Of a stretch of 64,000 bases of DNA, positions 1 to 64,000 are shown one piece after another. The position numbers and the translations under genes are program-made. Source of the DNA: Bacteroidales bacterium (lineage in GTDB: Bacteria > Bacteroidota > Bacteroidia > Bacteroidales > Muribaculaceae); assembly GCA_014800845.1 (NCBI GenBank), contig JAAVFJ010000053.1:1-64000 (forward strand). Reading direction: 5' to 3'. A model generated the notes under the pieces. It was not told the origin of the DNA. It ran no database searches and was given only the letters and a program-made list of their open reading frames with translations. Each line of letters opens with the position of its first letter. The first letter of the stretch is position 1.

Positions 1-131
1 ATAATCTTTTTGGCGCTTTTCGCCGAGTCTCATCGGTCACAATGCCCGCATTGCTCCCTCTTCAACTCGCAAAAATCATCCAAAAATATTCTCAAAATCA
101 TTGGCACATAAATTTAAACTGTTTCTAAGAA
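1..131 (-). repeat. Partial palindromic element, core plus one degenerate end
   Basis: On the minus strand this stretch carries the same core as the element at 17545-17744: a GAAGAGGGAGC start, a short stem-loop around GGGC, then ACCGATGA and GAAAAGCGCC. The right end (about 110-129) loosely resembles the family terminal repeat, with AAATTTAAAC followed by TAAG. The left half lies outside the window. It sits just upstream of the glmS promoter. The family assignment rests on comparison within this window. Confidence 0.6.
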
Positions 132-153
132 AACATTATTTAACCGGGGGAGA

Positions 154-186
154 TTGCTGAAAAACCGGGATTTTTTACTAACTTTG
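154..186 (+). promoter_or_regulatory. Probable glmS promoter
   Basis: A TAACTTTG box at 179-186 matches the Bacteroidetes -7 consensus TAnnTTTG, with a TTG at 154-156 as a possible -33 box. The spacer is 22 bases rather than the 20 seen at the other promoters here, so the upstream box is uncertain. It predicts an untranslated leader of about 95 bases before glmS. Confidence 0.4.
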
Positions 187-289
187 CGGGAATATTTTTT
201 GCAATTTATGGGGTTTGTCCCCGTTTGTGGATAATATTTCTGAAATTTAGAATTAAGTAACTTAGTATCAATAAAGATTAAGAATATAT

Positions 290-2134
290 ATGTGTGGAAT
301 AGTAGGTTACATTGGAAATGGTTCCGTATATAATGTACTCATCAATGGTCTTAAACGTCTGGAGTATCGTGGCTACGACAGCGCAGGTATTGCGCTCGTG
401 GACCCGGATGGAGACCTGCGTATCTATAAAGCGAAGGGAAAGGTATCGAATCTTGAAGATTTCTGCTCTGATAAGAATCTGAACGCTGTGGCCGGCATAG
501 CCCACACCCGTTGGGCCACTCACGGCGAGCCTTCTGACCACAATGCGCATCCCCATTTCAGTGAGGATGGCAAGCTCGCTATCGTGCACAACGGCACTAT
601 CGAGAATTATCAGTTGCTGAAAGATGCCCTTTCGCAGCATGGCTGCAAATTCCGTACGGAGACCGACACCGAGGTGTTGGTGCAGCTCATAGAGTATATT
701 CGCACTACCAATAATTGTTCTCTCATAGATGCTGTGCGCGAGGCTCTCAATCAGGTGGTGGGCGCTTACGCTATGGCTGTGGTGGAGAAGGGTAACCCCG
801 ACACCATAATCGCGGCCCGCAAGAGCTCTCCGCTGGTGGTGGGCATAGGTGATGATGAAACGTTCATAGGTTCTGACGGCACTCCCTTCATAGAATATAC
901 CAACAAGGTCGTATATGTGAACGACGATGAAATAGCTGTGATTCGTCGTGGCCAACCGCTGAAGCTTATCTCCCTGAAAGGCTCCGAGGTGAAGGTAGAC
1001 GTTAAGAAACTCGAGCTCTCAATAGCTCAGCTGGAAAAGGGTGGCTATCCCCACTTCATGCTTAAGGAGATTTTCGAGCAGCCCAACACTATGACCGATT
1101 GCATCCGCGGTCGTGTCATAGAGGGTGGACATCGCGTGATTCTCAACGGCGTGATGAATAATAAGGAGAAATTCCTTAATGCCAACCGAATCATAATCGT
1201 GGCGTGCGGCACTTCGTGGCACGCGTCTCTGCTCGGCAAGCAGCTGCTTCAGGACATGTGCGGCATACCGGTAGAGGTGGAATACGCCAGCGAATTCCGC
1301 TACTCAAATCCCGTAATCACCGACCGCGACATAGTGATAGCCGTGAGCCAGAGCGGTGAGACTGCCGATACTCTCGCAGCTATTCAGATAGCCAAGAGCA
1401 AGGGTGCCTTCGTCTATGGCATCAGTAATGTCGTGGGCGCCTCCATCCCCCGCGAGACTCACTCCGGCACTTACATCCACGTAGGCCCCGAGATCGGTGT
1501 GGCTTCCACAAAGGCATTCACCGGCCAGGTGCTCGTGTTCACCATGATGGCTCTGGCGATTGCTCAGCTTAAGGGCTCAATGCCTCAGGCTGAAATTGAT
1601 GCCGTGGCCGGCTGCCTGCTCCGCATCCCTGACCTGGTGAAGGAGACTCTGCGCCTCAATGATGAGATTCAGCGCCTGTCACTCATCTACACTTACGCCC
1701 GCAACTTCCTCTATCTGGGTCGTGGCTACTCCTATCCCACCGCCCTGGAGGGTGCGCTGAAGCTTAAGGAGATCAGCTACATTCACGCCGAGGGTTACCC
1801 GGCAGCCGAGATGAAACATGGCCCCATCGCCCTCATCGACTCCGAGATGCCCACCGTGATTATCGCTCCCAAGGATCACCTTTACGAGAAGATTGTGAGC
1901 AATGTGCAGCAGGTGAAGAGCCGCGGCGGTTCCATCATAGCCATCGTGACCCGCGGTGACTCCGTAATCAAGGAGCTGGCCAACCACGTGCTCGAGGTGC
2001 CCGAGGTGCCCGAGTGTCTGACACCGCTCATCACCAGCATACCGCTGCAGCTGTTGAGCTACTACATAGCAATCAACAAGGGCAAGAATGTGGACATGCC
2101 CCGCAACCTTGCCAAGTCAGTAACAGTAGAGTAA
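290..2134 (+). CDS. glmS: Glutamine--fructose-6-phosphate aminotransferase (isomerizing)
   Basis: Cytoplasmic enzyme that makes glucosamine-6-phosphate from fructose-6-phosphate and glutamine, the first step towards UDP-GlcNAc for peptidoglycan and lipopolysaccharide. The 614 residues match the family length. The N-terminal glutaminase half begins MCGIVGYIG, with Cys2 as the nucleophile once Met1 is removed. Two SIS sugar-isomerase domains fill roughly residues 280-600, with CGTSWHA and SQSGETADT visible in the first. The C-terminus NLAKSVTVE carries the conserved Schiff-base lysine. It is transcribed alone from a leader of about 95 bases and ends at a strong hairpin. I see no glmS ribozyme in the leader. 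Identification is secure. Confidence 0.98.
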   Translation: MCGIVGYIGNGSVYNVLINGLKRLEYRGYDSAGIALVDPDGDLRIYKAKGKVSNLEDFCSDKNLNAVAGIAHTRWATHGEPSDHNAHPHFSEDGKLAIVHNGTIENYQLLKDALSQHGCKFRTETDTEVLVQLIEYIRTTNNCSLIDAVREALNQVVGAYAMAVVEKGNPDTIIAARKSSPLVVGIGDDETFIGSDGTPFIEYTNKVVYVNDDEIAVIRRGQPLKLISLKGSEVKVDVKKLELSIAQLEKGGYPHFMLKEIFEQPNTMTDCIRGRVIEGGHRVILNGVMNNKEKFLNANRIIIVACGTSWHASLLGKQLLQDMCGIPVEVEYASEFRYSNPVITDRDIVIAVSQSGETADTLAAIQIAKSKGAFVYGISNVVGASIPRETHSGTYIHVGPEIGVASTKAFTGQVLVFTMMALAIAQLKGSMPQAEIDAVAGCLLRIPDLVKETLRLNDEIQRLSLIYTYARNFLYLGRGYSYPTALEGALKLKEISYIHAEGYPAAEMKHGPIALIDSEMPTVIIAPKDHLYEKIVSNVQQVKSRGGSIIAIVTRGDSVIKELANHVLEVPEVPECLTPLITSIPLQLLSYYIAINKGKNVDMPRNLAKSVTVE

Positions 2135-2154
2135 ACACTTTTCATTAATACCGT

Positions 2155-2195
2155 CGACCCCGGTAAGTCGTGATGACTTGCCGGGGTCGGTTTTA
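2155..2195. terminator. Bidirectional hairpin terminator between glmS and rubredoxin
   Basis: A perfect or near-perfect 15-bp stem (CGACCCCGGTAAGTC with its complement, loop GTGAT) is followed on the plus strand by GGTTTTAAT. It lies between the convergent glmS and rubredoxin genes and can serve both, although the minus-strand side lacks a good T-run. Confidence 0.75.
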
Positions 2196-2214
2196 ATATT
2201 CAGTTTGTAAATGT

Positions 2215-2391
2215 TTATGCCGGGCTTTCGTCGGGGAGTTCATCGAAATCCTCCTTGCCTACGCCACAAACGGGGCACACCCAACCTTCGGGGATGTCTT
2301 CAAATGCGGTTCCGGGAGCAATTCCACCCTGAGGGTCACCTTCAGCGGGATCATAAACCCAGTCACAAACTCTGCAAATGTACTTTTTCAT
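2215..2391 (-). CDS. Rubredoxin
   Basis: Small iron-sulphur-free redox protein of 58 residues that carries one electron on an iron held by four cysteines. It starts [18 protein letters not shown], and the two CxxC pairs are CRVC (residues 6-9) and CPVC (residues 39-42), spaced exactly as in classical rubredoxins. The Tyr, Trp and Phe core residues are present. In anaerobes such proteins feed electrons to rubrerythrin or other oxygen- and peroxide-detoxifying enzymes. A rubrerythrin with its own rubredoxin domain lies 4.6 kb away. The gene is monocistronic, with about 75 bases separating it from ettA upstream. A 21-base palindrome in that gap (2425-2445) may be a weak terminator for ettA. No convincing promoter was found. 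Confidence 0.95.
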
Positions 2392-2466
2392 AATCAGTAG
2401 TGTTTTATAGTTTATAAATCAAGATGTTTATCTACCATATAAACACCACCAATCCCGAATTGTTCA

Positions 2467-4149
<1,683 letters not shown>

Positions 4150-4164
4150 AGGGTTGCTTGTAGG

Positions 4165-4737
4165 TTAGCGGCGGTTTACGGCAGCCTTGGTGCGATAGTC
4201 GCAGGCTACTTTGCCCTTTGCTATGTTAGTGAGTTTGCTTTTGATGAATTGTTTGCGGATAGGGGAGATGCGGTCGGTGTAGACCTTGCCGATGAGGTGG
4301 TCGCACTCATGCTGGATTATGCGTGCCAGAAATCCGGAGAAGTCGGCCTCGTGAGGCTGGAAGTTCTCGTCGAGCCAGGTCATGTGGATTTTGTCGGGAC
4401 GCTTAACGGTCTCTGAGAGTCCGGGCACTGAGAGGCAACCCTCCTCGAAAGCTACGAGTTCGGCATCGTCGGCCTCCGTTATTTCGGGGTTGATGAGGCA
4501 CATCTTGGCGTCGGCACATTCGGGGAAACGCTCGGCCATGGGTGAGCCGTCGATCACTACGAGCTGAATGGATTTGCCAATCTGGGGTGCAGCCAGCCCG
4601 ACACCGTCGGAGTTGTACATGGTCTCCCACATGTCGGCTATAAGTTTCTGAGTCTCTTCGTTGTTGTCGGTGGCCTCAAGCGGCTCGGCAATCTTGCGGA
4701 GCACGGGGTGGCCGTAAAGGTATATCGGTAGTAACAT
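4165..4737 (-). CDS. def: Peptide deformylase
   Basis: Removes the formyl group from the N-terminal methionine of nascent proteins. It is an iron or zinc metalloenzyme of 190 residues. All three family motifs are intact: GVGLAAPQIG (45-54), EGCLSVPG (99-106, metal ligand Cys101) and QHECDHL (142-148, ligands His143 and His147, catalytic Glu144). The longer C-terminal tail after HLIGKVYTDR is usual in Bacteroidetes. It lies between ruvX (34 bases upstream) and ettA (15 bases downstream) on one transcript, a grouping of translation and housekeeping functions. The gap to ruvX is made almost entirely of a G-rich tract on the plus strand. Confidence 0.97.
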   Translation of the reverse strand: MLLPIYLYGHPVLRKIAEPLEATDNNEETQKLIADMWETMYNSDGVGLAAPQIGKSIQLVVIDGSPMAERFPECADAKMCLINPEITEADDAELVAFEEGCLSVPGLSETVKRPDKIHMTWLDENFQPHEADFSGFLARIIQHECDHLIGKVYTDRISPIRKQFIKSKLTNIAKGKVACDYRTKAAVNRR

Positions 4738-4739
4738 AT

Positions 4740-4774
4740 GGGGTTACGGGTTAGGGGTTAGGGGTTGCGGGTTA
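4740..4774 (+). repeat. Telomere-like G-rich tract between ruvX and def
   Basis: Six G-runs of three or four separated by TTA, TTAC or TTGC make units of GGGGTTA and GGGTTAC. The tract fills the whole space between the ruvX stop codon and the def start. The plus strand is the template strand for this operon, so the messenger carries the C-rich form. A G-quadruplex on the template DNA is possible. Confidence 0.7.
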
Positions 4775-5185
4775 CGAGCGAGATTCCAGGTATCCGGTGA
4801 GGATTAGCACTGCAGCTGTCTTGTCGGCCAGGCCTTTGTCCCGGCGTCTGTGCTTGGGGAGGCCGGCGGCTATCATTTCCCGGTGGGCTATGGTGGAGGT
4901 GAAGCGTTCGTCGTGCATCACCACCTTCATCTCCGGCATCTCCTTGTGCAGGCGTCCGAGAAAGGGGGTGATGTAGCGCATCGATTCACTGGGCTGCCCA
5001 TTGAGCTGAGTGGGTTTGCCCATCACTATCAGGTCCACGTTCTCCCGGCTGCAATAGTCCTTAAGGAAATCCATGAGCTGATGAGTAGGCACAGTGGGAA
5101 GCCCGTTGGCCGCGATGCCCAGCGGGTCGGTGACAGCAATGCCGCAGCGCTTGCGTCCGTAGTCGATACAGAGAATTCTGCCCAT
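4772..5185 (-). CDS. ruvX: Holliday junction resolvase-like protein RuvX/YqgF
   Basis: RNase H-fold nuclease of the YqgF family, implicated in pre-16S rRNA processing and proposed as a Holliday junction resolvase. The protein is 137 residues long. It opens MGRILCIDYGRKRCGIAVTD with the first catalytic Asp at residue 8. VDLIVMGKP and DERFTSTIAH supply the middle acidic positions, and DKTAAVLIL the last. The ATG at 5185 is chosen over the one 21 bases upstream because a perfect promoter (5195-5226) lies directly in front and would overlap the longer form. It is the first gene of the ruvX-def-ettA operon. Confidence 0.9.
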   Translation of the reverse strand: MGRILCIDYGRKRCGIAVTDPLGIAANGLPTVPTHQLMDFLKDYCSRENVDLIVMGKPTQLNGQPSESMRYITPFLGRLHKEMPEMKVVMHDERFTSTIAHREMIAAGLPKHRRRDKGLADKTAAVLILTGYLESRS

Positions 5186-5194
5186 AATTTCCCA

Positions 5195-5226
5195 CAAAGT
5201 TAGCAAAACTTTCGTTGCAAACCAAA
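5195..5226 (-). promoter_or_regulatory. ruvX operon promoter
   Basis: Read on the minus strand: TTTG, exactly 20 bases, TAACTTTG. Both boxes match the Bacteroidetes consensus. The -7 box ends about nine bases from the ruvX ATG, which means a very short leader and supports the chosen start. Confidence 0.75.
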
Positions 5227-5309
5227 AATAGGCTTAAGAGCATCGCCGAGAGAGGCCGCTTCATAAATAAAGGGCCTCTCAGACGTTGCGCATAAAATCG
5301 TTAGCAGTG

Positions 5310-5423
5310 TTATTTGATTTTTTCGCTGTTCGATTTTGTTTGCTTCTTTGCCTTGATTTCAAAATAAATAAGGCTGCTTATAGCTATTGTGCAAAGCAAA
5401 GCCATCATCAGAATTGCTCCCAT
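5310..5423 (-). CDS. Small single-pass membrane protein, 37 residues
   Basis: Unrecognised small protein. It begins MGAILMMALLCTIAISSLIY, one clear membrane helix (about residues 3-21), followed by a charged basic tail rich in Lys (EIKAKKQTKSNSEKIK). The ATG lies 17 bases after the stop codon of the riboswitch-controlled surface protein and reads the same way, so it is likely on the same transcript. An A-rich AAGAAATT precedes the start, as is common in Bacteroidetes. The topology suggests the helix anchors a cytoplasmic positively charged tail. Such proteins often act as small subunits or regulators of membrane complexes, but no function can be assigned. It could still be a chance frame, although the helix-plus-lysine layout argues against that. 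Confidence 0.6.
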   Translation of the reverse strand: MGAILMMALLCTIAISSLIYFEIKAKKQTKSNSEKIK

Positions 5424-5440
5424 AATTTCTTACTTTATTA

Positions 5441-6586
5441 TTAGAGGCGGATGCGCAGGGTTCGGGCGTCGGGGAGGGGGAGGAGGTAGAGGCCGGGGGC
5501 AAGTTGCTTCAGGGAGATTGCCGTGGCTCCGGACGGGAGGTGAATGTCGGCTACCTTTATGCCGCGGGTGTCGTAGAGAGGCAGCGTTATGCCGTCGGCG
5601 GGGTTCACGGAGTGGAGTATGTCGCCGGTAGCGTAGACCTGCCATGTGGGTATCTCGGCTGCCGACACGCCGGCCACCTCGGGGTGCAGGTCCTCGGCAC
5701 CACACACCTCGGTGCTGGTCTCGCCCAGACTCCCTGCCTGCTGGTGGCTGCCGGTCACTACCTTCACGAAATCTATGCCCGGGAGGTGCGCGGGATTACC
5801 CTCGGCATCCACTGCCCAATCTATCTTGAAGCCCGGGTCCTGGCTGTTGGGGCAGTTGTCGGCGTAGCCGTAGGGGAACATCTTCAGCACGAAATAGGAG
5901 CCGTTGCCGCTTACGTCCATAGCGTTGTCCGGCAGACGCACGCCGGTGAATGTCAGCTCCTCGGAGTCGAGCCATTCCGGCCAGTAGCTCTGCAGATGAT
6001 AGTCGTTGGCGGCCAGATAGCCCGCGGTGCCGTCAGAGGCTGTGAAGGGTAGATAGGTTGTGTCGATCAGATGCTTGTCAGAGGGGTCCGGCGTGGGCTT
6101 GTGGTTGGGGTCCGGTCTGCGGTAAGTCACACTGAAGCCGTGGATTGCGCGGTCAGCCTCTGAGCCTAAAAGCTCATACCATTCATCGTCGGGGAGGCCG
6201 TTGCCGTTAGTGTCGGCGGCTACCCAGACAACGCCCGGTTCGCAGCTGCCCCCTTGGGCGCTTTTGTCGCTGATTATGGCGTTGCCATAGATTTTGAAGT
6301 CATACTCGCCGGCCACATTAGCCACCGTGTGGTCAAAGCCAAACACAACAAATCCGCCGAAAGCACCGAGCGACACGGCGCCCGGCATGCGGTCGAAAGC
6401 CAGCGCTTCCTGGGCCTTGGCAAGCATGGAATTGTAGTCATCGCCCGGTTCATATTCCGGAATCACGTTGACGAACTGGCCGGGAGCGGGACGAAAGTCA
6501 TAGACCTTATTGATATAAGGGCTGACGGCGAAAGCAGCCACCGGAGCGGCTAAAGAAAGCAGGGAAAGAAGTGCGCGATTCTTCAT
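5441..6586 (-). CDS. Cobalamin-riboswitch-controlled secreted surface protein
   Basis: Exported protein of 381 residues. The start MKNRALLSLLSLAAPVAAFA is a standard Sec signal peptide, probably cut after AFA. A longer reading frame exists upstream but adds no signal. The mature part begins with a PAPGQFVNVIPEYEPGDD stretch of a type I recall from surface proteins at Bacteroides B12-uptake loci. It also has NGNGLPDDEWYELLGSE, a calcium-loop-like acidic segment. The last 65 residues (LYDTRGIKVADIHL to LAPGLYLLPL) resemble a type IX secretion C-terminal sorting domain. A cobalamin riboswitch lies in its leader, so it probably binds or captures cobalamin or a related corrinoid at the cell surface. 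The exact role is inference. Confidence 0.75.
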   Translation of the reverse strand: MKNRALLSLLSLAAPVAAFAVSPYINKVYDFRPAPGQFVNVIPEYEPGDDYNSMLAKAQEALAFDRMPGAVSLGAFGGFVVFGFDHTVANVAGEYDFKIYGNAIISDKSAQGGSCEPGVVWVAADTNGNGLPDDEWYELLGSEADRAIHGFSVTYRRPDPNHKPTPDPSDKHLIDTTYLPFTASDGTAGYLAANDYHLQSYWPEWLDSEELTFTGVRLPDNAMDVSGNGSYFVLKMFPYGYADNCPNSQDPGFKIDWAVDAEGNPAHLPGIDFVKVVTGSHQQAGSLGETSTEVCGAEDLHPEVAGVSAAEIPTWQVYATGDILHSVNPADGITLPLYDTRGIKVADIHLPSGATAISLKQLAPGLYLLPLPDARTLRIRL

Positions 6587-6696
6587 GCAATTAAAAAGTG
6601 GTTTAACTGCGGGCGCGTGAAATGAGGGCAAAGATGGCCGGTGAGGGGGCCGGAGCCTACATTCCAACCTAAGTCCGCGTAGGTTTAAGGAATATA

Positions 6697-6866
6697 ATGG
6701 CCCGGGCAGGTGTTCCGGCTCAAAGCATCGTCAGCACCCCTTCCCAAGCCTGCGGGCTCAGTGGCAACGGTCTGATTATGCCTGCATTGCGAGCAGGCTG
6801 CGCTTCTTACGGCAGCGGGTCTGCCGGGGCTTTTCACCCCGTTCTCTTGACCCGGGTCAAAGATTG
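6697..6866 (-). promoter_or_regulatory. Cobalamin (AdoCbl) riboswitch
   Basis: On the minus strand the leader contains, in order, GGGGTGAAAAGCCCCGG, a CCGCTGCCGTAA segment, GCCACTG (plus coordinates 6759-6765), GGGAAGG, and a B12 box GAGCCGGAACACCTGCC (6705-6721). These are the conserved landmarks of the cobalamin riboswitch in the right order and spacing. It sits between a consensus promoter and the start of the surface protein at 6586, about 110 bases before the ATG. Repression of that gene by cobalamin is expected from the family. Confidence 0.92.
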
Positions 6867-6872
6867 TCGGTG

Positions 6873-6903
6873 CAAAATTAAAAATTTTTTCAATTCAGGG
6901 CAA
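6873..6903 (-). promoter_or_regulatory. Promoter of the riboswitch transcript
   Basis: Minus strand: TTG at 6901-6903, exactly 20 bases, TAATTTTG at 6873-6880. Transcription would start around 6866, directly at the 5' side of the riboswitch, so the promoter and the RNA element support each other. Confidence 0.75.
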
Positions 6904-7008
6904 CATTTTTGATGCCTATGTTGTTTAACATGTAGTTGGAAGCATTGCGCCCTGCTGTGTCTCCGGCCCCAAACCCAAAATAACAATTAAAAAACAGAAA
7001 TAACGATT

Positions 7009-7566
7009 ATGGCAAAAGAATGGATCTGCACCGTATGTGGCTACGTAGCTACCGGTGATGAAGCTCCCGAGAAGTGCCCCCAGTGTGGCGCTCCCCGTTC
7101 AAAATTTAACGAACTCGATCAGAAGGCACTCCTTCAGTTTGTGACTGAGCACCAGCTCGGCGTAGCAAAGGAAGGCGCTGACGAAGAGATGATAAAGGAC
7201 CTCAACAACCACTTCATGGGCGAATGTACTGAAGTAGGCATGTATCTCGCTATGAGCCGTCAGGCTGACCGCGAGGGCTATCCCGAAGTGGCTGACGCTT
7301 TCAAGCGCTACGCTTGGGAGGAGGCTGAACACGCTGCCAAGTTCGCTGAACTCCTCGGCGACATGGTGTGGGACACCCGCACTAACCTTGAGAAGCGTAT
7401 GCAGGCTGAGGCCGGCGCCAACGCTGACAAGATGCGTATCGCCGCTAACGCTAAGAAGATGAACCTCGATGCTATCCACGACACTGTTCACGAGATGGCT
7501 AAGGACGAGGCTCGTCACGGCCAGGGCTTCTATGGCCTCTGGAAGCGTTTCTTCGAGGGCAAGTAA
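7009..7566 (+). CDS. Reverse-type rubrerythrin (N-terminal rubredoxin domain)
   Basis: Non-haem di-iron peroxidase that reduces hydrogen peroxide in anaerobes. Its 185 residues carry the domains in the reverse of the classical order: a rubredoxin-like iron site first (Cys7, Cys10, Cys23, Cys26), then a four-helix ferritin-like domain. Likely di-iron ligands are in GECTEVG (71-77), EEAEH (104-108) and [10 protein letters not shown] (161-170). It is a single gene ending at a hairpin terminator. The coding sequence uses a narrow set of codons (GCT, AAG, CTC), suggesting strong expression. It may take electrons from the free rubredoxin encoded at 2215-2391. The leader before the start is A-rich (AATAACAATTAAAAAACAG). 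Confidence 0.95.
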
Positions 7567-7672
7567 TCAGCTCTCACCTCTGCCGTCCGCCTCAGCGGGC
7601 GTTATGAACACACACAAATATGGAATTAGCATCTGATGATGAAATTCATATATTACTGGATTTAGTGGTAAG

Positions 7673-7724
7673 AACCGCCGCATCGTGAGGATGAGGCGGT
7701 TCTTTTTTTTCTTTGTGCAAACAT
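7673..7724 (+). terminator. Intrinsic terminator, first copy of a 51-52-base direct repeat
   Basis: AACCGCC, a loop and GGCGGTT are followed by eight T. The whole segment, including the trailing CTTTGTGCAAACAT, recurs almost unchanged at 8178-8228; only the T-run differs, by one base. It terminates the rubrerythrin transcript. Confidence 0.8.
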
Positions 7725-7851
7725 GAGAATAATTCTGCAGAGTGGACCATCTTTAACAGCCAGTAAATATATTTGCTGAGCGAAAACATGGTGACTTCAG
7801 CCGCTATCTGTTGGAGGCTGAAAAAATTATGAGTATTTATGGGTCAAACAC

Positions 7852-7882
7852 TTGTGTAATTTGTTATAAATCTGTACCTTTG
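7852..7882 (+). promoter_or_regulatory. Promoter of the 52-residue gene
   Basis: TTG at 7852-7854, exactly 20 bases, TACCTTTG at 7875-7882. The predicted leader is about 22 bases and AT-rich. Confidence 0.7.
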
Positions 7883-7911
7883 TAAAGTATTAAATAAATA
7901 AATTCCCGATT

Positions 7912-8070
7912 ATGGCACGACCGATTAAAGAAACCCCCGAACTCCGAGGTCCGGATGCAGTAAGATTTGAGACCCTTATCGCTACCCCGCAACCTGTGTC
8001 AAAAGAGGAGAAGGAGCGTGCTCGCAAGGCTTATGAAGTAATGAAATCAATAAGCAATTTCCAGTGGTGA
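7912..8070 (+). CDS. Small MARPIKETP-type protein, 52 residues, possible orphan antitoxin
   Basis: Begins MARPIKETPELRGPDAVRFE, then a charged helix PVSKEEKERARKAYEVMKSI and ends NFQW. It has its own consensus promoter and is followed by a terminator, so it is a complete small transcription unit. From memory, short Bacteroidales proteins starting MARPIK(E/D)TP with a C-terminal K/E-rich helix often sit before a GNAT or similar gene, like antitoxins. Here no partner follows; only an 18-codon frame (MSLFTGDARKSVVPMSVR, from 8114) remains before the terminator. The antitoxin idea is inference. That the gene is real is supported by the promoter and terminator. Confidence 0.75.
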   Translation: MARPIKETPELRGPDAVRFETLIATPQPVSKEEKERARKAYEVMKSISNFQW

Positions 8071-8177
8071 AAATTGATTTCAGAAGTATGCTTTTTCAAA
8101 TGTAAGCGTCTTTGATGTCGCTTTTCACAGGAGATGCTCGGAAGTCTGTCGTACCGATGTCTGTGAGATAAACATAT

Positions 8178-8228
8178 AACCGCCGCATCGTGAGGATGAG
8201 GCGGTTCTTTTTTTCTTTGTGCAAACAT
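8178..8228 (+). terminator. Intrinsic terminator, second copy of the direct repeat
   Basis: Same hairpin and tail as 7673-7724, with a T-run of seven. The two copies bracket the 52-residue gene, 454 bases apart, which suggests tandem duplication of a promoter-gene-terminator cassette followed by decay of one copy, or capture of the gene between repeats. Confidence 0.8.
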
Positions 8229-8257
8229 TCGGGCCCTCGGTCGTGTTTCATAGATGT

Positions 8258-9424
8258 ATGAAACAGACTCGATTTGTAAACATTAAGAATGCCTCTGCAG
8301 GGATGGCTCTGGTGGCTGCTCTGCTTATGGTGGTAAGTTTCGTGGCGCCCGGTTCGGTCAGTGCAGCTAAGCTCTCCGACTCGCAGCTTGCCGCGTTTGA
8401 GGACAGTGTGCAGCTGATAGTGCAGCGTGAGCTTGCGCCGCAGGATTACAAGGGTCCGCGCAGTGCGGCCACCGACACTCTCTGGCATAAGGACATACTG
8501 GGCGAGGGCTACGAGGCCCGCACAGTCAATGAAGGGACAGCCTTCGACGGCCCGGTGGTGAGCACCATCGTGCGGCGCAAAGCCCCCGGCCACTCGGGGC
8601 GCGCCGTGCTCTATGTGCATGGCTTCAACGACTATTTCTTTCAGACAGAAATGGGCAAGAAATTTAACGCCGAGGGGATAAACTTCTACGCCGTGGACCT
8701 GCGCCGCTACGGTCGCAGCCTGCGCCCCTGGCAATACCCCTTCAATGTGCGCGATGCCGAGGAATATTTCGTAGACATCGACTCCGCCCTCAATCAGATT
8801 CGCCGCGATGGCAACACGGAAATCACCCTGGCCGGCCACTCCACCGGCGGACTGACTACGGCGCTCTATGTGGCTATGCGCGGCGCACGCTGCGGAGTGG
8901 TGCGTCTGGTCACCGACAGCCCCTTCCTGGAGTGGAACTTCTCGTCGCTCTATCGCCACCTGCTCATCCCCTCCGTGGGCGCATGGGGTGCGCTGAGCCC
9001 CGACACAAAAATCGACCAGGGGCACTGCGATGCCTATTCTCACTCGCTGCTGAAGCAATACCACGGCGAGTGGGAGTATGACACGGCCTGGAAGATGATT
9101 TACTCGCCCCCCGTCACGGCTTCCTGGATACGCAGCATCTCTCGCGCGCAGAGCCGGCTGATGAAGAATGCCTCCCACATCACCGTGCCGGTGCTCGTGA
9201 TGCACTCCTCGCGCGGGCTGCACGAATGTGGCTGGACCGAGGCTTGCCAGAGCGCCGACATAGTGCTCGACCCGCAGATGATAGCCTCGCGCGGTGTGAA
9301 ACTCGGCAAGCAGGCCGAGGTAGTGGCTATTGACAGTGGCATCCATGACCTGATTCTCTCAGAGCTTCCCGTGCGTGAGCAGGCCTACCGCGTGATTTTC
9401 GATTTCATAGAGCGTACTCGTTAA
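8258..9424 (+). CDS. Exported alpha/beta hydrolase (serine aminopeptidase/lysophospholipase-like)
   Basis: Secreted or envelope hydrolase of 388 residues. I chose the ATG at 8258 (MKQTRFVNIKN) because it gives a signal peptide with core MALVAALLMVVSF and cleavage after VSA. The 13 residues available upstream lie in the terminator copy. The alpha/beta fold is shown by VLYVHGFNDYF (oxyanion strand-loop), LRRYGRSLRPW, and the nucleophile elbow LAGHSTGGLT. A late Asp/His pair is plausible in VLVMHSSRG and IDSGIHDLILSELP. This pattern matches the serine aminopeptidase S33/monoacylglycerol lipase group. The substrate cannot be read from sequence; lipid or peptide esters are the usual choices. It stands alone between two repeat features. 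Confidence 0.85.
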   Translation: MKQTRFVNIKNASAGMALVAALLMVVSFVAPGSVSAAKLSDSQLAAFEDSVQLIVQRELAPQDYKGPRSAATDTLWHKDILGEGYEARTVNEGTAFDGPVVSTIVRRKAPGHSGRAVLYVHGFNDYFFQTEMGKKFNAEGINFYAVDLRRYGRSLRPWQYPFNVRDAEEYFVDIDSALNQIRRDGNTEITLAGHSTGGLTTALYVAMRGARCGVVRLVTDSPFLEWNFSSLYRHLLIPSVGAWGALSPDTKIDQGHCDAYSHSLLKQYHGEWEYDTAWKMIYSPPVTASWIRSISRAQSRLMKNASHITVPVLVMHSSRGLHECGWTEACQSADIVLDPQMIASRGVKLGKQAEVVAIDSGIHDLILSELPVREQAYRVIFDFIERTR

Positions 9425-9435
9425 AAATATTTTGC

Positions 9436-9632
9436 ATAAGCAAGTGTTTAAATTTAATTTATACAATATGCGGCTTATTTTTTAGGCGGTTTCGCTGCGG
9501 AGCGAAGGAGCTTAGCGAGCTAAGCGACTGAGCGACAAAGTGAAAACGACAAAAAAGAAGCCGCATATTGTATAAAAGATTGAAAACAGACTTATTCAGA
9601 TTACTATCGTTTAAATTTGAACACTTGCTTAT
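9436..9632. repeat. Near-palindromic repeat element, copy upstream of relA
   Basis: 22-base terminal inverted repeats at 9436-9457 and 9611-9632 differ by a single base and start ATAAGCAAGTGTT. Inside lies a perfect 18-bp inverted repeat (9459-9476 and 9558-9575). The centre is an imperfect palindrome around GCTTAGCGAGCTAAGC with the family core GCGAAGGAGC and a GTGAAAACGAC tail. The whole unit could fold as one long hairpin and may terminate the hydrolase transcript. The right end contributes the TTG of the relA promoter. Confidence 0.85.
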
Positions 9633-9655
9633 ATGCGTTTTTATGATTAAATTTG
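9625..9655 (+). promoter_or_regulatory. relA promoter, with -33 box inside the repeat element
   Basis: TTG at 9625-9627, exactly 20 bases, TAAATTTG at 9648-9655. The TTG is part of the right terminal repeat of the element at 9436-9632. The predicted leader is about 12 bases. Confidence 0.72.
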
Positions 9656-9673
9656 CGCATCTGTATGTAGATT

Positions 9674-11914
9674 ATGAAAGAATCCAGCAAATATAAATAC
9701 CCTGTGAGCCCCGAGGCTCCGGTTTCAGATACTGAGACTCGCGAGATTCGCGAGTCTCTACGCAACCTTATCCGGAGCACCGGCCATGTCTTCACCCCCG
9801 CCGAGCGCCGCGAGCTCTTTGATATGGCTAATCCCACCGACGGCGGCAATGTCCCGTTGCGCGATGAGCACGCGATGCACACGGCCCTCATGAGCGTGCG
9901 CACCGCCCAGCTGTTTGCCTCCATGATTGAGCCGGACCGCAACATCCTCATCACCATCCTCATGATGCCTCGTGTGCGTGGGGGGGAGTTGAGCACCGAG
10001 CAGGTGAGCGAGCGTTGGGGCGCCGATGTGGCCGAACTCTGCAGCGGACTGATGAGGGTGAGCGAGTATGCGGGCCGAGGCACCGCCGTGGACCAGGACA
10101 ATTTCCGCGGTCTGCTCCTCTCGCTTGCGCAGGACATTCGCGTGATAATCATAATGATAGCCCGCTCGCTGGTACTCATGCGCGCCATCAATCATCACCC
10201 CGACCAGGCCTGGGTGCGCAACGTAGCTTTTGAGGCCAACTGCCTCTACGCCCAGCTGGCCCACCGCCTGGGCCTCTATAAAATCAAAGGTGAGCTGGAG
10301 GACCTGAGCCTGAAATACACCAACCGCGAGATCTACACCTCCATAGCCCGTCAGCTCGAGGCCACCAAGCGTGAGCGCGATGCCTACATAGCCGCGTTCA
10401 TAGCGCCGGTGAAGCGTGAGCTGGAAAAGGCCGGCCTGAAGTTTACCATCAAGGGGCGCACGAAATCCATCTCCTCAATCTGGGCGAAAATCAGAAAGCA
10501 GAAAGTGGACATGAACCACATCTACGACCTCTTCGCCATACGCGTGATTATCGACACTCCGCGTGAACGCGAGAAGAGCGACTGCTGGCTGGCTTACGGC
10601 ATACTTGCCGACATGTATCGCGCTAACCCCGCGCGCATGAAGGACTGGATTTCTCTGCCCAAAAGCAATGGCTACGAGAGCCTGCACGCCACCGTCATGG
10701 GACCCGAGTCGAAATGGGTGGAGGTGCAGTTCCGCACCGTGCGCATGGACCTCGTGGCCGAAAAGGGTCTGGCCGCCCACTGGCGATATAAGGGGGGCCA
10801 CGGCGACTCCACCGACCAATGGATGAATAACATACGCGACATTCTGGAGAGCGCCGACTCCGGCCCCATGCAGCTCATGCGCTCCATGAAGATGGATGCC
10901 TACGGGCGCGAGGTGTTTGCCTTCACTCCCAAGGGTGACCTGTTTCGCCTGCCGGCAGGGGGCACCGTGCTCGACTTCGCTTTCCACATACACAGCAATG
11001 TAGGGTGCCGCTGCTCGGGTGCCATAGTCAATGACCGCCACGAAAAAATCACCTATAAGATTAAGAATGGCGACACGGTGGAGATTCTCACCTCGGCCAA
11101 TCAGGTCCCCAAGCAGGACTGGCTCTCTATTGTGGTCTCCACGCGCGCCAAGAATAAAATCCGTCAGGCGCTCAACGAGGCCAAGGCCCAGACCGCGCAG
11201 CTCGGCAAGGAGATGCTGGAGCGCCGCCTGAAAAACCGCAAGCTGGAACTCGACGAGGCCATCCTGGCCCGCTACATGAAGCGCGAGGGATACAAATTCA
11301 ATACCGACTTTTTCGCTGCGATAGGCGCCGAACAACTTGACCCCAACAAGGTGATAAGCGGCTGCCTCGAGATTGAGAGCCACGACAACAAGCCCGACGA
11401 CGAGAACCGCGTGGGTGCCGAAGAGTTCACTCTGCGCCACGATGAGCAGACTGAGACCACCGGCAGCGATGTGCTCGTGATAGGCGACAAGAATATCCGC
11501 GGCCTTGCCTACAAGATGGCCCGCTGCTGCAACCCAATCTATGGCGATAAGGTGTTTGGCTTCATCAGCGCCGACGGCGTGGTGAAGATTCACCGCACCG
11601 ACTGCCCCAATGCCCGCAACATACGCGAGCGCTACCCCTACCGCCTCATAAACGTGGAGTGGAGCGGCGCCGCCGGAGCTCTGATGCCCGTCACGCTCAA
11701 AGTGCTGGGGCAGGATGACATAGGAATCGTGACCAACATCACCTCAATCATCAGCAAAGAACCGGGAGTGCAGCTGCGCAACATCTCCATAGACAGCCAC
11801 GACGGCATCTTCCGTGGCTACCTCATAATCGGAGTGCCTGACCGCACCTCGCTCCCCTCGTTGATTCGCAAAATCTCAGCAGTGAAAGGTGTGAAAGAGG
11901 TGACCAGAAGTTAA
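9674..11914 (+). CDS. relA: RelA/SpoT-family (p)ppGpp synthetase, hydrolase domain degenerate
   Basis: Cytoplasmic stringent-response enzyme of 746 residues that makes (p)ppGpp from GTP/GDP and ATP. Synthetase features are intact: GRTKSISSIW (261-270), IYDLFAIRV (283-291), SNGYESLHATV (331-341) and VEVQFRT (349-355). TGS (about 410-470), the cysteine region MARCCNPI and a C-terminal ACT domain follow. The N-terminal HD hydrolase domain has lost its signature: where LLHD(V/T)xED is expected it reads TILMMPRVRG (94-103), and where KLADRxHNM is expected it reads IMIARSLVLM (160-169). It is therefore probably a synthesis-only RelA-type protein, implying a separate SpoT elsewhere. The stop codon TAA is embedded in a repeat terminus. 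Confidence 0.93.
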   Translation: MKESSKYKYPVSPEAPVSDTETREIRESLRNLIRSTGHVFTPAERRELFDMANPTDGGNVPLRDEHAMHTALMSVRTAQLFASMIEPDRNILITILMMPRVRGGELSTEQVSERWGADVAELCSGLMRVSEYAGRGTAVDQDNFRGLLLSLAQDIRVIIIMIARSLVLMRAINHHPDQAWVRNVAFEANCLYAQLAHRLGLYKIKGELEDLSLKYTNREIYTSIARQLEATKRERDAYIAAFIAPVKRELEKAGLKFTIKGRTKSISSIWAKIRKQKVDMNHIYDLFAIRVIIDTPREREKSDCWLAYGILADMYRANPARMKDWISLPKSNGYESLHATVMGPESKWVEVQFRTVRMDLVAEKGLAAHWRYKGGHGDSTDQWMNNIRDILESADSGPMQLMRSMKMDAYGREVFAFTPKGDLFRLPAGGTVLDFAFHIHSNVGCRCSGAIVNDRHEKITYKIKNGDTVEILTSANQVPKQDWLSIVVSTRAKNKIRQALNEAKAQTAQLGKEMLERRLKNRKLELDEAILARYMKREGYKFNTDFFAAIGAEQLDPNKVISGCLEIESHDNKPDDENRVGAEEFTLRHDEQTETTGSDVLVIGDKNIRGLAYKMARCCNPIYGDKVFGFISADGVVKIHRTDCPNARNIRERYPYRLINVEWSGAAGALMPVTLKVLGQDDIGIVTNITSIISKEPGVQLRNISIDSHDGIFRGYLIIGVPDRTSLPSLIRKISAVKGVKEVTRS

Positions 11915-11930
11915 GAGAGTGTTTGAATCT
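11911..11930 (+). repeat. Single terminal repeat of the palindromic element at the relA stop
   Basis: TTAAGAGAGTGTTTGAAT matches the ends of the element at 17545-17744 (18 of 18 with its right end) and includes the relA stop codon TAA. No core and no second end follow, so this is a lone terminus. Confidence 0.7.
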
Positions 11931-11992
11931 AATCACTCGCCAAGAAACACAGTACTGAATCTGCCAAAGAAAAATAAAATATTAAAAAAGTT

Positions 11993-12033
11993 ATTCCGCA
12001 TATTGCTAATGTGCGGAATTTGTTTTATCTTTG
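11993..12033 (+). promoter_or_regulatory. Promoter with overlapping palindromic operator candidate
   Basis: TTG at 12003-12005, exactly 20 bases, TATCTTTG at 12026-12033. A perfect 8-bp inverted repeat, ATTCCGCA (11993-12000) and TGCGGAAT (12012-12019), straddles the -33 box with an 11-base gap. That is an apt place for a dimeric repressor. It drives the 1059-residue secreted protein, with a leader of about 88 bases. Confidence 0.68.
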
Positions 12034-12127
12034 CCCCGTTGAAAGTTCTTTGAATCAATTTATTGAATCAATTTATTGTTGAAATTAACTGACAAAACCG
12101 TATTTTTCATTTTTAATTCTATTCAAT

Positions 12128-15100
12128 ATGACCGGAACCCACACCCGAAAATGTAAACTGTGGTCGGCCAGTTTGATGTTAGCGGCAGGAGGGCTGATGA
12201 CCTCGCTGACTGCGAATGCAGACCGACTTGTAACGGAAAATTTCGAGTATCCCGACGGAACTCAGCTCTATCAGCAGGGGGCATGGCTTCAGTATTCCAC
12301 TAATGCTGCCGATCCTGTGACTGTCTCCACTCCCGGCCTTACTTACAGCGGCTATCTCAATGATGCTGTAGGCGCTAAAGTTACGCTCGGACAGACTGCA
12401 TCGGGCCAGGACCTGATGATTCCCGTGACTGACGAGAAAGGCATTGACGCCGGCCCCGTTTATTACTCCTTCCTTATTAATGTTAAGGATTTAGGGGAAA
12501 GGGATTCAAAAGCCTATTTCATGTGCCTGGTGCCCAACACCAAAAATGGCCTTAACGACAAGGGCTCAGGCAGTGAGTATGTGAAGCTCTACGCTCTCCC
12601 CTCCGGAGCAGAGGATAAATTCAACTTTGCGTTCCACTCCAGCGCCGCTTACGACAAAGCCTCTGTCAACAAATCCGACGATTGCGATTTGAATACCACC
12701 TACCTCATCGTGATGCGTTGGGAAAAAGCTGCTGACTCAGGCTCCAAAGATGCTATCAAGATGTGGGTAAATCCCGTGATTGGTGCTCAGGAACCTGTAG
12801 CCACAGTGACACGTTCTTCGGAGGACACAGGCAGCAATCTCGCCGTAACTAACGGCGGCCTGAAATATATAGAATTCCGTCAGGGTGCCACTGCTTCAAA
12901 CTCAGCTCCCCTGGTGGAGATCGACGGTTTGCGCGTGGCCGACACCTGGGCTGACCTCTTTGATTTGAGCTCACAGCCTGCCGACAAGCCTGCCATCTTT
13001 ACCTCAGTGGTGGAGAAGGAGCTCCCCATGATGCTTGTAGGTGAGTCTTACTCCTTCACCGCCAACATTTCCGGCGAGAACCTGGAGGATGATATAACCT
13101 TCACACTCTCTTCCGAGATTAAAGCTTCCCCCGCTTCCGTAGCTAAGGAGGATGCTATGGCCGAAGGTGGCGTAGATGTAACCTTTACCATCACCCCCAC
13201 CGCAGCCAACGATAATTATTCACGCATAATCACCCTGACCAGCGGCGAGGCACAGTTTGTGGAGATCCGAGCCACAGGCACTGTAATCGCACCTGTCAAG
13301 ACCCCCACCTCAGTGGCTGCCAAAGCGCAGGTTGATAATATGTATGAGTTCATGCAGTACACCGGCAAAGCCGTAATCACCGCCATCGAGGAGGAATCTG
13401 CCGGCCGCGTGGTTTATCTGCAAGACATGTTTGGCGCCATGAAGCTCGACTCACAGTGGCTTCAGCTCAGCGAGTATGACTTCAAGGTGGGCGACGAGAT
13501 TTCCGGCTTCCTCTTCATGTTCACCGAAGATGCGTCAGAGAAACTTCCCGTCATGACTCCGCTGGTGCTCAACGAGGAAGACCCTCTCTTCACAGTGACA
13601 CAGGAGGGCAAGTTCAAGACCCCCACCGAGATTCGTGTGGCCGATGTGACAGCTGCCACCGCCGCTGACTATCTCTGGAAACTCGTGACCGTGAAGGATG
13701 CTACCTTTACCTCAGAAAATCAGGCAACCTTTGCCAACGCCAAGAATTTCTACTTCACCGACGCCGACGGCACCCGCGGCACACTGCGCGTGTTCTCCAC
13801 CTCCGGCCTGGCCGGCAAGGATGTGCCCACCGGCACCGTGTCGCTCACAGGCATAAGCAACTCAGCCGCCCAGCTCTCACTCTTCCTGCGCGGAGAGGAC
13901 GACATCGTGGCGGGCGAGCCCTCGCTTAATGTGACGCAGGAGCGTCTGTTTGACTTCTCTACCAACGCAGCTCCCGTAGGCGAGGCTACCCCCGTGATGG
14001 CCTACACCGTGGTGGCTGAGAATCTGCCCCAGGCACTTCCCATAGAATTCGGTGGCGCAGACGCTGCTTACTTCTCGGCTAACATCGATGCCGTGCCCGC
14101 CGGCTCCGGCACCCACGTAATCACCGTGACCTACAACCCTGCGGCTATCGGTCGCCACTCAGCCTCGTTCAGCATCAATGCCGATGGCGTGAACCCCGAA
14201 TTCAACTTCACCCGCAGCCTGAGCGCAAAGGCTTACCACCCCCGGAACCTCCCGGTAATCACCATAGACCCGGCTGAACTCGTGTTTGAGACCATCCCCA
14301 ACAAGCCTGTGAAGAAGACTGTGACGCTCAATGCCGAAAACTGTTTCGACTACATCCAGGGCCAGCTCAGCAACACTTCCGGCAGCGCCTTCACCATCGA
14401 CAACACCTACCTGCTCCCCGACTCCAAGAATGTGACTCTCACCATTACTTTCAATCCCTCGGAGGAGGGCGAATATGCAGCCGTGGCTACCTACAAGACC
14501 ACCCTCGGCAAGGAGAACGCCATCCTGAACCTGCGCGGTGTGTGCGAAGGTGAGGTTATCCCCGAGGACCCGCAGGGTGATCCCTTCGTGGTTAACTCAG
14601 CAAACCCGTTTGTGACTTACAGCCAGGACTTCGACTCAGCCTCTCACAATGAGCCCCTGAAGCTCGAAGGCTGGACTAACGTGGCTGCCAAGGGTACTCG
14701 CGCTTGGTGGGGCTACGAGAGCTCTGATGACAATGACCGCTTCACTGCTGCCAAAATCACTGCTTACGATAGCAAGCTCTCTTATGAGAATGGCCACGAC
14801 GTGGAGATGCTCCTCATCTCACCCGCGCTCAACTTCAAGGATGCCGGCGACCGCCATCTCACCTTCCGCCTCCGCGGCGACTATCTCAGCGAAGGCCAGG
14901 AGAGCACGCTCGACATATTGCTCGGCATACCCAACGACACCGAGCAGCCTGACTTCTACTTGATGGATGGCTTCGGCATACCCGCCACCGCCGACGAAGC
15001 CGGCGAATGGATACCCTACGATGTTGACATGAGCGTGGTGGAAGACATGCCCGCCACCTTCCACATAGCCTTCCGCCTGCAGTCACACCGCAGCAAGGAG

Positions 15101-15307
15101 CAGCCCGCCACCTACTACATAGACGACTTCAAGTGGAACCCCTCAGGCACCGTGCTTGCAGTGGACAGCATCATCGACGGCTCAGAGCTCTATGATGTCT
15201 ACAACCTGCAGGGCATGCAGCTCCTCAAGGGCGCCGACGCTCCCACGCTGAAGACACTGCCCGCCGGCCTCTACATAGTGAATGGCCGCAAGGTAATCCT
15301 GAAGTAA
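12128..15307 (+). CDS. Large secreted multidomain protein with C-terminal sorting-like tail
   Basis: 1059 residues with an N-terminal signal (LWSASLMLAAGGLMTSLTANA). The order seen is: a beta-rich N-terminal domain (about 30-290); Ig-like segments; an OB-fold-like region around VVYLQDMFGAMKLD, of the DUF5689 sort; further Ig-like repeats; then a choice-of-anchor-J-type jelly-roll near residues 830-1010 (TYSQDFDSASHNEPLKLEGW and LLISPALNFKD). It ends VYNLQGMQLLKGADAP and LPAGLYIVNGRKVILK, the pattern of a T9SS type A sorting domain. No enzyme motif is evident. It is probably a cell-surface or extracellular protein of unknown ligand. It is monocistronic with a possible repressor site, and its stop codon merges into the next repeat element. 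Confidence 0.8.
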   Translation: MTGTHTRKCKLWSASLMLAAGGLMTSLTANADRLVTENFEYPDGTQLYQQGAWLQYSTNAADPVTVSTPGLTYSGYLNDAVGAKVTLGQTASGQDLMIPVTDEKGIDAGPVYYSFLINVKDLGERDSKAYFMCLVPNTKNGLNDKGSGSEYVKLYALPSGAEDKFNFAFHSSAAYDKASVNKSDDCDLNTTYLIVMRWEKAADSGSKDAIKMWVNPVIGAQEPVATVTRSSEDTGSNLAVTNGGLKYIEFRQGATASNSAPLVEIDGLRVADTWADLFDLSSQPADKPAIFTSVVEKELPMMLVGESYSFTANISGENLEDDITFTLSSEIKASPASVAKEDAMAEGGVDVTFTITPTAANDNYSRIITLTSGEAQFVEIRATGTVIAPVKTPTSVAAKAQVDNMYEFMQYTGKAVITAIEEESAGRVVYLQDMFGAMKLDSQWLQLSEYDFKVGDEISGFLFMFTEDASEKLPVMTPLVLNEEDPLFTVTQEGKFKTPTEIRVADVTAATAADYLWKLVTVKDATFTSENQATFANAKNFYFTDADGTRGTLRVFSTSGLAGKDVPTGTVSLTGISNSAAQLSLFLRGEDDIVAGEPSLNVTQERLFDFSTNAAPVGEATPVMAYTVVAENLPQALPIEFGGADAAYFSANIDAVPAGSGTHVITVTYNPAAIGRHSASFSINADGVNPEFNFTRSLSAKAYHPRNLPVITIDPAELVFETIPNKPVKKTVTLNAENCFDYIQGQLSNTSGSAFTIDNTYLLPDSKNVTLTITFNPSEEGEYAAVATYKTTLGKENAILNLRGVCEGEVIPEDPQGDPFVVNSANPFVTYSQDFDSASHNEPLKLEGWTNVAAKGTRAWWGYESSDDNDRFTAAKITAYDSKLSYENGHDVEMLLISPALNFKDAGDRHLTFRLRGDYLSEGQESTLDILLGIPNDTEQPDFYLMDGFGIPATADEAGEWIPYDVDMSVVEDMPATFHIAFRLQSHRSKEQPATYYIDDFKWNPSGTVLAVDSIIDGSELYDVYNLQGMQLLKGADAPTLKTLPAGLYIVNGRKVILK

Positions 15308-15500
15308 GTAAGTGTCAAAAATTAATGGACATATAAGGCGCAGTTATTTTCGAGGCGATTTCGCCGCGGAGCGAAGGAGCATAGCGAGCTATGCGACTGA
15401 ACTACAAGGTGAAAGCGACCGAAAAGAACAAGAATTATATGTTCAAGATATAACACTTACTTCAGAATCGGATATCGTTTAATTTTTGATACTTACTTAA
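15305..15500. repeat. Near-palindromic repeat element, copy at the end of the large secreted protein
   Basis: The left end (15305-15325, starting TAAGTAAGTGTC) begins with the TAA stop codon of the preceding gene. The right end (15471-15500) is its diverged inverse. The core, GGAGCGAAGGAGC with stem ATAGC/GCTAT around GAGC and then GACTGAACTACAAGGTGAAAGCGACC, closely matches the copy at 9436-9632. A further inverted terminus-like segment lies at about 15450-15463. The right end is identical over 30 bases to 54828-54857 in inverse orientation. Confidence 0.85.
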
Positions 15501-15542
15501 ACCTCCCCGCGTAAAACAAAACGCATAACCATAATTGACGGA

Positions 15543-15608
15543 GTGCCCCGGAAGGGTAACTGCCGACCCCCATCGGTCCAAGCAGTTCCCTCCCGGGGCA
15601 CAGTTTTT
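15543..15608 (+). terminator. Long three-tier hairpin terminator
   Basis: An outer stem GTGCCCCGG/CCGGGGCAC, an inner AACTGC/GCAGTT and an apical CCGA/TCGG hairpin are followed by five T on the plus strand. It lies between the convergent secreted-protein and mutL genes. The outer stem sequence GTGCCCCGGA recurs in the palindrome at 36791. Confidence 0.75.
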
Positions 15609-15626
15609 CTGATTTCGGGGTGGGGG

Positions 15627-17534
15627 TCAGGAGAAGAGAGCGTCGAGGCGGCTGGTGGGTAGCTCTATTATTATGGGGTTGCCGCCGGGGGTGTAGACGG
15701 GGTCGGGGAGGCTGTAGAGATCGCTGAGCAGCTGCTCCATCTCGGCGTCGGTGAGTCGCTGGCCGCGGCGTATGGCACCGGCACGGGCCATTATCAGGGC
15801 TACGCGGCTGAGCATGTCGCCGGCTATGGGTTCGCTCACGGTTGAGCCGCTGCCGTCGTCGGCCACCGATTCCACTACCTTGCGCAGCAGTTCGCCTGCT
15901 GATTCATTGCCTAACGATGCGGGCACGCCCTCTATGCGCCATGTGCCGGGCTCGCCCGTCGGCGCTATCAGGAAGCCGAGGCGGCTCACTTCGTCTTCCA
16001 CACTTTCCAGTAGCAGCGACTGCGCCGGCGTGAGGGTGAGGGTCTCGGGGAAGGCCACTTTCTGCATGGCGAGTGCCTCAGATGAGTTGGAGAGCTCGCG
16101 CATGAAGCGCGCGTAGAGCACCTTTACGTGGGCGCGGTGCTGGTCAATCACGCTGATGCCCTGCTTGGAGCGGGTTATGATATACTTGTCGGCCGCCTGC
16201 AGGCAGATGGCTCCCGGAGTGGAGGGGGTGGGAGTGCCGGGAAGCGTGGGTGGCTCGGCGGGGGCCTCGGGCACTTCGCTCAGCGATGCTCCGTCGTTCA
16301 TAAAACCGGAGTAGAGGCTCTCCCAGTTTTTCACGGGATTTGACTTTGGGCGCTGCGGGAAATCAGAATGGCCTGAGCCGGTGCGGCGCGGAGCGGGGGA
16401 GGAGGGGAGGGGGGAGTAGTCGGAGAATTGCGCGAAAGGGTTGTAGGAGGTGTCCACATCGGTGGATGGTGCCTCCACAAATTCGCCGTCGCGGGCCGGG
16501 TCGAGGGGCATCACATCCTGGTTGAAATCTATGGAGGGGGCTTGTGCAAACTTGCCGAGCGCGCCCCTCACGGCAGCCTCCAGAATGGGGCGGATGGTGG
16601 TCTCCTGCTCAAACTTAATCTCATGTTTGGTGGGGGAGATATTGACGTCGATGGTAGAGGGGTCCACCTCGAAGCGGAGGAAGAAGCAGGGCTGTGTGTC
16701 GCGCGCGATGATTCCTTCGTAGCAGTTAAGTATAGCCTTGCGGAAGTAGGGGTGATACATGTTGCGGCCGTTGGCAATGAGGTATTGCAGGGCGCCTCGC
16801 CGTTTGGCATACTGAGGGTGGCTGATGAATCCGGAAATCTTCACCACCTGCGTGTCCACCTCTATCGGAATGAGCTGCTTGGAGAGCCCGGCGTTTTTCC
16901 AGAGGCTGCAGATGCGCTCCTTGAATGAGCCGGGGCGCAGGTCTAAGGTGCGGGTGCCGGTTTCGATGCTGAGGTGGATATGTTCGTTCACCAGGGCCAT
17001 GCGCTCAAATTCACGCATGATGTTGCTGAGCTCCACGGCGTCGCTCTTCAGGAATTTGCGGCGCGCGGGGGTGTTGTAGAAGAGGTCACGCACCATGAAA
17101 TTAGAGCCGCGGGTGCAGACGCATGACTCCTGCAGCTCCTTCTGCGAGCCGCTGATCACGATGCGTGTGCCCAGAGTGTCGGCAGCCGTCATGGTGCGGA
17201 GCTCCACGTGAGCGATAGCACTGATTGAGGGCAACGCCTCGCCACGGAAACCCATAGTGCGCAGTGCGAACAGGTCGGAGGCGGAGGTGATTTTGGAGGT
17301 GGCGTGGCGCTCAAAAGCCATGAGCGCGTCGGTGGGCGACATCCCCTTGCCGTTGTCCACGACCTGGATGAGAGTGCGCCCGGCATCCTTTATGATAATC
17401 TTTATTTCAGTAGCGCCGGCATCGACAGCGTTTTCCACCAGCTCCTTAACGACAGCCGCCGGACGCTGAATAACCTCTCCGGCAGCAATCTGATTGGCCA
17501 CCGAATCGGGAAGTAGACGTATAATATCGTTCAT
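15627..17534 (-). CDS. mutL: DNA mismatch repair protein MutL
   Basis: GHKL ATPase that links mismatch recognition by MutS to downstream repair. It is 635 residues long. The N-terminal ATPase shows ELVENAVDAG (31-40), DNGKGMS (60-66) and GFRGEAL (about 95-101). The C-terminal dimerisation domain is present, but the two metal-binding motifs of endonuclease-type MutL are altered. DQHAxxE reads DQHRAHV (about 440), and the CPHGRP-like motif near the end reads TPGGNP (615-620). Nicking activity is therefore doubtful. It follows the OstA-like gene, with a repeat element filling the 206-base gap. A TAAATTTG box at 17568-17575 on the minus strand could be a promoter of its own but lacks a -33 partner. 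Confidence 0.95.
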   Translation of the reverse strand: MNDIIRLLPDSVANQIAAGEVIQRPAAVVKELVENAVDAGATEIKIIIKDAGRTLIQVVDNGKGMSPTDALMAFERHATSKITSASDLFALRTMGFRGEALPSISAIAHVELRTMTAADTLGTRIVISGSQKELQESCVCTRGSNFMVRDLFYNTPARRKFLKSDAVELSNIMREFERMALVNEHIHLSIETGTRTLDLRPGSFKERICSLWKNAGLSKQLIPIEVDTQVVKISGFISHPQYAKRRGALQYLIANGRNMYHPYFRKAILNCYEGIIARDTQPCFFLRFEVDPSTIDVNISPTKHEIKFEQETTIRPILEAAVRGALGKFAQAPSIDFNQDVMPLDPARDGEFVEAPSTDVDTSYNPFAQFSDYSPLPSSPAPRRTGSGHSDFPQRPKSNPVKNWESLYSGFMNDGASLSEVPEAPAEPPTLPGTPTPSTPGAICLQAADKYIITRSKQGISVIDQHRAHVKVLYARFMRELSNSSEALAMQKVAFPETLTLTPAQSLLLESVEDEVSRLGFLIAPTGEPGTWRIEGVPASLGNESAGELLRKVVESVADDGSGSTVSEPIAGDMLSRVALIMARAGAIRRGQRLTDAEMEQLLSDLYSLPDPVYTPGGNPIIIELPTSRLDALFS

Positions 17535-17544
17535 CGTAAATCTC

Positions 17545-17744
17545 TTAGAGAGTGTTTGAATTTAAACCAAATTTAATATTCAGAGAGTTTTAGAAATTTT
17601 TGATTTTATCTCAAAGGATCTTTTGGGCGCTTTTCCAAAGATTTCATCGGTCGCGATGCCCGCATCGCTCCCTCTTCAACTTTGAAAAATCATCCCAAAA
17701 TCTCTCTTTGAGATAAAATCATTTAAATTCAAACACTCTCTTAA
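17545..17744 (-). repeat. Near-palindromic repeat element between the OstA-like gene and mutL
   Basis: Terminal repeats at 17545-17566 and 17722-17744 begin TTAGAGAGTGTTTG and TTAAGAGAGTGTTTG. A perfect 15-bp inner inverted repeat (17602-17616, 17706-17720) follows. The core on the minus strand reads GAAGAGGGAGCGATGC, GGGC, GCATCGCGACCGATGA, the same subfamily as the copy at 1-131. The end at 17741-17743 is the stop codon of the OstA-like gene. Confidence 0.85.
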
Positions 17745-19648
17745 GGGATGTTGAAATCCGGCACCGGTTCCGGTTCCGGGATACCCATGGCCGGGTTGGT
17801 GAAGTATTCCTCAAGGTCAAATGAAAGCTCACCGAGGGAGTCTTCCCATCCGCCGCCATACCAGGCGTAGCGGGGGCGGACACCGGCGAGCACCTCGAGT
17901 GCGTGGTCCATCTCGGCGAAGCGTGAAGCGCCGGTGAGGCGGATGAAGTCGGGCAGATAGTATTGCGACTTGGTGAGAATCAGCAGCGGGATGACGGTGC
18001 CGGTAATCTCGCCCCCTTTGCGGGAGATGAGGCTCAGGTGCTGCATCTCGCGGTCAGCCATGTCCATGCGCAGAGTGTCACCCTGCGTCTGAATGAGCTT
18101 GTTGTAGGTGGAGTCATTCTCCATCGGGAGCAGAATGGCCTGCACATCGGTGTCGGCATCAATGTGGCTGAGCTCCCCCTTCTCATCAAACAGCGCCTTG
18201 AGCCTGCCGGCGCGAAGCTGATTGAAGAAACCCTCGCCGAGATCCTCGGCCATCACGCCGGGGTTGGGGAGCAGGGTGTAGTCGGGGGTGGAGTCGGCCA
18301 TGTGTATTATGATACGGCTGCCGGCCACGAGGCGCTCGCCGCTCCAGATTATCGGCTTTCGGTCCAGATAGAGCATGGAGTCGAGCGTGCAGAAGGTGAT
18401 GGAGTCAGCTATGCCCTGCACATCGCTGCGGAAGAAGCGCGCGCGGTTGAAGGCCTTAGCTATGTGGTACTCCCCGGGCGCCCCGGTCACCGAGTCGCGG
18501 TGGAGAGTGTCAGGCAGGGTCTCCAGGAAAATGCGGTCGGCGCGCAGGAAGGTCGTGTCCGGACGGGAGTATTCCTTCAGCAGGGGATAGCGCTCGGCGT
18601 AGGCCGTACGAGTAGAGTCGTCGTAATATCCGTAGCCGCCTATCAGCACGGCGTGGCGGGCCGTGTCGGTGATAATCATAGGGAGCGGGTGGCGCATGGG
18701 GTCGCTGAACATAAAGGCCTCGCTGCGGCGCAGACGGCGGTCATAGACTATGCTGTCACCCTCCAGCGTGGTCTCGGCGCCGGCGCTGTCCCTGTGCACT
18801 ATGAGGGAGCGGGAGTGGAGCTGCGCGTTGCCGGTCACGGTGTTGTAGAATCCGGAAGAGGTATTTATGGAGTCCTGGCCGGAACGGATGGCAGTGGGCT
18901 CCACAATGTCGACCACGCGGGAGTCCGTGTGATAGACCAGACGCGAGGTGCGCAGGCGGCTGCGGCCATTGCGCAGGTAGACATCGTCGCTCACCTGCGC
19001 CGTGCGGTCGCGTGCGTCATACTGGCCCAGGCGGGAGGTGAGTGTGTCGCGCTGGCCGGTGGTGAGGGATACGTTATACATGCGACCGCCGCAGCCGTAG
19101 CTGGCAAGCTGGTCGCGCAGCGAGTAGTCCAGGCTGTCGGTGTACAGATACTTTCGGCTCTTGTCAGACTTCGACAGATGCTCCAGAGTGACCTCAGTGC
19201 CGCCGGGGCGCTTGCGCAGACGTGCCATCTGGCTGAAGCCGTCGTAATTAATCATGTCGGCACGCACCTCGAGCGAGTCACCCTGCAGCATGCGCACATG
19301 GCCGAAGGCGTCGAGGCTCACTGAGTTGGGGAAGTAGTAGGCCGAGTCGCAGTAGAGCACCACCCCCTGTCGGCGAAACATCACATTGCCCTTCACCACC
19401 TGACGTCCGGAGTCCACGGCCTCATCGCTGGTGAGCTCGTCGGCCCTCTCCAGGAAGAATTTGGTGGGGTTGTTTCGCGACATGTCGGGCACGGTGGGCT
19501 TCACCGGCTGCGTGGGCTTGGGGCGAGTGTAGCTCTGCGGCCGCGTGGATTGCGGCTGCTTCTGAGTGCTCTTCTGACCTAATGCTATGGATGCCGCGAG
19601 CGCAAGGATTACCAGTAGCGGCAGCTTTATGCGCGTCAGTGGATTCAT
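17741..19648 (-). CDS. OstA-like (LptA/LptD N-terminal-like) envelope protein
   Basis: Exported protein of 635 residues with an N-terminal signal anchor or signal peptide (LPLLVILALAASIALG), then a Thr/Pro/Gln-rich linker (QPQSTRPQSYTRPKPT). The main body is a repetitive beta-sheet of OstA/LptA type: KGNVMFRRQGVVLYCDSAYYF, VEVRAD-like strands and YDARDRTAQVSDDVYLRNG. In Bacteroidetes such proteins are taken to bridge lipopolysaccharide transport in the periplasm. It sits 7 bases after a SurA-like chaperone gene and is followed by mutL. Pairing with SurA-like proteins fits outer-membrane biogenesis. The C-terminal half contains less typical sequence and no recognised catalytic motif. Confidence 0.85.
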   Translation of the reverse strand: MNPLTRIKLPLLVILALAASIALGQKSTQKQPQSTRPQSYTRPKPTQPVKPTVPDMSRNNPTKFFLERADELTSDEAVDSGRQVVKGNVMFRRQGVVLYCDSAYYFPNSVSLDAFGHVRMLQGDSLEVRADMINYDGFSQMARLRKRPGGTEVTLEHLSKSDKSRKYLYTDSLDYSLRDQLASYGCGGRMYNVSLTTGQRDTLTSRLGQYDARDRTAQVSDDVYLRNGRSRLRTSRLVYHTDSRVVDIVEPTAIRSGQDSINTSSGFYNTVTGNAQLHSRSLIVHRDSAGAETTLEGDSIVYDRRLRRSEAFMFSDPMRHPLPMIITDTARHAVLIGGYGYYDDSTRTAYAERYPLLKEYSRPDTTFLRADRIFLETLPDTLHRDSVTGAPGEYHIAKAFNRARFFRSDVQGIADSITFCTLDSMLYLDRKPIIWSGERLVAGSRIIIHMADSTPDYTLLPNPGVMAEDLGEGFFNQLRAGRLKALFDEKGELSHIDADTDVQAILLPMENDSTYNKLIQTQGDTLRMDMADREMQHLSLISRKGGEITGTVIPLLILTKSQYYLPDFIRLTGASRFAEMDHALEVLAGVRPRYAWYGGGWEDSLGELSFDLEEYFTNPAMGIPEPEPVPDFNIP

Positions 19649-19655
19649 GGCCGAC

Positions 19656-21017
19656 CTACTTTATCCAGCCCTGATACTGAAATTCGCAAGAGCTCCAGCC
19701 CGGTTCTATGCGCACGTAGGTGTCCTTGATTTTCTGTTCCACCCAGCGCTTAAGTATATCTTCGCGGGCCTTTCCCTCATACATGTTTTTGAGCAGTGCA
19801 TAGTCATCGGCCAGATTTGCGCGGTGGGCCGGGATACGGTTGGTGAGGCGCACGATTGCCACCACCTCGCGGTTCTTGCGCTCATCCATCATGATGAAAG
19901 CCTGGGAGATGTCGCCGGGCTGCATAGTCTCAACGCGGCGAGCCACGGAGGCGGGCAGGTCCTGCATCTCGAAGCGTGAGGAGCCGGTGGAGTTGTTGGT
20001 CATGATACCCTTGTTATTGCGGGTGTCCTTATCCTGGCTGACGTAGCGGGCGGCCTCGTCGAAGTTGATGTGGCCGCGCACAATCTCGGCACGGAGGGAG
20101 TCGAGGCGCACCACCGAGGAGTCCAGGTCGGCCTGGCGCACCTTCGGGCGCAGCAGAATGTGGCGCAGATTGGCCTGCTCGCCGCGCTTCTCGATGAGCT
20201 GAATGATGTGGTAGCCATACTCCGTCTCCACGATTTTGGACACTTTGCCGGGTTCGGAAAGGTTGAAGGCCACGGCAGAGAATTCGGGCACGAAGTCGCT
20301 CTTGTTGCGGAAACCGAGCTCGCCACCCTGAGTGCGGGTGCCGGGGTCCTCGCTGTAGAAGAATGCCAGGGTGGAGAATTCGGCCTCGCCGCTGTTTACA
20401 CGCTCGGCGTAGTCGCGCAGGCGCGCCTTGACATCGTCAATCTCCTGCTGTGGCACCGGGGGTGAGAGGGTTATGATCTGCACCTCCACCTGCTGAGGCA
20501 CCATAGGCACACTGTCGGCAGGGAGCGAAGCGTAATATTTACGCACTTCGGCGGGAGTGGCTTTCACATCCTTGGTGAGCGACTGCTGCACCTGCTGGAT
20601 GGTGTATTGATTGCGCATGAGCTCCACGAGCTGCTCTCTGATTTGCGGCAGGGGTTTGCGGAACTGCTGCTCCACCCTCTCGCGAGAGCCCATGTTGTTG
20701 ATGAAGAAGTTCAGACGCTGGTCCACAGAGCTCTGCACCGCGCTTTCGGAGGGCTCGATGGTGTCGACCTTAGCCTGATGCAGATAGAGCTTCTCCACGG
20801 CTATCTGCTCCGGAATGGCGCAGTAGGGGGAGCCCTTGAAGGTCATGCCGTCATATTGCGCCTGCTGGTACATCTCTTCGATTTCACTCTTGTAGATAGG
20901 CTCGTCGCCTACCACCCATGCCACCTCGTCAATCACATTGCCCGTGGGGTCGGCCAGCGCAGAAGCGAGGGCACCGGTAAGGGCCAGTGCGGGGATGAAA
21001 TATTTCAGTTTTTTCAT
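19656..21017 (-). CDS. SurA-like periplasmic peptidyl-prolyl isomerase
   Basis: Periplasmic chaperone and rotamase for outer-membrane proteins, 453 residues. The ATG at 21017 (MKKLKYFIPALALTGALASA) gives a clean signal peptide. A SurA N-domain follows (DEVAWVVGDEPIYKSEIEEMY). Two parvulin-like regions lie around QQVEVQIITLSPP ... GGELGFRNKSDFVPEFS ... EYGYHIIQLIEKRGEQ and LRHILLRPKV ... FDEAARYVSQD. The sequence directly before the start is a copy of the repeat-element terminus. It forms a run with the next gene upstream, a second SurA-like lipoprotein, and with the OstA-like gene 7 bases downstream. Confidence 0.9.
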   Translation of the reverse strand: MKKLKYFIPALALTGALASALADPTGNVIDEVAWVVGDEPIYKSEIEEMYQQAQYDGMTFKGSPYCAIPEQIAVEKLYLHQAKVDTIEPSESAVQSSVDQRLNFFINNMGSRERVEQQFRKPLPQIREQLVELMRNQYTIQQVQQSLTKDVKATPAEVRKYYASLPADSVPMVPQQVEVQIITLSPPVPQQEIDDVKARLRDYAERVNSGEAEFSTLAFFYSEDPGTRTQGGELGFRNKSDFVPEFSAVAFNLSEPGKVSKIVETEYGYHIIQLIEKRGEQANLRHILLRPKVRQADLDSSVVRLDSLRAEIVRGHINFDEAARYVSQDKDTRNNKGIMTNNSTGSSRFEMQDLPASVARRVETMQPGDISQAFIMMDERKNREVVAIVRLTNRIPAHRANLADDYALLKNMYEGKAREDILKRWVEQKIKDTYVRIEPGWSSCEFQYQGWIK

Positions 21018-21044
21018 TAAGATAGTGTTCAAATTTTAGCGATT
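21018..21044 (+). repeat. Single terminal repeat of the palindromic element before the SurA-like gene
   Basis: TTAAGATAGTGTTCAAATTT followed by TAGCGATTAT resembles the right end of the element at 9436-9632 (read inverse). It abuts the ATG of the SurA-like gene. No core or partner end is present in the 66-base gap. Confidence 0.55.
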
Positions 21045-21083
21045 ATTTGCTGTCGATGGTTGTTTGTATCCGCAAAAGCGGGG

Positions 21084-21986
21084 CTATTTAATGTCGCGGT
21101 AGCGCAGGGGGATGTAGGTGCCGGGTTTCACCCGGTGGGCCTCCACCTCCTTTTTGTAGACACTGCGCATGAGGCGCCGGTCGTAGTCCTCGCGTTGCTG
21201 CTCCATGAGAGCTTGCTCAATGCGTGGGGCTGCAAATTCAAAGGGCATTCTCTCGCCGGAGTCAGTGGCTTCGGTCACATGAAGCAGATAGGTGATGCCT
21301 CCCACCTCGGTCTCGAAGTTGCCGCCACTCTGAGTGGCCGGGGTCACGGGTGCTGTGAAGCGGTGGGGAATGCGTTTGGCTATCTCCTCCCAGGCCACCC
21401 ACTGGTCGCCGAAGAAGTCATATTCCATGGCGCCGCGCAGACCGTAGGACTCCAGTTCGTCGATGGCTTCGGGAGTACCCTTGGCCACCCACTCGCGCAC
21501 CTCGCCGAGCTGCGGAGCGGTCGACGACATTTTTACATATATACCCTTGATTACCGGTTGGTTGAGTATGTAGCGTTCCGGGTGGGCCTCATACTCGCCG
21601 CGCAGGGCCTGCTGGGAGGCTTTGTCGGAGTGTTCGGCCACCATCAGGCGCCGGTATTCCTCGGTCAGCAACTGCCGGCGATACTGCTCCACGAGGCGGT
21701 CTATGCGGTCCAGGTCGGGAAGATTCTGTTCGGCCACAGCCACCAGCATATTGCGCTCGAGCCATTCCTCCACTATTGCGTCAAAGAGTCGCGCGCTGTC
21801 CACTGCGGAGATGCCTCCCGGTATCTTGGCGAGCACGTCGGCGCGCGTCAGCGCCGAGTCGCCCACCTGAATCAGCACCTCTGATGCAGGCGCAGCGGAA
21901 GTCTCGCTCTTGTCTGCTGAGTGAGAACATGCTGCTGCGGCCACCGCCAGCATTATCCACAGGAAGTGTAAGGACTTGGTAACCAT
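21084..21986 (-). CDS. SurA N-domain-like lipoprotein
   Basis: 300-residue putative lipoprotein. The lipobox LAVAAAAC places the lipidated cysteine at about residue 20. After a Ser/Ala linker the sequence VLIQVGDSALTRADVLAKIPGG matches the opening of SurA-type chaperones. A long helical part (EEWLERNMLVAVAEQN to LLTEEYRRL) follows, then a domain with weak parvulin resemblance (GITYLLHVTEATDSGERMPF). It lacks the clear parvulin motifs of its neighbour, so a chaperone role without isomerase activity is likely. It has a consensus promoter 42 bases upstream and heads the envelope series that continues into SurA-like and OstA-like genes. Confidence 0.8.
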   Translation of the reverse strand: MVTKSLHFLWIMLAVAAAACSHSADKSETSAAPASEVLIQVGDSALTRADVLAKIPGGISAVDSARLFDAIVEEWLERNMLVAVAEQNLPDLDRIDRLVEQYRRQLLTEEYRRLMVAEHSDKASQQALRGEYEAHPERYILNQPVIKGIYVKMSSTAPQLGEVREWVAKGTPEAIDELESYGLRGAMEYDFFGDQWVAWEEIAKRIPHRFTAPVTPATQSGGNFETEVGGITYLLHVTEATDSGERMPFEFAAPRIEQALMEQQREDYDRRLMRSVYKKEVEAHRVKPGTYIPLRYRDIK

Positions 21987-22027
21987 AGAATTACTTCAGG
22001 AGAGTCCGAGGGCCTCCTAATGAACTG

Positions 22028-22059
22028 CAAAAATAAGAATAAATCCGCAGGTGTGCAAA
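22028..22059 (-). promoter_or_regulatory. Promoter of the SurA-like lipoprotein series
   Basis: Minus strand: TTTG, exactly 20 bases, TATTTTTG (22028-22035). Confidence 0.72.
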
Positions 22060-22088
22060 TTTTTTCTGCCCGCGCTCGTGCCACGCGC

Positions 22089-22499
22089 TCATCTGCGCGG
22101 CAACCGCAGCAGAAGCAGGCGTGTGCCAAGGAGCAGGTCAGAGAGGAGCACGACGGGGAAAATCAACGTTAGCCCCAGCACGGGGAATATGAGCGGATTG
22201 AGTGCGGCAGCCCCCTGCCAGTCACCCTGCAGCAGCGCCATGGCGGCGCGCGTAAGGCCGCAGGAGGGGCAGCGGATGCCGGTGAGGGTGAGTAGCGGAC
22301 AGCGCACTATCTTGCCGGTTACCTCCGGAAAATAGCGGGCGGAAGCCACATAGACCAGGCAGAGCAGGTAGGTGAGGGTCCATCCCAGATAGAGATACCG
22401 GTGCTGAGAGAGCGCCCGGCGCAGGTTTGCCGAGTAACGCGAGCATCCCCGTGGGGCACTGCCCGGCGGGGATGCGTGAGTCTCAGACTGCCTGCTCAT
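22089..22499 (-). CDS. DUF2752 membrane protein
   Basis: 136 residues with the DUF2752 hallmark GIRCPSCGLTRAAMALLQGDW (two cysteines in CPSCG) and about three membrane segments: YLGWTLTYLLCLVYVAS, then AALNPLIFPVLGLTLIFP and a last leucine-rich helix. The start at 22499 (MSRQSETHAS) is preferred because its ATG overlaps the TGA of the TM2 gene (TGATG), which implies translational coupling. The family function is unknown. In Bacteroidetes it is commonly found beside TM2-domain genes, as here. Confidence 0.88.
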   Translation of the reverse strand: MSRQSETHASPPGSAPRGCSRYSANLRRALSQHRYLYLGWTLTYLLCLVYVASARYFPEVTGKIVRCPLLTLTGIRCPSCGLTRAAMALLQGDWQGAAALNPLIFPVLGLTLIFPVVLLSDLLLGTRLLLLRLPRR

Positions 22500-22975
22500 C
22501 AGAAGAGCGGGAAGGTAGACTGATTGTAGACGTATTTGCGATAGAAATCCTGTTCGCTCATGGTGAGCATGAGGATCCCCTGCACGAAGGTGATGATTTC
22601 CCACAGACCGCAGGTCACGATCGTAAGCAGAATGGTGATGAAGCCGCCACCAACTTTGCCGAGATAGAAATACTGAATGCCCAGGCCGCCGAGCAGCAGG
22701 GCGAGGATGCCCGCGGTGGTCTTGTTCTTGTATCCTGTGGGGGCCTGATAGCTATCGGCCATAGGGGGGCAACCGGGCTGCTGCACGTAGGCACCGTTCT
22801 TAGTCTTGTTTTCGTTGATAAGGGTCATGAGCGCCGGGATAGTGTAAGCGGCTGCCCACTGAGGCATACCCTCGCTCCATACCTGAGAGTCGGGGTTGAG
22901 GTCATAGGCTAAGAGCTGGTCCTCTGCCATAGGGCCTACCTGCTGACCGTTATAAAGTATATACCATTGTGCCAT
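22499..22975 (-). CDS. GYF_2 and TM2 domain protein
   Basis: 158-residue membrane protein. The N-terminal GYF_2 domain (WYILYNGQQVGPMAEDQL, 4-21, with the W-x-Y-x-x-GPM pattern) is a putative peptide-binding module. It is followed by a proline-rich linker and a C-terminal TM2 domain with two helices (TTAGILALLLGGLGIQYFYLG and GFITILLTIVTCGLWEIIT) joined by the conserved short turn. It has a textbook promoter and overlaps the following DUF2752 gene by one base. The two are probably one functional pair in the inner membrane. The actual role is not known. Confidence 0.92.
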   Translation of the reverse strand: MAQWYILYNGQQVGPMAEDQLLAYDLNPDSQVWSEGMPQWAAAYTIPALMTLINENKTKNGAYVQQPGCPPMADSYQAPTGYKNKTTAGILALLLGGLGIQYFYLGKVGGGFITILLTIVTCGLWEIITFVQGILMLTMSEQDFYRKYVYNQSTFPLF

Positions 22976-23030
22976 AGTTAGTTATGTTGAGTTATGATAA
23001 TATTATTGTAGTGTTGCGTATTCTGTTCGG

Positions 23031-23062
23031 CAAATTTACAACATAATCCCGACACTGACAAA
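23031..23062 (-). promoter_or_regulatory. Promoter of the TM2/DUF2752 pair
   Basis: Minus strand: TTTG (23059-23062), exactly 20 bases, TAAATTTG (23031-23038). Confidence 0.75.
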
Positions 23063-23102
23063 TAATTAGCGCCGGGATTATTAATTTGTTTAAAAATTGG
23101 AA

Positions 23103-23759
23103 TTATTTTTGTGTTTTGTTGAGGCGGAAGCCTATATACATGTCCTCATACTGGTTGAGGAGCGAGGAGAGGGCCGAGGCTGACTGCATCTTCAGCAGCG
23201 AGGCCACGCCTTGCAGCATGTTGAGGGCCTTCTTAGCGTCCCACATGATGCTGAGGGTCTGGCCCGTAGCACCCTTTTCAAAGAATGTGGCCATGTCCGC
23301 TAACTTTGTTTTGCCAAACGCGGTGAAGGTGGTCACGTACTTGCTCTTGTCCGTCTTAGTCACCGTGCCGGAAATCTTCATCTTCTTGATTTCGAGCGTG
23401 AAGTTGCCCTCTTTGTCAAAGGTGATGGTGGAGCCGGTGAGCCCATATTTCTCATAATAGGGGTCAATCTTGTTCTGGATAGCAAGCTTGGCAGCCTTGC
23501 CGCCAATCTGGCTCAGGGCATCGTCGCTACCGAAATCCACGGCGGCACCCTCCACTACCCATGTGCCCTCAAGCTGGGCCACATCGAAGTCTGAGTTAGA
23601 GAAGAAACCATCTATGAGATTGGTCACGCCGCTACCGGCGTTGCCGAGGGCTTCCTGAGTCTTGCCGAGCAGGTCCTGCAGATTCCAGGCCTTTGAGGGG
23701 AGGCAGGAGAAGATAAGGGCGCCGAGCGCCACGAGAATTCTTACTGATGATTTTTTCAT
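23103..23759 (-). CDS. DUF4923 family exported protein
   Basis: 218-residue secreted protein with a signal peptide (MKKSSVRILVALGALIFSCL, cleavage near SKA). The mature part has a short helical start (LLGKTQEALGNAGSG), then a lipocalin-like beta domain with LEGTWVVEGAAVDFGSDDAL near residue 65 and alternating strands (ITFDKEGNFTLEIKKMKISG). This matches the DUF4923 family of Bacteroidales, whose function is unknown. It lies 58 bases downstream of the capsule dehydratase and may be read through from it. No good promoter was seen directly in front. Confidence 0.85.
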   Translation of the reverse strand: MKKSSVRILVALGALIFSCLPSKAWNLQDLLGKTQEALGNAGSGVTNLIDGFFSNSDFDVAQLEGTWVVEGAAVDFGSDDALSQIGGKAAKLAIQNKIDPYYEKYGLTGSTITFDKEGNFTLEIKKMKISGTVTKTDKSKYVTTFTAFGKTKLADMATFFEKGATGQTLSIMWDAKKALNMLQGVASLLKMQSASALSSLLNQYEDMYIGFRLNKTQK

Positions 23760-23817
23760 AATTTCTGGATTTTGAGAGAAGTATACTCTTATAACCCCGT
23801 GGACTCGGAATTGTTCG

Positions 23818-25797
23818 TTAACCCTGTTTGTCAGAGGTGGTCAGCTCCTTGTCAATCTGTTCAAACACAGAGTTGCGGCTGATAAACTCAGGTACAAGGC
23901 TCTTCATGGCCATCACCATGTCGTGCACCTTGTTTTCGCGGGCGAGGCGTATGATTTCGGAGATGTGGGCGTTGACAGCATCGAAATTATACTGACGCAC
24001 CTTGGCTATCATAATCTTATCGTTGGGGGTGGGTATGGTCTTCTCCTTGTCGTTGAGCAGCTCCTCATAGAGCTTCTCGCCGGGGCGCAGACCGGTCTCA
24101 ATAATCTTGATGTCCACGTCAGGCTTGAGGCCGGCCAGCAGAATCATGCGGCGCGCCAGGTCATAGATTTTCACCGGCTGCCCCATGTCAAATAGGAATA
24201 TCTCGCCGCCGTGGCCCATGCACCCGGCTTCAAGCACCAAAGAGCACGCCTCCTGGATCGTCATGAAGTAGCGGATGATGTCGCGGTGGGTGAGGGTGAC
24301 GGGACCACCCTGCTCAATCTGGCGGCGGAACAGGGGAATTACTGAGCCGTTGGAGCCCAGCACATTGCCGAAGCGGGTAGTGATGAACTGGGGAATCTCG
24401 GCCTCTTCGCGTCCGGCCTGTGCCTGAGTGCGCAGGAAGAGACTTTGCACATAAATCTCGGCTATGCGCTTTGTGGCGCCCATGATATTGGTGGGGTTCA
24501 CAGCCTTGTCGGTGCTGACCATCACAAACTTCTTTACGCCATATTGCAGCGCCAGGTCGGCCAGATTTCGGGTGCCCATCACATTAGTGAGCAACGCTTC
24601 GGTCGGGTTGCGCTCCATCATGGGCACATGCTTGTAAGCCGCTGCGTGGTACACGAACTGCGGGCGGAAGGTGCGGAACACATGCTCCAGACGGTCGTGG
24701 TTGGTCACGTCGGCCACATAGAGCTCTATGTGAATGTCGGGATAGAGCTCCTGCATCTGCAGCTGCATGTCGTGCATAGGTGTCTCCGCCTGGTCGAGCA
24801 GCACAATGCACCCCGCCTCAAACTCGGCTACCTGACGCACAATCTCGCTGCCGATGGAGCCGGCAGCGCCGGTTATGAGCACCGTGGAGCCCTTTATCTG
24901 GCTGCGTATCTGCGGATTCTTGCTTTTGATTACGGGGCGGCTCAGCAGATCCTCAATCTTAATGGCATTGACGTGGGCCGAATAATTAGGGGCCTGAGTG
25001 GAGGCATCCAGGTCCACCTCCTCAATCTGATTGAGCACCATGAGCTTGATGCGGTGAGGTATGAAATTGTCGGCAAAGCCGCTGCGCATCAGCTCCATGT
25101 GAGTCTTGAGCACCACCAGCGTAGAGGCATCATATTTCTCGAAAATCTCCTGCACGCGGTCAGGCGAGAAGTTCTCCACCGGCATGCCGTTGAGGGTCCG
25201 AATCTTATTGTTTTCGTTGAGCGAGAGAAGCGCCACAGGGCGGTAATGACCCTCGACCTCCTCCTTCAGCGTATTGGCAAGCGCGGCGGAATTTATCGAC
25301 GAGCCGAGCAGAATCACCGGCTCGCGGCGCTCAATGACCGTGGTTATCTCGCTGAAGAGATACTTCACAATAATGCGCAGCGACATCATGAGCGAGAGCG
25401 TGACGCCCGCTACCAGAATCACCGGAATCACCCCAATCAGCAGCTTGTGGGTAAACACCGAGTAGACTCCGCTTATCATCCCGATGATGAGCGATGCGAG
25501 CACCACGCACCAGAACACTTTGAACAAATCGTAAGGCACGGAGAAGCGCACAATGCAGCGGTAGCAGCCGGTGGCGATATTTGTCATGGCATAGATAAGC
25601 ACCACCAGCACGTAGCAGAGCTGACGCAGTGCGGGGCTCCCCGCGAAATATTCCGGAGGGAAAATGAAAAGAAGAGAGGCCACCAAAGCTATTATAGCGG
25701 TGTCAATCGAGAATATAATCCAGCGGGGAGTGGGTCCCTTCTGGAAAAGCTTGAAAGCTCGGAGAGTAGAGATTTGTTCAATGATTCTGCGTGTCAT
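23818..25797 (-). CDS. FlaA1/WbpM-type UDP-sugar 4,6-dehydratase, membrane-bound
   Basis: 659 residues. Four or five N-terminal helices (IIFSIDTAIIALVASLLFI, QLCYVLVVLIYAMTNIATG, FWCVVLASLIIGMISGVYS, ILVAGVTLSLMMSLRI) anchor a CoA-binding-like domain and a cytoplasmic short-chain dehydrogenase domain. The NAD site is VLITGAAGSIGSEIVRQ. The catalytic region VSTDKAVNPTNIMGATKR shows the SMK triad (Met replacing Tyr) of the WbpM/FlaA1/CapD group. The likely reaction is C4/C6 dehydration of UDP-GlcNAc-type sugars for O-antigen or capsule. The start at 25797 (MTRRIIEQI) sits about 55 bases from the predicted transcription start. No other polysaccharide gene is adjacent. Confidence 0.93.
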   Translation of the reverse strand: MTRRIIEQISTLRAFKLFQKGPTPRWIIFSIDTAIIALVASLLFIFPPEYFAGSPALRQLCYVLVVLIYAMTNIATGCYRCIVRFSVPYDLFKVFWCVVLASLIIGMISGVYSVFTHKLLIGVIPVILVAGVTLSLMMSLRIIVKYLFSEITTVIERREPVILLGSSINSAALANTLKEEVEGHYRPVALLSLNENNKIRTLNGMPVENFSPDRVQEIFEKYDASTLVVLKTHMELMRSGFADNFIPHRIKLMVLNQIEEVDLDASTQAPNYSAHVNAIKIEDLLSRPVIKSKNPQIRSQIKGSTVLITGAAGSIGSEIVRQVAEFEAGCIVLLDQAETPMHDMQLQMQELYPDIHIELYVADVTNHDRLEHVFRTFRPQFVYHAAAYKHVPMMERNPTEALLTNVMGTRNLADLALQYGVKKFVMVSTDKAVNPTNIMGATKRIAEIYVQSLFLRTQAQAGREEAEIPQFITTRFGNVLGSNGSVIPLFRRQIEQGGPVTLTHRDIIRYFMTIQEACSLVLEAGCMGHGGEIFLFDMGQPVKIYDLARRMILLAGLKPDVDIKIIETGLRPGEKLYEELLNDKEKTIPTPNDKIMIAKVRQYNFDAVNAHISEIIRLARENKVHDMVMAMKSLVPEFISRNSVFEQIDKELTTSDKQG

Positions 25798-25858
25798 GCG
25801 TGCAACATTTAGCGATAAGTGCAAAGGTGGGATAGCGGATAACGGTGATAATCCAGTG

Positions 25859-25890
25859 CAAAGTTAGTAAAACTTAGCCGAAAAACCAAA
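25859..25890 (-). promoter_or_regulatory. Promoter of the capsule dehydratase gene
   Basis: Minus strand: TTTG (25887-25890), exactly 20 bases, TAACTTTG (25859-25866). Confidence 0.75.
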
Positions 25891-25966
25891 AGACCAAGCA
25901 AGAGGCAGGTATCCGCCCGATGAAGACAAAGTTGCGAAAACTTATGGATAAATGGAAATCTTTTAC

Positions 25967-25974
25967 TACCTTTG
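25967..25974 (+). promoter_or_regulatory. Possible -7 box of the surface lipoprotein operon
   Basis: TACCTTTG fits TAnnTTTG, but there is no TTG 19-22 bases upstream, so activation by another factor is possible. The leader to the first gene would be about 108 bases. Confidence 0.4.
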
Positions 25975-26089
25975 TCCCCAAATATTACGCTTGAAATTAT
26001 GTCGGGTTTATAGCTGCGTCCTGATTTGTACGTCCTGATTCCCACAAAGATAGCATTGATTTTTTTGATAACAACTACTAATTAACTAT

Positions 26090-28591
26090 ATGAAAAAAAC
26101 GGTTACTCTCCTGGTGCCGGCCGCGCTGCTTCTGCTCGGTTCATGTGCCAGTGAGCAGGGCCCGGCAGTAGGGCAGGGGGAGGGCTTGATAGCTCTCCAT
26201 GTAGCTGCTGACGGAAATGTGACTGACGCTGTTCCGCTCACACGCGCCTCGCAGGCCACATTGGTGCCCGATGCCTCAGACCTGGCTCTTAAGCTCACAA
26301 AGTCTGACGGCTCTTATTCAAAATCGTGGGATAAAGTTTCTGATTTCCCTTCTGACCAACCATTTTCCGTAGGTTCCTATGTGATGCAGGCCTCGTGGGG
26401 CAATCCCGACGACGAGGGTTTTGAGAAGCCGTATTATTACGGCGAAGAGCAAATCACTGTGGAAGAGGGGGCTGCTAAAGAGGTGAACCTCACAGCCTCG
26501 CTGGCCAACTGCATGGTGAGCATAAGCTATACCGAAGCCTTTCGCAACTATTTCACGCAATACTCCTCGCAGCTCCACAGCGAAGGTGGCGACTTCATAA
26601 CCTTTCTGAGCGACGAAGAGCGCCCCGCTTATCTGCGCCCGGGCAACATCAATCTGACCCTCTCGATTACCAAGGCCAACGGTGTGTCGGCCAATATTCA
26701 ACCCGCTGATTTTCAGGCAGTGGCCCGCCATCACTACCACATAATTCTGGATGTGAACAATGGCGCTACCGGCGAGGCCGAGCTGGCAGTGAAGTTTGAC
26801 GACTCCGTGGTGAGCGAGGATGTGACCGTGGACCTATCCGACGATGTCCTCTCAGTTCCCGAGCCCGTCGTTATCCCCTCAGGCTTCACTCCCGGCGAGA
26901 CTCTGACGGTGCAGGAGTTCAACTCCCCCTCCACCCCCACAGTAATGACAGTGACAGCCCCCGGCGGTCTGCGCAGTGTAACCCTCACTACCCAGAGCCC
27001 CGCGCTCAACTCCAAGGGCTTCCCCGCCGAGATAGACCTGCTCTCTGCCAACGCCTCGCAACAGGCTCTGCTCCAGACTCTCGGCGTGCAGACCAAAGGT
27101 CTCTGGAAGAATCCCGACAAGATGGCTGTGATTGACCTGACCGATGTCTTCAAGCAGATAGAGGGCGCCGGCGAACACTCATTCGCGCTCGTGGTCAAGG
27201 ATAAGCTCGGCAAAGTCAACCTCCCCGTAATCCTCGAGGCCAAGAGCACTGCTGCGGGCCTTGCGCTGAAGAGCACCCCCTCGGTGGCCGTAAACGCCGA
27301 CCGCGCTACACTCATCATAGAGAGCGATGCCGAGGATATCGCTGCAGGTATGCAGATAGAAACCTATAATTTCGGTGCGTGGAGCGAAGCCCGCATACTC
27401 AGCGCGGCCCCCGCAGCTTCTGCCCGCCACAGAGCTCCCGGCGTGAACAAGGACTACACCGTGAGCTTCGCCATACCCGTAGATGCCGCCGACCAGCAGG
27501 TGCGTGTGAAGTATCACGGCCAGGTGAAGGCCACCGGCTCGATTCCCAAGCATGGCGCAATCCTCACGCTTGAGGGTGACAACTACGTGTTTGCCACCAA
27601 GGCCACCTTCAAAGTGACCTGCAACCCCAAGGTGGGCCCCGCCGGACTTAAATACTACATTGGCAAAGGTGACGGCACCTATACCCCCGCAACAGTGAGC
27701 GTGGATGCAGCCAACTCCCGCGTGACCTTCACCAACCTTACCCCCGGCGCCATCGGCGGTGCCGGCGTGAAATACTACGCTGTGGCCGATGAAAACTCCG
27801 CTGACGCCGCCCTGGCCGTCTGCTCATTCACTACCGAGCCGCGCGAGAAGCTCTACAACGGCGACATGGAACTCTGGAGCACATCCGGCAGCAGCGGCTC
27901 AAACTGGAGCACAGTCTACTGCGGCACAGACGTAAACAGCGTGTGGGGCACCAACAATCCCATGACCACCTCTGAAGGTGGCAACTATGCGTATGTGCGT
28001 ATATCCGGCACAAAAGGTGTGACCGATGCCCACGGCGGAACAGGCATGGCGGCTCAAATCTCTACTCAGGGCTGGGGCTCAGGCAATACAGCAATCGGCA
28101 ATATCGGCAGCGCCGCCGTGTGTCACTATATCGATGCCGGCTTGCTTCACCTCGGCGCCAACCGCAGTGTGCGCCCCTCAGGCGTGACCGGGGTGACAGG
28201 CCCGCTCAACACCGATGACCTGAATTGCGGCATGCCCATCAACTCTCGCCCCTCAAAGGTGACCTTCTGGTACAAGTATTCTCCCAAGAATTCCGACGAT
28301 TGCGGCCATGCCCTCGTGCAGATTTTCGACAAGAGCGGCAAACTTATTGTGCAGGACCAGATGGAGCTGACAAAAGCCGATGCCTACACTAAGAAGGAAC
28401 TCCTGCTGAATTATCCCGCAGGAGCTCCTCAAGCCGGCAAAATTTATGTGCGCTTCATGTCTACCGACAAGCCCGATGCCCTCACCAAGAATAGCGCATG
28501 GATGAATGCTCCCCCCTTTGGTGGTAACTGGGGTAAGGGTGAGTATTCGGGTTCCCGCCTCTTCATTGACGACGTAGAGTTTAATTATTAA
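26090..28591 (+). CDS. DUF4493 surface lipoprotein with C-terminal PCMD-like domain
   Basis: First gene of an eight-gene operon; 833 residues. Lipobox LLLGSC puts the lipid anchor at Cys19. The DUF4493 domain spans about residues 30-260: GEGLIALHVAADG, DVALKLT-like strands, the conserved GSYVMQASWGNPDDEGFEKPYY and YGEEQITV. Ig-like repeats follow, then a C-terminal region opening YNGDMELWST and ending SRLFIDDVEFNY, the frame of the PCMD (putative carbohydrate metabolism) jelly-roll domain. Probably displayed on the outer membrane and binding glycan or another extracellular ligand; that is inference from domain company. 13 bases separate it from the next gene. Confidence 0.85.
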   Translation: MKKTVTLLVPAALLLLGSCASEQGPAVGQGEGLIALHVAADGNVTDAVPLTRASQATLVPDASDLALKLTKSDGSYSKSWDKVSDFPSDQPFSVGSYVMQASWGNPDDEGFEKPYYYGEEQITVEEGAAKEVNLTASLANCMVSISYTEAFRNYFTQYSSQLHSEGGDFITFLSDEERPAYLRPGNINLTLSITKANGVSANIQPADFQAVARHHYHIILDVNNGATGEAELAVKFDDSVVSEDVTVDLSDDVLSVPEPVVIPSGFTPGETLTVQEFNSPSTPTVMTVTAPGGLRSVTLTTQSPALNSKGFPAEIDLLSANASQQALLQTLGVQTKGLWKNPDKMAVIDLTDVFKQIEGAGEHSFALVVKDKLGKVNLPVILEAKSTAAGLALKSTPSVAVNADRATLIIESDAEDIAAGMQIETYNFGAWSEARILSAAPAASARHRAPGVNKDYTVSFAIPVDAADQQVRVKYHGQVKATGSIPKHGAILTLEGDNYVFATKATFKVTCNPKVGPAGLKYYIGKGDGTYTPATVSVDAANSRVTFTNLTPGAIGGAGVKYYAVADENSADAALAVCSFTTEPREKLYNGDMELWSTSGSSGSNWSTVYCGTDVNSVWGTNNPMTTSEGGNYAYVRISGTKGVTDAHGGTGMAAQISTQGWGSGNTAIGNIGSAAVCHYIDAGLLHLGANRSVRPSGVTGVTGPLNTDDLNCGMPINSRPSKVTFWYKYSPKNSDDCGHALVQIFDKSGKLIVQDQMELTKADAYTKKELLLNYPAGAPQAGKIYVRFMSTDKPDALTKNSAWMNAPPFGGNWGKGEYSGSRLFIDDVEFNY

Positions 28592-28604
28592 TCAAGAATC
28601 AGAA

Positions 28605-29882
28605 ATGAACAAAATATATTCATTAATAGCCCTGCTGCTGACAGTGATGATTCTGCCCGGTTGCGAGAAAGAAAACATCTTTGGCAACGACGATGAGGGC
28701 AAGCTCATGCAGGAGGTGTCATTCGCACGCTTCAAGCAGGGCGCCGAGGTCAACACCGGCGAGAAAATAGTGCGTGCCGCCGCTGCGGTGGACCTGAATC
28801 CCTTCATAGTGGAGGTGACCGGTGCCAACGGTAAGACTTACTACAACGGCACCTTCGAGGCGCTCCCCGAAATCCTGACTATGCCCGTGGGCGAGGGCTA
28901 CAGCGTAAGCGTACATTCACCTGAGAATCCGGCAGCCGCCTGGGACACCCCCTACTATGCCGGCTCTGCCAAATTTGATGTCAAGGAGAATGAGGTGACC
29001 GATGTGCCCACCGTGGTCTGCACGCTTGCCAACGTCAAGGTCAGCGTGGTGTTTGACTCCTCTCTGCTCCCCTTAATGGAGAGCGACTGCCAGGTGAAGG
29101 TGGAGACCGGCGACGGCGCTTCGCTCATATTTAAGAAAGATGAGACCCGCTCCGGATTCTTCCGCTATGAAGCAGACGGCTCTGACCAGGCTACCCTCGT
29201 GGCTACCTTCACAGGCACTGTCGATGAGAACTTCGAGCAGAATTTCCGCACCTACACCTCCGTAGCTCCCGGCAATCACTACATCATAACCTACACGCTG
29301 CACGGCGTAGAGCCCGATGTGCCCGACCAGTCCGGTTACATCAATCATGGTGTGACGGTCGACGCCAACGTGACGCGCGAGGATTTGACCGTGAATATCA
29401 CTCCCGATGACCCCATCCTCCCCGACACCGACCGCCCCACCGAGGGTGATAAGCCTGTTGTACCCCCCGTTACCGGTGGCAATGCGCCTTCGGTTGACCT
29501 CAATGAGCCGGTGAAGTGGAACACACCTAACGACGTTCCGGCCGACGGCATGACAGTGCAGGTCACCGTTCACTCCGAGCACAGCGCCGGTATCACCGCG
29601 TTCACCGTAGACATTGAATCAGACGTGCTTGATGCCGATACTCTGGAGACGGTAGGTCTTGCTTCACACCTCGACCTGGTCACTCCCGGTAAGTTTGAAG
29701 AGGGATTGAAGAGCCTCGGCTTCCCCGTGAATGTGGGTGGCATGCAGGACCCCGACGTGATGGACATCTCCCAGTTCACCATCATGCTCAGCGCCCTCGG
29801 CGCCGGTACTCATAAGTTTAAGGTGACCGTGACCGACGGCTATGGCACCACACAGAAAACCCTAATACTCGTAACTAAATAA
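28605..29882 (+). CDS. DUF4493-like surface lipoprotein, shorter paralogue
   Basis: 425-residue lipoprotein with lipobox ILPGC (Cys20). It repeats the DUF4493 pattern, e.g. PVGEGYSVSVHSPENPAAAWDTPYYAG and FDVKENEVTDVPTVVCTLANVKVSVVF, but lacks the C-terminal PCMD domain of its neighbours. It ends with an Ig-like unit (HKFKVTVTDGYGTTQKTLILV). A Pro/Asp-rich linker (DPILPDTDRPTEGDKPVVPP) joins the two halves. It is second in the operon, five bases before the next paralogue. Likely surface-exposed in the same assembly as the other lipoproteins. Confidence 0.82.
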   Translation: MNKIYSLIALLLTVMILPGCEKENIFGNDDEGKLMQEVSFARFKQGAEVNTGEKIVRAAAAVDLNPFIVEVTGANGKTYYNGTFEALPEILTMPVGEGYSVSVHSPENPAAAWDTPYYAGSAKFDVKENEVTDVPTVVCTLANVKVSVVFDSSLLPLMESDCQVKVETGDGASLIFKKDETRSGFFRYEADGSDQATLVATFTGTVDENFEQNFRTYTSVAPGNHYIITYTLHGVEPDVPDQSGYINHGVTVDANVTREDLTVNITPDDPILPDTDRPTEGDKPVVPPVTGGNAPSVDLNEPVKWNTPNDVPADGMTVQVTVHSEHSAGITAFTVDIESDVLDADTLETVGLASHLDLVTPGKFEEGLKSLGFPVNVGGMQDPDVMDISQFTIMLSALGAGTHKFKVTVTDGYGTTQKTLILVTK

Positions 29883-29887
29883 GCCCC

Positions 29888-32017
29888 ATGAACAGCAAGC
29901 AAACACTTCGCAGCGCCTCGCTGCTCCTGCTTGGAGCTATGGGTGCTTCCGCATTTACCTCCTGCCAGAACGATGAGCTTGGTGAGGGCCAGGGCATGGT
30001 GCAGCTCCGCATGGAGGTAAGCACTTCGCTTACCCGTTCCACTCCGGATAATGTCGATGATTTGCGCGATGGCTGCACAATCTATCTCAGCTCCTCGAAA
30101 GGCCTTATATTCAAGTGTACCGGCACAGATAATCTGCCCGACCGCATGCCCCTCATGTCCGGCCACTATGTGGCTGAGGCCTGGGCCGGCGACTCCGTGA
30201 GCGCCAGCTTCGACAAGAAGTTCTATCGCGGCTACGAGCCCTTTGACCTGGAGACGGGGGAGCAGAAGCAGGTGACTGTAAACTGCACGATAGCCAACGT
30301 GGTGGCCGGTGTCACTGCCGATGCCTCGCTCGGCGAATTGCTCAGCAGCTACACGGTGACCGTGGGCCACTCCCGCGAATCACTTGAAATAACCTCTGAG
30401 ATGGACCCCGATACCCGAGCCTACTTCATGATGCCCAATAGCGACACCTCGCTGAGCTGGAGCATAGATGGCGAGGATATGTCAGGTAATTCTTTCCATA
30501 AGGAGGGCGTGATAGAGAATGTGCAGCGCGCACATGAGTATATGATAAACATGCAGTACACCGGTGGCGAGAATGAGCCCTTCGGTGGCGCTTTCCTCAA
30601 TGTGGTCATCGACGACCGTTGCCTCGTGGTGGAGGATGTGGTGACTATCACAGGCGCTCCGGCCATCAGCGGCGTGGGCTTCGACATCAATTCTCCCCTC
30701 ACCGGCGAGCCGCAGAAGTGGGAGCGTCGCAGCGTGCATGTGCAGGCTTTCGGCACCCTCACCTCCATAAAGGTACATGCCGACAAGAATACTGAGATGG
30801 GGCTCCCGGCCCGCGACTTCGATTTCGCTGCCATGACCGACGAACAGCGTGCCCAGCTCAGCGCGGCCGGCCTTTCTTGTGACTACGCTGAGGGGGATGA
30901 ATACTCCACGGCCCGCATCTTCCTGGAGGCGGCAATGCTCAATCGGCTCCCCGACGGCGAGTATCCGCTTGAGCTCTCAGTGACCGACTCTCAGGGTAAG
31001 AAGCGAGTGCGCACTATATTGATTCAGGTCTCTGACGCTGATGTGAAGCTGCTTGACTCCCCCTGGCAGGATATTTATGCTTATCGTGCCACACTTCATG
31101 GCGCTATGGTGAAGGACTCTGCTTCCGCTCCCGGTTTCCGCTATCGTGTGAAAGGCACTGCCGAGTGGATGGAAGCAGCCGGTACTGCGAGCGGCTCTGA
31201 ATATTCCGCCACGATTACCGGTCTGACGCCGGGTACTACCTACGAGTATCAGGCCAAGAGCGCGACTTCCGTCAACACCTCTTCAAAGGAATTCACCACA
31301 GAATCAATCTTTGAGATACCCAATGCCGACTTCGAGCAGTGGAGCACACTCACCTCAAATAGCAAAATAGTTCTCCCTTCAGGTAGCGGCAATGTAGAGT
31401 GGTGGGACACCGGCAACCACGGTTCAGCCACTATGAGCAAGACAGTGACTAATAAGGCTGCTGATGTGAAGCACTCAGGCAATTACTCTGCTTATTTGCG
31501 TAGCCAGTTTGTAGGTATAGGCTCTATCGGTGCCTTTGCGGCCGGTAATATCTTTGCCGGAACGTTCGATGGAACGGATGGCACTAATGGTATTCTGACC
31601 TTCGGACGCCCTTTCAATGGTTCGCGCCCCGCCAAACTCACAGGCTGGTGCTATTATCACCCCGTAGCAGTCACTCACACGGATTCAAATAACAAGCTCA
31701 ACAAGGGTGATATGGACCAAGGTATCATCTATGTGGCATTGACCGGCAAAACGTCGCAGATTCTCACAAAGACCAAGCAGCTATTTGACCCTCAGGGGGC
31801 GGATATTGTGGCCTACGGCGAGTTGATTTTCACAGAAGATTACGGCTCTGCTTCCGAAATGCGTAAATTTGAGATAGAGCTTAAGCCCGGTCCGGCTTGG
31901 GGTACAGCTCGCGCCAGCCACATAGTGCTGACCGCTTCAGCCTCGCGCTACGGTGACTACTTCACCGGCGGCGACGGCTCTATGATGTATCTCGATGACC
32001 TGGAGCTTGTGTATTGA
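29888..32017 (+). CDS. DUF4493 surface lipoprotein with PCMD domain
   Basis: 709 residues; lipobox AFTSC (Cys26). The DUF4493 part contains GQGMVQLRMEVSTSLTRSTP and SGHYVAEAWAGDSVSASFDKKFY, closely similar in layout to the first two genes. A fibronectin/Ig-like segment (ITGLTPGTTYEYQAKS) leads to a full PCMD domain from NADFEQWSTL to SMMYLDDLELVY, which includes YGDYFTGGDGS. The same GxxYGDYFTGGxGS end occurs in the sixth gene of the operon, showing recent shared ancestry. A ligand role is unknown. Eleven bases separate its stop from the next gene start. Confidence 0.87.
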   Translation: MNSKQTLRSASLLLLGAMGASAFTSCQNDELGEGQGMVQLRMEVSTSLTRSTPDNVDDLRDGCTIYLSSSKGLIFKCTGTDNLPDRMPLMSGHYVAEAWAGDSVSASFDKKFYRGYEPFDLETGEQKQVTVNCTIANVVAGVTADASLGELLSSYTVTVGHSRESLEITSEMDPDTRAYFMMPNSDTSLSWSIDGEDMSGNSFHKEGVIENVQRAHEYMINMQYTGGENEPFGGAFLNVVIDDRCLVVEDVVTITGAPAISGVGFDINSPLTGEPQKWERRSVHVQAFGTLTSIKVHADKNTEMGLPARDFDFAAMTDEQRAQLSAAGLSCDYAEGDEYSTARIFLEAAMLNRLPDGEYPLELSVTDSQGKKRVRTILIQVSDADVKLLDSPWQDIYAYRATLHGAMVKDSASAPGFRYRVKGTAEWMEAAGTASGSEYSATITGLTPGTTYEYQAKSATSVNTSSKEFTTESIFEIPNADFEQWSTLTSNSKIVLPSGSGNVEWWDTGNHGSATMSKTVTNKAADVKHSGNYSAYLRSQFVGIGSIGAFAAGNIFAGTFDGTDGTNGILTFGRPFNGSRPAKLTGWCYYHPVAVTHTDSNNKLNKGDMDQGIIYVALTGKTSQILTKTKQLFDPQGADIVAYGELIFTEDYGSASEMRKFEIELKPGPAWGTARASHIVLTASASRYGDYFTGGDGSMMYLDDLELVY

Positions 32018-32027
32018 TCTACAGTTT

Positions 32028-32861
32028 ATGTATATGACCCGTCTTTCAAGACTGATAACACCCCTACTTCTGGCGGCCTTTGCACTCCCCGGCGGAGCGC
32101 AGGGGCTGTCGGAGCATACACCCGGTGTCCCCCCCGCGGGCATAGTAGCGATGCCCGACTCCCTGGCAGCCGACTCCCTCCCTGCGGTGGTGCCGGAATT
32201 CAAGCGTAAACTTGAATCCACGGTGTTCATCCCCAAAGGGCAGTGGGCTTGCGGCGTGAGCGTGAATTACTCGCAGACTACTCAGAACGACTACACATTC
32301 TTCATACTCGAGCATCTGAATGGCGACACCTACTCCTTTAAGATTAGCCCCATGGTGGTCTATTTCGTGAAGGATGATTTGGGTCTGGGCGGACGCTTTG
32401 CCTATTCGCGCGCGCTGACTAAGCTGGAGTCGGCTGATTTCGTACTCGACTCCGAGACCTCCTACAATGTGGAGAACCTCTACAGACTGAGCCATGACTA
32501 CTCCGCCATGGTGATAATGCGAAACTATTTCAGCCTGGGCAAGAGCAAGCGATTCGGCTTCTTCAATGAGCTTCAGCTGGAACTCGGGGGAGGTCAGAGC
32601 AAGCTGATGAATGGTAAGAATGAGAGCCTGACCGGTGCCTATGAGACTAATTTCCACTTCAATGTGGGGATAGCTCCCGGCATGTGTATCTTCCTCAACA
32701 ATTACTCGGCCATGGAGGTGAATGTGGGTGTGCTTGGCTTCGGCCTCAACAAGACCAAGCAGATTAACGACCGCATCTATGAGAGTCACCGCAAGAGTGA
32801 GAGTGCTAACTTCCGTATAAACCTTTTCTCGATCATGTTCGGCATGACTTTCTACTTATGA
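32028..32861 (+). CDS. Putative outer-membrane beta-barrel protein, paralogue A
   Basis: 277 residues with a signal peptide (LITPLLLAAFALPGGAQG). Following a Pro/Asp-rich segment, the body has alternating strands typical of an 8- to 12-stranded barrel and ends in FGMTFYL, an aromatic C-terminal residue pattern near that of outer-membrane proteins. It is clearly paralogous to the following gene: both share FIPKGxWxxG, R-Y-x-F-FNE and an early VYF/SYTV(K/R) strand. Start choice is uncertain: ATG 32028 or 32034. Its stop overlaps the next start by four bases (ATGA), implying coupled translation and a paired product. Confidence 0.78.
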   Translation: MYMTRLSRLITPLLLAAFALPGGAQGLSEHTPGVPPAGIVAMPDSLAADSLPAVVPEFKRKLESTVFIPKGQWACGVSVNYSQTTQNDYTFFILEHLNGDTYSFKISPMVVYFVKDDLGLGGRFAYSRALTKLESADFVLDSETSYNVENLYRLSHDYSAMVIMRNYFSLGKSKRFGFFNELQLELGGGQSKLMNGKNESLTGAYETNFHFNVGIAPGMCIFLNNYSAMEVNVGVLGFGLNKTKQINDRIYESHRKSESANFRINLFSIMFGMTFYL

Positions 32862-33838
32862 AGACACTGCAAAATATTCTGAGAAAAGCAGCGCTCGCCG
32901 CCCTCTCCCTGCTCGCTGTGCAGGCTTATGCGCAGACCGACACTGTGGCTGCTCCCGCAGCAACCAAGCTCCCCGCCGGTGGTCGCTATGTCTGGGTGCC
33001 CGATTCGCTCGTGAGCGATGTGAAAGGAGTGATAGAGGGTAAGGCAGAAGTGAAATTCCATGCTCCCGACCCCGACAAGGACCTCGTGGTGGTAAACGGC
33101 GACACCGTCAGCCAAGTGCTTCGCGATAGAAATCTCGGACGCTTTGACCGTGGCCTGTTCAATTACCTGTTTATCCCCAAAGGGAGCTGGCAGGTGGGCA
33201 TCACGGCCAGCTATGGCAAATACTCCGCCTCCGACCTGCAGATTCTCGACCTGGTGGGAGACATGGACTTCGGCATCACCGCCTTCTCCGTGAATCCCTA
33301 CATCAGCTACACGGTGCGCAACAACATCTCCGTGGGTCTGCGTTTCGGCTACACCTCGCTGAAGGGTAGCATCGACAACATGCAGGTGGATTTCGACGAA
33401 GACCTCAACTTCAATCTGCAGAACGTGAGCTACCGTAACGAGTCCTACACCTCCGCCTTCTTCGTGCGCCAGTATATAGGTCTGTCGCGCGCCGGACGCT
33501 TCGGTGTCTTCAACGAGATGGAGCTTGCCTTCTCCTCAGGCAACAGCGATTTTACGCGCATGTATGACTCCGCGCCCAAGGCTACGCACACTACCTTCAT
33601 GAGCGCCAAACTCAATTTCTCCCCGGGCTTGTGTGTGTTCATCATGGACAATGTGAGCTTCAACATCTCGCTGGGTGTCTTCGGCTTCTATCTTCGCAAC
33701 GAAAAGCAGCGCTCCTACATGCTCAATCCCGAAGACGCCGAGAAGTATCCGGATGAGTCGGGCAACCGCTTCACCTCAGGCGCTTCATTCCGCTTCAATA
33801 TTTTCAACATCAATTTCGGCCTCGGCATACATTTCTGA
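32858..33838 (+). CDS. Putative outer-membrane beta-barrel protein, paralogue B
   Basis: 326 residues, signal peptide ALAALSLLAVQAYAQ. The body again shows FIPKGSWQVGITASYGKYS, ISYTVRNNISVGLRFGY, and GRFGVFNEMELAFSSG, matching paralogue A strand by strand, and ends INFGLGIHF with a C-terminal Phe as in outer-membrane barrels. It is longer at the N-terminus by a DP(D/K)-rich extension. Located between paralogue A and a PCMD lipoprotein, so the barrel pair is flanked by lipoproteins on both sides. The pair may form the membrane part of the surface system encoded here. Confidence 0.78.
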   Translation: MKTLQNILRKAALAALSLLAVQAYAQTDTVAAPAATKLPAGGRYVWVPDSLVSDVKGVIEGKAEVKFHAPDPDKDLVVVNGDTVSQVLRDRNLGRFDRGLFNYLFIPKGSWQVGITASYGKYSASDLQILDLVGDMDFGITAFSVNPYISYTVRNNISVGLRFGYTSLKGSIDNMQVDFDEDLNFNLQNVSYRNESYTSAFFVRQYIGLSRAGRFGVFNEMELAFSSGNSDFTRMYDSAPKATHTTFMSAKLNFSPGLCVFIMDNVSFNISLGVFGFYLRNEKQRSYMLNPEDAEKYPDESGNRFTSGASFRFNIFNINFGLGIHF

Positions 33839-33843
33839 TACTT

Positions 33844-35409
33844 ATGATGAAGAAGATTCTTCCGGCTCTGCTGCTCACCGGCCTCCTGACCGGGTGCATA
33901 GAGAATGACATACCTTATCCCCGTATTCAGCAGAACATCCTCACCATCGCCGCTGTGGGGGAGAGCGCTCCGGCCGCTATCGACGACAAGGAGATGACTG
34001 TGACCCTCACGCTCGGCGAGCAGGTGAATCCGCGCTCTGTGTCGTTCAGCGAATACACCATCAGCGAGTATGGCCACTCATCGATTAATCTGCTTGACGG
34101 CACCTACGACATGACCAAGCCGCTCACCGTGGTGCTCTCCCGCTTTCAGGATTATGAGTGGACCATTACTGCCGAGCAGCAGATAGAGCGCTACTTCACC
34201 GTGGCCGGCCAGATTGGTGAGACCACCATCGACGTGGCCGGGCGCCGAATTGTGCTCTATGTGCCGGAGACTCTCAACCGCAAGGATGTGACCGTGGCCT
34301 CCGTGAAGCTCGGCCCTGAGGGGCACACCACCATTACTCCCGGCATAGCCGCCGGCGATCATCTTGATGCCGAGGACCCCGTGGAGTTTCGCGTAGAGGT
34401 GTGGGGTGAAACTCACACCTGGACGCTCTATGTCGATGTGACCGAAGCCATAGTGACAACTACTCAGGCCGACGCCTGGGTGAATGTGCTGTGGGTGTAT
34501 GGCGCGGCTCCCGAGGATGCTCAAAACGGATTTGAGTATCGCGAGAAGGGTACGGAACAGTGGCTCACTGTGCCCGAAAGTCAGATTACTCACAACGGGG
34601 GCGCCTTCTCCTGCTTCATCCCTCACGTGAAGGCACTCACCGACTACGAGGTGCGAGCCACCTCCGATGAAAACAAGGGCAACGAGATGACGGTGACAAC
34701 CGGCGCTGCAGAGCTCATCCCCAACGCAAGTTTCGACAACTGGTGGCTAAACAACAAGATCTGGTGTCCGTGGGCCGAGGGTGGCGAATCCTGGTGGGAC
34801 ACCGGCAACACCGGGGCCGCCACGCTTGGTCAGAGCAATGTGACCCCGAGCGACGATACCCCGAGCGGCACCGGCAGAAGCGCTCGCCTGGAGACCCGCT
34901 TCGTGGGCATCGGCGCCATAGGCAAACTGGCTGCCGGTTCCCTCTATGCCGGCACATTCAAGAAGGTGGACGGCACCAACGGTATCCTGGACTTCGGACG
35001 CAAGTGGACAGCGCGCCCCACGCGCCTGCGCGGTTATTACAACTACACTTCGGCCAACATCAATTATGCTTCCGATGAATTTAAGTCACTCATAGGTCGC
35101 CCCGACACCTGCCAGATTTGGGTGGCTCTGACCGATCTCGATACTCCTTTTGAGATTCGCACAAACCCCAAGAACCGTCAGCTGTTTGACAAGAACGCAT
35201 CGTTTGTGATAGCCTACGGGGAGCTCTGCCGCGGCTCAAGCACCTCCGGATGGGAGAGTTTCGAAGTGGAATTCAAGTATCGCGACACTTCGCGTGTGCC
35301 CAAATATCTGTTGATTGTTTCGGCCGCGTCCAAGTATGGTGACTACTTCACCGGTGGCACCGGCTCCGTGCTGCTTATAGATGACTACCGGCTCGATTAC
35401 GATTACTAA
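33844..35409 (+). CDS. PCMD-domain surface lipoprotein
   Basis: 521 residues; lipobox LLTGC (Cys18). The N-terminal part has two Ig-like units (about 30-200; NILTIAAVGESAPA and VAGRRIVLYVPETLN), then a fibronectin-like unit, then a PCMD domain from NASFDNWWLN to SVLLIDDYRLDY. The PCMD domain has the same signature as the third gene (SWWDTGNTG, RFVGIGAIGKLAAGS, YGDYFTGGTGS). It has no DUF4493. PCMD domains are found in Bacteroidetes surface proteins and are thought to bind carbohydrate. The stop is two bases from the dgkA start, so the lipid genes are on the same transcript. Confidence 0.87.
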   Translation: MMKKILPALLLTGLLTGCIENDIPYPRIQQNILTIAAVGESAPAAIDDKEMTVTLTLGEQVNPRSVSFSEYTISEYGHSSINLLDGTYDMTKPLTVVLSRFQDYEWTITAEQQIERYFTVAGQIGETTIDVAGRRIVLYVPETLNRKDVTVASVKLGPEGHTTITPGIAAGDHLDAEDPVEFRVEVWGETHTWTLYVDVTEAIVTTTQADAWVNVLWVYGAAPEDAQNGFEYREKGTEQWLTVPESQITHNGGAFSCFIPHVKALTDYEVRATSDENKGNEMTVTTGAAELIPNASFDNWWLNNKIWCPWAEGGESWWDTGNTGAATLGQSNVTPSDDTPSGTGRSARLETRFVGIGAIGKLAAGSLYAGTFKKVDGTNGILDFGRKWTARPTRLRGYYNYTSANINYASDEFKSLIGRPDTCQIWVALTDLDTPFEIRTNPKNRQLFDKNASFVIAYGELCRGSSTSGWESFEVEFKYRDTSRVPKYLLIVSAASKYGDYFTGGTGSVLLIDDYRLDYDY

Positions 35410-35411
35410 GT

Positions 35412-35789
35412 ATGAATAGTGGTCCCTTCTCATGGCGAAAACGTGCCCGCGGATTTGTCTACGCATGGCGCGGCATCAAGGCGCTTGTGCTTACCGAACA
35501 CAACGCACGCATTCACTGTGTGGCAGCCCTTATGGCGCTTGCCGCAGGGTGGGTGCTCCGCATTTCCGCCGGTGAATGGGTGGCTGTGGTGCTCTGCATA
35601 GGCGCGGTGCTGATGGCCGAAGGCTTCAACTCCGCCATAGAGGCCGTGTGCGACATGGTCAGCCCGGAGCGTCACCCCCTCATAGGGCGCGCCAAGGATA
35701 TAGCCGCCGGCGCCGTACTGCTCATGGCGGTAGCCGCAGCCCTGGCCGGGGGGATAATTTTCATACCTAAAATAATAGCGCTTCTATGA
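35412..35789 (+). CDS. dgkA: DgkA-type lipid kinase (diacylglycerol/undecaprenol kinase)
   Basis: Small inner-membrane kinase of 125 residues with three helices (ALMALAAGWVLRISAG, WVAVVLCIGAVLMAEGFN, AGAVLLMAVAAALAGGIIF). The catalytic signature EGFNSAIEAVCD (70-81) matches the E-x-x-N-S-A-x-E motif, and AKDIAAGAVLL is the conserved following helix. The product phosphorylates diacylglycerol or undecaprenol. Its stop overlaps the start of the PAP2 phosphatase by four bases (ATGA), pairing a lipid kinase with a lipid phosphatase on one mRNA. This pair also occurs without surface genes in other genomes, so their link to the lipoproteins may be positional. Confidence 0.94.
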   Translation: MNSGPFSWRKRARGFVYAWRGIKALVLTEHNARIHCVAALMALAAGWVLRISAGEWVAVVLCIGAVLMAEGFNSAIEAVCDMVSPERHPLIGRAKDIAAGAVLLMAVAAALAGGIIFIPKIIALL

Positions 35790-36373
35790 AGACCCGACTG
35801 CTTACGCTGATACTTATCTTGCTTCTGGCTTTGCCACACACAGCCCTGGCCGGCGAACCTCAGATAGAGCTTACGCGCTCGCAGAAAGGTGTGCGCACCT
35901 CCACCGACGTACTGCTTGTAGCTATGCCCGTGGCTACCCTCGGCATAGCTATAGGTAAAAAGGACTGGAAGGGAATAGGGATAGGTGTGGCGGAAGCAGC
36001 CGGCACCATGGCCGTGACTTACGGATTGAAATATGCCATACACAAACGTCGCCCTGACGGCAGCGACAATCATTCATTCCCCTCGGCCCACTCCAGCCTT
36101 GTCTTCACCGACGCCTCATTTGTGATGCGTCGCTACGGCTGGAAATTCGGAGTACCGGCCTACGCCCTTGCCGGCTACGTGGCCTGGGGGCGAGTCTACG
36201 GCAAGAAGCACGACACGTGGGATGTGCTGGCCGGCGCCGCCATAGGCAGTGCCATAGGTCTGCTCTGCACCAAACCCTTCATGAAAAACGCGCAAATAGC
36301 CCCCGCCGCCATGACCGACCCCCAAACCGGCCAATTCATCTCCATCGGCATAGGGGGCACCGTCAACTTCTAA
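35786..36373 (+). CDS. PAP2-family membrane phosphatase
   Basis: 195-residue PAP2/acid-phosphatase-fold protein with a signal/anchor helix (TLILILLLALPHTALAG). Catalytic motifs are intact: KYAIHKRRP (KX6RP), FPSAHSSLVF (PSxH) and GRVYGKKHDTWDVLAG (SRx5HxxxD variant with Gly for Ser). Such enzymes dephosphorylate phosphatidic acid or undecaprenyl pyrophosphate in the envelope. It is the last gene of the operon, directly before the palindrome-rich region. The second helix pair (VLLVAMPVATLGIAIG) is present but short. Function by analogy only. Confidence 0.9.
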   Translation: MKTRLLTLILILLLALPHTALAGEPQIELTRSQKGVRTSTDVLLVAMPVATLGIAIGKKDWKGIGIGVAEAAGTMAVTYGLKYAIHKRRPDGSDNHSFPSAHSSLVFTDASFVMRRYGWKFGVPAYALAGYVAWGRVYGKKHDTWDVLAGAAIGSAIGLLCTKPFMKNAQIAPAAMTDPQTGQFISIGIGGTVNF

Positions 36374-36714
36374 CCCCGTCTCCATGCGCTGCGGTCGGGA
36401 ATCGCGGAGCGATTCGTTATGGTTAGCCGGGGGTGAAATCGCGTAGAGATTTCGCCCCCGGTAGCGTTACGTTGTAATTCCATCCCGGAGGGATTGGTGT
36501 AGGCCTCCGGTGGTTTTGCTGAACATAACAGAAATTAAGGGAACGGGACTATATGCACGCGCCCTGCGAGCTTGTGCGGCGCGGATGGGAGCGGAATCTC
36601 GCGGAACAGGCGTTCTCGCTGCGCTCGCCCGATGCGGAAGCCCCCCACTCATACCACCACAACATCGTGTCTACGACACTCAGCGTTAGCTTCTGCCTTT
36701 CTTATTCCATTTAG
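36374..36714. other. Gene-free, hairpin-rich region after the PAP2 gene
   Basis: No credible reading frame. Several stand-alone hairpins were found: GAATCGC-GGA-GCGATTC (about 36399-36415); a 14-bp stem with one mismatch, CCGGGGGTGAAATC with its complement, loop GCGTAGA (36427-36461); and ATCCC-GGA-GGGAT (about 36482-36494). The first hairpin after the stop codon may end the operon. The remainder has no features I recognise. Confidence 0.6.
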
Positions 36715-36931
36715 CGGCAAACGCAAGGCGCGGAGCGCCATTAATCTCTATAGCCGGGGGCAACGCCCCCGGTGGTTTCCAAGAGGGAGAGTGCCCCGGA
36801 GGGGTACGACATCCGGATATGGCATGTGCTTAAGTGTGGTACCCCTCCGGGGCACATATTTTGTCGGAACTTCCCGGGGGCGCTGCCCCCGGCTATAGAG
36901 ATTAATGGCGCTCCGCGCCTTGCGTTTGCCG
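36715..36931. repeat. 217-base long inverted repeat
   Basis: Arms 36715-36761 and 36885-36931 are perfectly complementary over 47 bases and extend to about 57 with one mismatch. Inside is a second perfect 17-bp inverted repeat (36791-36807, 36839-36855) of GTGCCCCGGAGGGGTAC. Each outer arm also holds its own small palindrome (CCGGGGGC, spacer, GCCCCCGG), so cruciform or multi-hairpin folding is possible. No transposase reading frame lies inside. Confidence 0.9.
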
Positions 36932-36995
36932 AAAGAGCTATTTAGATGCTGCTTCGTGATGCCATTTGGGGGGAGAAGTTGTACCCTTTGGGGAG

Positions 36996-39311
36996 TTAGA
37001 AGGGGTAGCCGATGGCGAGGTGGAAGGCGAAGGCATCGCGGAAGCGGATGTTGAAGTAGTGGGGGGTGCCGGTGTTATAGGGGGCGTGGAGGCCGTAGCC
37101 GAGGTCGCCGCGGATTACTATCATGCCTAAGTCTATTCGCAGTCCTACACCGGTGCCGAGCGCTATGTCGCGCAGGAAGGTATCGGCTTTAAGTTGACCG
37201 CCGGGGCGGAGAGGGTCGTTTTTAAGCAGCCAGATGTTGCCGGCATCCAGGAAGACAGCCCCGTGGAATATGCCGTAGATGGGGAATCGATATTCGGTGT
37301 TGAGTTCCAGCTTAAAGGTACCTGTCTGGTCGAAGTAGCCGTTAATCTGGTCGGCCGGAGCTCGGTAGGAGCCGGGGCCGAGCGACCGCACGGTGAAGGC
37401 GCGGATACTGTTGGCGCCTCCTATGTAGAACTGTTCGGAGTAGGGCACCTCCTTGGAGTTGCCGTAGGCGTGGGCGGCACCGATGAGCACACGGGAGACG
37501 AGCCAGTGGTCAGTGTGAGGAATCAGACGGCGGGAGTAGACAAGCTGTGCCTGCCCTTTGACGAACTGAGAGAAGGGGGTGCCGAAGAGTTTCTTTTCAC
37601 CCTTCACGCCACACAGAGCGTAGATGCCCGAGAAGACGTTGCCCGCTTCGGTGAATGTAACCTGAAAGTTTATGCCGTTGTTTTGCTCGCGCTCCAGGAA
37701 TTTGTCGAGAGTGTAGGTGTAGGTCAGCATAGGTATGTACTGCGAACGGAAGCTCTCGGCTATGGCCGGGTTGGCGCTCATGATGGAGTCAAACTCATGA
37801 GTGGTGTGCATCAGTTTGGTGTAAGTGATTTTGAGCGGGGTGAGCTGATGGAGGGTGTGGCGGGTGGCTCGCCATTCGTAGGAGATGCCGGTGCCGAACT
37901 GCGCCATCTTGAAATAGTGCGGGCGATTGAGCAGCGAGGCGTTGAGTGATATGTGAGTCCAGTTGAGGTCACGCTGAGTGCGGGGCACGAATTTAGGTGC
38001 CAGAAGTCGAGGGAAGGAGAGGGTGCTGTTGAGCCCCACTTCATAGCTGTTGAAAACAGATGATTTGCCCCGTCCCGTCTGCCACTCGTATGAGCCGGTG
38101 AGCTGTATGCTGAGCTTTTCCCCTCCGCCGAAAATGTTTTTGTTAGTGAGGCTGAGGGTGAGACCGGGCCCCAGATAGGAGTTGCTCTTCGAGGCTACGT
38201 TGACCTCTACCGAGGCTTCCATTGGTGTGTCGAAACGGCAGTTGACATCCACATTGAGCAGGTCGCAATCGGCCGCGGTGTCAGCCGGGAATACCTGCAT
38301 GTCTATAGCCGAGAAGATGCCGAGGCGCGAGAGGCGCGTCTGCGTGTTGTCCATCTGCCGCACGGAGAACGCCCGGTCTTTGCGGAAGGTGATGCAGGAA
38401 TTTATGAGGCCGTCTCGCAGATGAGCTGGGCGCATTACGATTACGTCGGCCTTGGGCTCATGGATAGTGTCGGGGGTGCCGGGGTTGCGGGTAGAGCGGC
38501 GCAGCACATGGACGGTGACGTTGCCGGTGCGCCATTTTCTCATGGCCGGCTCAGGCACATTGTCGGCCAGGGTGAGCTTGAGTGCTATGGCTCCGGGGGT
38601 GATAGTGCTGTCGGCCAGAAACTCTATGTACTCGGGGCGGAAATAGTAATAACCCATGTTGCGCATGCGGTTGACTATGCGCGTGCGGGCCACCGATAGA
38701 GAGTCGGTGGAGAAGCGCGAACCGGGGTGCAGATACTTGTCGAGCGGGGCGAGCGAGTCGATGGTGCAGCTCACCTTACACTCCGGGTCGGTGATGAGTA
38801 TTATGGAGTCGATGAGGTAAGGATTGCCGGAATTGACGGTATAGTTTATGCGTGCCTTTCGGGGATTGTGTTTGTCATACATCACGTCATAAGTGGCCGA
38901 GGAATTGAAATAGCCATTATTGTCCATGAGGCGCTTCATGACCTCCACGCGGGCATCGGGACGCACGTCGGAGATGAGCACCGGCTCCTTCACGAGTTTG
39001 CGGTAAAGCCACCCTTTCAGGCCGCCGGCGGAGTCGTTCCAGTTGTTGTAGACCCAAAGGCCGATGGGGAAGGGTGTGCGCACGTAGGGGCTCAGGAAAG
39101 GCATAGGGTTGTTGGGCTTCACGTTGCCCGCATCCTTTACGCTGCTCACGAGCGCCGAGGGGAGTTTGACCCCCTTGGGAGCATCGACATTGAAGTGCTT
39201 GAGGCCCGTATAGAGGGTCTCACCCTCCTGAAGTCTGCGAGTGGTGGAGCAGGCTGAGAGGAGCGCAAGGGTGGCGAGGAGAATTATGATGGACAGTGAT
39301 GACTTTTTCAT
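36996..39311 (-). CDS. tamL: Omp85-family outer-membrane assembly protein, TamL-like
   Basis: 771-residue lipoprotein of the Omp85 superfamily. Lipobox LLSAC (Cys21) anchors the N-terminus, as in Bacteroidetes TamL. Residues about 30-370 hold POTRA-like repeats (GLKHFNVDAPKGVKL, VINRMRNMGYYYFRPEYIEF, DNTQTRLSRLGIFSAIDMQVF). A C-terminal 16-strand barrel follows, with the family signatures GGANSIRAF (RGF/Y-like loop at about 640) and an aromatic terminal residue (LAIGYPF). It is 15 bases downstream of the TamB gene, so the two-protein TAM complex that moves or inserts outer-membrane components is encoded as an operon. Confidence 0.92.
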   Translation of the reverse strand: MKKSSLSIIILLATLALLSACSTTRRLQEGETLYTGLKHFNVDAPKGVKLPSALVSSVKDAGNVKPNNPMPFLSPYVRTPFPIGLWVYNNWNDSAGGLKGWLYRKLVKEPVLISDVRPDARVEVMKRLMDNNGYFNSSATYDVMYDKHNPRKARINYTVNSGNPYLIDSIILITDPECKVSCTIDSLAPLDKYLHPGSRFSTDSLSVARTRIVNRMRNMGYYYFRPEYIEFLADSTITPGAIALKLTLADNVPEPAMRKWRTGNVTVHVLRRSTRNPGTPDTIHEPKADVIVMRPAHLRDGLINSCITFRKDRAFSVRQMDNTQTRLSRLGIFSAIDMQVFPADTAADCDLLNVDVNCRFDTPMEASVEVNVASKSNSYLGPGLTLSLTNKNIFGGGEKLSIQLTGSYEWQTGRGKSSVFNSYEVGLNSTLSFPRLLAPKFVPRTQRDLNWTHISLNASLLNRPHYFKMAQFGTGISYEWRATRHTLHQLTPLKITYTKLMHTTHEFDSIMSANPAIAESFRSQYIPMLTYTYTLDKFLEREQNNGINFQVTFTEAGNVFSGIYALCGVKGEKKLFGTPFSQFVKGQAQLVYSRRLIPHTDHWLVSRVLIGAAHAYGNSKEVPYSEQFYIGGANSIRAFTVRSLGPGSYRAPADQINGYFDQTGTFKLELNTEYRFPIYGIFHGAVFLDAGNIWLLKNDPLRPGGQLKADTFLRDIALGTGVGLRIDLGMIVIRGDLGYGLHAPYNTGTPHYFNIRFRDAFAFHLAIGYPF

Positions 39312-39326
39312 ATTAAGTAAGGTGGT

Positions 39327-42300
39327 CTATCGGGTGGTGACGGTGTCAAGGTTTACTTTCTGCCAGTGGTGGGCTCCGGAATCCGGAGTGTCAGTCGGGA
39401 GCGAATCGGTAGTGATGGCCTTCTTGCGTCTGCCGAAGCGGAAGAGGTTGCGCAGATTGGCGAGTTTGCGCTTCATGGCGAAGCCGACGCCGGTCTCTGT
39501 CACTTCCCCTTCGAGTATGCTCTCATAGCCCGTGTGGCGGAACAGACGCAGATACATGCTTGAGGTGGCCGTCTGGCGCAGAGAGTATTCAAAGGAGATG
39601 TCTGAGATTAGGTTCTGGGCAAAATTCTCGTCGGCATTGGCATCGGTGGAGTAGTTGCCTCCCACTATGATTTTGAAGCGGTTGTCAAACAGGCTCTTGC
39701 TCACCTGATAGGAGTAAGAGGTGGTACCGGAGGTCTGTCCGTCCACAGTCTTGTCATACTGGTCGATGCCGAACGATAGGTCCACACCGGTGATGTATTT
39801 TGCCGCCAAGGAATTGAGCTGACCTTCGAGCAGGGAATAGAGCGGATTGCCGCCGAGATTGGCGCTGGCTTTCACACCCGGGCCGGTGTAGGTGTTATAG
39901 AGGAGCAGATTGATGGCGGAGGCCTGGCGCTGGTCGGCGGTCATGCCCTGCAGCTCATTCTGCACGGTTATGTCATCGTCAGTGGAGAGGTCGAAGGTGA
40001 CTTGGGGCGCTGAGAGTGTGCCACCTACGTTCAGACCGACATCGAAGTAAATCAGGCGGGAGTTGGCACCCTCCTGCTGCACGTTGGCCTTTACGTGGTC
40101 GGTAGCAGATATGCTGAGGCGCGGATTCATAATGTCGCCTGTCCATGTCACAGTCGATGAGGGCTCGATGTTGAAAGTCTTCTCGCCGATGAACTGAATG
40201 GAGTAGCGCGCCATGCCCTCGCCGAGCTGCAGAGTGCCGTTGAGGCGGCGGTCACCCATGTAGGTCTGCACGAAACTGAGGTTGCCCGAGGGTGAGAGCT
40301 GCACCTTGTCGGTGCCGTTGTCAGAGAGATTGACAGTGGCCTGTGCGCCGGAAATAATATTGAGCGATGCGGTGATGCGTATGGCTGTGGTGGGGTCGGT
40401 GATAGAGTCGGCGTCGGCCATCTGCAGCGTGTCGGAGAACTGCACGAACTTCACCAGGTCAGTGGTGCTCTGAGCCTGATTCAGATTTCCTGCGGCCAGA
40501 GGGGAAAGTGTATAGAATATGTTAGTGGCAGGCAGGATAGAGAGGTTGCCGTCAATGTTCATGCGCGACATGGAGCCCGCGGCGTGAGCGTTCAGGTCAA
40601 TGAAGAGCTGTCCGTAGATTTGGGAGCCGGTCTTCTTGGAGTTGTTCACGAGCGCCACATTGCTGCCGGCAAGCGTGATGTCAAAGAGTATGTTCGAAAT
40701 CTTGCGGGCATCAATGAAGCCGTTGATGGTGAGAGGGTTGTTATTGGCTGCGTAGATGCTGAAGTTGTCGAAATTCAGATTGTTGTCTTTCACGCTTATG
40801 GAGTGTTCCGTGTCGAAACGATAGGTCGTGCCTGTCATGGGAATGTAAGCGGCCACACTGTCGCAGGTTATTTCCCCGTTAAGCAGAGGCTCGGTCATGG
40901 TGCCTGTCAGGGCCATTGAGCCGTTGAGGAAGCCTGAGAGCTTGGCCACATCGGCACCCAGGAAAGGGTTGGCTATGCTCAGCGGGAATTCTTGCAGCTT
41001 CACATTGAGCATGGCTCTTTGCTTGAGGCCGGCTGTGGTTGATGCAGTCGAGTCTGAGGCCAGGAAGAAGCCGTTGGCTTTCAGCACCTCTTTCTTATTG
41101 AGCTGCAGAGCGAGGCTTGCACCGACATTGCCCTTGAAGCCCATGCCTGCTTTGAAAGTGAAGTCGAGATCACCCACGCGGGTCTTGTTATAGGTGAGGT
41201 TCTGCACCCCTATGTTACCGTTGCCGGTCACGGCCGTGCCTCGATAGACCAGGTGCATCTTAGAGTTGATGGCGCCTGTGATGGGAGGTGCGGTCAGCGA
41301 CATCTGCAGGAAGTCCTGAATGAGTAGGTTGCGTATGTCCACATCCAGCCCGGGGAGCGAATCTGAGCCTTCAGTGGTGTGGAGCGCTATGCTTGAAGTG
41401 CCGGAAGAGGCTTCCAGGTCGGCTCCTATGCGTTTGCCGGGGCCGAGCTTGATGTAGTTGTCGGGGTTTATTTCCCAGCTCTTATAGGCTATGCGGGTGT
41501 CGTCGGGGGTTAAGTGCAGCGAGAGCACCGAGTCCACCATCTGTGCGGTGAGGCCGAGCTTGTAGCCGATCTCGCCGGCGGCATTTTGCTGACGCAGATA
41601 GATTGACGCGCCGTCGCCACCCACGCTGCCGGTGGCATTGACGTTGGCAAATTCAGGCAGGTTGCCCGGGCGGTTGCCCATGTGCAGACGGTAGTCTATG
41701 GCTTTGCCCTGCTGATTGAGGTCGAGGGTGATGGTGTCAAGCACCATAGTGCCGGTGGAGGTGCCGAGCAGACGCGCGTTGCCGGCTATCTTGTCGGTGT
41801 TAGAGAAGTTGGCCTGTAGGGTGCTGAAGGAGTAGCCGCTGCCATCCAGCAGCTCATGAAGCAGTCCGGAGCCGCGCGCATCCACCACTAACTTGAAGGG
41901 GGGGAGCAGGGGCTGCAGCGCCTCGAAGTCGAAGTGCATGGAGGCCATCTGCTGCTCAATGGTGGGCATAGCCGCCATCACATCGCCCATGATGGTAGTG
42001 AGCGGAGCGGCCGAAGTGAAGTCGAGGTCAAGTTCGTCGCCCGAGATATGCAGCAGCGTAGAGCCGGTGTCGGCCAGGAACGTGGCATCGAAAGCATGGC
42101 GCAGGGAGTAGAAGTCCTTGCCATATTCCCAGTCCACATCATCGAGGCTGAGGTCCAGGTCAAAGAGCATAGCATTGGGATTGGCGTTGCCGCGCAGAGT
42201 GAAGCGCCCCGAGCCGCGGCACACCTCATCCATGAAGCCGAGAGCATGGAGGTCTATGTAATTGATGTTGGCAGAGGCGTCGGCGTAATAGGTCTGGCCG

Positions 42301-44237
42301 GCGATATGGCCGGTGCCGTCGAAGTCCAGATTAAACTGCGGCGCGCGGGCCACGAGCTTTACGTCGTAGTCACCATTGGTGAGGGAGCCGGTGAGGTGCA
42401 AGGGGGCGTAAGCCTGTCCGTTGTAGGTAAGCGCAGAGAAATCAGCCTTCACCTGAGTGTGGGTGGCGGGGCGCGAGGGGTCGAAACCGGCGCCTGCGGC
42501 ATGCAGATGTCCGTCTACCATGCCGACACCGAGCGAGGGCATCACCGCGCCTACGTTAAGGTGAGAGAATGTGGCGTCTATGTCGTAACGCTGGCTGTTC
42601 ATCTGCAGCGAACCCTTGGCGCCGATGTTGCCGGCAGAGGTCAGCAGATTCAGGTCGGCGGCGTAGTTGTCGCCGTGGGCAGAGGCGGTTCCCTTGATAG
42701 TGAAGGCGGGAATATGATAGCCCGAGCCGATGGCGGCGAGTTTCTGAAGAAGCTGCGCAGTGAGCGAGGGGTCCTTCATGGAGCCGTCGAGCGTAAGCTT
42801 CGCGTCGAGATTCTTAAGGTTGGTGGGATTGGCCACATAGCCCTTGGCATCGAGCGAGAGGAAGCGCCCCATAAGCAGATTGAAGCGGTCAATCACTATG
42901 CGCTGCAGTGAGCCGTCCCCCTCGAGAGTGAAGCGCAGAGGGCTCATGGCGCCGGAGGGCAGATAATTGCTCACCAGGGAGCGCAAGTCGGGCATGAAGG
43001 CAAAGATGTCGCTCCAGGCCAGAGTGCCCGAGGCGTTAACGGTGCCGGCGGGGGCGTTGGGAGCCATAGCCATCAACTCAAAGGGGAGGTTGGCCGAGGC
43101 CTTCAGAGAGGATGCCGGGGTGGTGAGCGCGAAGTCAGTGAGGCGCAGCCCGTCGGCATTTATGTCAAGCAGACCGGAGGCAGAGGTAATCTGCAGGCCA
43201 GAGCGCTCTGAGGCGGTGAGTGAGGTGATGGGGAGGCGCAACAGGGCTGCCTGATTGTAGAAATCGTCGGCGGCTATGTTGAGGTCGGTCACCTCTATGT
43301 AAGAAGGGTCGAAGCCGGGGAGGGGCTTGGCGCCCTGAGTGGCGTAGAGCAGATGGGTGAAATTGAGGCTCGCCTTGCCTATGGAGATGGTCATAGGCGC
43401 CGAGGCGGAGGCTGTGGTGTCGACAGGTGCGGGATGGGCCTTGACATATTCCGGAGTAGGGGAGAGGTAAGTGCCGGTGCAGCCGGAAGCCTCTACCGAG
43501 GCTATCTCTATCTTGCTGTCAGTGAGATTGATGTGAGCATCCTTTACCTTGCCTTTGCCGAGATTTACATTGAGGTCGGCTATGGTGGGGAGCATTGACA
43601 TGGCAAACGTCACATTGCTGATAGTCAGACTGTCGGCATCAATCACAAATTGTGTGGGGGTCTGAGTGGTGTCCTTCTGCTGTTTCCAGACATCCATATC
43701 CACGCGCACGGTCGCGTCGCGCAGCTCGGGATTCTTCAGCGAGAGATGCATCTGTTTCAGATTGAAGTCGGAGCCTGCATCTGTGCGCAGGTATCCGGCC
43801 TTGAGCCTCAAGGTCATGGATGAATCGGCCGACACCATATTATAAGAGGCACCCTCAAGCACAAGCTTGTTGATTTCCGCATTGAGTTTAAAGAGCGGAC
43901 GCACTTTCAAATCGGCTGTGAGCGAGCGAGCGGTGACCATGGTGTCGCCCGAGGCTTCAATGATGCGCACTCCATCGAGCTGCACATCAAGAGGATAGCG
44001 CAAGCGGAAGGTCTCGATGCTCACCTGCATCCCGGTGGATTTCGAGAGCATGGAGCAAGCCACATCTTTCAGCAGCGTCTGCACCGGGGGGATATAAATC
44101 AGCACCGGCAGCAGAAGGATAAAGATGAAGATGCCGAGCAACACCTTGAGCGGACGGCGGAGCCATGCGCTCTTAATCAGATGATGCTTCTTAGGCTTGG
44201 GGGGAACCTGAGGGGTATCTTGTGTGGTGTCAGTCAT
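39327..44237 (-). CDS. tamB: TamB-like translocation and assembly protein
   Basis: 1636 residues, by far the longest gene here. An N-terminal cytoplasmic tail is rich in Lys/Pro (PPKPKKHHLIK). A single membrane helix follows (VLLGIFIFILLLPVLIYIPP, about 33-52), then a long AsmA/TamB beta-groove of repeated strands. The C-terminal DUF490/TamB domain includes SGAQATVNLSDNGTD, GTLQLGEGMARYSIQFIGEKTFNI and PSSTVTWTGDIMNPRLSI. It spans the periplasm from inner membrane to TamL in the outer membrane, assisting protein and probably phospholipid transport. The gene starts beyond vanZ, 65 bases away. Complete by length and motif content. Confidence 0.93.
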   Translation of the reverse strand: MTDTTQDTPQVPPKPKKHHLIKSAWLRRPLKVLLGIFIFILLLPVLIYIPPVQTLLKDVACSMLSKSTGMQVSIETFRLRYPLDVQLDGVRIIEASGDTMVTARSLTADLKVRPLFKLNAEINKLVLEGASYNMVSADSSMTLRLKAGYLRTDAGSDFNLKQMHLSLKNPELRDATVRVDMDVWKQQKDTTQTPTQFVIDADSLTISNVTFAMSMLPTIADLNVNLGKGKVKDAHINLTDSKIEIASVEASGCTGTYLSPTPEYVKAHPAPVDTTASASAPMTISIGKASLNFTHLLYATQGAKPLPGFDPSYIEVTDLNIAADDFYNQAALLRLPITSLTASERSGLQITSASGLLDINADGLRLTDFALTTPASSLKASANLPFELMAMAPNAPAGTVNASGTLAWSDIFAFMPDLRSLVSNYLPSGAMSPLRFTLEGDGSLQRIVIDRFNLLMGRFLSLDAKGYVANPTNLKNLDAKLTLDGSMKDPSLTAQLLQKLAAIGSGYHIPAFTIKGTASAHGDNYAADLNLLTSAGNIGAKGSLQMNSQRYDIDATFSHLNVGAVMPSLGVGMVDGHLHAAGAGFDPSRPATHTQVKADFSALTYNGQAYAPLHLTGSLTNGDYDVKLVARAPQFNLDFDGTGHIAGQTYYADASANINYIDLHALGFMDEVCRGSGRFTLRGNANPNAMLFDLDLSLDDVDWEYGKDFYSLRHAFDATFLADTGSTLLHISGDELDLDFTSAAPLTTIMGDVMAAMPTIEQQMASMHFDFEALQPLLPPFKLVVDARGSGLLHELLDGSGYSFSTLQANFSNTDKIAGNARLLGTSTGTMVLDTITLDLNQQGKAIDYRLHMGNRPGNLPEFANVNATGSVGGDGASIYLRQQNAAGEIGYKLGLTAQMVDSVLSLHLTPDDTRIAYKSWEINPDNYIKLGPGKRIGADLEASSGTSSIALHTTEGSDSLPGLDVDIRNLLIQDFLQMSLTAPPITGAINSKMHLVYRGTAVTGNGNIGVQNLTYNKTRVGDLDFTFKAGMGFKGNVGASLALQLNKKEVLKANGFFLASDSTASTTAGLKQRAMLNVKLQEFPLSIANPFLGADVAKLSGFLNGSMALTGTMTEPLLNGEITCDSVAAYIPMTGTTYRFDTEHSISVKDNNLNFDNFSIYAANNNPLTINGFIDARKISNILFDITLAGSNVALVNNSKKTGSQIYGQLFIDLNAHAAGSMSRMNIDGNLSILPATNIFYTLSPLAAGNLNQAQSTTDLVKFVQFSDTLQMADADSITDPTTAIRITASLNIISGAQATVNLSDNGTDKVQLSPSGNLSFVQTYMGDRRLNGTLQLGEGMARYSIQFIGEKTFNIEPSSTVTWTGDIMNPRLSISATDHVKANVQQEGANSRLIYFDVGLNVGGTLSAPQVTFDLSTDDDITVQNELQGMTADQRQASAINLLLYNTYTGPGVKASANLGGNPLYSLLEGQLNSLAAKYITGVDLSFGIDQYDKTVDGQTSGTTSYSYQVSKSLFDNRFKIIVGGNYSTDANADENFAQNLISDISFEYSLRQTATSSMYLRLFRHTGYESILEGEVTETGVGFAMKRKLANLRNLFRFGRRKKAITTDSLPTDTPDSGAHHWQKVNLDTVTTR

Positions 44238-44302
44238 TACCGGATTGTGTGAAATGGTGATTGATGTTTATGTATAAAAAACGTCAAAAACCGTTAATAA
44301 GT

Positions 44303-44707
44303 TCACCGCCTTACCAATCCTGTAATTATCCACACTAAAAGGCACCCGGCCAGGTCAGCCGCTGCGTCAGCCCATTCGAATCCGCGCCCCATCTGCATGC
44401 GCAGTTGCAGCCACTCTATGAGCAGGCCGAAGAGTGCCGAGGCGAGCGCAAAACCGAGGGTGGTGGGCATGGAGGGTGGATTCCAGCTGCCTGAGCGGCG
44501 CCCGGAGTCAAACCAGAGACAGAGCGTGAGGGCGCCAAACATGATGGCATGCACCAGTTTGTCGGCGCCGGGGAAGAGCGGAAGCTCCGTGTCACCCACC
44601 GGATGAGGCGCCAGAGTGAGCCACAAAATCAGGGCCACGACCGCGGCCGACACCCCCCAGCGAGGACACCACCGCAACATTTTAGCTATAGATGCAAACA
44701 TTTTCAC
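44303..44707 (-). CDS. VanZ-family membrane protein
   Basis: 134-residue membrane protein with four predicted helices: VSAAVVALILWLTLAPH, LVHAIMFGALTLCLWFD, TLGFALASALFGLLIEWLQ and DAAADLAGCLLVWIITGLV. The FPGADKLVHAIMFGALTL and GLLIEWLQ ... FEWADAAADLAG motifs are those of VanZ, named after a teicoplanin-resistance accessory protein but widely present without antibiotic-resistance role. It is divergent from dnaB across a 66-base gap with overlapping promoter boxes. Its stop lies 65 bases before the tamB start, so it may run into that operon. Confidence 0.88.
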   Translation of the reverse strand: MKMFASIAKMLRWCPRWGVSAAVVALILWLTLAPHPVGDTELPLFPGADKLVHAIMFGALTLCLWFDSGRRSGSWNPPSMPTTLGFALASALFGLLIEWLQLRMQMGRGFEWADAAADLAGCLLVWIITGLVRR

Positions 44708-44711
44708 GCCG

Positions 44712-44748
44712 CAAAATTAATAGAATTGCAGGGAATTTGCTAACTTTG
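44712..44748. promoter_or_regulatory. Divergent -7 boxes for vanZ and dnaB
   Basis: Plus-strand TAACTTTG at 44741-44748 faces dnaB. Minus-strand TAATTTTG at 44712-44719 faces vanZ. Both fit the -7 consensus, but neither has a good TTG 20 bases upstream. Confidence 0.45.
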
Positions 44749-44773
44749 CAGGTGTAACATAAGTGAAATTAAT

Positions 44774-46372
44774 ATGGCTGACAACAATCAGCGCTTTCTG
44801 AAGCGTCCGCAAAATAATCCGCAACCCGCTACCGATTCTACCGGCAAGCTGCAACCCCAGTCGTTGGAGCTGGAGGAGATGGTGTTAGGTGCATTGATGC
44901 TTGAGAAAGATGCTTACACCGAGGTGTGCGACCTGCTGGTGCCCGACAGCTTCTATGAGCCCCGTCATCAGAAAATCTATCAGGCCATCAGCACTCTCGG
45001 AGCCAATCAGCGCCCCATCGACATGCTCACCGTGGTGGAGCAGTTGCGCGCCGACGGCACACTGGAAGAGGTGGGGGGCGCCGTGCGCATCACTGAGCTC
45101 ACGGCCGGCGTAACCTCGGCAGCTCATATTGAGTTTCATGCGCGAATCATAGCTCAGAAATACCTGGCGCGCCGATTGATAGCCTTCGCCTCTGACATTC
45201 AGACACAGGCCTTTGACGAGAGTGGTGACATCGACGACCTGCTGCAGGCCGCCGAGGGCTCACTGTTTGAAATCTCGCAGACGCAGCTTAAGCGCGAGGT
45301 GGTTCAGGTAGACTCCGTAATCACTCAGGCCATGCAGCAGATAGAGGCTGCTGCCAACCGCGAAAGCGGCTTGAGCGGCCTCTCCACCGGCTACTCCGAG
45401 CTCGACGCGCTCACCTCAGGCTGGCAGAATTCCGACCTCATCATCATTGCCGCCCGCCCCGCGATGGGTAAGACCGCCTTCGTGCTCTCGATGGCTAAGA
45501 ATATGGCGGTGGACTATAACATCCCTGTGGCTGTCTTCTCGCTGGAGATGAGCAACATACAGCTCGTGAACCGTATGATTTCAAATGTGTGTGAAATCAA
45601 GGGTGAGACCATACGCTCCGGACGCCTCTCAGACCGCGAGTGGGAGCAGCTCAACGCCAGAGTGAAGTTCCTGTTTGGCGCGCCGATGTTTATTGACGAA
45701 ACGCCGGGTCTCTCCATCACGGAGCTGCGCACCAAAGCACGCCGACTGGTGAGAGAACATGGTGTGAAGATAATCATCATTGACTATCTGCAGCTTATGA
45801 ACGCCTCTGGCATGAAGTTTGGCAGCCGCGAGCAGGAGGTGTCCACCATCTCGCGTAACCTCAAGGCACTCGCCAAGGAGCTGAACATCCCCATAATAGC
45901 CCTTTCGCAGCTCAACCGCTCCACTGAGACTCGCGAGGACAAGCGCCCGGTGCTCTCCGACCTGCGTGAGTCAGGCGCCATAGAGCAGGACGCCGACTTC
46001 GTGGCCTTCATCCACCGCCCGGAGTATTATATGCGCTCCGGAGTGGATGCCAACGGCAACGACATTCGCGGACTGGCCGAGTTCATAGTGGCCAAGCACC
46101 GTAGCGGTCAGGTGGGCACAGTGAAGATGCGCTTCACCAGCCAGTACGTGCGCTTTGAAAACTGGGAGGATGGCCGCAGAATAGTGCAGACCACCGTGCA
46201 GAGCCGCATGAATAACGAGAACGGCGATGCCGATGACAATCAGGGTGCACTTCCCCCTCCGGCTGCTTCCCCCTTTGATATAGGCGGATTCGGTGGCGGC
46301 ACCGACCCGTTTGCCTCATCGCCCATGCCCGACATAATGCCGGATCCGGGCGCTCCGCAAGCCCCCTTCTGA
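44774..46372 (+). CDS. dnaB: Replicative DNA helicase DnaB
   Basis: Hexameric 5'-3' helicase at the replication fork, 532 residues. The N-terminal DnaB-N domain starts QSLELEEMVLGALMLEKDAY. The RecA-like helicase domain has Walker A ARPAMGKTAFVLS (about residue 236), VAVFSLEMSNIQLVNRMIS (motif 1a), IIIIDYLQLMNASG (Walker B) and SQLNRSTETREDKRPVLSDLRESGAIEQDADFV, all intact. A Gly/Pro-rich tail (about 495-532) is the variable C-terminus. No intein. The stop overlaps the cls start (TGATG). Confidence 0.97.
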   Translation: MADNNQRFLKRPQNNPQPATDSTGKLQPQSLELEEMVLGALMLEKDAYTEVCDLLVPDSFYEPRHQKIYQAISTLGANQRPIDMLTVVEQLRADGTLEEVGGAVRITELTAGVTSAAHIEFHARIIAQKYLARRLIAFASDIQTQAFDESGDIDDLLQAAEGSLFEISQTQLKREVVQVDSVITQAMQQIEAAANRESGLSGLSTGYSELDALTSGWQNSDLIIIAARPAMGKTAFVLSMAKNMAVDYNIPVAVFSLEMSNIQLVNRMISNVCEIKGETIRSGRLSDREWEQLNARVKFLFGAPMFIDETPGLSITELRTKARRLVREHGVKIIIIDYLQLMNASGMKFGSREQEVSTISRNLKALAKELNIPIIALSQLNRSTETREDKRPVLSDLRESGAIEQDADFVAFIHRPEYYMRSGVDANGNDIRGLAEFIVAKHRSGQVGTVKMRFTSQYVRFENWEDGRRIVQTTVQSRMNNENGDADDNQGALPPPAASPFDIGGFGGGTDPFASSPMPDIMPDPGAPQAPF

Positions 46373-47808
46373 TGCCTATGAATTACGCTGACTTGATATA
46401 TTACGCGGCAGTTGCGGCTTACGCCATATCGGTGTTGAGCTGCATAGTCGTGGTCCTGTCAGAGCGGCGTAATCCCATCAAGTCGCTGGCCTGGGTCATC
46501 GCGCTTATCTTCCTGCCGGTGGCCGGGCTGGTGTTCTACCTGTTTTTCGGCCGCTCCATGCGATCCGTCAGGCTCATCTCGCGCCGCAACAAGCGCAAAC
46601 TCCTCTCGCGTCAGCGTGCGCCCGAAATGGGGGAGACCCTGCGCTCCATGCCTACCGACACCCAGAAGCTCGTCTCCCTGGCCGGCCAACTCACCGGCAA
46701 CCCACTCGCCTCGGCCACCTCGGTGGAAATTTTTACCTCCGGCCGCGAGAAATTCAAGGCGCTGGAAAGGGACATACTCCATGCCCGCCACTCCATAAAC
46801 CTGCAATACTACATCTTCTCCGATGACTCCACCGGCCACCATATAGCCGACCTGCTCATGCAGAAGGCCCGCGAGGGGGTTAAGGTCAGAGTGATCTATG
46901 ACCATGTAGGTTCCTTCTCCGTTCGCACCCGCTTCTTCACGCGCATGCGCAAAGCCGGCGTGGAGGCACACCCCTTCTTCAGAGTCACCTTCCCTCAGTT
47001 TGCCAACCGCATAAACTTCCGCAACCACCGCAAGCTGGTGATTATCGACGACCGCATAGGCTACATCGGCGGCATGAACATAGCCGACCGCTATGTGAAT
47101 GGCGAGGGGCGCGGACGCACCTGGCGCGATACCCATGTGAGAGTGGAGGGGGAGATAGTCGCCGCTATGCTCTACCAATTCTCCGTGGACTGGAACTTCC
47201 TCAAGGAGGACCAGCATATCCTCCCCCTGAATCCGCCTGAGCGAGTGGAGGAGAGTGTGAGCATCCCCGCACAGCTTATCACCTCAGGCCCCACCGACCA
47301 TTGGGCCTCCATAGCGCTCCTCTATCAGAAAGCAATCCTTTCGGCTCACAAATCAGTCTACATACAGACCCCCTACTTCCTCCCCACCGATGCCCTGCTC
47401 AAGGCGCTCCAGACCGCCGCGCTGGCCCACGTGGATGTGCGCATCATGATTCCCGAGCGAAGCGACAGCAGCTTGCTGCGGGCAGCCTCCTTCTCCTATA
47501 TAAATGAATGTCTGCAGGCAGGCATCAAGGTGTATCTCTACAAGCCCGGAATGCTCCATGCCAAGACAATGACCGTAGATGACGAACTGGTGTCCGTAGG
47601 GTCCACCAATTTCGATTTCCGCAGCTTCGAGCATAACTTCGAGGGTAACCTGCTCTTCTACGACAAAGAGGTGAGCCGCCGCTTCCGCGACATCTTCTTC
47701 GCCGACATCAAAGAGAGCACCAAGCTCACGCTCGCCCTCTGGCGCCGCCGCCGCCGCTCGCTGCGAATGGCCGAAAGCATAGCACGCCTCGTCTCCCCGA
47801 TCCTCTGA
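46372..47808 (+). CDS. cls: Cardiolipin synthase (phospholipase D type)
   Basis: 478-residue inner-membrane enzyme joining two phosphatidylglycerols into cardiolipin. Two N-terminal helices (YYAAVAAYAISVLSCIVVVL and SLAWVIALIFLPVAGLVFYLFFG) precede two PLD repeats: NHRKLVIIDDRIGYIGGMNIAD and LHAKTMTVDDELVSVGSTNFDFRS, both with the HxK(x)4D signature. The ATG at 46372 overlaps the dnaB stop; the alternative ATG at 46378 is two codons in. The Bacteroidetes arrangement after dnaB suggests transcriptional coupling without functional link. Catalytic residues are complete. Confidence 0.93.
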   Translation: MPMNYADLIYYAAVAAYAISVLSCIVVVLSERRNPIKSLAWVIALIFLPVAGLVFYLFFGRSMRSVRLISRRNKRKLLSRQRAPEMGETLRSMPTDTQKLVSLAGQLTGNPLASATSVEIFTSGREKFKALERDILHARHSINLQYYIFSDDSTGHHIADLLMQKAREGVKVRVIYDHVGSFSVRTRFFTRMRKAGVEAHPFFRVTFPQFANRINFRNHRKLVIIDDRIGYIGGMNIADRYVNGEGRGRTWRDTHVRVEGEIVAAMLYQFSVDWNFLKEDQHILPLNPPERVEESVSIPAQLITSGPTDHWASIALLYQKAILSAHKSVYIQTPYFLPTDALLKALQTAALAHVDVRIMIPERSDSSLLRAASFSYINECLQAGIKVYLYKPGMLHAKTMTVDDELVSVGSTNFDFRSFEHNFEGNLLFYDKEVSRRFRDIFFADIKESTKLTLALWRRRRRSLRMAESIARLVSPIL

Positions 47809-47879
47809 AGCAAACCACCCATCATCACAAATGCCGCCTATTCCGGCAACCGCGCCGGAGATACTTTTTTGGCATAGAG

Positions 47880-47911
47880 TTTGGTGGGATTAATAATTAT
47901 TTGTATTTTTG
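47880..47911 (+). promoter_or_regulatory. Promoter of the biotin-dependent carboxylase subunit
   Basis: TTTG (47880-47883), exactly 20 bases, TATTTTTG (47904-47911). The leader is about 80 bases. Confidence 0.75.
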
Positions 47912-47998
47912 AGCCAAATTTAAGGGGTGCGGCCCTGCGGGCCAGCCTCCTGATGAATCAGAAATTAAACTAACATTCTCTAATACAACTGAAACACA

Positions 47999-49876
47999 AT
48001 GGCTAAAGTTCTGAAAATCAGAGATCTCACGCTGCGCGATGGCCAGCAGAGTCTCTTCGCGACCCGCCTTAAGCAGGAGTATCTCGATCGTCTGCTCCCC
48101 TTGTATCATGACGCACGTTTCTATATCATGGAAGTGTGGGGCGGTGCAGTGCCCGACTCCGTGATGCGTTACCTCGGCGAAAGCCCCTGGGATCGTCTGC
48201 GCGCATGCTCCAAGGAGATGAAAGGCATCTCACTGCTCTCAGCCCTTTCACGCGGCCGCAACCTCTTCGGCTATGTGCCTTATCCTGACTATGTGCTCGA
48301 AGGTTTCTACAAGGAGGCTATCAAGAATGGCCTTAACGTAATGCGTATCTTCGATGCTCTCAACGATATCGACAATATCAAGGAGTCTATCCGCCTCATC
48401 AATAATCTCGGCGGCATAGCTGACGCTGCTGTCTGCTATACGGTTGACCCCAAAGAGGAGGCTCCCGCCCCCGTGAAGAAGGGCTTCTTCGCCAAGCTCT
48501 TCGGCGGCAGCAAGCAACCCGCGGCTCCCGAGAAAATCTTCACCGATGAGTACTTCGTGCAGAAGGCTGTGGAGATGGAGCGCCTCGGTGCCAAGATGAT
48601 TACTCTTAAGGATATGGCCGGTCTCGTGAACCCCGCCCGTATCTTTACCCTTATGCCCAAGCTGAAGCAGGCTCTGAAGGTGCCCGTGGACTTCCACACT
48701 CACTGTACTCCCGGCTATGGCCTTGCTGCTGTGCTCACCGCTATCATGAAGGGTGTGGACATTGTGGACACCAACATCTGGTGGTTTGGTGGCGGCTCGG
48801 CTGCTCCCGCGCTTGAGCTTATATGGATTTTCTGTCAGAAGCTCGGTATCGAGGTTGATGTCAACATGGACGCTGTGGCCAAGATTCGCAAGGAGCTCAT
48901 CGACGCCCGTAAGAGTCTGGCTGAGTTTGACCTCAACAAGAACAATTGGCCCAAGGACTTCGACGAGGCTTACAAGGCTATGCCGAAGGAGATCGACGCA
49001 GAGTTTGACCGCGCTATCTCCGCTGCCGGTGAAAACCGCGAGGCTGACCTGCTTGATGCCTGCCACAAGATTGAGGCTTACTTCGGTTTCCCGAAGCCCA
49101 ACGAAATCGTTAAGAATGCTGAGGTGCCCGGCGGTATGTACTCCAACATGGTGGCTAACCTGCGCGCCCTCAAGGCTGAAGACGTGCTCGAAGAGGCTAT
49201 GGCCCTCATCCCCAAGGTGCGCCGCGATGCCGGTCTCGTGCCCCTCGTGACCCCCACCAGCCAGATTGTAGGTAGCCAGGCTGTGGCTCTCGCTCTCGAC
49301 CGCCGCAAGGGCGCTCCCGACTATACTAATAAGAACAACCAGTTCATAGGCCTCGTGAAGGGTGAGTATGGCAAGACTCCCGTGGCTATTGATCCCGCTT
49401 TCCGCCAGCAGATCACCGGCGATGCTCAGGAGAAGCCTTACGATGTAAGCTCTTATCGCAAGCCTGCCAACCCCGACTTCGAGGGTCGTCCTCTCGCTCA
49501 GAACGATGAGGAATACCTGCTGCTCCAGCTCCTGCCCGCCGTAGCTATGAACTACCTGAAGAGCGTGCGCAAGGCTGAGAACGAAGCTGCCGCAGCTGCC
49601 GCTCCCAAGGCTGAGGCTGCTGCTCCTCAGGCAGAAGTGAAGGAAGAGGTTCAGATCACCGGTCCCGTGCTCCGCGCCCCGATGGGTGGCAAGGTGCTTG
49701 AGCTTCGTGTGAAGCCCGGCGACAAGGTGAAGATGGGTGACACTTTCCTCGTGTATGAGGCCATGAAGATGGAAAATGACCTCGCAGCCGACCTCGACGG
49801 CGTGGTTAAGCGTGTGCTCGTGGAAGAGGGTGACACCATCGGTACTGATCAGCCCCTGGTAGAGCTCGAAGGCTAA
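47999..49876 (+). CDS. Pyruvate carboxylase subunit B / oxaloacetate decarboxylase alpha subunit
   Basis: 625 residues uniting a carboxyltransferase domain of the HMGL-like TIM-barrel type (TLRDGQQSLFATR at 11-23, VDFHTHCTPGYGLAA metal site, NIWWFGGGSAAPALE) with a central PYC/OADA domain and an Ala/Pro/Lys-rich hinge (about 525-550, e.g. AEAAAPQAEVKEE). A C-terminal biotinyl domain follows, with YEAMKMEND carrying the biotinylated lysine. It exchanges CO2 between biotin and pyruvate/oxaloacetate. No biotin carboxylase gene or membrane decarboxylase subunits are adjacent, so the direction of the reaction cannot be decided here. The narrow codon set suggests high expression, fitting a central role in succinate fermentation. 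Confidence 0.92.
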   Translation: MAKVLKIRDLTLRDGQQSLFATRLKQEYLDRLLPLYHDARFYIMEVWGGAVPDSVMRYLGESPWDRLRACSKEMKGISLLSALSRGRNLFGYVPYPDYVLEGFYKEAIKNGLNVMRIFDALNDIDNIKESIRLINNLGGIADAAVCYTVDPKEEAPAPVKKGFFAKLFGGSKQPAAPEKIFTDEYFVQKAVEMERLGAKMITLKDMAGLVNPARIFTLMPKLKQALKVPVDFHTHCTPGYGLAAVLTAIMKGVDIVDTNIWWFGGGSAAPALELIWIFCQKLGIEVDVNMDAVAKIRKELIDARKSLAEFDLNKNNWPKDFDEAYKAMPKEIDAEFDRAISAAGENREADLLDACHKIEAYFGFPKPNEIVKNAEVPGGMYSNMVANLRALKAEDVLEEAMALIPKVRRDAGLVPLVTPTSQIVGSQAVALALDRRKGAPDYTNKNNQFIGLVKGEYGKTPVAIDPAFRQQITGDAQEKPYDVSSYRKPANPDFEGRPLAQNDEEYLLLQLLPAVAMNYLKSVRKAENEAAAAAAPKAEAAAPQAEVKEEVQITGPVLRAPMGGKVLELRVKPGDKVKMGDTFLVYEAMKMENDLAADLDGVVKRVLVEEGDTIGTDQPLVELEG

Positions 49877-49900
49877 TCCCTCGGGACTCCGACAAAATAT

Positions 49901-49937
49901 TAAGACCGCAGGCTTCGGCTTGCGGTCTTTGCTTTTT
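49901..49937 (+). terminator. Intrinsic terminator after the carboxylase subunit
   Basis: AAGACCGCAGGC, loop TTCG, GCTTGCGGTCTT, then TGCTTTTT. A strong stem with a stable tetraloop and T-run 24 bases after the stop. Confidence 0.9.
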
Positions 49938-49969
49938 GGGGCTGGCTTGGGAGATTTGGGATTTGCGAT

Positions 49970-50108
49970 GGCTGCTGTCTTGGGAGTTTTGGGAGCTATG
50001 GGAGTTTTGGGAGTTAGGGGTATCGCTATTCCGGTGGAGCTCCCAAAATTCCCAAAACTCCCAAAACTCCCTTAGCTCCCAAGAAAACCAAAACTCCCAA
50101 GGCAGCAG
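49970..50108. repeat. GGGAGTTTT-unit long inverted repeat
   Basis: The left arm carries repeated TTGGGAGTTTTGGGAG units flanked by GCTGCTG; the right arm is the near-complement (CTCCCAAAACTCCC units, then GCAGCAGC). The arms are 50-60 bases with a few mismatches. A lone arm of the same type is at 61900-61935. The interval lies between two convergent terminators, in a 324-base gene-free gap with no credible frame. Confidence 0.8.
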
Positions 50109-50113
50109 CTATC

Positions 50114-50152
50114 AAAAAAACAGCGCTTCGGAGGGGACTCCGTTGCGCTGTT
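50114..50152 (-). terminator. rplS intrinsic terminator
   Basis: On the minus strand AACAGCGC, an inner CGGAG/CTCCG hairpin, GCGCTGTT and then seven T. It is 49 bases after the rplS stop. Confidence 0.85.
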
Positions 50153-50200
50153 TGTGCAATCAAAAATGTGCCTTATGGCTTAATAAGCAATTTCAAGCTG

Positions 50201-50560
50201 TTAGGCTTTCTTTACGCCGCGACGCTCTTTGATGCGGGCTTTCTTACCGGTAAGACCACGCAGGTAGTAGAGTTTCGCACGACGCACCTTACCATACTTG
50301 TTTACGGTGATGGAGTCGATGAACGGGCTCTCGATGGGGAAGATACGCTCTACACCGATGCCGTCTGAAACCTTGCGTACGGTGAAACGCTTCTTGTCGC
50401 CTTCGCCGTTGATGCGGATTACAACACCGCGATACTGCTGGATACGCTCCTTGTTACCTTCTTTAATACGATAAGCCACAGTGATAGTGTCGCCGGGGCC
50501 AAATTCGGGATGTTCTTTACGGGTAGCAAAAGCTTCCTCTGCAATCTTAATTAAATCCAT
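50201..50560 (-). CDS. rplS: 50S ribosomal protein L19
   Basis: 119-residue protein at the 30S-50S interface. It shows [29 protein letters not shown] at 20-48 and [26 protein letters not shown] at 58-83, classical L19 sequence, and ends [12 protein letters not shown]. It is single, with its own promoter about 120 bases upstream and its own terminator. The long leader could harbour autoregulation, as leader RNAs of L19 are known in Flavobacteria. No trmD or rimM gene is attached, unlike in many bacteria. Confidence 0.98.
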
Positions 50561-50680
50561 TGTTGTGATTATGAATTAGTTAAAACGTTTTGTCTCGCAA
50601 TATACGCGGGCATCTCTACTGAAGCGCCGGTCTGCCTGCGGGGGCATCTGCACGTTTCATCCCACCAGAGATTACGAAAT
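50561..50680 (-). promoter_or_regulatory. Long rplS leader, possible autoregulatory RNA
   Basis: From the predicted start near 50681 to the ATG are about 120 bases, with GC-rich pairing segments (GCCCCCGCAGGCAGACC, GATGCCCGCG) and an AT-rich end near the start codon. Position and length fit a ribosomal-protein leader. I could not match it to a known L19 leader structure. Confidence 0.35.
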
Positions 50681-50686
50681 CGGCTG

Positions 50687-50717
50687 CAAAGTAACGAAAA
50701 ATTTCTTACATACGCAA
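50687..50717 (-). promoter_or_regulatory. rplS promoter
   Basis: Minus strand: TTG (50715-50717), exactly 20 bases, TTACTTTG (50687-50694), one base off TAnnTTTG. Confidence 0.6.
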
Positions 50718-50737
50718 GTTTTATTAACGGGTTAGTG

Positions 50738-50768
50738 TTGGTGAATAGAAGTTTTTTGGTTACTTTTG
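50738..50768 (+). promoter_or_regulatory. Promoter of the 5'-nucleotidase/GH3 operon
   Basis: TTG (50738-50740), exactly 20 bases, TACTTTTG (50761-50768). The predicted leader is about 18 bases, which rules out the TTG start at 50766. Confidence 0.75.
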
Positions 50769-50792
50769 CTAAAAATTAGGTTACTCACAATT

Positions 50793-52376
50793 ATGAGAAA
50801 TTTAACTCGCTTTGTTCTTTCAGCCGCCATGGCTCTCCCTGTGCTCGGCGCGGGGGCGCAGTCGCTCGTACTCCTCCACACTAATGATACCCACTCTCAC
50901 ATAGATGCCGATAAGGGTGTAGGGGGTGTGCTTCAGCGCAAGGCTATAGCCGACAGTGTGCGTGCTGCCGAGAAAAATGTGCTGATGATTGATGCCGGCG
51001 ACATTGTGCAGGGCAGCCTGTATTACAAGCTTTTCCACGGCGAGGTGGAGTACCCCCTTATGGGGCTGCTCGGCTATGATATTCAGATTCTGGGCAACCA
51101 TGAGTTTGACAACGGTGTGGATGAACTGGCCAAGTATTACACCAAGCAGGGTCCGGTGAAGCTCGCCTCTAACTACTCATTTACTCATCCGGAGCTCAAG
51201 AATGTGTTTGAGCCCTGGCTTATCCGTGACATCGACGGCAAGAAAGTAGGCTTCATGGGGCTGAACCTCAATCCGGAGGGTATTATCGGCGAGGCCAACT
51301 CTCAGGGGGTGATATACCGGGATATACTGGCAACGGCTGATTCCACTGCCAAGCTTTTGCGCGACCGGGGTTGTTCGCTCGTAGTGGCCGTGACGCACAT
51401 AGGCTACACTGACGACACTGGCTTGAACCTGCTGACTGACCCTCAATTGGCGGCCGGCACGAGCGGCATAGATATAATAATCGGGGGGCACTCTCACAGC
51501 CTTGTGGCACCTGGTACCGCTCTGCAAAATGTCGTGATGAACCGCGATGGCAAGCCGGTGCTGATTGCTCAGACGGGGCGCTACGGTGCCAATCTGGGCT
51601 ACATAAAGGTAGACTTAAGCAACCCTGAAGTGAGCCGCATGGAGGCGCGTATGATTCCCGTTGCCGGCGTTGATTCCTCGAAGTTCGATTCCCGCGTGAA
51701 GGCCTATATCGCCCCTTACCGCCATGCTGTTGACTCCATTAATGCGCGCGTGATAGCCCGCAACGATTTGGGTTACATGATGAATTCCAAGAAGTATCAT
51801 CAGTCGCGCGAGCTGACTAATCTTACTGCCGACATTGCATCGCTTTACGCTTCACGCATGCTCGATTCCATAGCCGCTCCCGGGCTGCCCCGCAAGGTGG
51901 ATTTCGCTATGATTAACTCCGGCGGCATACGCCTGCCATTTCCGCAGGGCGAAGTGACCGAAGGTCAGGTACTGTCGGCCTTCCCCTTTTCCAACTACCT
52001 TGTGGTGGTGGAGATGAAGGGCAATAAACTGCGGAAGCTCATTGAGCAGGCGGTAAATCAGGGGGGCCAGGGCTTCAGCAAAGAGGTGGTGGCCTATGTC
52101 TACCCATCGGGCAAACCTACTGAGGTATGGATTGACGGTAAACCGCTTGACCCAGAGCGCAACTATTATATTGCCACTCTCGACTATCTTGCCGGCGGCG
52201 GCGATTACATGACGGAGTTCAAGAACGGCCGCGTGGTGGCCGAGGATTCGCGTGAGTTTTGCGCGCCGGTGATGGATTTCATCGTGACCTGTGGCAAAGA
52301 GGGGCGTTCGCTCCCCCGCGATGAGCGTCCGCGCGCAGGGCTTCTTGATGAACACGGCTACCTGATTGAAGAATGA
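50793..52376 (+). CDS. Exported 5'-nucleotidase / metallophosphatase (UshA-like)
   Basis: 527-residue periplasmic or surface nucleotidase with a signal peptide (FVLSAAMALPVLGAGAQS). The N-terminal calcineurin-like domain has LLHTNDTHSHID (di-metal Asp/His), IDAGDIVQGS, GNHEFDNG and IGGHSHS. The C-terminal 5'-nucleotidase substrate domain has NSGGIRLPFPQGEVTEGQVLSAFPFSNYLVVVEMKG and VNQGGQGFSK ... YIATLDYLAGGGDYM. Complete and canonical. The start at 50793 is fixed by the promoter 25 bases upstream. Its stop overlaps the GH3 start (ATGA). Nucleotide salvage next to peptidoglycan or glycan salvage is a plausible pairing. Confidence 0.94.
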   Translation: MRNLTRFVLSAAMALPVLGAGAQSLVLLHTNDTHSHIDADKGVGGVLQRKAIADSVRAAEKNVLMIDAGDIVQGSLYYKLFHGEVEYPLMGLLGYDIQILGNHEFDNGVDELAKYYTKQGPVKLASNYSFTHPELKNVFEPWLIRDIDGKKVGFMGLNLNPEGIIGEANSQGVIYRDILATADSTAKLLRDRGCSLVVAVTHIGYTDDTGLNLLTDPQLAAGTSGIDIIIGGHSHSLVAPGTALQNVVMNRDGKPVLIAQTGRYGANLGYIKVDLSNPEVSRMEARMIPVAGVDSSKFDSRVKAYIAPYRHAVDSINARVIARNDLGYMMNSKKYHQSRELTNLTADIASLYASRMLDSIAAPGLPRKVDFAMINSGGIRLPFPQGEVTEGQVLSAFPFSNYLVVVEMKGNKLRKLIEQAVNQGGQGFSKEVVAYVYPSGKPTEVWIDGKPLDPERNYYIATLDYLAGGGDYMTEFKNGRVVAEDSREFCAPVMDFIVTCGKEGRSLPRDERPRAGLLDEHGYLIEE

Positions 52377-53506
52377 AGCGTTGGCGGGCGATAGGTCTGT
52401 TGATGGTGGTGCTTGGCTTAGCTTGTTCGCGTGGTGGAGCGCCGGCACCTGATACGCCTGTTGCCGAGGCCGCGCCTGCCGATTCCATAGCTGTAGAGGC
52501 CGATTCGCTGCTGCGTACCCTCACGCTTGAGGAGAAGGTGGGGCAGCTCTTTATGCCTGCCGCGTTCACTGCCTCTGACCCTGCCACAGTGCGCCGGCTT
52601 ACCCAATATGTGGCCGATGCCAGGATTGGCGGCATAGTTTTCCTGAAGGGTGACACCGCCTCGATGCATTCGCTCACCTCGCGCCTCGACCGCATATCGC
52701 GCATGCCGCTTATTTATGCCATCGATGCCGAATGGGGCTTGGGAATGAGGCTGGCCGACGCCGAATCATTTCCTCATAACAGCCGCCTGCAGGGGGCTTC
52801 GACCGAGCAGATGTATGATTATGGTCGGCGCGTGGGGCTTGATGCGCGCCGTTTAGGATTGAATATGGTGCTGGGGCCGGTGCTTGATGTGGCTCCTTCG
52901 CGAAATTCGGTGATGTATGACCGTTCATTTGGTGCCGACCCTGAGCGGGTGGCGAGCCTCGGCACCGCCTATTCGCGCGGACTGGAAAGCACCGGCGTAA
53001 TGTCGGTGGCAAAGCATTTTCCCGGCCACGGAGCCACGCGCACCGATTCCCACAAGGCTCTCCCCGTGCTGTCAGCTTCGGCTGAAGAGCTGAAGCGCAC
53101 GGACCTGTTGCCGTTTCGCGAGTACATCAGGAGCGGGCGTAATGACGGCGCCGGTTCCGGCATAATGGTGGGGCATGTGGCCGTCCCGGCGCTTACGGGC
53201 GACAATGTGCCGGCCTCGGTGTCGCCTGTTCTTCTTAGCGGCTTGCTGCGCAAGGAAATGGGCTTTGATGGCCTCGTGATGACCGATGCCATGAATATGG
53301 ATGCCCTCTCGGGGTCCGACAGCCGCTATGTGCAGTGTCTGCTTGCGGGTGCCGACATCATATTGGTGCCTGCCGATACCCGCGTCGCTGAGCGGGAGGT
53401 GATGAAGGCCGTTAGGTCAGGGGTATTGAGTAGGGAGAAACTTGATAGCATCTGCCGCAGGATTCTCGTGCATAAACTCCGCTCACGCCGCCACGAGCAG
53501 CAATGA
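52373..53506 (+). CDS. GH3 beta-N-acetylhexosaminidase-type lipoprotein (NagZ-like)
   Basis: 377-residue glycoside hydrolase family 3 lipoprotein; lipobox VLGLAC (Cys18), then a short Pro/Ala linker. The single TIM-barrel domain has LTLEEKVGQLFMPA (50-63), IDAEWGLGMRL, and the NagZ-type catalytic loop KHFPGHGATRTDSHKALPVL (His dyad), with the Asp nucleophile in MTDAMNMDAL. It lacks the C-terminal GH3-C domain, as do single-domain NagZ proteins. Likely substrate: terminal beta-GlcNAc of peptidoglycan or of host glycans, working outside the cytoplasm. The 3' end overlaps the convergent menA gene by 24 bases. Confidence 0.9.
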   Translation: MKRWRAIGLLMVVLGLACSRGGAPAPDTPVAEAAPADSIAVEADSLLRTLTLEEKVGQLFMPAAFTASDPATVRRLTQYVADARIGGIVFLKGDTASMHSLTSRLDRISRMPLIYAIDAEWGLGMRLADAESFPHNSRLQGASTEQMYDYGRRVGLDARRLGLNMVLGPVLDVAPSRNSVMYDRSFGADPERVASLGTAYSRGLESTGVMSVAKHFPGHGATRTDSHKALPVLSASAEELKRTDLLPFREYIRSGRNDGAGSGIMVGHVAVPALTGDNVPASVSPVLLSGLLRKEMGFDGLVMTDAMNMDALSGSDSRYVQCLLAGADIILVPADTRVAEREVMKAVRSGVLSREKLDSICRRILVHKLRSRRHEQQ

Positions 53507-54364
53507 GGTGAGCAGAGAGCAGAGCAGCAGATTCATGGCGGTGAGGCCGAGCAGCGGATTGAGGGCGCTCCCTTTGCGGGTGCCGAGCCGGCGCCACAGA
53601 ATCAGATGCAGAAAGAGATAGAGCAGCGGCACAGCCGGCGAAAACAGCGACACAGTGGCGCACCACACGGGCCACAGAAGTGCCATGGCCGCGAAGCCCG
53701 ACAGCAGATAGACCGTGCGCATGGTGCCGCGTCCGAAGATTACCGCCGTGGTGTGTTTTCCGACCTCGCGGTCATCGTCGGCGTCACGGTAATTATTGAC
53801 AATCAGTACATTTGAAGCCATGAGCCCTACGGCAATCGAGGCGGGGACTATCATCTCCGGCTCTTCCCAGCGGGCGCCGCAGCAGAGGAAAGCCGTGAGG
53901 CAGACGGGCACCAGTCCGAAGAAGATTATCACGGCTATGTCCCCGAGGCCATGATGCGAGAGGGGCCAGGGACCTGCGCTGTAGGCCAGCGCGAAGAGGG
54001 CTATCACAATGCCCGCCGGAATCAGCCACCACACACCGCTGAGCAGAACCATGACAATGCCTACAAGACAGGCCAGGCCGAGAGTGCCGAGCGTGGCGGC
54101 AAGCATGGCGCGGGGCGAAATATCGCCCTCGGTCACTCCGCGGCGAAACCCCTCGCGCCCCTTCTTGTCGAGGCCGGCGCGGAAATCGAAATACTCGTTG
54201 CCGAAGTTTGAGGCAATCTGAGCGAGCAGAGCGAAGAGCAGGCAGAGGACTCCCTGCAGATAATCGGTGCCGCCGGCGTGGCGACCTAAGGCAATTCCAA
54301 GAATGACGCCTGCCAAACTCACGGGGAGTGTGCGCAGACGCATGGCTTCAATCCAGGGATTCAT
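53483..54364 (-). CDS. menA: 1,4-dihydroxy-2-naphthoate polyprenyltransferase
   Basis: Inner-membrane enzyme that attaches the isoprenoid tail in menaquinone biosynthesis, 293 residues. It begins MNPWIEAMRLRTLPVSLAGV. The first prenyl-diphosphate motif NFGNEYFDFRAGLDKKGREG and second aspartate-rich motif NNYRDADDDREVGKHT are complete. About eight or nine membrane helices follow the UbiA fold. The start at 54364 overlaps the tadA stop by four bases (ATGA); longer frames are chance extensions. Last gene of the porQ-cmk-ispH-tadA-menA series. Its 3' end overlaps the convergent GH3 gene without a terminator. Confidence 0.95.
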   Translation of the reverse strand: MNPWIEAMRLRTLPVSLAGVILGIALGRHAGGTDYLQGVLCLLFALLAQIASNFGNEYFDFRAGLDKKGREGFRRGVTEGDISPRAMLAATLGTLGLACLVGIVMVLLSGVWWLIPAGIVIALFALAYSAGPWPLSHHGLGDIAVIIFFGLVPVCLTAFLCCGARWEEPEMIVPASIAVGLMASNVLIVNNYRDADDDREVGKHTTAVIFGRGTMRTVYLLSGFAAMALLWPVWCATVSLFSPAVPLLYLFLHLILWRRLGTRKGSALNPLLGLTAMNLLLCSLLTSLLLVAA

Positions 54365-54825
54365 CGGCGTGCTTTGAAAAAGTTTTGCATAATGGTGCGT
54401 GCTTCGTGGGCGAGAACGCCGGCAGTCACGGTAGCTTTGGGGTGGAGAGGAGTGCGCCCCCCCGGGGGGAGCAGAGTGGTGTAGCCCCGTTTGGAGTCGG
54501 GGGCGCCGTAGACAATGCGGGGAATCTGCGCCCAGCCTATGGCGCCGGCACACATCGGGCATGGCTCCACGGTGACGTAGAGCGTGCAGTCAGTGAGATA
54601 CTTACCTCCGAGATATTCGGCGGCAGCGGTTATGGCCTGCATCTCGGCGTGGGCCGTGACATCATTGAGCCGCTCGGTGAGATTATGAGCGCGGGCTATG
54701 ATGGTGCCGCGGTGGGTAATGACGGCGCCGATGGGCACTTCCCCCTGCTCGGCGGCAAGCATGGCTTCGTCGAGTGCCTGACGCATGAAGCGCTCATCAG
54801 TCTGTTCCGGAGTTTCGTAAAGCAT
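54361..54825 (-). CDS. tadA: tRNA adenosine(34) deaminase
   Basis: Converts A34 to inosine in the anticodon of tRNA-Arg(ACG), 154 residues. Zinc deaminase motifs are HAEMQAI (84-90; His ligand and catalytic Glu) and EPCPMCAGAI (two Cys ligands). GVLAHEARTIMQNFFKARR is the usual C-terminal helix. Its stop overlaps the menA start by four bases. Upstream lie nested repeat-element ends that fill the 70-base gap from ispH. Confidence 0.95.
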   Translation of the reverse strand: MLYETPEQTDERFMRQALDEAMLAAEQGEVPIGAVITHRGTIIARAHNLTERLNDVTAHAEMQAITAAAEYLGGKYLTDCTLYVTVEPCPMCAGAIGWAQIPRIVYGAPDSKRGYTTLLPPGGRTPLHPKATVTAGVLAHEARTIMQNFFKARR

Positions 54826-54827
54826 TA

Positions 54828-54902
54828 TTAAGTAAGTATCAAAAATTAAACGATATCAAATTCATAAGTAAGTGTCAAAAATTAAATCTGAACACTTACT
54901 GA
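54828..54902. repeat. Nested termini of the palindromic element between ispH and tadA
   Basis: 54828-54857 is identical over 30 bases, in inverse orientation, to the right end at 15471-15500. 54865-54885 is identical over 21 bases to the left end at 15305-15325. A short inverse end ACACTTACT (54892-54900) contains the ispH stop codon. There is no core, so this looks like a deletion product or a core-less derivative. Confidence 0.82.
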
Positions 54903-55777
54903 GTAATTTGACGTACTTTGTCGGCAACCTCCTCCATGAGCCAGCGGGGTGTGGAGGTGGCACCGCAGATGCCTATGCTCGCGGCCCCTTCAAGCCATTC
55001 GGGGAGAATCTCGGAGGGTTCGGAGATAAAGTGTGAGGCCGGGTTGACTTCGCGGCATTGCTCAAACAGGGCCTGGCCGTTGCTGCTCTTTCGCCCTGAC
55101 ACAAAGAGGATTACCTGATGGGAGGCTGCAAACTCGCGTATGCGCGGCAGACGCCCGGAAACGCGGCGGCAGATAGTGTCGAAATACTTGAACTCGCCGC
55201 TGCTTTTTCGCCGCTTGATTTCCTCTATGACCGACTGAAAGCCTGACAGACTCTTGGTGGTCTGAGAGTAGAGGAGTATGTCGCGGTTGAGGTCAATCCC
55301 TTCAAGGTCGGCCACCCCCTGGACCACCACCGCTTCGCCGCCGGTCTGCCCCACGAGACCGTTGACCTCGGCGTGGCCCGGCTTGCCGTAGATGAGAATC
55401 AGCGGGGGAGAGGGGAGATGGCGCGAGGCATCGTAGGCGCTTTTTATGCGCTTCTGCAGCTGGAGCACCACCGGGCAGGTGGCGTCAATGATTTCTATGC
55501 CACGCTCGCGGGCAGTGGCGTAGGTGGAGGGGGGCTCGCCGTGGGCGCGCAGAAGCACCTTGCAGCCGCTGAGAGTCTTCAGGTCAGCGTGGGTGATGGT
55601 CTGCAGACCTTTCTTCACGAGGCGGTCCACCTCATTGCTGTTGTGCACAATATCTCCAAGACAATAGAGCCCACCCCTGCGGGCAAGCTCCTCCTCGGCC
55701 TTTCTTATGGCCGTCACCACCCCGAAGCAGAATCCGGAGTCGGCGTCAATCTCTATGTGGGGGGCGGTGTCACTCAT
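54896..55777 (-). CDS. ispH: 4-hydroxy-3-methylbut-2-enyl diphosphate reductase
   Basis: Iron-sulphur enzyme, last step of the non-mevalonate isoprenoid pathway, producing IPP and DMAPP; 293 residues from ATG 55777 (MSDTAPHIEI). Cluster cysteines lie in DADSGFCFGVV (Cys16), DATCPVV and ICGATSTPRW. The active-site His appear in VHNSNEV and LRAHGEPPS. It overlaps cmk by eight bases (ATGAGTGA). It supplies the isoprenoid used by MenA two genes downstream. The stop codon is in a repeat-element terminus. Longer N-terminal extensions are not credible. Confidence 0.96.
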   Translation of the reverse strand: MSDTAPHIEIDADSGFCFGVVTAIRKAEEELARRGGLYCLGDIVHNSNEVDRLVKKGLQTITHADLKTLSGCKVLLRAHGEPPSTYATARERGIEIIDATCPVVLQLQKRIKSAYDASRHLPSPPLILIYGKPGHAEVNGLVGQTGGEAVVVQGVADLEGIDLNRDILLYSQTTKSLSGFQSVIEEIKRRKSSGEFKYFDTICRRVSGRLPRIREFAASHQVILFVSGRKSSNGQALFEQCREVNPASHFISEPSEILPEWLEGAASIGICGATSTPRWLMEEVADKVRQITQ

Positions 55778-56462
55778 CGGCAATACGGCGGAAAGTGTCG
55801 AGCAGCCAGGCTGACTGCTCCTCGCGGGTAAGATTGTCATTGTCAAGCACTAAGGCGTCGGGGGCTTGACGCAGGGGGCTCTCCTTGCGGTTGCGGTCAA
55901 TCTCGTCGCGCTCCTGCACATTGGCCAGCACCTGCTCGTAGTCCACCTCGTCACCCTTGGCGCGGAGCTCATCGTAGCGGCGGCGTGCGCGCACCTCCGG
56001 CGAAGCGTTGACAAAAACCTTCATCTCTGCGGCCGGGAACACGGTGGTGCCTATGTCGCGCCCATCCATCACGATACCTTTTGCTTCGCCATACTGCTGC
56101 ATCATGGCCGTGAGGGCGTGGCGCACCTCGGGCACTGCAGCGACGGGGCTGACATGGCTGCTCACCTCAAGAGAGCGGATTTCGCGCTCCACATCCTCGC
56201 CGTTGAGGAAAGTGTGGGACGCCGCAGCCTCGGGCACATAGCGGAATTCGATGCGAATGTCGGGGAGCGCAGCGCAGAGCGCGGCGGTGTCCACAGAGCC
56301 GTCGGGGCGGATGAAGCCGTGGCGCATGGCGTAGAGCGTGATGGCGCGATACATGGCGCCGGAGTCGATATAGGCGTAGCCCACAGCCGCCGCAAGCTGC
56401 TTGGCCATGGTGCTCTTGCCTGATGATGAGAAGCCGTCGATGGCTACTATTATTTTCTTCAT
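55770..56462 (-). CDS. cmk: Cytidylate kinase
   Basis: Phosphorylates CMP and dCMP using ATP, 230 residues. P-loop GFSSSGKSTMAKQLA (9-23); substrate region YIDSGAMYRAITLYA (30-44), and MDGRDIGTTVFP with the CMP-binding RD pair. The arginine-rich lid RARRRYDEL and DEIDRNRKESPLRQAPDA are present. It overlaps porQ by one base (TAATG) and ispH by eight. Complete. Confidence 0.97.
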   Translation of the reverse strand: MKKIIVAIDGFSSSGKSTMAKQLAAAVGYAYIDSGAMYRAITLYAMRHGFIRPDGSVDTAALCAALPDIRIEFRYVPEAAASHTFLNGEDVEREIRSLEVSSHVSPVAAVPEVRHALTAMMQQYGEAKGIVMDGRDIGTTVFPAAEMKVFVNASPEVRARRRYDELRAKGDEVDYEQVLANVQERDEIDRNRKESPLRQAPDALVLDNDNLTREEQSAWLLDTFRRIADE

Positions 56463-57508
56463 TAGCGTCTGAGTAATTCCTTAAGGTTGGTTGAAATGTT
56501 GAGCATCACAGTGGAGCCCCCCTTGTGAGGCTGCGCGTAGCTCACTCCGAATGCGAATGATTTCACCTTCAGGCCGAGACCTGCCGAGAAGCCTGACAGG
56601 AAGTTGCGCTGATAGGTGGACATGTCGGTGCGTGTCTTGTAGTTATAGCCCAGCGCCACATAGAAATTATCGGAGGGCTGATACTGCAGACCGAAAATCA
56701 GGTGACGGAAGAGATTGGAGCCGAAGCCACTCTTGAGCTTATTCTCCTCCTGACCGGTGGCCTCATCAGTGGAGTGGTCGTAGTAGGGAAGCTTCCATTT
56801 ATTAAGGTGCCAGGCGGTGATGGCCAGCATGAAGGGGGAGGAGCCGAGGCGTTGCATCCAGCCGAGCTGAATGTCGAAGGGCACACGGGTGTAGTCAGTG
56901 TCAAAGCGCTTGATTTGTCCCCCCATGTTTTTGAGAACGAGCGAGAGGGAGCAATCGCGGTCCGGGTCATAGTAATTGATGCCCACATCGGCGGCTAAGG
57001 CGAATGCGGAATATTGCTCGTAGGTGCTGACCACAGCTTTCAGATTTATGCCGCCACGCAGGCGCTCGGTGAAATCGTGGGAGTAGACACCGCTTATTAC
57101 TATATCCTTCATGGAGAATTCGCCCAGGATGTTGCCTATCTCGTCGGTGGCAGTAGCTTTGCCATAGCCTAAGTATTGGAGTCCGGCCCCCCAGGCGCCA
57201 TGCTCGCCTGCTGCCATGCCGTAGTGCACGCCGGCGAAATTGCTGTCGCCGAGCCAGTGCATGTAGTTGAAAGCCACCTGAGAGTCAATCTCGGGTCCGA
57301 GCAGCGCGGGGTTGGCACCGGCCAGAGTTACGTCATCGTCGATTATGGCAATGCCGCTCCCGCCCAGCGCATAGGCGTGAGATGAGTAGGGGTTCTCCAG
57401 GAAGCTGTAAGAGGAGGTGCCCCCCTGCGCTTTCAGCGTGGGGAGACAGAGAGCGATGGCTGCCAGCATGGTTGCGAAGCGCCATGATATATTCCTGATA
57501 AGTGTCAT
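56462..57508 (-). CDS. porQ: Type IX secretion system protein PorQ
   Basis: 348-residue outer-membrane beta-barrel of the FadL-like PorV/PorQ group in the T9SS. A signal peptide (FATMLAAIALCLPTLKAQ) precedes SSYSFLENPYSSHAYALGGSGIAIIDDDVTLAGANPALL, which is the PorQ opening. The barrel strands continue to the end. PorQ works with PorU/PorZ in attaching or releasing T9SS cargo at the surface. No other T9SS gene is nearby. Its presence supports the reading of C-terminal tails at 15.3 kb and 5.4 kb as T9SS sorting signals. It is the first gene of the overlapping operon. A weak TAACTTCC box upstream gave no clear promoter. Confidence 0.9.
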   Translation of the reverse strand: MTLIRNISWRFATMLAAIALCLPTLKAQGGTSSYSFLENPYSSHAYALGGSGIAIIDDDVTLAGANPALLGPEIDSQVAFNYMHWLGDSNFAGVHYGMAAGEHGAWGAGLQYLGYGKATATDEIGNILGEFSMKDIVISGVYSHDFTERLRGGINLKAVVSTYEQYSAFALAADVGINYYDPDRDCSLSLVLKNMGGQIKRFDTDYTRVPFDIQLGWMQRLGSSPFMLAITAWHLNKWKLPYYDHSTDEATGQEENKLKSGFGSNLFRHLIFGLQYQPSDNFYVALGYNYKTRTDMSTYQRNFLSGFSAGLGLKVKSFAFGVSYAQPHKGGSTVMLNISTNLKELLRR

Positions 57509-57575
57509 TAATTAATTAACGGAAGTTAGAGCCGCTTATTGTCATAGGTCTCGTGGGGTTAAATTACGTTAATCA

Positions 57576-57607
57576 TTTGCATATATGCGGAAGTGCTTGT
57601 AAATTTG
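57576..57607 (+). promoter_or_regulatory. Promoter of the TonB C-domain gene
   Basis: TTTG (57576-57579), exactly 20 bases, TAAATTTG (57600-57607). The leader is about 60 bases. Confidence 0.75.
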
Positions 57608-57674
57608 CGCTTGAAAAAGCTACCCCGATGCCCCAATAATCATGGCAAAGGGAGGTTATCCTCTGACCTGATCA

Positions 57675-58115
57675 ATGCATCTATCTATTAGACATATTCT
57701 CTGGACCGCTCTACTTGTCACCCCTCTGCTCTCAGACAGTCAGACCTGCCGCATGCGTGTGCAGATTGATGCTGATGGCAATCGTGTGGAGTATCGCGAG
57801 GTTTACCAGTATGACTATGTCTGGGAAAAGCCCTCGTTTCCCGGCGGAGACGGCGAGCTGATGCATTTCATCAATAAGCACAGGCGCTATCCGAAAGCGG
57901 CATATAAAAGAGGTATTCAGGGGCGCGTGACCTGCGCGTTCATAGTGAACCGCGACGGCACGGTGTCAGATGTCCATGTGCTTCGTGGCGTAGAGTCCAC
58001 CCTTGACCAGGAGGCTGTCAGGATTTTCCGCCTCATGCCCCCCTGGAATCCCGGGCGGCAGAATGGCCAGCCGGTGCCTGTAAGAGTGGTGCGCGCCGTC
58101 CCTTTCCGCAAATAG
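57675..58115 (+). CDS. Exported stand-alone TonB C-terminal-domain protein
   Basis: 146 residues. A short hydrophobic N-terminus (HILWTALLVTPLLSDSQT) acts as a signal peptide. Residues about 55-143 form a TonB C-terminal domain (FPGGDGELMHFINKHRRYPKAAYKRGIQGRVTCAFIVNRDGTVSDVHVLRGV ... AVRIFRLMPPWNPGRQNGQPVPVR). It lacks the long Pro/Lys-rich periplasmic spacer of a true TonB, and the N-terminal helix could alternatively serve as a short membrane anchor. It has its own promoter and terminator. Energy transduction is unlikely without a spacer. A periplasmic adaptor role is possible. Confidence 0.85.
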   Translation: MHLSIRHILWTALLVTPLLSDSQTCRMRVQIDADGNRVEYREVYQYDYVWEKPSFPGGDGELMHFINKHRRYPKAAYKRGIQGRVTCAFIVNRDGTVSDVHVLRGVESTLDQEAVRIFRLMPPWNPGRQNGQPVPVRVVRAVPFRK

Positions 58116-58132
58116 CAAGTTACAATTCTTTA

Positions 58133-58192
58133 TAAAAAAAACGAAGAGGCTACCTCGGCTCTGTCGTGAAGACAAGGCGAGGCAGCCTCTGC
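58133..58192. terminator. Bidirectional terminator between TonB-domain and porin genes
   Basis: GAGGCTACCTCG with CGAGGCAGCCTC (one mismatch). On the minus strand it is followed by eight T, serving the porin gene; on the plus strand by TGCTATTTTAT. Confidence 0.85.
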
Positions 58193-58210
58193 TATTTTAT
58201 GAATCTATGT

Positions 58211-59560
58211 TTAGAAGGAGAATTGGGCGAGAAGGCCTATGCGCTGAGAGTGCTTGTGTTCACCGGACACGTTGCGGCGCTGACCCCAGTCATATTCTAT
58301 GCCGGTCTGAATACGCGGAGTGAGATTCCAGATCAGGTTGGCGGCGAGATACTGGCCAAGCTTGTATTCGTCGGGAGTCACGCCTGAGCGGGGGAGATAG
58401 CGGCTCTGGCTGTAAGTGACCGAGCTGAAGAGATTGGGCAGGAAGTTATACTGCACGCCCAGATACCAGCCGAGGGCGTAAGGCGCATAAAGCTCTCCGG
58501 GTTTGCCGGGGGCCTGCACGAGGTCATAGTTGCCTACACTCAGGTCGGCGCTCAGGCTTTCGTAGCCTGCACCGCCGTTGACAGCACCGTAGAGAGTGAG
58601 CTGCGGCAGCGGATGAGCGGTGGCCGACAGCTGCAGGCCCCAACCTATCTTGTTGTGGTTTTTAGCGGCGGCTATGTCGCGGTAAGAGAGGGTGCGGACA
58701 ATGCCGGAGAGGCGCACATGCTCGCTGCGTCCCCAGGCATATTGCATGAAGGCTGCGAAGTCAGGCATCCAGTTGCTGAGGCTCTCTGTGCCACCGGCTG
58801 AGTTGTCAATCTGCGAAGCGGGGGTCTCGACGGAGGCGGCCACGGTCCAACGCTTTTTCATGGTGTGCATCCAGCGTACGAGCACTGATGTCTTCGAGAG
58901 CTTGTTGTTGGCACCGGAAGCGTCAATGGTAGGAGCTTCGGCGCTCGGGTCGGAGAAGGTGGACTGAGCGTAACCTATGGTCCAATCGTTGACTATTGCA
59001 TAGGCTTTCTTAAGGTGGAAATCAGAGCCTTTATAACCGTTGAAATTGGCTTCGATGTAGAGCTGATATTGCCCTATGGCCTTATTGCGTCCGATTACGC
59101 GGAAGAAGAGGCAGGTGCCCGCCGGCGTGGTGCCGAATTTCTTTTGATTTGTGGGGTCCGGGGTCATAGGAATCAGGTAGGGGCTGAAACCGTTGGCCGG
59201 AATAGCGCCCCCCCAGTCATACCAACCGCGCATTCTCACGCATCCACCTATGCCCATAGCCAGCTGAGCATCCCTGCTCATGAAGAGGAAGTAGGGTGCG
59301 TCAGGGTCAGAAAAGTGGCGGAACTGGTCGTAGTAGAAATTATCTAGGATATTGCGCACGGAATCCAGATGAGACTGTGTCTGCTCCGGGCGCCCATCGA
59401 TGTAGACTATCTTGTGGGAGGCCATCAATGAGTCTTGCTGGCTGTCGACAAGCGAAGTAGTGGGGAGGCCGGCGACAGGACTTTCTAATGCCGTGAGGGT
59501 AGACACACCACTCAGCAGAAGCGCCGAGAGTGCCCCTAATTTAAGTAGATGTTTTTGCAT
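58211..59560 (-). CDS. DcaP-like outer-membrane porin
   Basis: 449-residue barrel with a signal peptide (LGALSALLLSGVSTLTAL). The early region (SDPDAPYFLFMSRDAQLAMGIGGCVRMRGWYDWGGAIPANGF) is the opening of the DcaP-like porin family of Bacteroidetes. Alternating amphipathic strands continue to the C-terminus LLAQFSF with terminal Phe. It likely allows uptake of an organic acid or other small solute. It starts 28 bases after the unknown gene upstream and may be on one transcript with it. It ends at a strong terminator. Confidence 0.87.
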   Translation of the reverse strand: MQKHLLKLGALSALLLSGVSTLTALESPVAGLPTTSLVDSQQDSLMASHKIVYIDGRPEQTQSHLDSVRNILDNFYYDQFRHFSDPDAPYFLFMSRDAQLAMGIGGCVRMRGWYDWGGAIPANGFSPYLIPMTPDPTNQKKFGTTPAGTCLFFRVIGRNKAIGQYQLYIEANFNGYKGSDFHLKKAYAIVNDWTIGYAQSTFSDPSAEAPTIDASGANNKLSKTSVLVRWMHTMKKRWTVAASVETPASQIDNSAGGTESLSNWMPDFAAFMQYAWGRSEHVRLSGIVRTLSYRDIAAAKNHNKIGWGLQLSATAHPLPQLTLYGAVNGGAGYESLSADLSVGNYDLVQAPGKPGELYAPYALGWYLGVQYNFLPNLFSSVTYSQSRYLPRSGVTPDEYKLGQYLAANLIWNLTPRIQTGIEYDWGQRRNVSGEHKHSQRIGLLAQFSF

Positions 59561-59588
59561 AGTAGAGATGGGATTAAGATATTGACGG

Positions 59589-59969
59589 TTACCACCAGGG
59601 GCGTGGTTCGTTCTTTAGTTGTGAAGCCTTGAGGGCGTTTGCGGCTCGTTCGTAGCAATCGCACAGCACGGCCCACTGTTCTGGTGTTCCGGCGTCTGAA
59701 AGCTTCACGTCGGCCGGGAGGGGCTTGCCGGGAGCTATTACAGTCACCCCTTGGGCGGGGAGATTTGATGCAGCGGTTATAGCCGAGAGGGTGGCGTCAG
59801 CGTTACGCACGATGCCGTGGGCTTGAGTAGTGGCTCCGTCGGGGGTGGAAACGAGCGGAAGGCCTGTGGCTGTGAATAGTGCCTCACTCCAGATTATGGC
59901 TTCCTGACCGGCTGACTGCATAAGCGTGGAGACGCCGACCTTCATTTCTTCAATTGCTGTGTTCTTCAT
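59589..59969 (-). CDS. Unknown protein, 126 residues
   Basis: Not recognised. Start MKNTAIEEMKVGVSTLMQSA, chosen because a longer frame adds only AT-rich leader. No signal peptide or membrane segment. The composition is Ala- and Thr-rich (LPLVSTPDGATTQAHGIV, AITAASNLPAQGVTVIAPG), with a helical C-terminus (QWAVLCDCYERAANALKASQL). It is likely a cytoplasmic alpha/beta protein. The 28-base gap to the porin gene suggests co-transcription. A structural search would be needed to assign it. Confidence 0.7.
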   Translation of the reverse strand: MKNTAIEEMKVGVSTLMQSAGQEAIIWSEALFTATGLPLVSTPDGATTQAHGIVRNADATLSAITAASNLPAQGVTVIAPGKPLPADVKLSDAGTPEQWAVLCDCYERAANALKASQLKNEPRPWW

Positions 59970-60019
59970 AATGCTCAGTGTGTTTTTATAGTTAATTAAC
60001 ACAGCGGAGCATGATTTGT

Positions 60020-60550
60020 TCAGGTAGTTTTCAGAATCTCTTCAAATTTTACGGCGTCAGGCAGGTCGGCATAGCGTATTTTCAGCAGGCCGAAGGGTCG
60101 GCGCATGGTCAGCGTAAATTCATTGAGGCCGGCGCGGCAGCTTGAAATGTCGGCGAGGGGCACGCGTAGGGTGATTTCGCGCTTTACGGGGGCATCGTCG
60201 TCAGCCTCCTCATCGGGGGGCAGGAGAATGGTGTAGACTATGCGCAGCTCCCCGGGAAACAGTTCGGCGTGGTGCTCATGGATGCAGGGGATGCAGCGCG
60301 GGGACATGGCGTAGGCGAAGTAGAGGAAGCACATCAGTGCTGGGAGCACTATCGTGAGCAGCATGAAGGCCACTATCAGCAAGCGTATGTCAATCAGGAC
60401 ACCGCAAATCGTGAGCGCGAGCAGGGCGATGCCGAGCGCTATGAGGGGCACGCGGCATTTAAGCGATGCGAGCGCGAGGAGAAACTCGCGCTGAGTGAGG
60501 CGGCGCGAGGCGCTGACCATCAGCGGCGAGTCAGCGGTGGTAGTGCTCAT
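60020..60550 (-). CDS. Two-helix membrane protein with C-terminal beta domain (YcxB-like)
   Basis: About 176 residues from ATG 60550, which overlaps the C45 hydrolase gene by 20 bases; ATG 60517 (MVSASRRLTQREF) without overlap is an equally good start. Two closely spaced helices (VPLIALGIALLALTICGVLI and LLIVAFMLLTIVLPALMCFLYF) are followed by a soluble beta-rich domain (GELRIVYTILLPPDEEAD ... ITLRVPLADISSCRAGLNEFTLTMRRPF). This layout resembles YcxB-like/PH-like membrane proteins, but the match is by architecture only. The role is unknown. Confidence 0.72.
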   Translation of the reverse strand: MSTTTADSPLMVSASRRLTQREFLLALASLKCRVPLIALGIALLALTICGVLIDIRLLIVAFMLLTIVLPALMCFLYFAYAMSPRCIPCIHEHHAELFPGELRIVYTILLPPDEEADDDAPVKREITLRVPLADISSCRAGLNEFTLTMRRPFGLLKIRYADLPDAVKFEEILKTT

Positions 60551-61640
60551 AGGTTTCGAGGTTAAGTTTGCGAAGTGTTGTGAGGTAGCCGGTGCCGAGG
60601 CTGTTGACGAGCGCCGGCAGGCGTACGTAGCGCGCACGGTTGCCGTCGGGGGCGGAGAATACCTCCCGTTTGCGCTCCAGAGCGCGGTTGCAGAGGGGCG
60701 CTGTGCCATCTTTGTCAATCCCCTGCAACTCTGCCATTACTCCCGAAGGGTCGCAGCGCACCGGCGTGACCTCGGCGCAGGGGGGATAACCAAGCTTGGT
60801 CCACATCACGTAGTCCCGACCCTCGTGGCCGGTGGACTCCTCCACGGGCTCCACACCCTCGATCACGATGCTGGCCGAAGTGGTGTAGCGGGGGATGAAG
60901 TCCTGGTCTACAATCCATTCATCGGAGCCGGTGAGCATGTCGGCGCCATACAAATCATGATAGAATGAGCAGGAGAGTCCTTCGGTAAACAGCGCAGGAG
61001 TGATGGCGGATTGCTCCATGTGGGGGGTGAGCAGATGCCAGGCGTTGCGTTCGCGAATCTGACCGAAGCCTTCGCCGGGGCGCCCGGAGTGGGAATAGTT
61101 GGTGCGCACCAGCACGCCGCTCTCGGCATCCTCAAGATTGAAGCGCGTGAAGTTGTAATTACCGGTTTCGAAATAAGCTCCGTCGCCGCAGGCATCAATA
61201 ACACCGAAGTTGGCCTCCACACCGAGGGGCTTGGGGAGTGAGGTGAGCAGCTCCTCAAAATCATTGACAGTGCGGCAATGCTTGAGGGCTAAGGTCATCA
61301 GCACCCCTTCGCGGTCCATCTCCTTTGCAGCCACCGAGTCGTCATTAAGGTTGTAAGAGGCAGTGTTCATCACCGCAAATCCGGCCTCATTCATTCCGGC
61401 CCAAGCTTCGGCGCAGTCGCGGTCAGAGGCGTTGAAGAGGGCTACGTAAGCCATCTCTCCGGACGCGGCAGGGATGTAGGCCACTTTGTTGTCGAGCTGC
61501 GAGGTGTCGCGGTTCTTCCAGAGCAGCGGGCGCCCCGAAGCCGAAGCTCGCGCACTCACTATGGCCGAGGTGCAGCCCGATGCTGCGCCGTGTGCCGAAG
61601 CGGCTAAGATGATGCAGAATGAAAGTTTGGTAAGATTCAT
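60531..61640 (-). CDS. Exported C45-family Ntn hydrolase/acyltransferase
   Basis: 369 residues. A signal peptide (CIILAASAHGAASG) is followed by GCTSAIVSARASASGRPLLWKNRDTSQ, the C45 opening in which Cys23 becomes the N-terminal nucleophile after removal of the preceding segment. GMNEAGFAVMNTASYN and NFGVIDACGDGAYFETGNYNFTRF are further matches to the acyl-CoA:6-APA acyltransferase/carcinine hydrolase group. The processing site and signal cleavage may coincide. The likely reaction is cleavage or transfer of an amide-linked acyl group in the periplasm; the substrate is unknown. The 3' end overlaps the following membrane-protein gene. No convincing promoter (TAACTTCG at about 61650). Confidence 0.85.
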   Translation of the reverse strand: MNLTKLSFCIILAASAHGAASGCTSAIVSARASASGRPLLWKNRDTSQLDNKVAYIPAASGEMAYVALFNASDRDCAEAWAGMNEAGFAVMNTASYNLNDDSVAAKEMDREGVLMTLALKHCRTVNDFEELLTSLPKPLGVEANFGVIDACGDGAYFETGNYNFTRFNLEDAESGVLVRTNYSHSGRPGEGFGQIRERNAWHLLTPHMEQSAITPALFTEGLSCSFYHDLYGADMLTGSDEWIVDQDFIPRYTTSASIVIEGVEPVEESTGHEGRDYVMWTKLGYPPCAEVTPVRCDPSGVMAELQGIDKDGTAPLCNRALERKREVFSAPDGNRARYVRLPALVNSLGTGYLTTLRKLNLETYEHYHR

Positions 61641-61745
61641 GGTGCGAAGTTAGTAAATTTTTGCAAGACGGTTATGCATATAATGCAGTGCTGTAGGCAT
61701 AAATCATTAATGTTAATTGATTTTAAAATTTATTAACAAAATAAG

Positions 61746-61777
61746 TTTGTAGAAAGTGGGGAGTTATATTACTTTTG
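61746..61777 (+). promoter_or_regulatory. Promoter of the small-RNA candidate
   Basis: TTTG (61746-61749), exactly 20 bases, TACTTTTG (61770-61777). No protein-coding gene follows on this strand for 1.6 kb. Confidence 0.75.
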
Positions 61778-61783
61778 TAGCAG

Positions 61784-61888
61784 AGAATCATAGTTGTCAG
61801 TGATTACTATGAACCTAGCATGTAAGAATTTATTTAGTTAAGCAAAGAGGCGGCACGGTGATTGCGAAATTTCCCTGTCGCTTTTTTC
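61784..61888 (+). ncRNA. Small RNA candidate of about 105 bases
   Basis: It has a full consensus promoter immediately upstream and an intrinsic terminator at the end (61850-61888: GCGGCACGG / CCCTGTCGC stem with one mismatch, then six T). Near the 5' end TCATAGT and ACTATGA form a 7-bp hairpin with an 11-base loop. A possible ten-codon frame (MNLACKNLFS from 61810) lies between. Nothing downstream on this strand is close enough to be controlled in cis, so a trans-acting RNA, or a 6S-like or leader-like RNA, is possible. Confidence 0.6.
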
Positions 61889-61899
61889 TTTTGCCGGAA

Positions 61900-61935
61900 T
61901 TTTTGGGAGATTTGGGAGTTATGGGAGAGATGGGA
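61900..61935 (+). repeat. Lone arm of the GGGAGTTTT-unit repeat
   Basis: TTTTTGGGAGATTTGGGAG followed by TTATGGGAGAGATGGGA. This is the same unit as in the hairpin at 49970-50108, including the TTGGGAGATTTGGGA variant at 49947, but with no complementary arm nearby. Confidence 0.65.
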
Positions 61936-61945
61936 TTCTTAACTT

Positions 61946-61983
61946 AAAAACAAGGGGGAACAGGCTTTCACCTTATTCCCTCC
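61946..61983 (-). terminator. Possible kbl terminator
   Basis: On the minus strand GAGGGAA pairs with TTCCCCC around an inner GG/CC pairing, then TTGTTTTTAAG. It lies about 95 bases past the kbl stop. The stem is imperfect. Confidence 0.45.
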
Positions 61984-62076
61984 TCGATGTCAGATTTCCG
62001 GTTATCGCAGGCTGTGGGTTTCAGTTGCCGGTGGGGCCGGTGCCTACGATTATCAGGTTTTTCATTCAGGGCCCGG

Positions 62077-63270
62077 TTACTTGATTACGCCGAGCTTCTT
62101 GCCTACCTTGATGAACGCGGCGATGGCGCGGTCCAGGTGTTCGCGTTCGTGGCCGGCGCTGAGCTGCACGCGGATGCGGGCCTGACCTTTCGGCACTACG
62201 GGATAGTAGAAACCGGTTACGTAGATGCCCTCTTTCTGCATCTCGGCGGCAAACTCTTGAGAGAGCTTGGCGTCGTAGAGCATCACGGCGCAGATGGCGC
62301 TCTGGGTGGGCTTGATGTCGAAGCCGGCTTCGAGCATCTTGGTGCGGAAGTATTCCACATTCTCCATCAGTTTGTCATGGAGCTTGTTGCTCTCGCCGAG
62401 CTTGCGGAACATTTCGATGCTGGCGCCTACGATGGCGGGGGCTACGGAGTTGGAGAACAGGTAGGGGCGTGAGCGCTGTCGCAGCATGTCGATGATCTCT
62501 TTGCGACCGGTGGTGAAACCGCCCATAGCGCCGCCGAAGCTCTTGCCGAGAGTGCCGGTGAAGATGTCGATGTCGCCGTAGCAGTCATACTTCTCAGCCA
62601 CACCGTGGCCGGTGTCGCCCACCACGCCTGCAGAGTGGCTTTCGTCTACCATGACCAGAGCGTTATATTTCTTGGCGAGCTCCACGATTTTGTCCATGGG
62701 AGCCACGTTGCCGTCCATTGAGAAGACGCCGTCGGTGGCAATGAGGCGGAAACGCTGAGCCTGGGCCTCCTGCAGGCAGCGCTCCAGGTCCTCCATGTCG
62801 GCGTTGGCGTAGCGGTAGCGCTTCGCTTTGCAGAGGCGCACGCCGTCGATGATGGAAGCGTGGTTGAGGCTGTCGGAGATGATGGCATCCTCCTCGGTGA
62901 GCAGGGGCTCGAAGAGGCCGCCGTTGGCATCGAAGCAGGCAGCGTAGAGGATAGTGTCTTCAGTCTTGAAATAGTCTGAGATGGCTTTTTCCAGCTCCTT
63001 GTGCAGGTCCTGAGTGCCGCAGATGAAGCGCACGGAGCTCATGCCGTAGCCGCGCTTGTCCATAGCCTCCTTGGCTGCTCTGATCAGATCGGGGTCATCG
63101 CTGAGGCCCAGATAATTGTTGGCGCAGAAGTTGAGCACTTCGCCCTCGGCGCCCTTTACGGCTATGTCGGCCTTCTGAGGAGTGGTGATTACTCGCTCCT
63201 GCTTATATAATCCGGCATCGCGGATAGCATCTAACTCTTTCTGTAAGTGTGTTTTAAAATCTGTGTACAT
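62077..63270 (-). CDS. kbl: Glycine C-acetyltransferase (2-amino-3-ketobutyrate CoA ligase)
   Basis: PLP enzyme of the alpha-oxoamine synthase family, 397 residues, which cleaves 2-amino-3-ketobutyrate with CoA into glycine and acetyl-CoA. GVFSMDGNVAPMDKIVELA, VDESHSAGVVG (Asp and His for PLP) and TGTLGKSFGGAMGGF (Schiff-base lysine) are all present; NFCANNYLGLSDDP is the N-terminal signature. Complete. It is divergent from the epimerase-type threonine dehydrogenase gene across a 116-base gap containing facing -7 boxes, so the two steps of threonine-to-glycine breakdown flank one regulatory region. Confidence 0.96.
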   Translation of the reverse strand: MYTDFKTHLQKELDAIRDAGLYKQERVITTPQKADIAVKGAEGEVLNFCANNYLGLSDDPDLIRAAKEAMDKRGYGMSSVRFICGTQDLHKELEKAISDYFKTEDTILYAACFDANGGLFEPLLTEEDAIISDSLNHASIIDGVRLCKAKRYRYANADMEDLERCLQEAQAQRFRLIATDGVFSMDGNVAPMDKIVELAKKYNALVMVDESHSAGVVGDTGHGVAEKYDCYGDIDIFTGTLGKSFGGAMGGFTTGRKEIIDMLRQRSRPYLFSNSVAPAIVGASIEMFRKLGESNKLHDKLMENVEYFRTKMLEAGFDIKPTQSAICAVMLYDAKLSQEFAAEMQKEGIYVTGFYYPVVPKGQARIRVQLSAGHEREHLDRAIAAFIKVGKKLGVIK

Positions 63271-63302
63271 GAGTATGATGATTTAGGTTGAAATATTTTG
63301 GT

Positions 63303-63341
63303 CAAAGGTAATGATTAATTCCGAAAAAAACCTTAATTTTG
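63303..63341. promoter_or_regulatory. Facing -7 boxes between kbl and threonine dehydrogenase genes
   Basis: Minus-strand TACCTTTG (63303-63310) for kbl and plus-strand TAATTTTG (63334-63341) for tdh. -33 boxes are poor on both sides. Confidence 0.45.
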
Positions 63342-63386
63342 CCTCAGAAAATTACCAAAATCTATTTACCGACACACAACCATCTT

Positions 63387-64000
63387 ATGAAGAACGTACT
63401 CATCATAGGTGCAACCGGCCAAATCGGCACGGAGTTGACCATGAAGCTTCGCAGCGAGTATCCCGGTGGCAACATTGTAGCGGGCTACATACGCGGTGCC
63501 GAGCCTAAAGGGGAGCTGCTCGAAAGCGGTCCCAGCCATCTTGTAGACATCACTTGCCCCGAGCAGATTGCCGAGGCTGTAGATAAATATAAGGTAGACA
63601 CCATCTATAACCTTGCCGCTCTGCTGAGCGCTGTGGCTGAAAGCAAGCCTCAGCTCGCCTGGAAGATAGGTCTGGGTGGTCTTTACAACACTCTGGAGGT
63701 GGCCCGCGAAAAGGGTTGCGCTGTGTTTACCCCCAGCTCCATCGGCTCATTCGGTCCCGACACTCCGCGCGACAATACTCCGCAGGACACTGTGCAGCGT
63801 CCCCGCACCATGTATGGTGTGACAAAAGTGAGCGGCGAGTTGCTTAGCGACTATTACGCCCATCGTTTTGGTGTGGACACCCGCTCAGTGCGTTTCCCCG
63901 GCCTCATCAGCTATGTGGCTCCTCCGGGTGGCGGCACCACTGACTATGCCGTAGACATCTACTACTCTGCCGTGAAGGGTGAGACCTTCAAGTGCCCCAT
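63387..64000 (+). CDS. L-threonine 3-dehydrogenase, epimerase (SDR) type, partial
   Basis: First 204 codons; the gene runs off the window. Extended short-chain dehydrogenase: NAD site IGATGQIGTELTMKL (7-21), NLAALLSAVAESKPQLAWKIG, and catalytic YGVTKVSGELL with the Tyr/Lys pair (Tyr145, Lys149 by rough count). The GxxGQIG motif and FPGLISYVAPPGGGTTDYAVDIYY identify the bacterial and archaeal TDH of the epimerase family, not the zinc-dependent type. It oxidises threonine to 2-amino-3-ketobutyrate, the substrate of the divergent kbl. The truncation is only due to the window edge. Confidence 0.92.
   Translation, partial: MKNVLIIGATGQIGTELTMKLRSEYPGGNIVAGYIRGAEPKGELLESGPSHLVDITCPEQIAEAVDKYKVDTIYNLAALLSAVAESKPQLAWKIGLGGLYNTLEVAREKGCAVFTPSSIGSFGPDTPRDNTPQDTVQRPRTMYGVTKVSGELLSDYYAHRFGVDTRSVRFPGLISYVAPPGGGTTDYAVDIYYSAVKGETFKCP

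Follow-up and report, generated by a model that had tools for sequence, protein, structure and literature searches.

A folded module common to miniature inverted-repeat elements with different transposon ends in a Muribaculaceae genome and its relatives

The analyzed window, a stretch of 64,000 nucleotides from the start of a contig of a Muribaculaceae bacterium, contains three full copies and, at the contig edge, one partial copy of a palindromic element of about 190 bp, which is gene-less and bounded by terminal inverted repeats (TIRs) and short target duplications. Copy 1 (9439-9629, plus strand; class A, IS630-like TIR AGCAAGTGTTTAAATTTAA) has an S33 hydrolase gene (8219-9424) to its left and a RelA/SpoT gene (9674-11914) to its right and is flanked by TA on both sides (9437-9438 and 9630-9631). 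Copy 2 (15307-15497, plus strand; class A, TIR AGTAAGTGTCAAAAATTA), with TA at 15305-15306 and 15498-15499, overlaps the stop codon of the preceding gene (TAA, 15305-15307) and is followed by mutL in convergent orientation. Copy 3 (17548-17740, minus strand; class B, TIR GAGAGTGTTTGAATTTAAA) is located upstream of mutL between duplicated TTA triplets (17545-17547 and 17741-17743), the right one of which, as its complement TAA, is the stop codon of an OstA/LptA-like gene. The partial copy (1-125, minus strand) has the related TIR GAAACAGTTTAAATTTA, with TAA following it. A short derivative (54829-54902, no strand assigned) combines a fragment of a class A right end with a different pair of TIRs. 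The preliminary description had put the copies in the right places; the exact ends given here are those set by the flanking repeats, and part of what had been read as element ends starting with TAAG belongs to the target duplication, the tips being TA-AGNAAGTGT in copies 1 and 2 and TTA-GAGAGTGTTTGAATTT in copy 3. Each copy, but not the short derivative, carries a hairpin module, given here on the strand with the GA motifs: 9472-9571 (plus, cmsearch 96.9 bits), 15341-15440 (plus, 102.8 bits) and 17606-17706 (minus, 93.2 bits), all three supported by their fold, and 1-92 (minus, 81.9 bits, cut by the contig edge). Of the architecture first thought to unite the copies, this core module is what they have in common; by their TIRs, they fall into different classes.

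The core model R1, which was built in part from the window copies (18 cores of the own genome, 25 pairs), recovers all four copies at E<=2e-14, the next match in the window being at 0.12. Two scans of the window that are independent of the model give 9 matches for the TIR motif against 1.06 expected and 4 for the core motif against 0.54 expected, counts reached by none of 100 shuffles in either case; the copies are present as first described, and their core similarity exceeds that of shuffled controls. In the whole genome (2.45 Mb, 82 contigs), the TIR pattern matches 98 times (reversed control 0) and R1 50 times, while DNA searches with the three window copies yield 32, 49 and 36 matches, pieces counted. 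The proposal of a dispersed mobile family with a conserved core is borne out. Copies sit between ORFs of at least 100 aa in 132 of 143 cases, and copies 1 and 3 are absent from their loci in the relative G018, where the flanks are too diverged for base-level comparison. The family had been called one that could not be named, yet its kind can be: small, repeated and non-coding, with TIRs, a target duplication constant within each class, and TIRs common to autonomous insertion sequences (ISs) in relatives and to IS remnants in the own genome, the elements are almost certainly MITEs, i.e. small transposons that carry no genes. A protein-coding core is unlikely, as judged by eye, since the reading frames of the shared core differ among the classes.

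The module has the form GA-R-G-GA-[stem]-GA-C-Y-GA, with a GA/GA internal loop on each side of two base pairs and a capping stem of 6-7 bp. Every full copy forms a single long hairpin from whose 3' side an arm branches off (RNA z-scores -11.1 for copy 1, -7.0 for copy 2 and -11.1 for copy 3). A class C copy in another part of the own genome has a similar fold (z -9.6), and folding as DNA is likewise strong (z -11.2). The arms had been said to change in sequence between copies and yet stay paired, and they do: among 110 distinct rows, 94.4% of cells are paired compared with 64.1% in shuffled and 35-44% in slid alignments, and the covariation score, from an alignment fitted to the model, is 0.674 versus 0.185 for shuffled ones. 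Pairs changed on both sides are barely in excess, with 22 against 19.7 in shuffles, and 9 of 500 shuffles reach the observed value. The best-supported covarying register is R44-Y70 and G46-C69; the pairing of RNAalifold and the covariance model sets the two pairs beside the GA loop one step off, and the G-U counts at its pair 46-70 are not used here. Between the two GA/GA loops, R44-Y70 is AT in 60 rows, GC in 38, GT in 9, AC in 1 and another combination in 2. Next to it, position 43 is A in 110/110 and position 42 is G in 101/110, neither of which is fixed by the search pattern; the rows of the 93-core set and of alignment A3 were found by a DNA pattern that fixes GGA, GAC and GA, and conservation is judged outside those positions. 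A search of Rfam with the window returned a cobalamin riboswitch only, and with five element loci at E<=5 a single match far below the curated score.

Covariance-model searches of Bacteroidales returned many, mostly intergenic matches with compensatory changes, as had been anticipated for a structured mobile or RNA element. Further copies are present in the relatives: R1 has matches in 33 of 36 other genomes of the same genus and in 1 of 24 genomes of the same order. An order-wide draw gave matches in 16 of 392 other genomes, three of them from the same family, and a phylum draw with model R2 in 2 of 395, of which one is the window's own and both are from the same order; filters were strict in both draws and few candidates were scored, ten per genome in the phylum draw. 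A pattern scan of named genomes found at least 118 stretches, the true ones among those listed being mostly from Bacteroidales; the taxa among the matches listed are Muribaculaceae, Prevotella, Bacteroides, Barnesiella, Paludibacteraceae and Salinivirgaceae. Seventeen loci were set aside as chance matches before the 93-core, gene-orientation and outer-stem counts given below. One of them is genuine: L203, a 67% GC stretch in a Verrucomicrobiales record, adopts the same fold from a different stem sequence, has an inverted repeat with a span of 231 bp between the repeats, and scores E 2.4e-7 with R2. The other 16 are without an inverted repeat or a good model score (best 0.082). The inverted repeat and the R2 score of L203 indicate that the module is not strictly confined to Bacteroidales. 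Two modules also occur in a record titled Paenibacillus. One class P and one class B element had no match among plasmids, and one class A element had a single weak match of 35 bases among phages.

Four TIR classes (A, B, C and P) carry one homologous hairpin module of about 100 nt. The ends of class C, found elsewhere in the own genome, are different (TGAACTCATTTAAACTTTTT) and yet enclose the same core; beside the TIRs of the three window copies, there is a class of ends that starts with GAACTCATTTAAAC. Target duplications, scored as direct repeats from the TIR tip as anchor, are class-specific, with the weakest evidence for class B. A 4-bp repeat accompanies 18 of 28 elements with the class P TIR GGTGGGTTCTAT (shuffled mean 3.2, largest 9), and a 3-bp repeat 12 of 17 class C elements (shuffled mean 3.6, largest 8). 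The 3-bp repeat at 12 of 20 class B elements is within the shuffled range (mean 7.2, largest 13), because nearly all of these sites are TAA or TTA. For class A, where the evidence is one of position, most of 45 rows have TA beyond the tip, and repeats longer than this are not seen; the pattern is loose, and a few of these rows are class P elements.

Each class can be matched to a type of potential helper: A to an IS630-like one (TA at both ends), B to a DUF4096 type (TWA), C to a second DUF4096 type (3 bp) and P to a DUF772 type (4 bp). Relatives contain ISs with matching TIRs beside transposases for classes B (L308, L349), C (L326) and P (L322); according to Pfam, L308 and L326 encode DUF4096 with DDE_Tnp_1, and L322 DUF772 with DDE_Tnp_1. 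For class A, a DDE_3 (IS630-type) match lies between class A TIRs in a relative (L397), and the own genome has remnants with DDE_3 between two such TIRs (L407) and beside one (L402). This genome has one PF01609 match and a pair of IS630 remnants, of which one scores under the family cut-off; no intact helper IS with such TIRs was seen in it. We take the ISs to belong to the subgroups IS427, ISL2, IS5 and IS630, with their usual target duplications. DDE transposases would read the TIRs and move the elements in trans; copies 1 and 2 of the window would fit an IS630/Tc1-mariner-like helper and copy 3 one of the IS5 superfamily (IS427-like). We infer such movement by IS630-like and IS5-superfamily transposases, and very probably several helper systems are at work. 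Among 29 loci searched with R2, no IS with TIRs of class A, B, C or P has a module at E<0.1; hence, the module is not needed for the movement of these ISs.

Palindromes kept purely as double-stranded DNA would have G-T and A-C mismatches equally often. In the module, the two mismatches are far from balanced: two pairs in 93 distinct cores comprise 66 G-T and no A-C, and the pair that closes the hairpin is G-T in 58 of the 93. In the outer stem of 105 cores, paired by an aligner that weighs all mismatches alike and with 425 mismatches lacking a matched neighbour on both sides excluded, the counts are 109:7 for GT:AC, 145:3 for AG:CT and 55:2 for GG:CC. The TIRs serve as a control (84 pairs, read position by position without the neighbour rule) and give 100:57 for GT:AC and 40:47 for AG:CT; this control is not flat, as GG:CC is 40:8 and TT:AA 84:22. 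Expressed as ratios, the bias in the module stem is about 15:1 (GT:AC) and 48:1 (AG:CT) versus 1.8:1 and 0.9:1 in the TIRs. The excess of G-T over A-C points to selection on one strand, either as RNA or as single-stranded DNA, and we are confident that the module is under strand-specific structural selection with the GA-motif strand as the working one.

The module is also present in autonomous elements. The transposase of L325 was searched in 149 genomes of the family and has matches in 27; among the 30 loci obtained, 14 have a module at E<=0.01, and six have two (L333, L334, L335, L347, L356, L358). Some IS427-like ISs thus carry one module just inside each TIR, facing inward, with distinct types for the 5' and 3' ends. 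The modules of L333 and L334 are separated by 0-2 bases from the inner edge of 34-bp TIRs, and TTA flanks the IS on both sides. Among the 29 scored modules whose locus includes a transposase, the GA strand points inward in 27, a count in which two L329 modules lie outside their IS and two L183 modules are unscored; at both ends of two-module ISs it is the strand with its 5' end at the tip. The R-Y pair has T (GACT) in 11 of 12 modules of the 5' side and C (GACC) in 12 of 17 of the 3' side. A tree of the modules, roughly rooted at the midpoint and based on 100 columns with many forks open, agrees with these types: at its deepest drawn split (92/92), IS modules of known side separate by side, the 5' modules of L329, L333, L335 and L347 from the 3' modules of L325, L333, L335 and L355. 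Class B and seven class P modules fall on the 3'-type side, classes A and C and 17 class P modules on the 5'-type side, and class P forms three separate groups. This tree requires the TIR class to change 11 times or more (least possible 5; shuffled mean 67.5), which suggests that module lineages switched helpers. In our reading, the one-module MITEs descend from one or the other end of an ancient element with two modules, and their TIR class changed afterwards.

Taken as a whole, the data are best explained by MITEs that are moved in trans by DDE transposases and whose folded module acts as RNA, an account we hold with moderate confidence. The frequent G-T closing pair leans towards RNA, which accommodates such a pair readily and better than DNA does, and RNA is, on balance, the probable acting form. 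In the main rival explanation, which we regard as possible but clearly the less likely, the module is single-stranded DNA that folds in one strand during replication or transposition and serves as a cis-acting end bound by the transposase or by a host hairpin-binding protein. Transposons with single-strand hairpins are known (IS200/IS605, REP), the DNA fold given above is strong, and the position of the GA strand, with its 5' end at both tips of two-module ISs, would be expected; so would the unbiased orientation to host genes, where 113 scored modules comprise 40 co-directional (++), 35 opposed (--), 25 divergent and 13 convergent cases. Apart from the closing pair, the ISs that have matching TIRs and no module speak against this explanation, as does the fact that the IS630 and IS5 types are DDE enzymes, which act on double-stranded ends. 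If the module acts as RNA, outside transcription that enters an element would produce the folded form at either end of an IS, and this RNA could keep read-through away from the transposase gene and from both ends of the transposon; MITEs would have retained one module while swapping their TIRs, and hence their helpers. We propose shielding from read-through as the role of the module only tentatively. More doubtful is the wider reading that the module, as RNA or strand-specific single-stranded DNA, is a working part of transposon ends common to two unrelated DDE superfamilies, and that this module represents a long-lived lineage in its own right which changes helpers over time, a non-coding parasite of transposons.

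The orientation counts argue against a strong effect on host transcripts, as they show no bias. An absence of bias would likewise be unexpected if the RNA strongly blocked transcription, an observation that goes against the account preferred here. An RNA element that serves the host, such as a 3' UTR stabiliser, a terminator or an sRNA, and that became mobile by chance would account for the intergenic position of the copies and for their stable folds; with the 40:35 ratio, the empty loci of copies 1 and 3 in G018 and three of 36 same-genus relatives without a match, we consider it improbable. Slightly less probable still is that the module is under no selection, its arms being kept by template-switch correction of imperfect palindromes together with recent amplification. 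Long palindromes are prone to such correction, and the 3' module of L354 has turned into a perfect palindrome, so self-correction may happen here too. However, the GA/GA mismatches persist beside covarying pairs, as positions 42 and 43 illustrate, and the mismatch types are strand-biased in the module stem far more than in the TIRs. For these reasons, of the two origins offered in the preliminary description, structure under selection holds, while independent growth of palindromes is insufficient by itself. Least probable by far is a REP-like nature, in which HUH (Y1, RAYT) transposases would move the elements and GAAG would be the tetranucleotide guide: HUH enzymes are not known to make TIRs or target duplications of the kind that the elements have class by class, and 15 of 34 module-bearing same-genus genomes (own included) lack a PF01797 match while two of three module-less ones have one, as counted by eye with several genomes incomplete. 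This lack of co-occurrence with the module makes a HUH/REP partner very unlikely. What the module does share with REP/RAYT repeats is that these are short tagged hairpins with frequent G-T pairs, and that the GAAG upstream of the hairpin resembles their GTAG tag (PMC3733652). They differ from the elements here, which have TIRs and duplications and no HUH partner that tracks the module.

MITEs are usually viewed as degenerate ISs whose only defining feature is their ends. In the elements described here, the middle endures: one folded module, selected on one strand, with ends that point to different transposases. Conserved folds in the non-coding ends of ISs are known from the bridge RNA of IS110 and the omega RNA of IS200/IS605, which belong to DEDD or HUH systems and have a guide function; the present elements likewise have a fold in non-coding IS ends, but they are DDE elements, and we noticed no guide segment. 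Should the module have a role in transposition or protect against read-through, the switching of helpers and the persistence of MITE lineages could be tested directly, and DDE transposons would be added to the ISs whose non-coding ends are structured. MITEs with TIRs of IS5 or other ISs are already known, Porphyromonas included. BrickBuilt, MITE239 and MITE464 of P. gingivalis are reported to be alike in their TIRs and not elsewhere (PMC4596501), the Correia elements of Neisseria are further examples (review PMC10969869), and a Cardinium MITE is an IS982 derivative (PMC9769881). MITEs of the IS5 superfamily and of IS630/Tc1-mariner agree with the elements here in size, TIRs, short target duplications, intergenic sites, the lack of genes and the match of their TIRs to ISs; the difference is the homologous folded module across TIRs that match different transposase superfamilies. 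In a partial search of the literature, we found no account of a fold common to MITEs of different transposases.

Also comparable is bcr1 of the Bacillus cereus group, a mobile MITE-like repeat that measures about 150 bp and has its fold conserved (PMC2267715). These properties are shared with the elements here, from which bcr1 differs by its phylum. To our knowledge, bcr1 occurs in one lineage, and we know of no two-module IS for it. By description only, the elements can also be likened to PINSR of Prevotella intermedia and P. nigrescens in size, copy number, intergenic sites and order: PINSR is 188 bp long, intergenic and present in 177 and 184 copies in two strains, and its authors report no TIRs and reject MITE status (PMC4755523). 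Class P elements, which occur in Prevotella, measure 188-201 bp between the TIR tips in 27 of 28 rows. Finally, many contigs of the own genome start or end in the interior of an element, i.e. the elements break assemblies.

Insertion of two of the hairpin-bearing MITEs has left the adjoining reading frames whole: at 15305-15307 and at 17741-17743 of the window, the target duplication falls on the TAA with which the adjacent gene stops, so that the gene stays intact after insertion. Two lone pieces resembling the terminal inverted repeats (TIRs) likewise adjoin gene ends, i.e. TAAGAGAGTGTTTGAATCTA at 11912-11931 and TAAGATAGTGTTCAAATTTT at 21018-21037; these are perhaps remnants.

Five class A elements in the same genome (loci L088, L089, L090, L097 and L052) measure only about 75-85 bp and are devoid of the inner palindrome. 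Four of them have one and the same junction, at ATAT direct repeats; that of the fifth differs. These short elements could reflect either recurrent deletion of the hairpin or a short form that is itself mobile. The hairpin of a 3'-type module from another locus (L354:1800-1901) has turned into a perfect palindrome: its two halves (GAGGGAGCGATGG...CCATCGCTCCCTC) are now exactly complementary, the right one having changed to match the left. This is the outcome expected of template-switch palindrome correction.

Modules also occur in records labelled outside Bacteroidota. A GC-rich one lies in a record labelled as a Verrucomicrobiales MAG (L203:about 820-1060), within a span of 231 bp whose ends, GAGACTGTTGAAAAAG, resemble TIRs. 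A MAG titled Paenibacillus sp. NALB_7961_12, by its title Bacillota, holds two strong modules of class A (L246 and L262), one of them on a 515-kb contig; they may reflect either a mislabelled bin or a transfer.

The window contains further repeats and structured sequences. An intergenic inverted repeat at 36715-36931 (97 nt, 86% paired) has both GTGCCCCGGAGGGGTAC and the complement of this sequence close to its midpoint, and a comparable hairpin, GTGCCCCGGAAGGG...CCCGGGGCAC, is found at about 15543-15602; together they possibly represent a second palindrome family unrelated to the MITEs. Imperfect copies of CTCCCAAAA(C/T), and of its complement, are clustered at 49962-50153, and a cobalamin riboswitch lies on the minus strand at 6688-6870 (65.3 bits).
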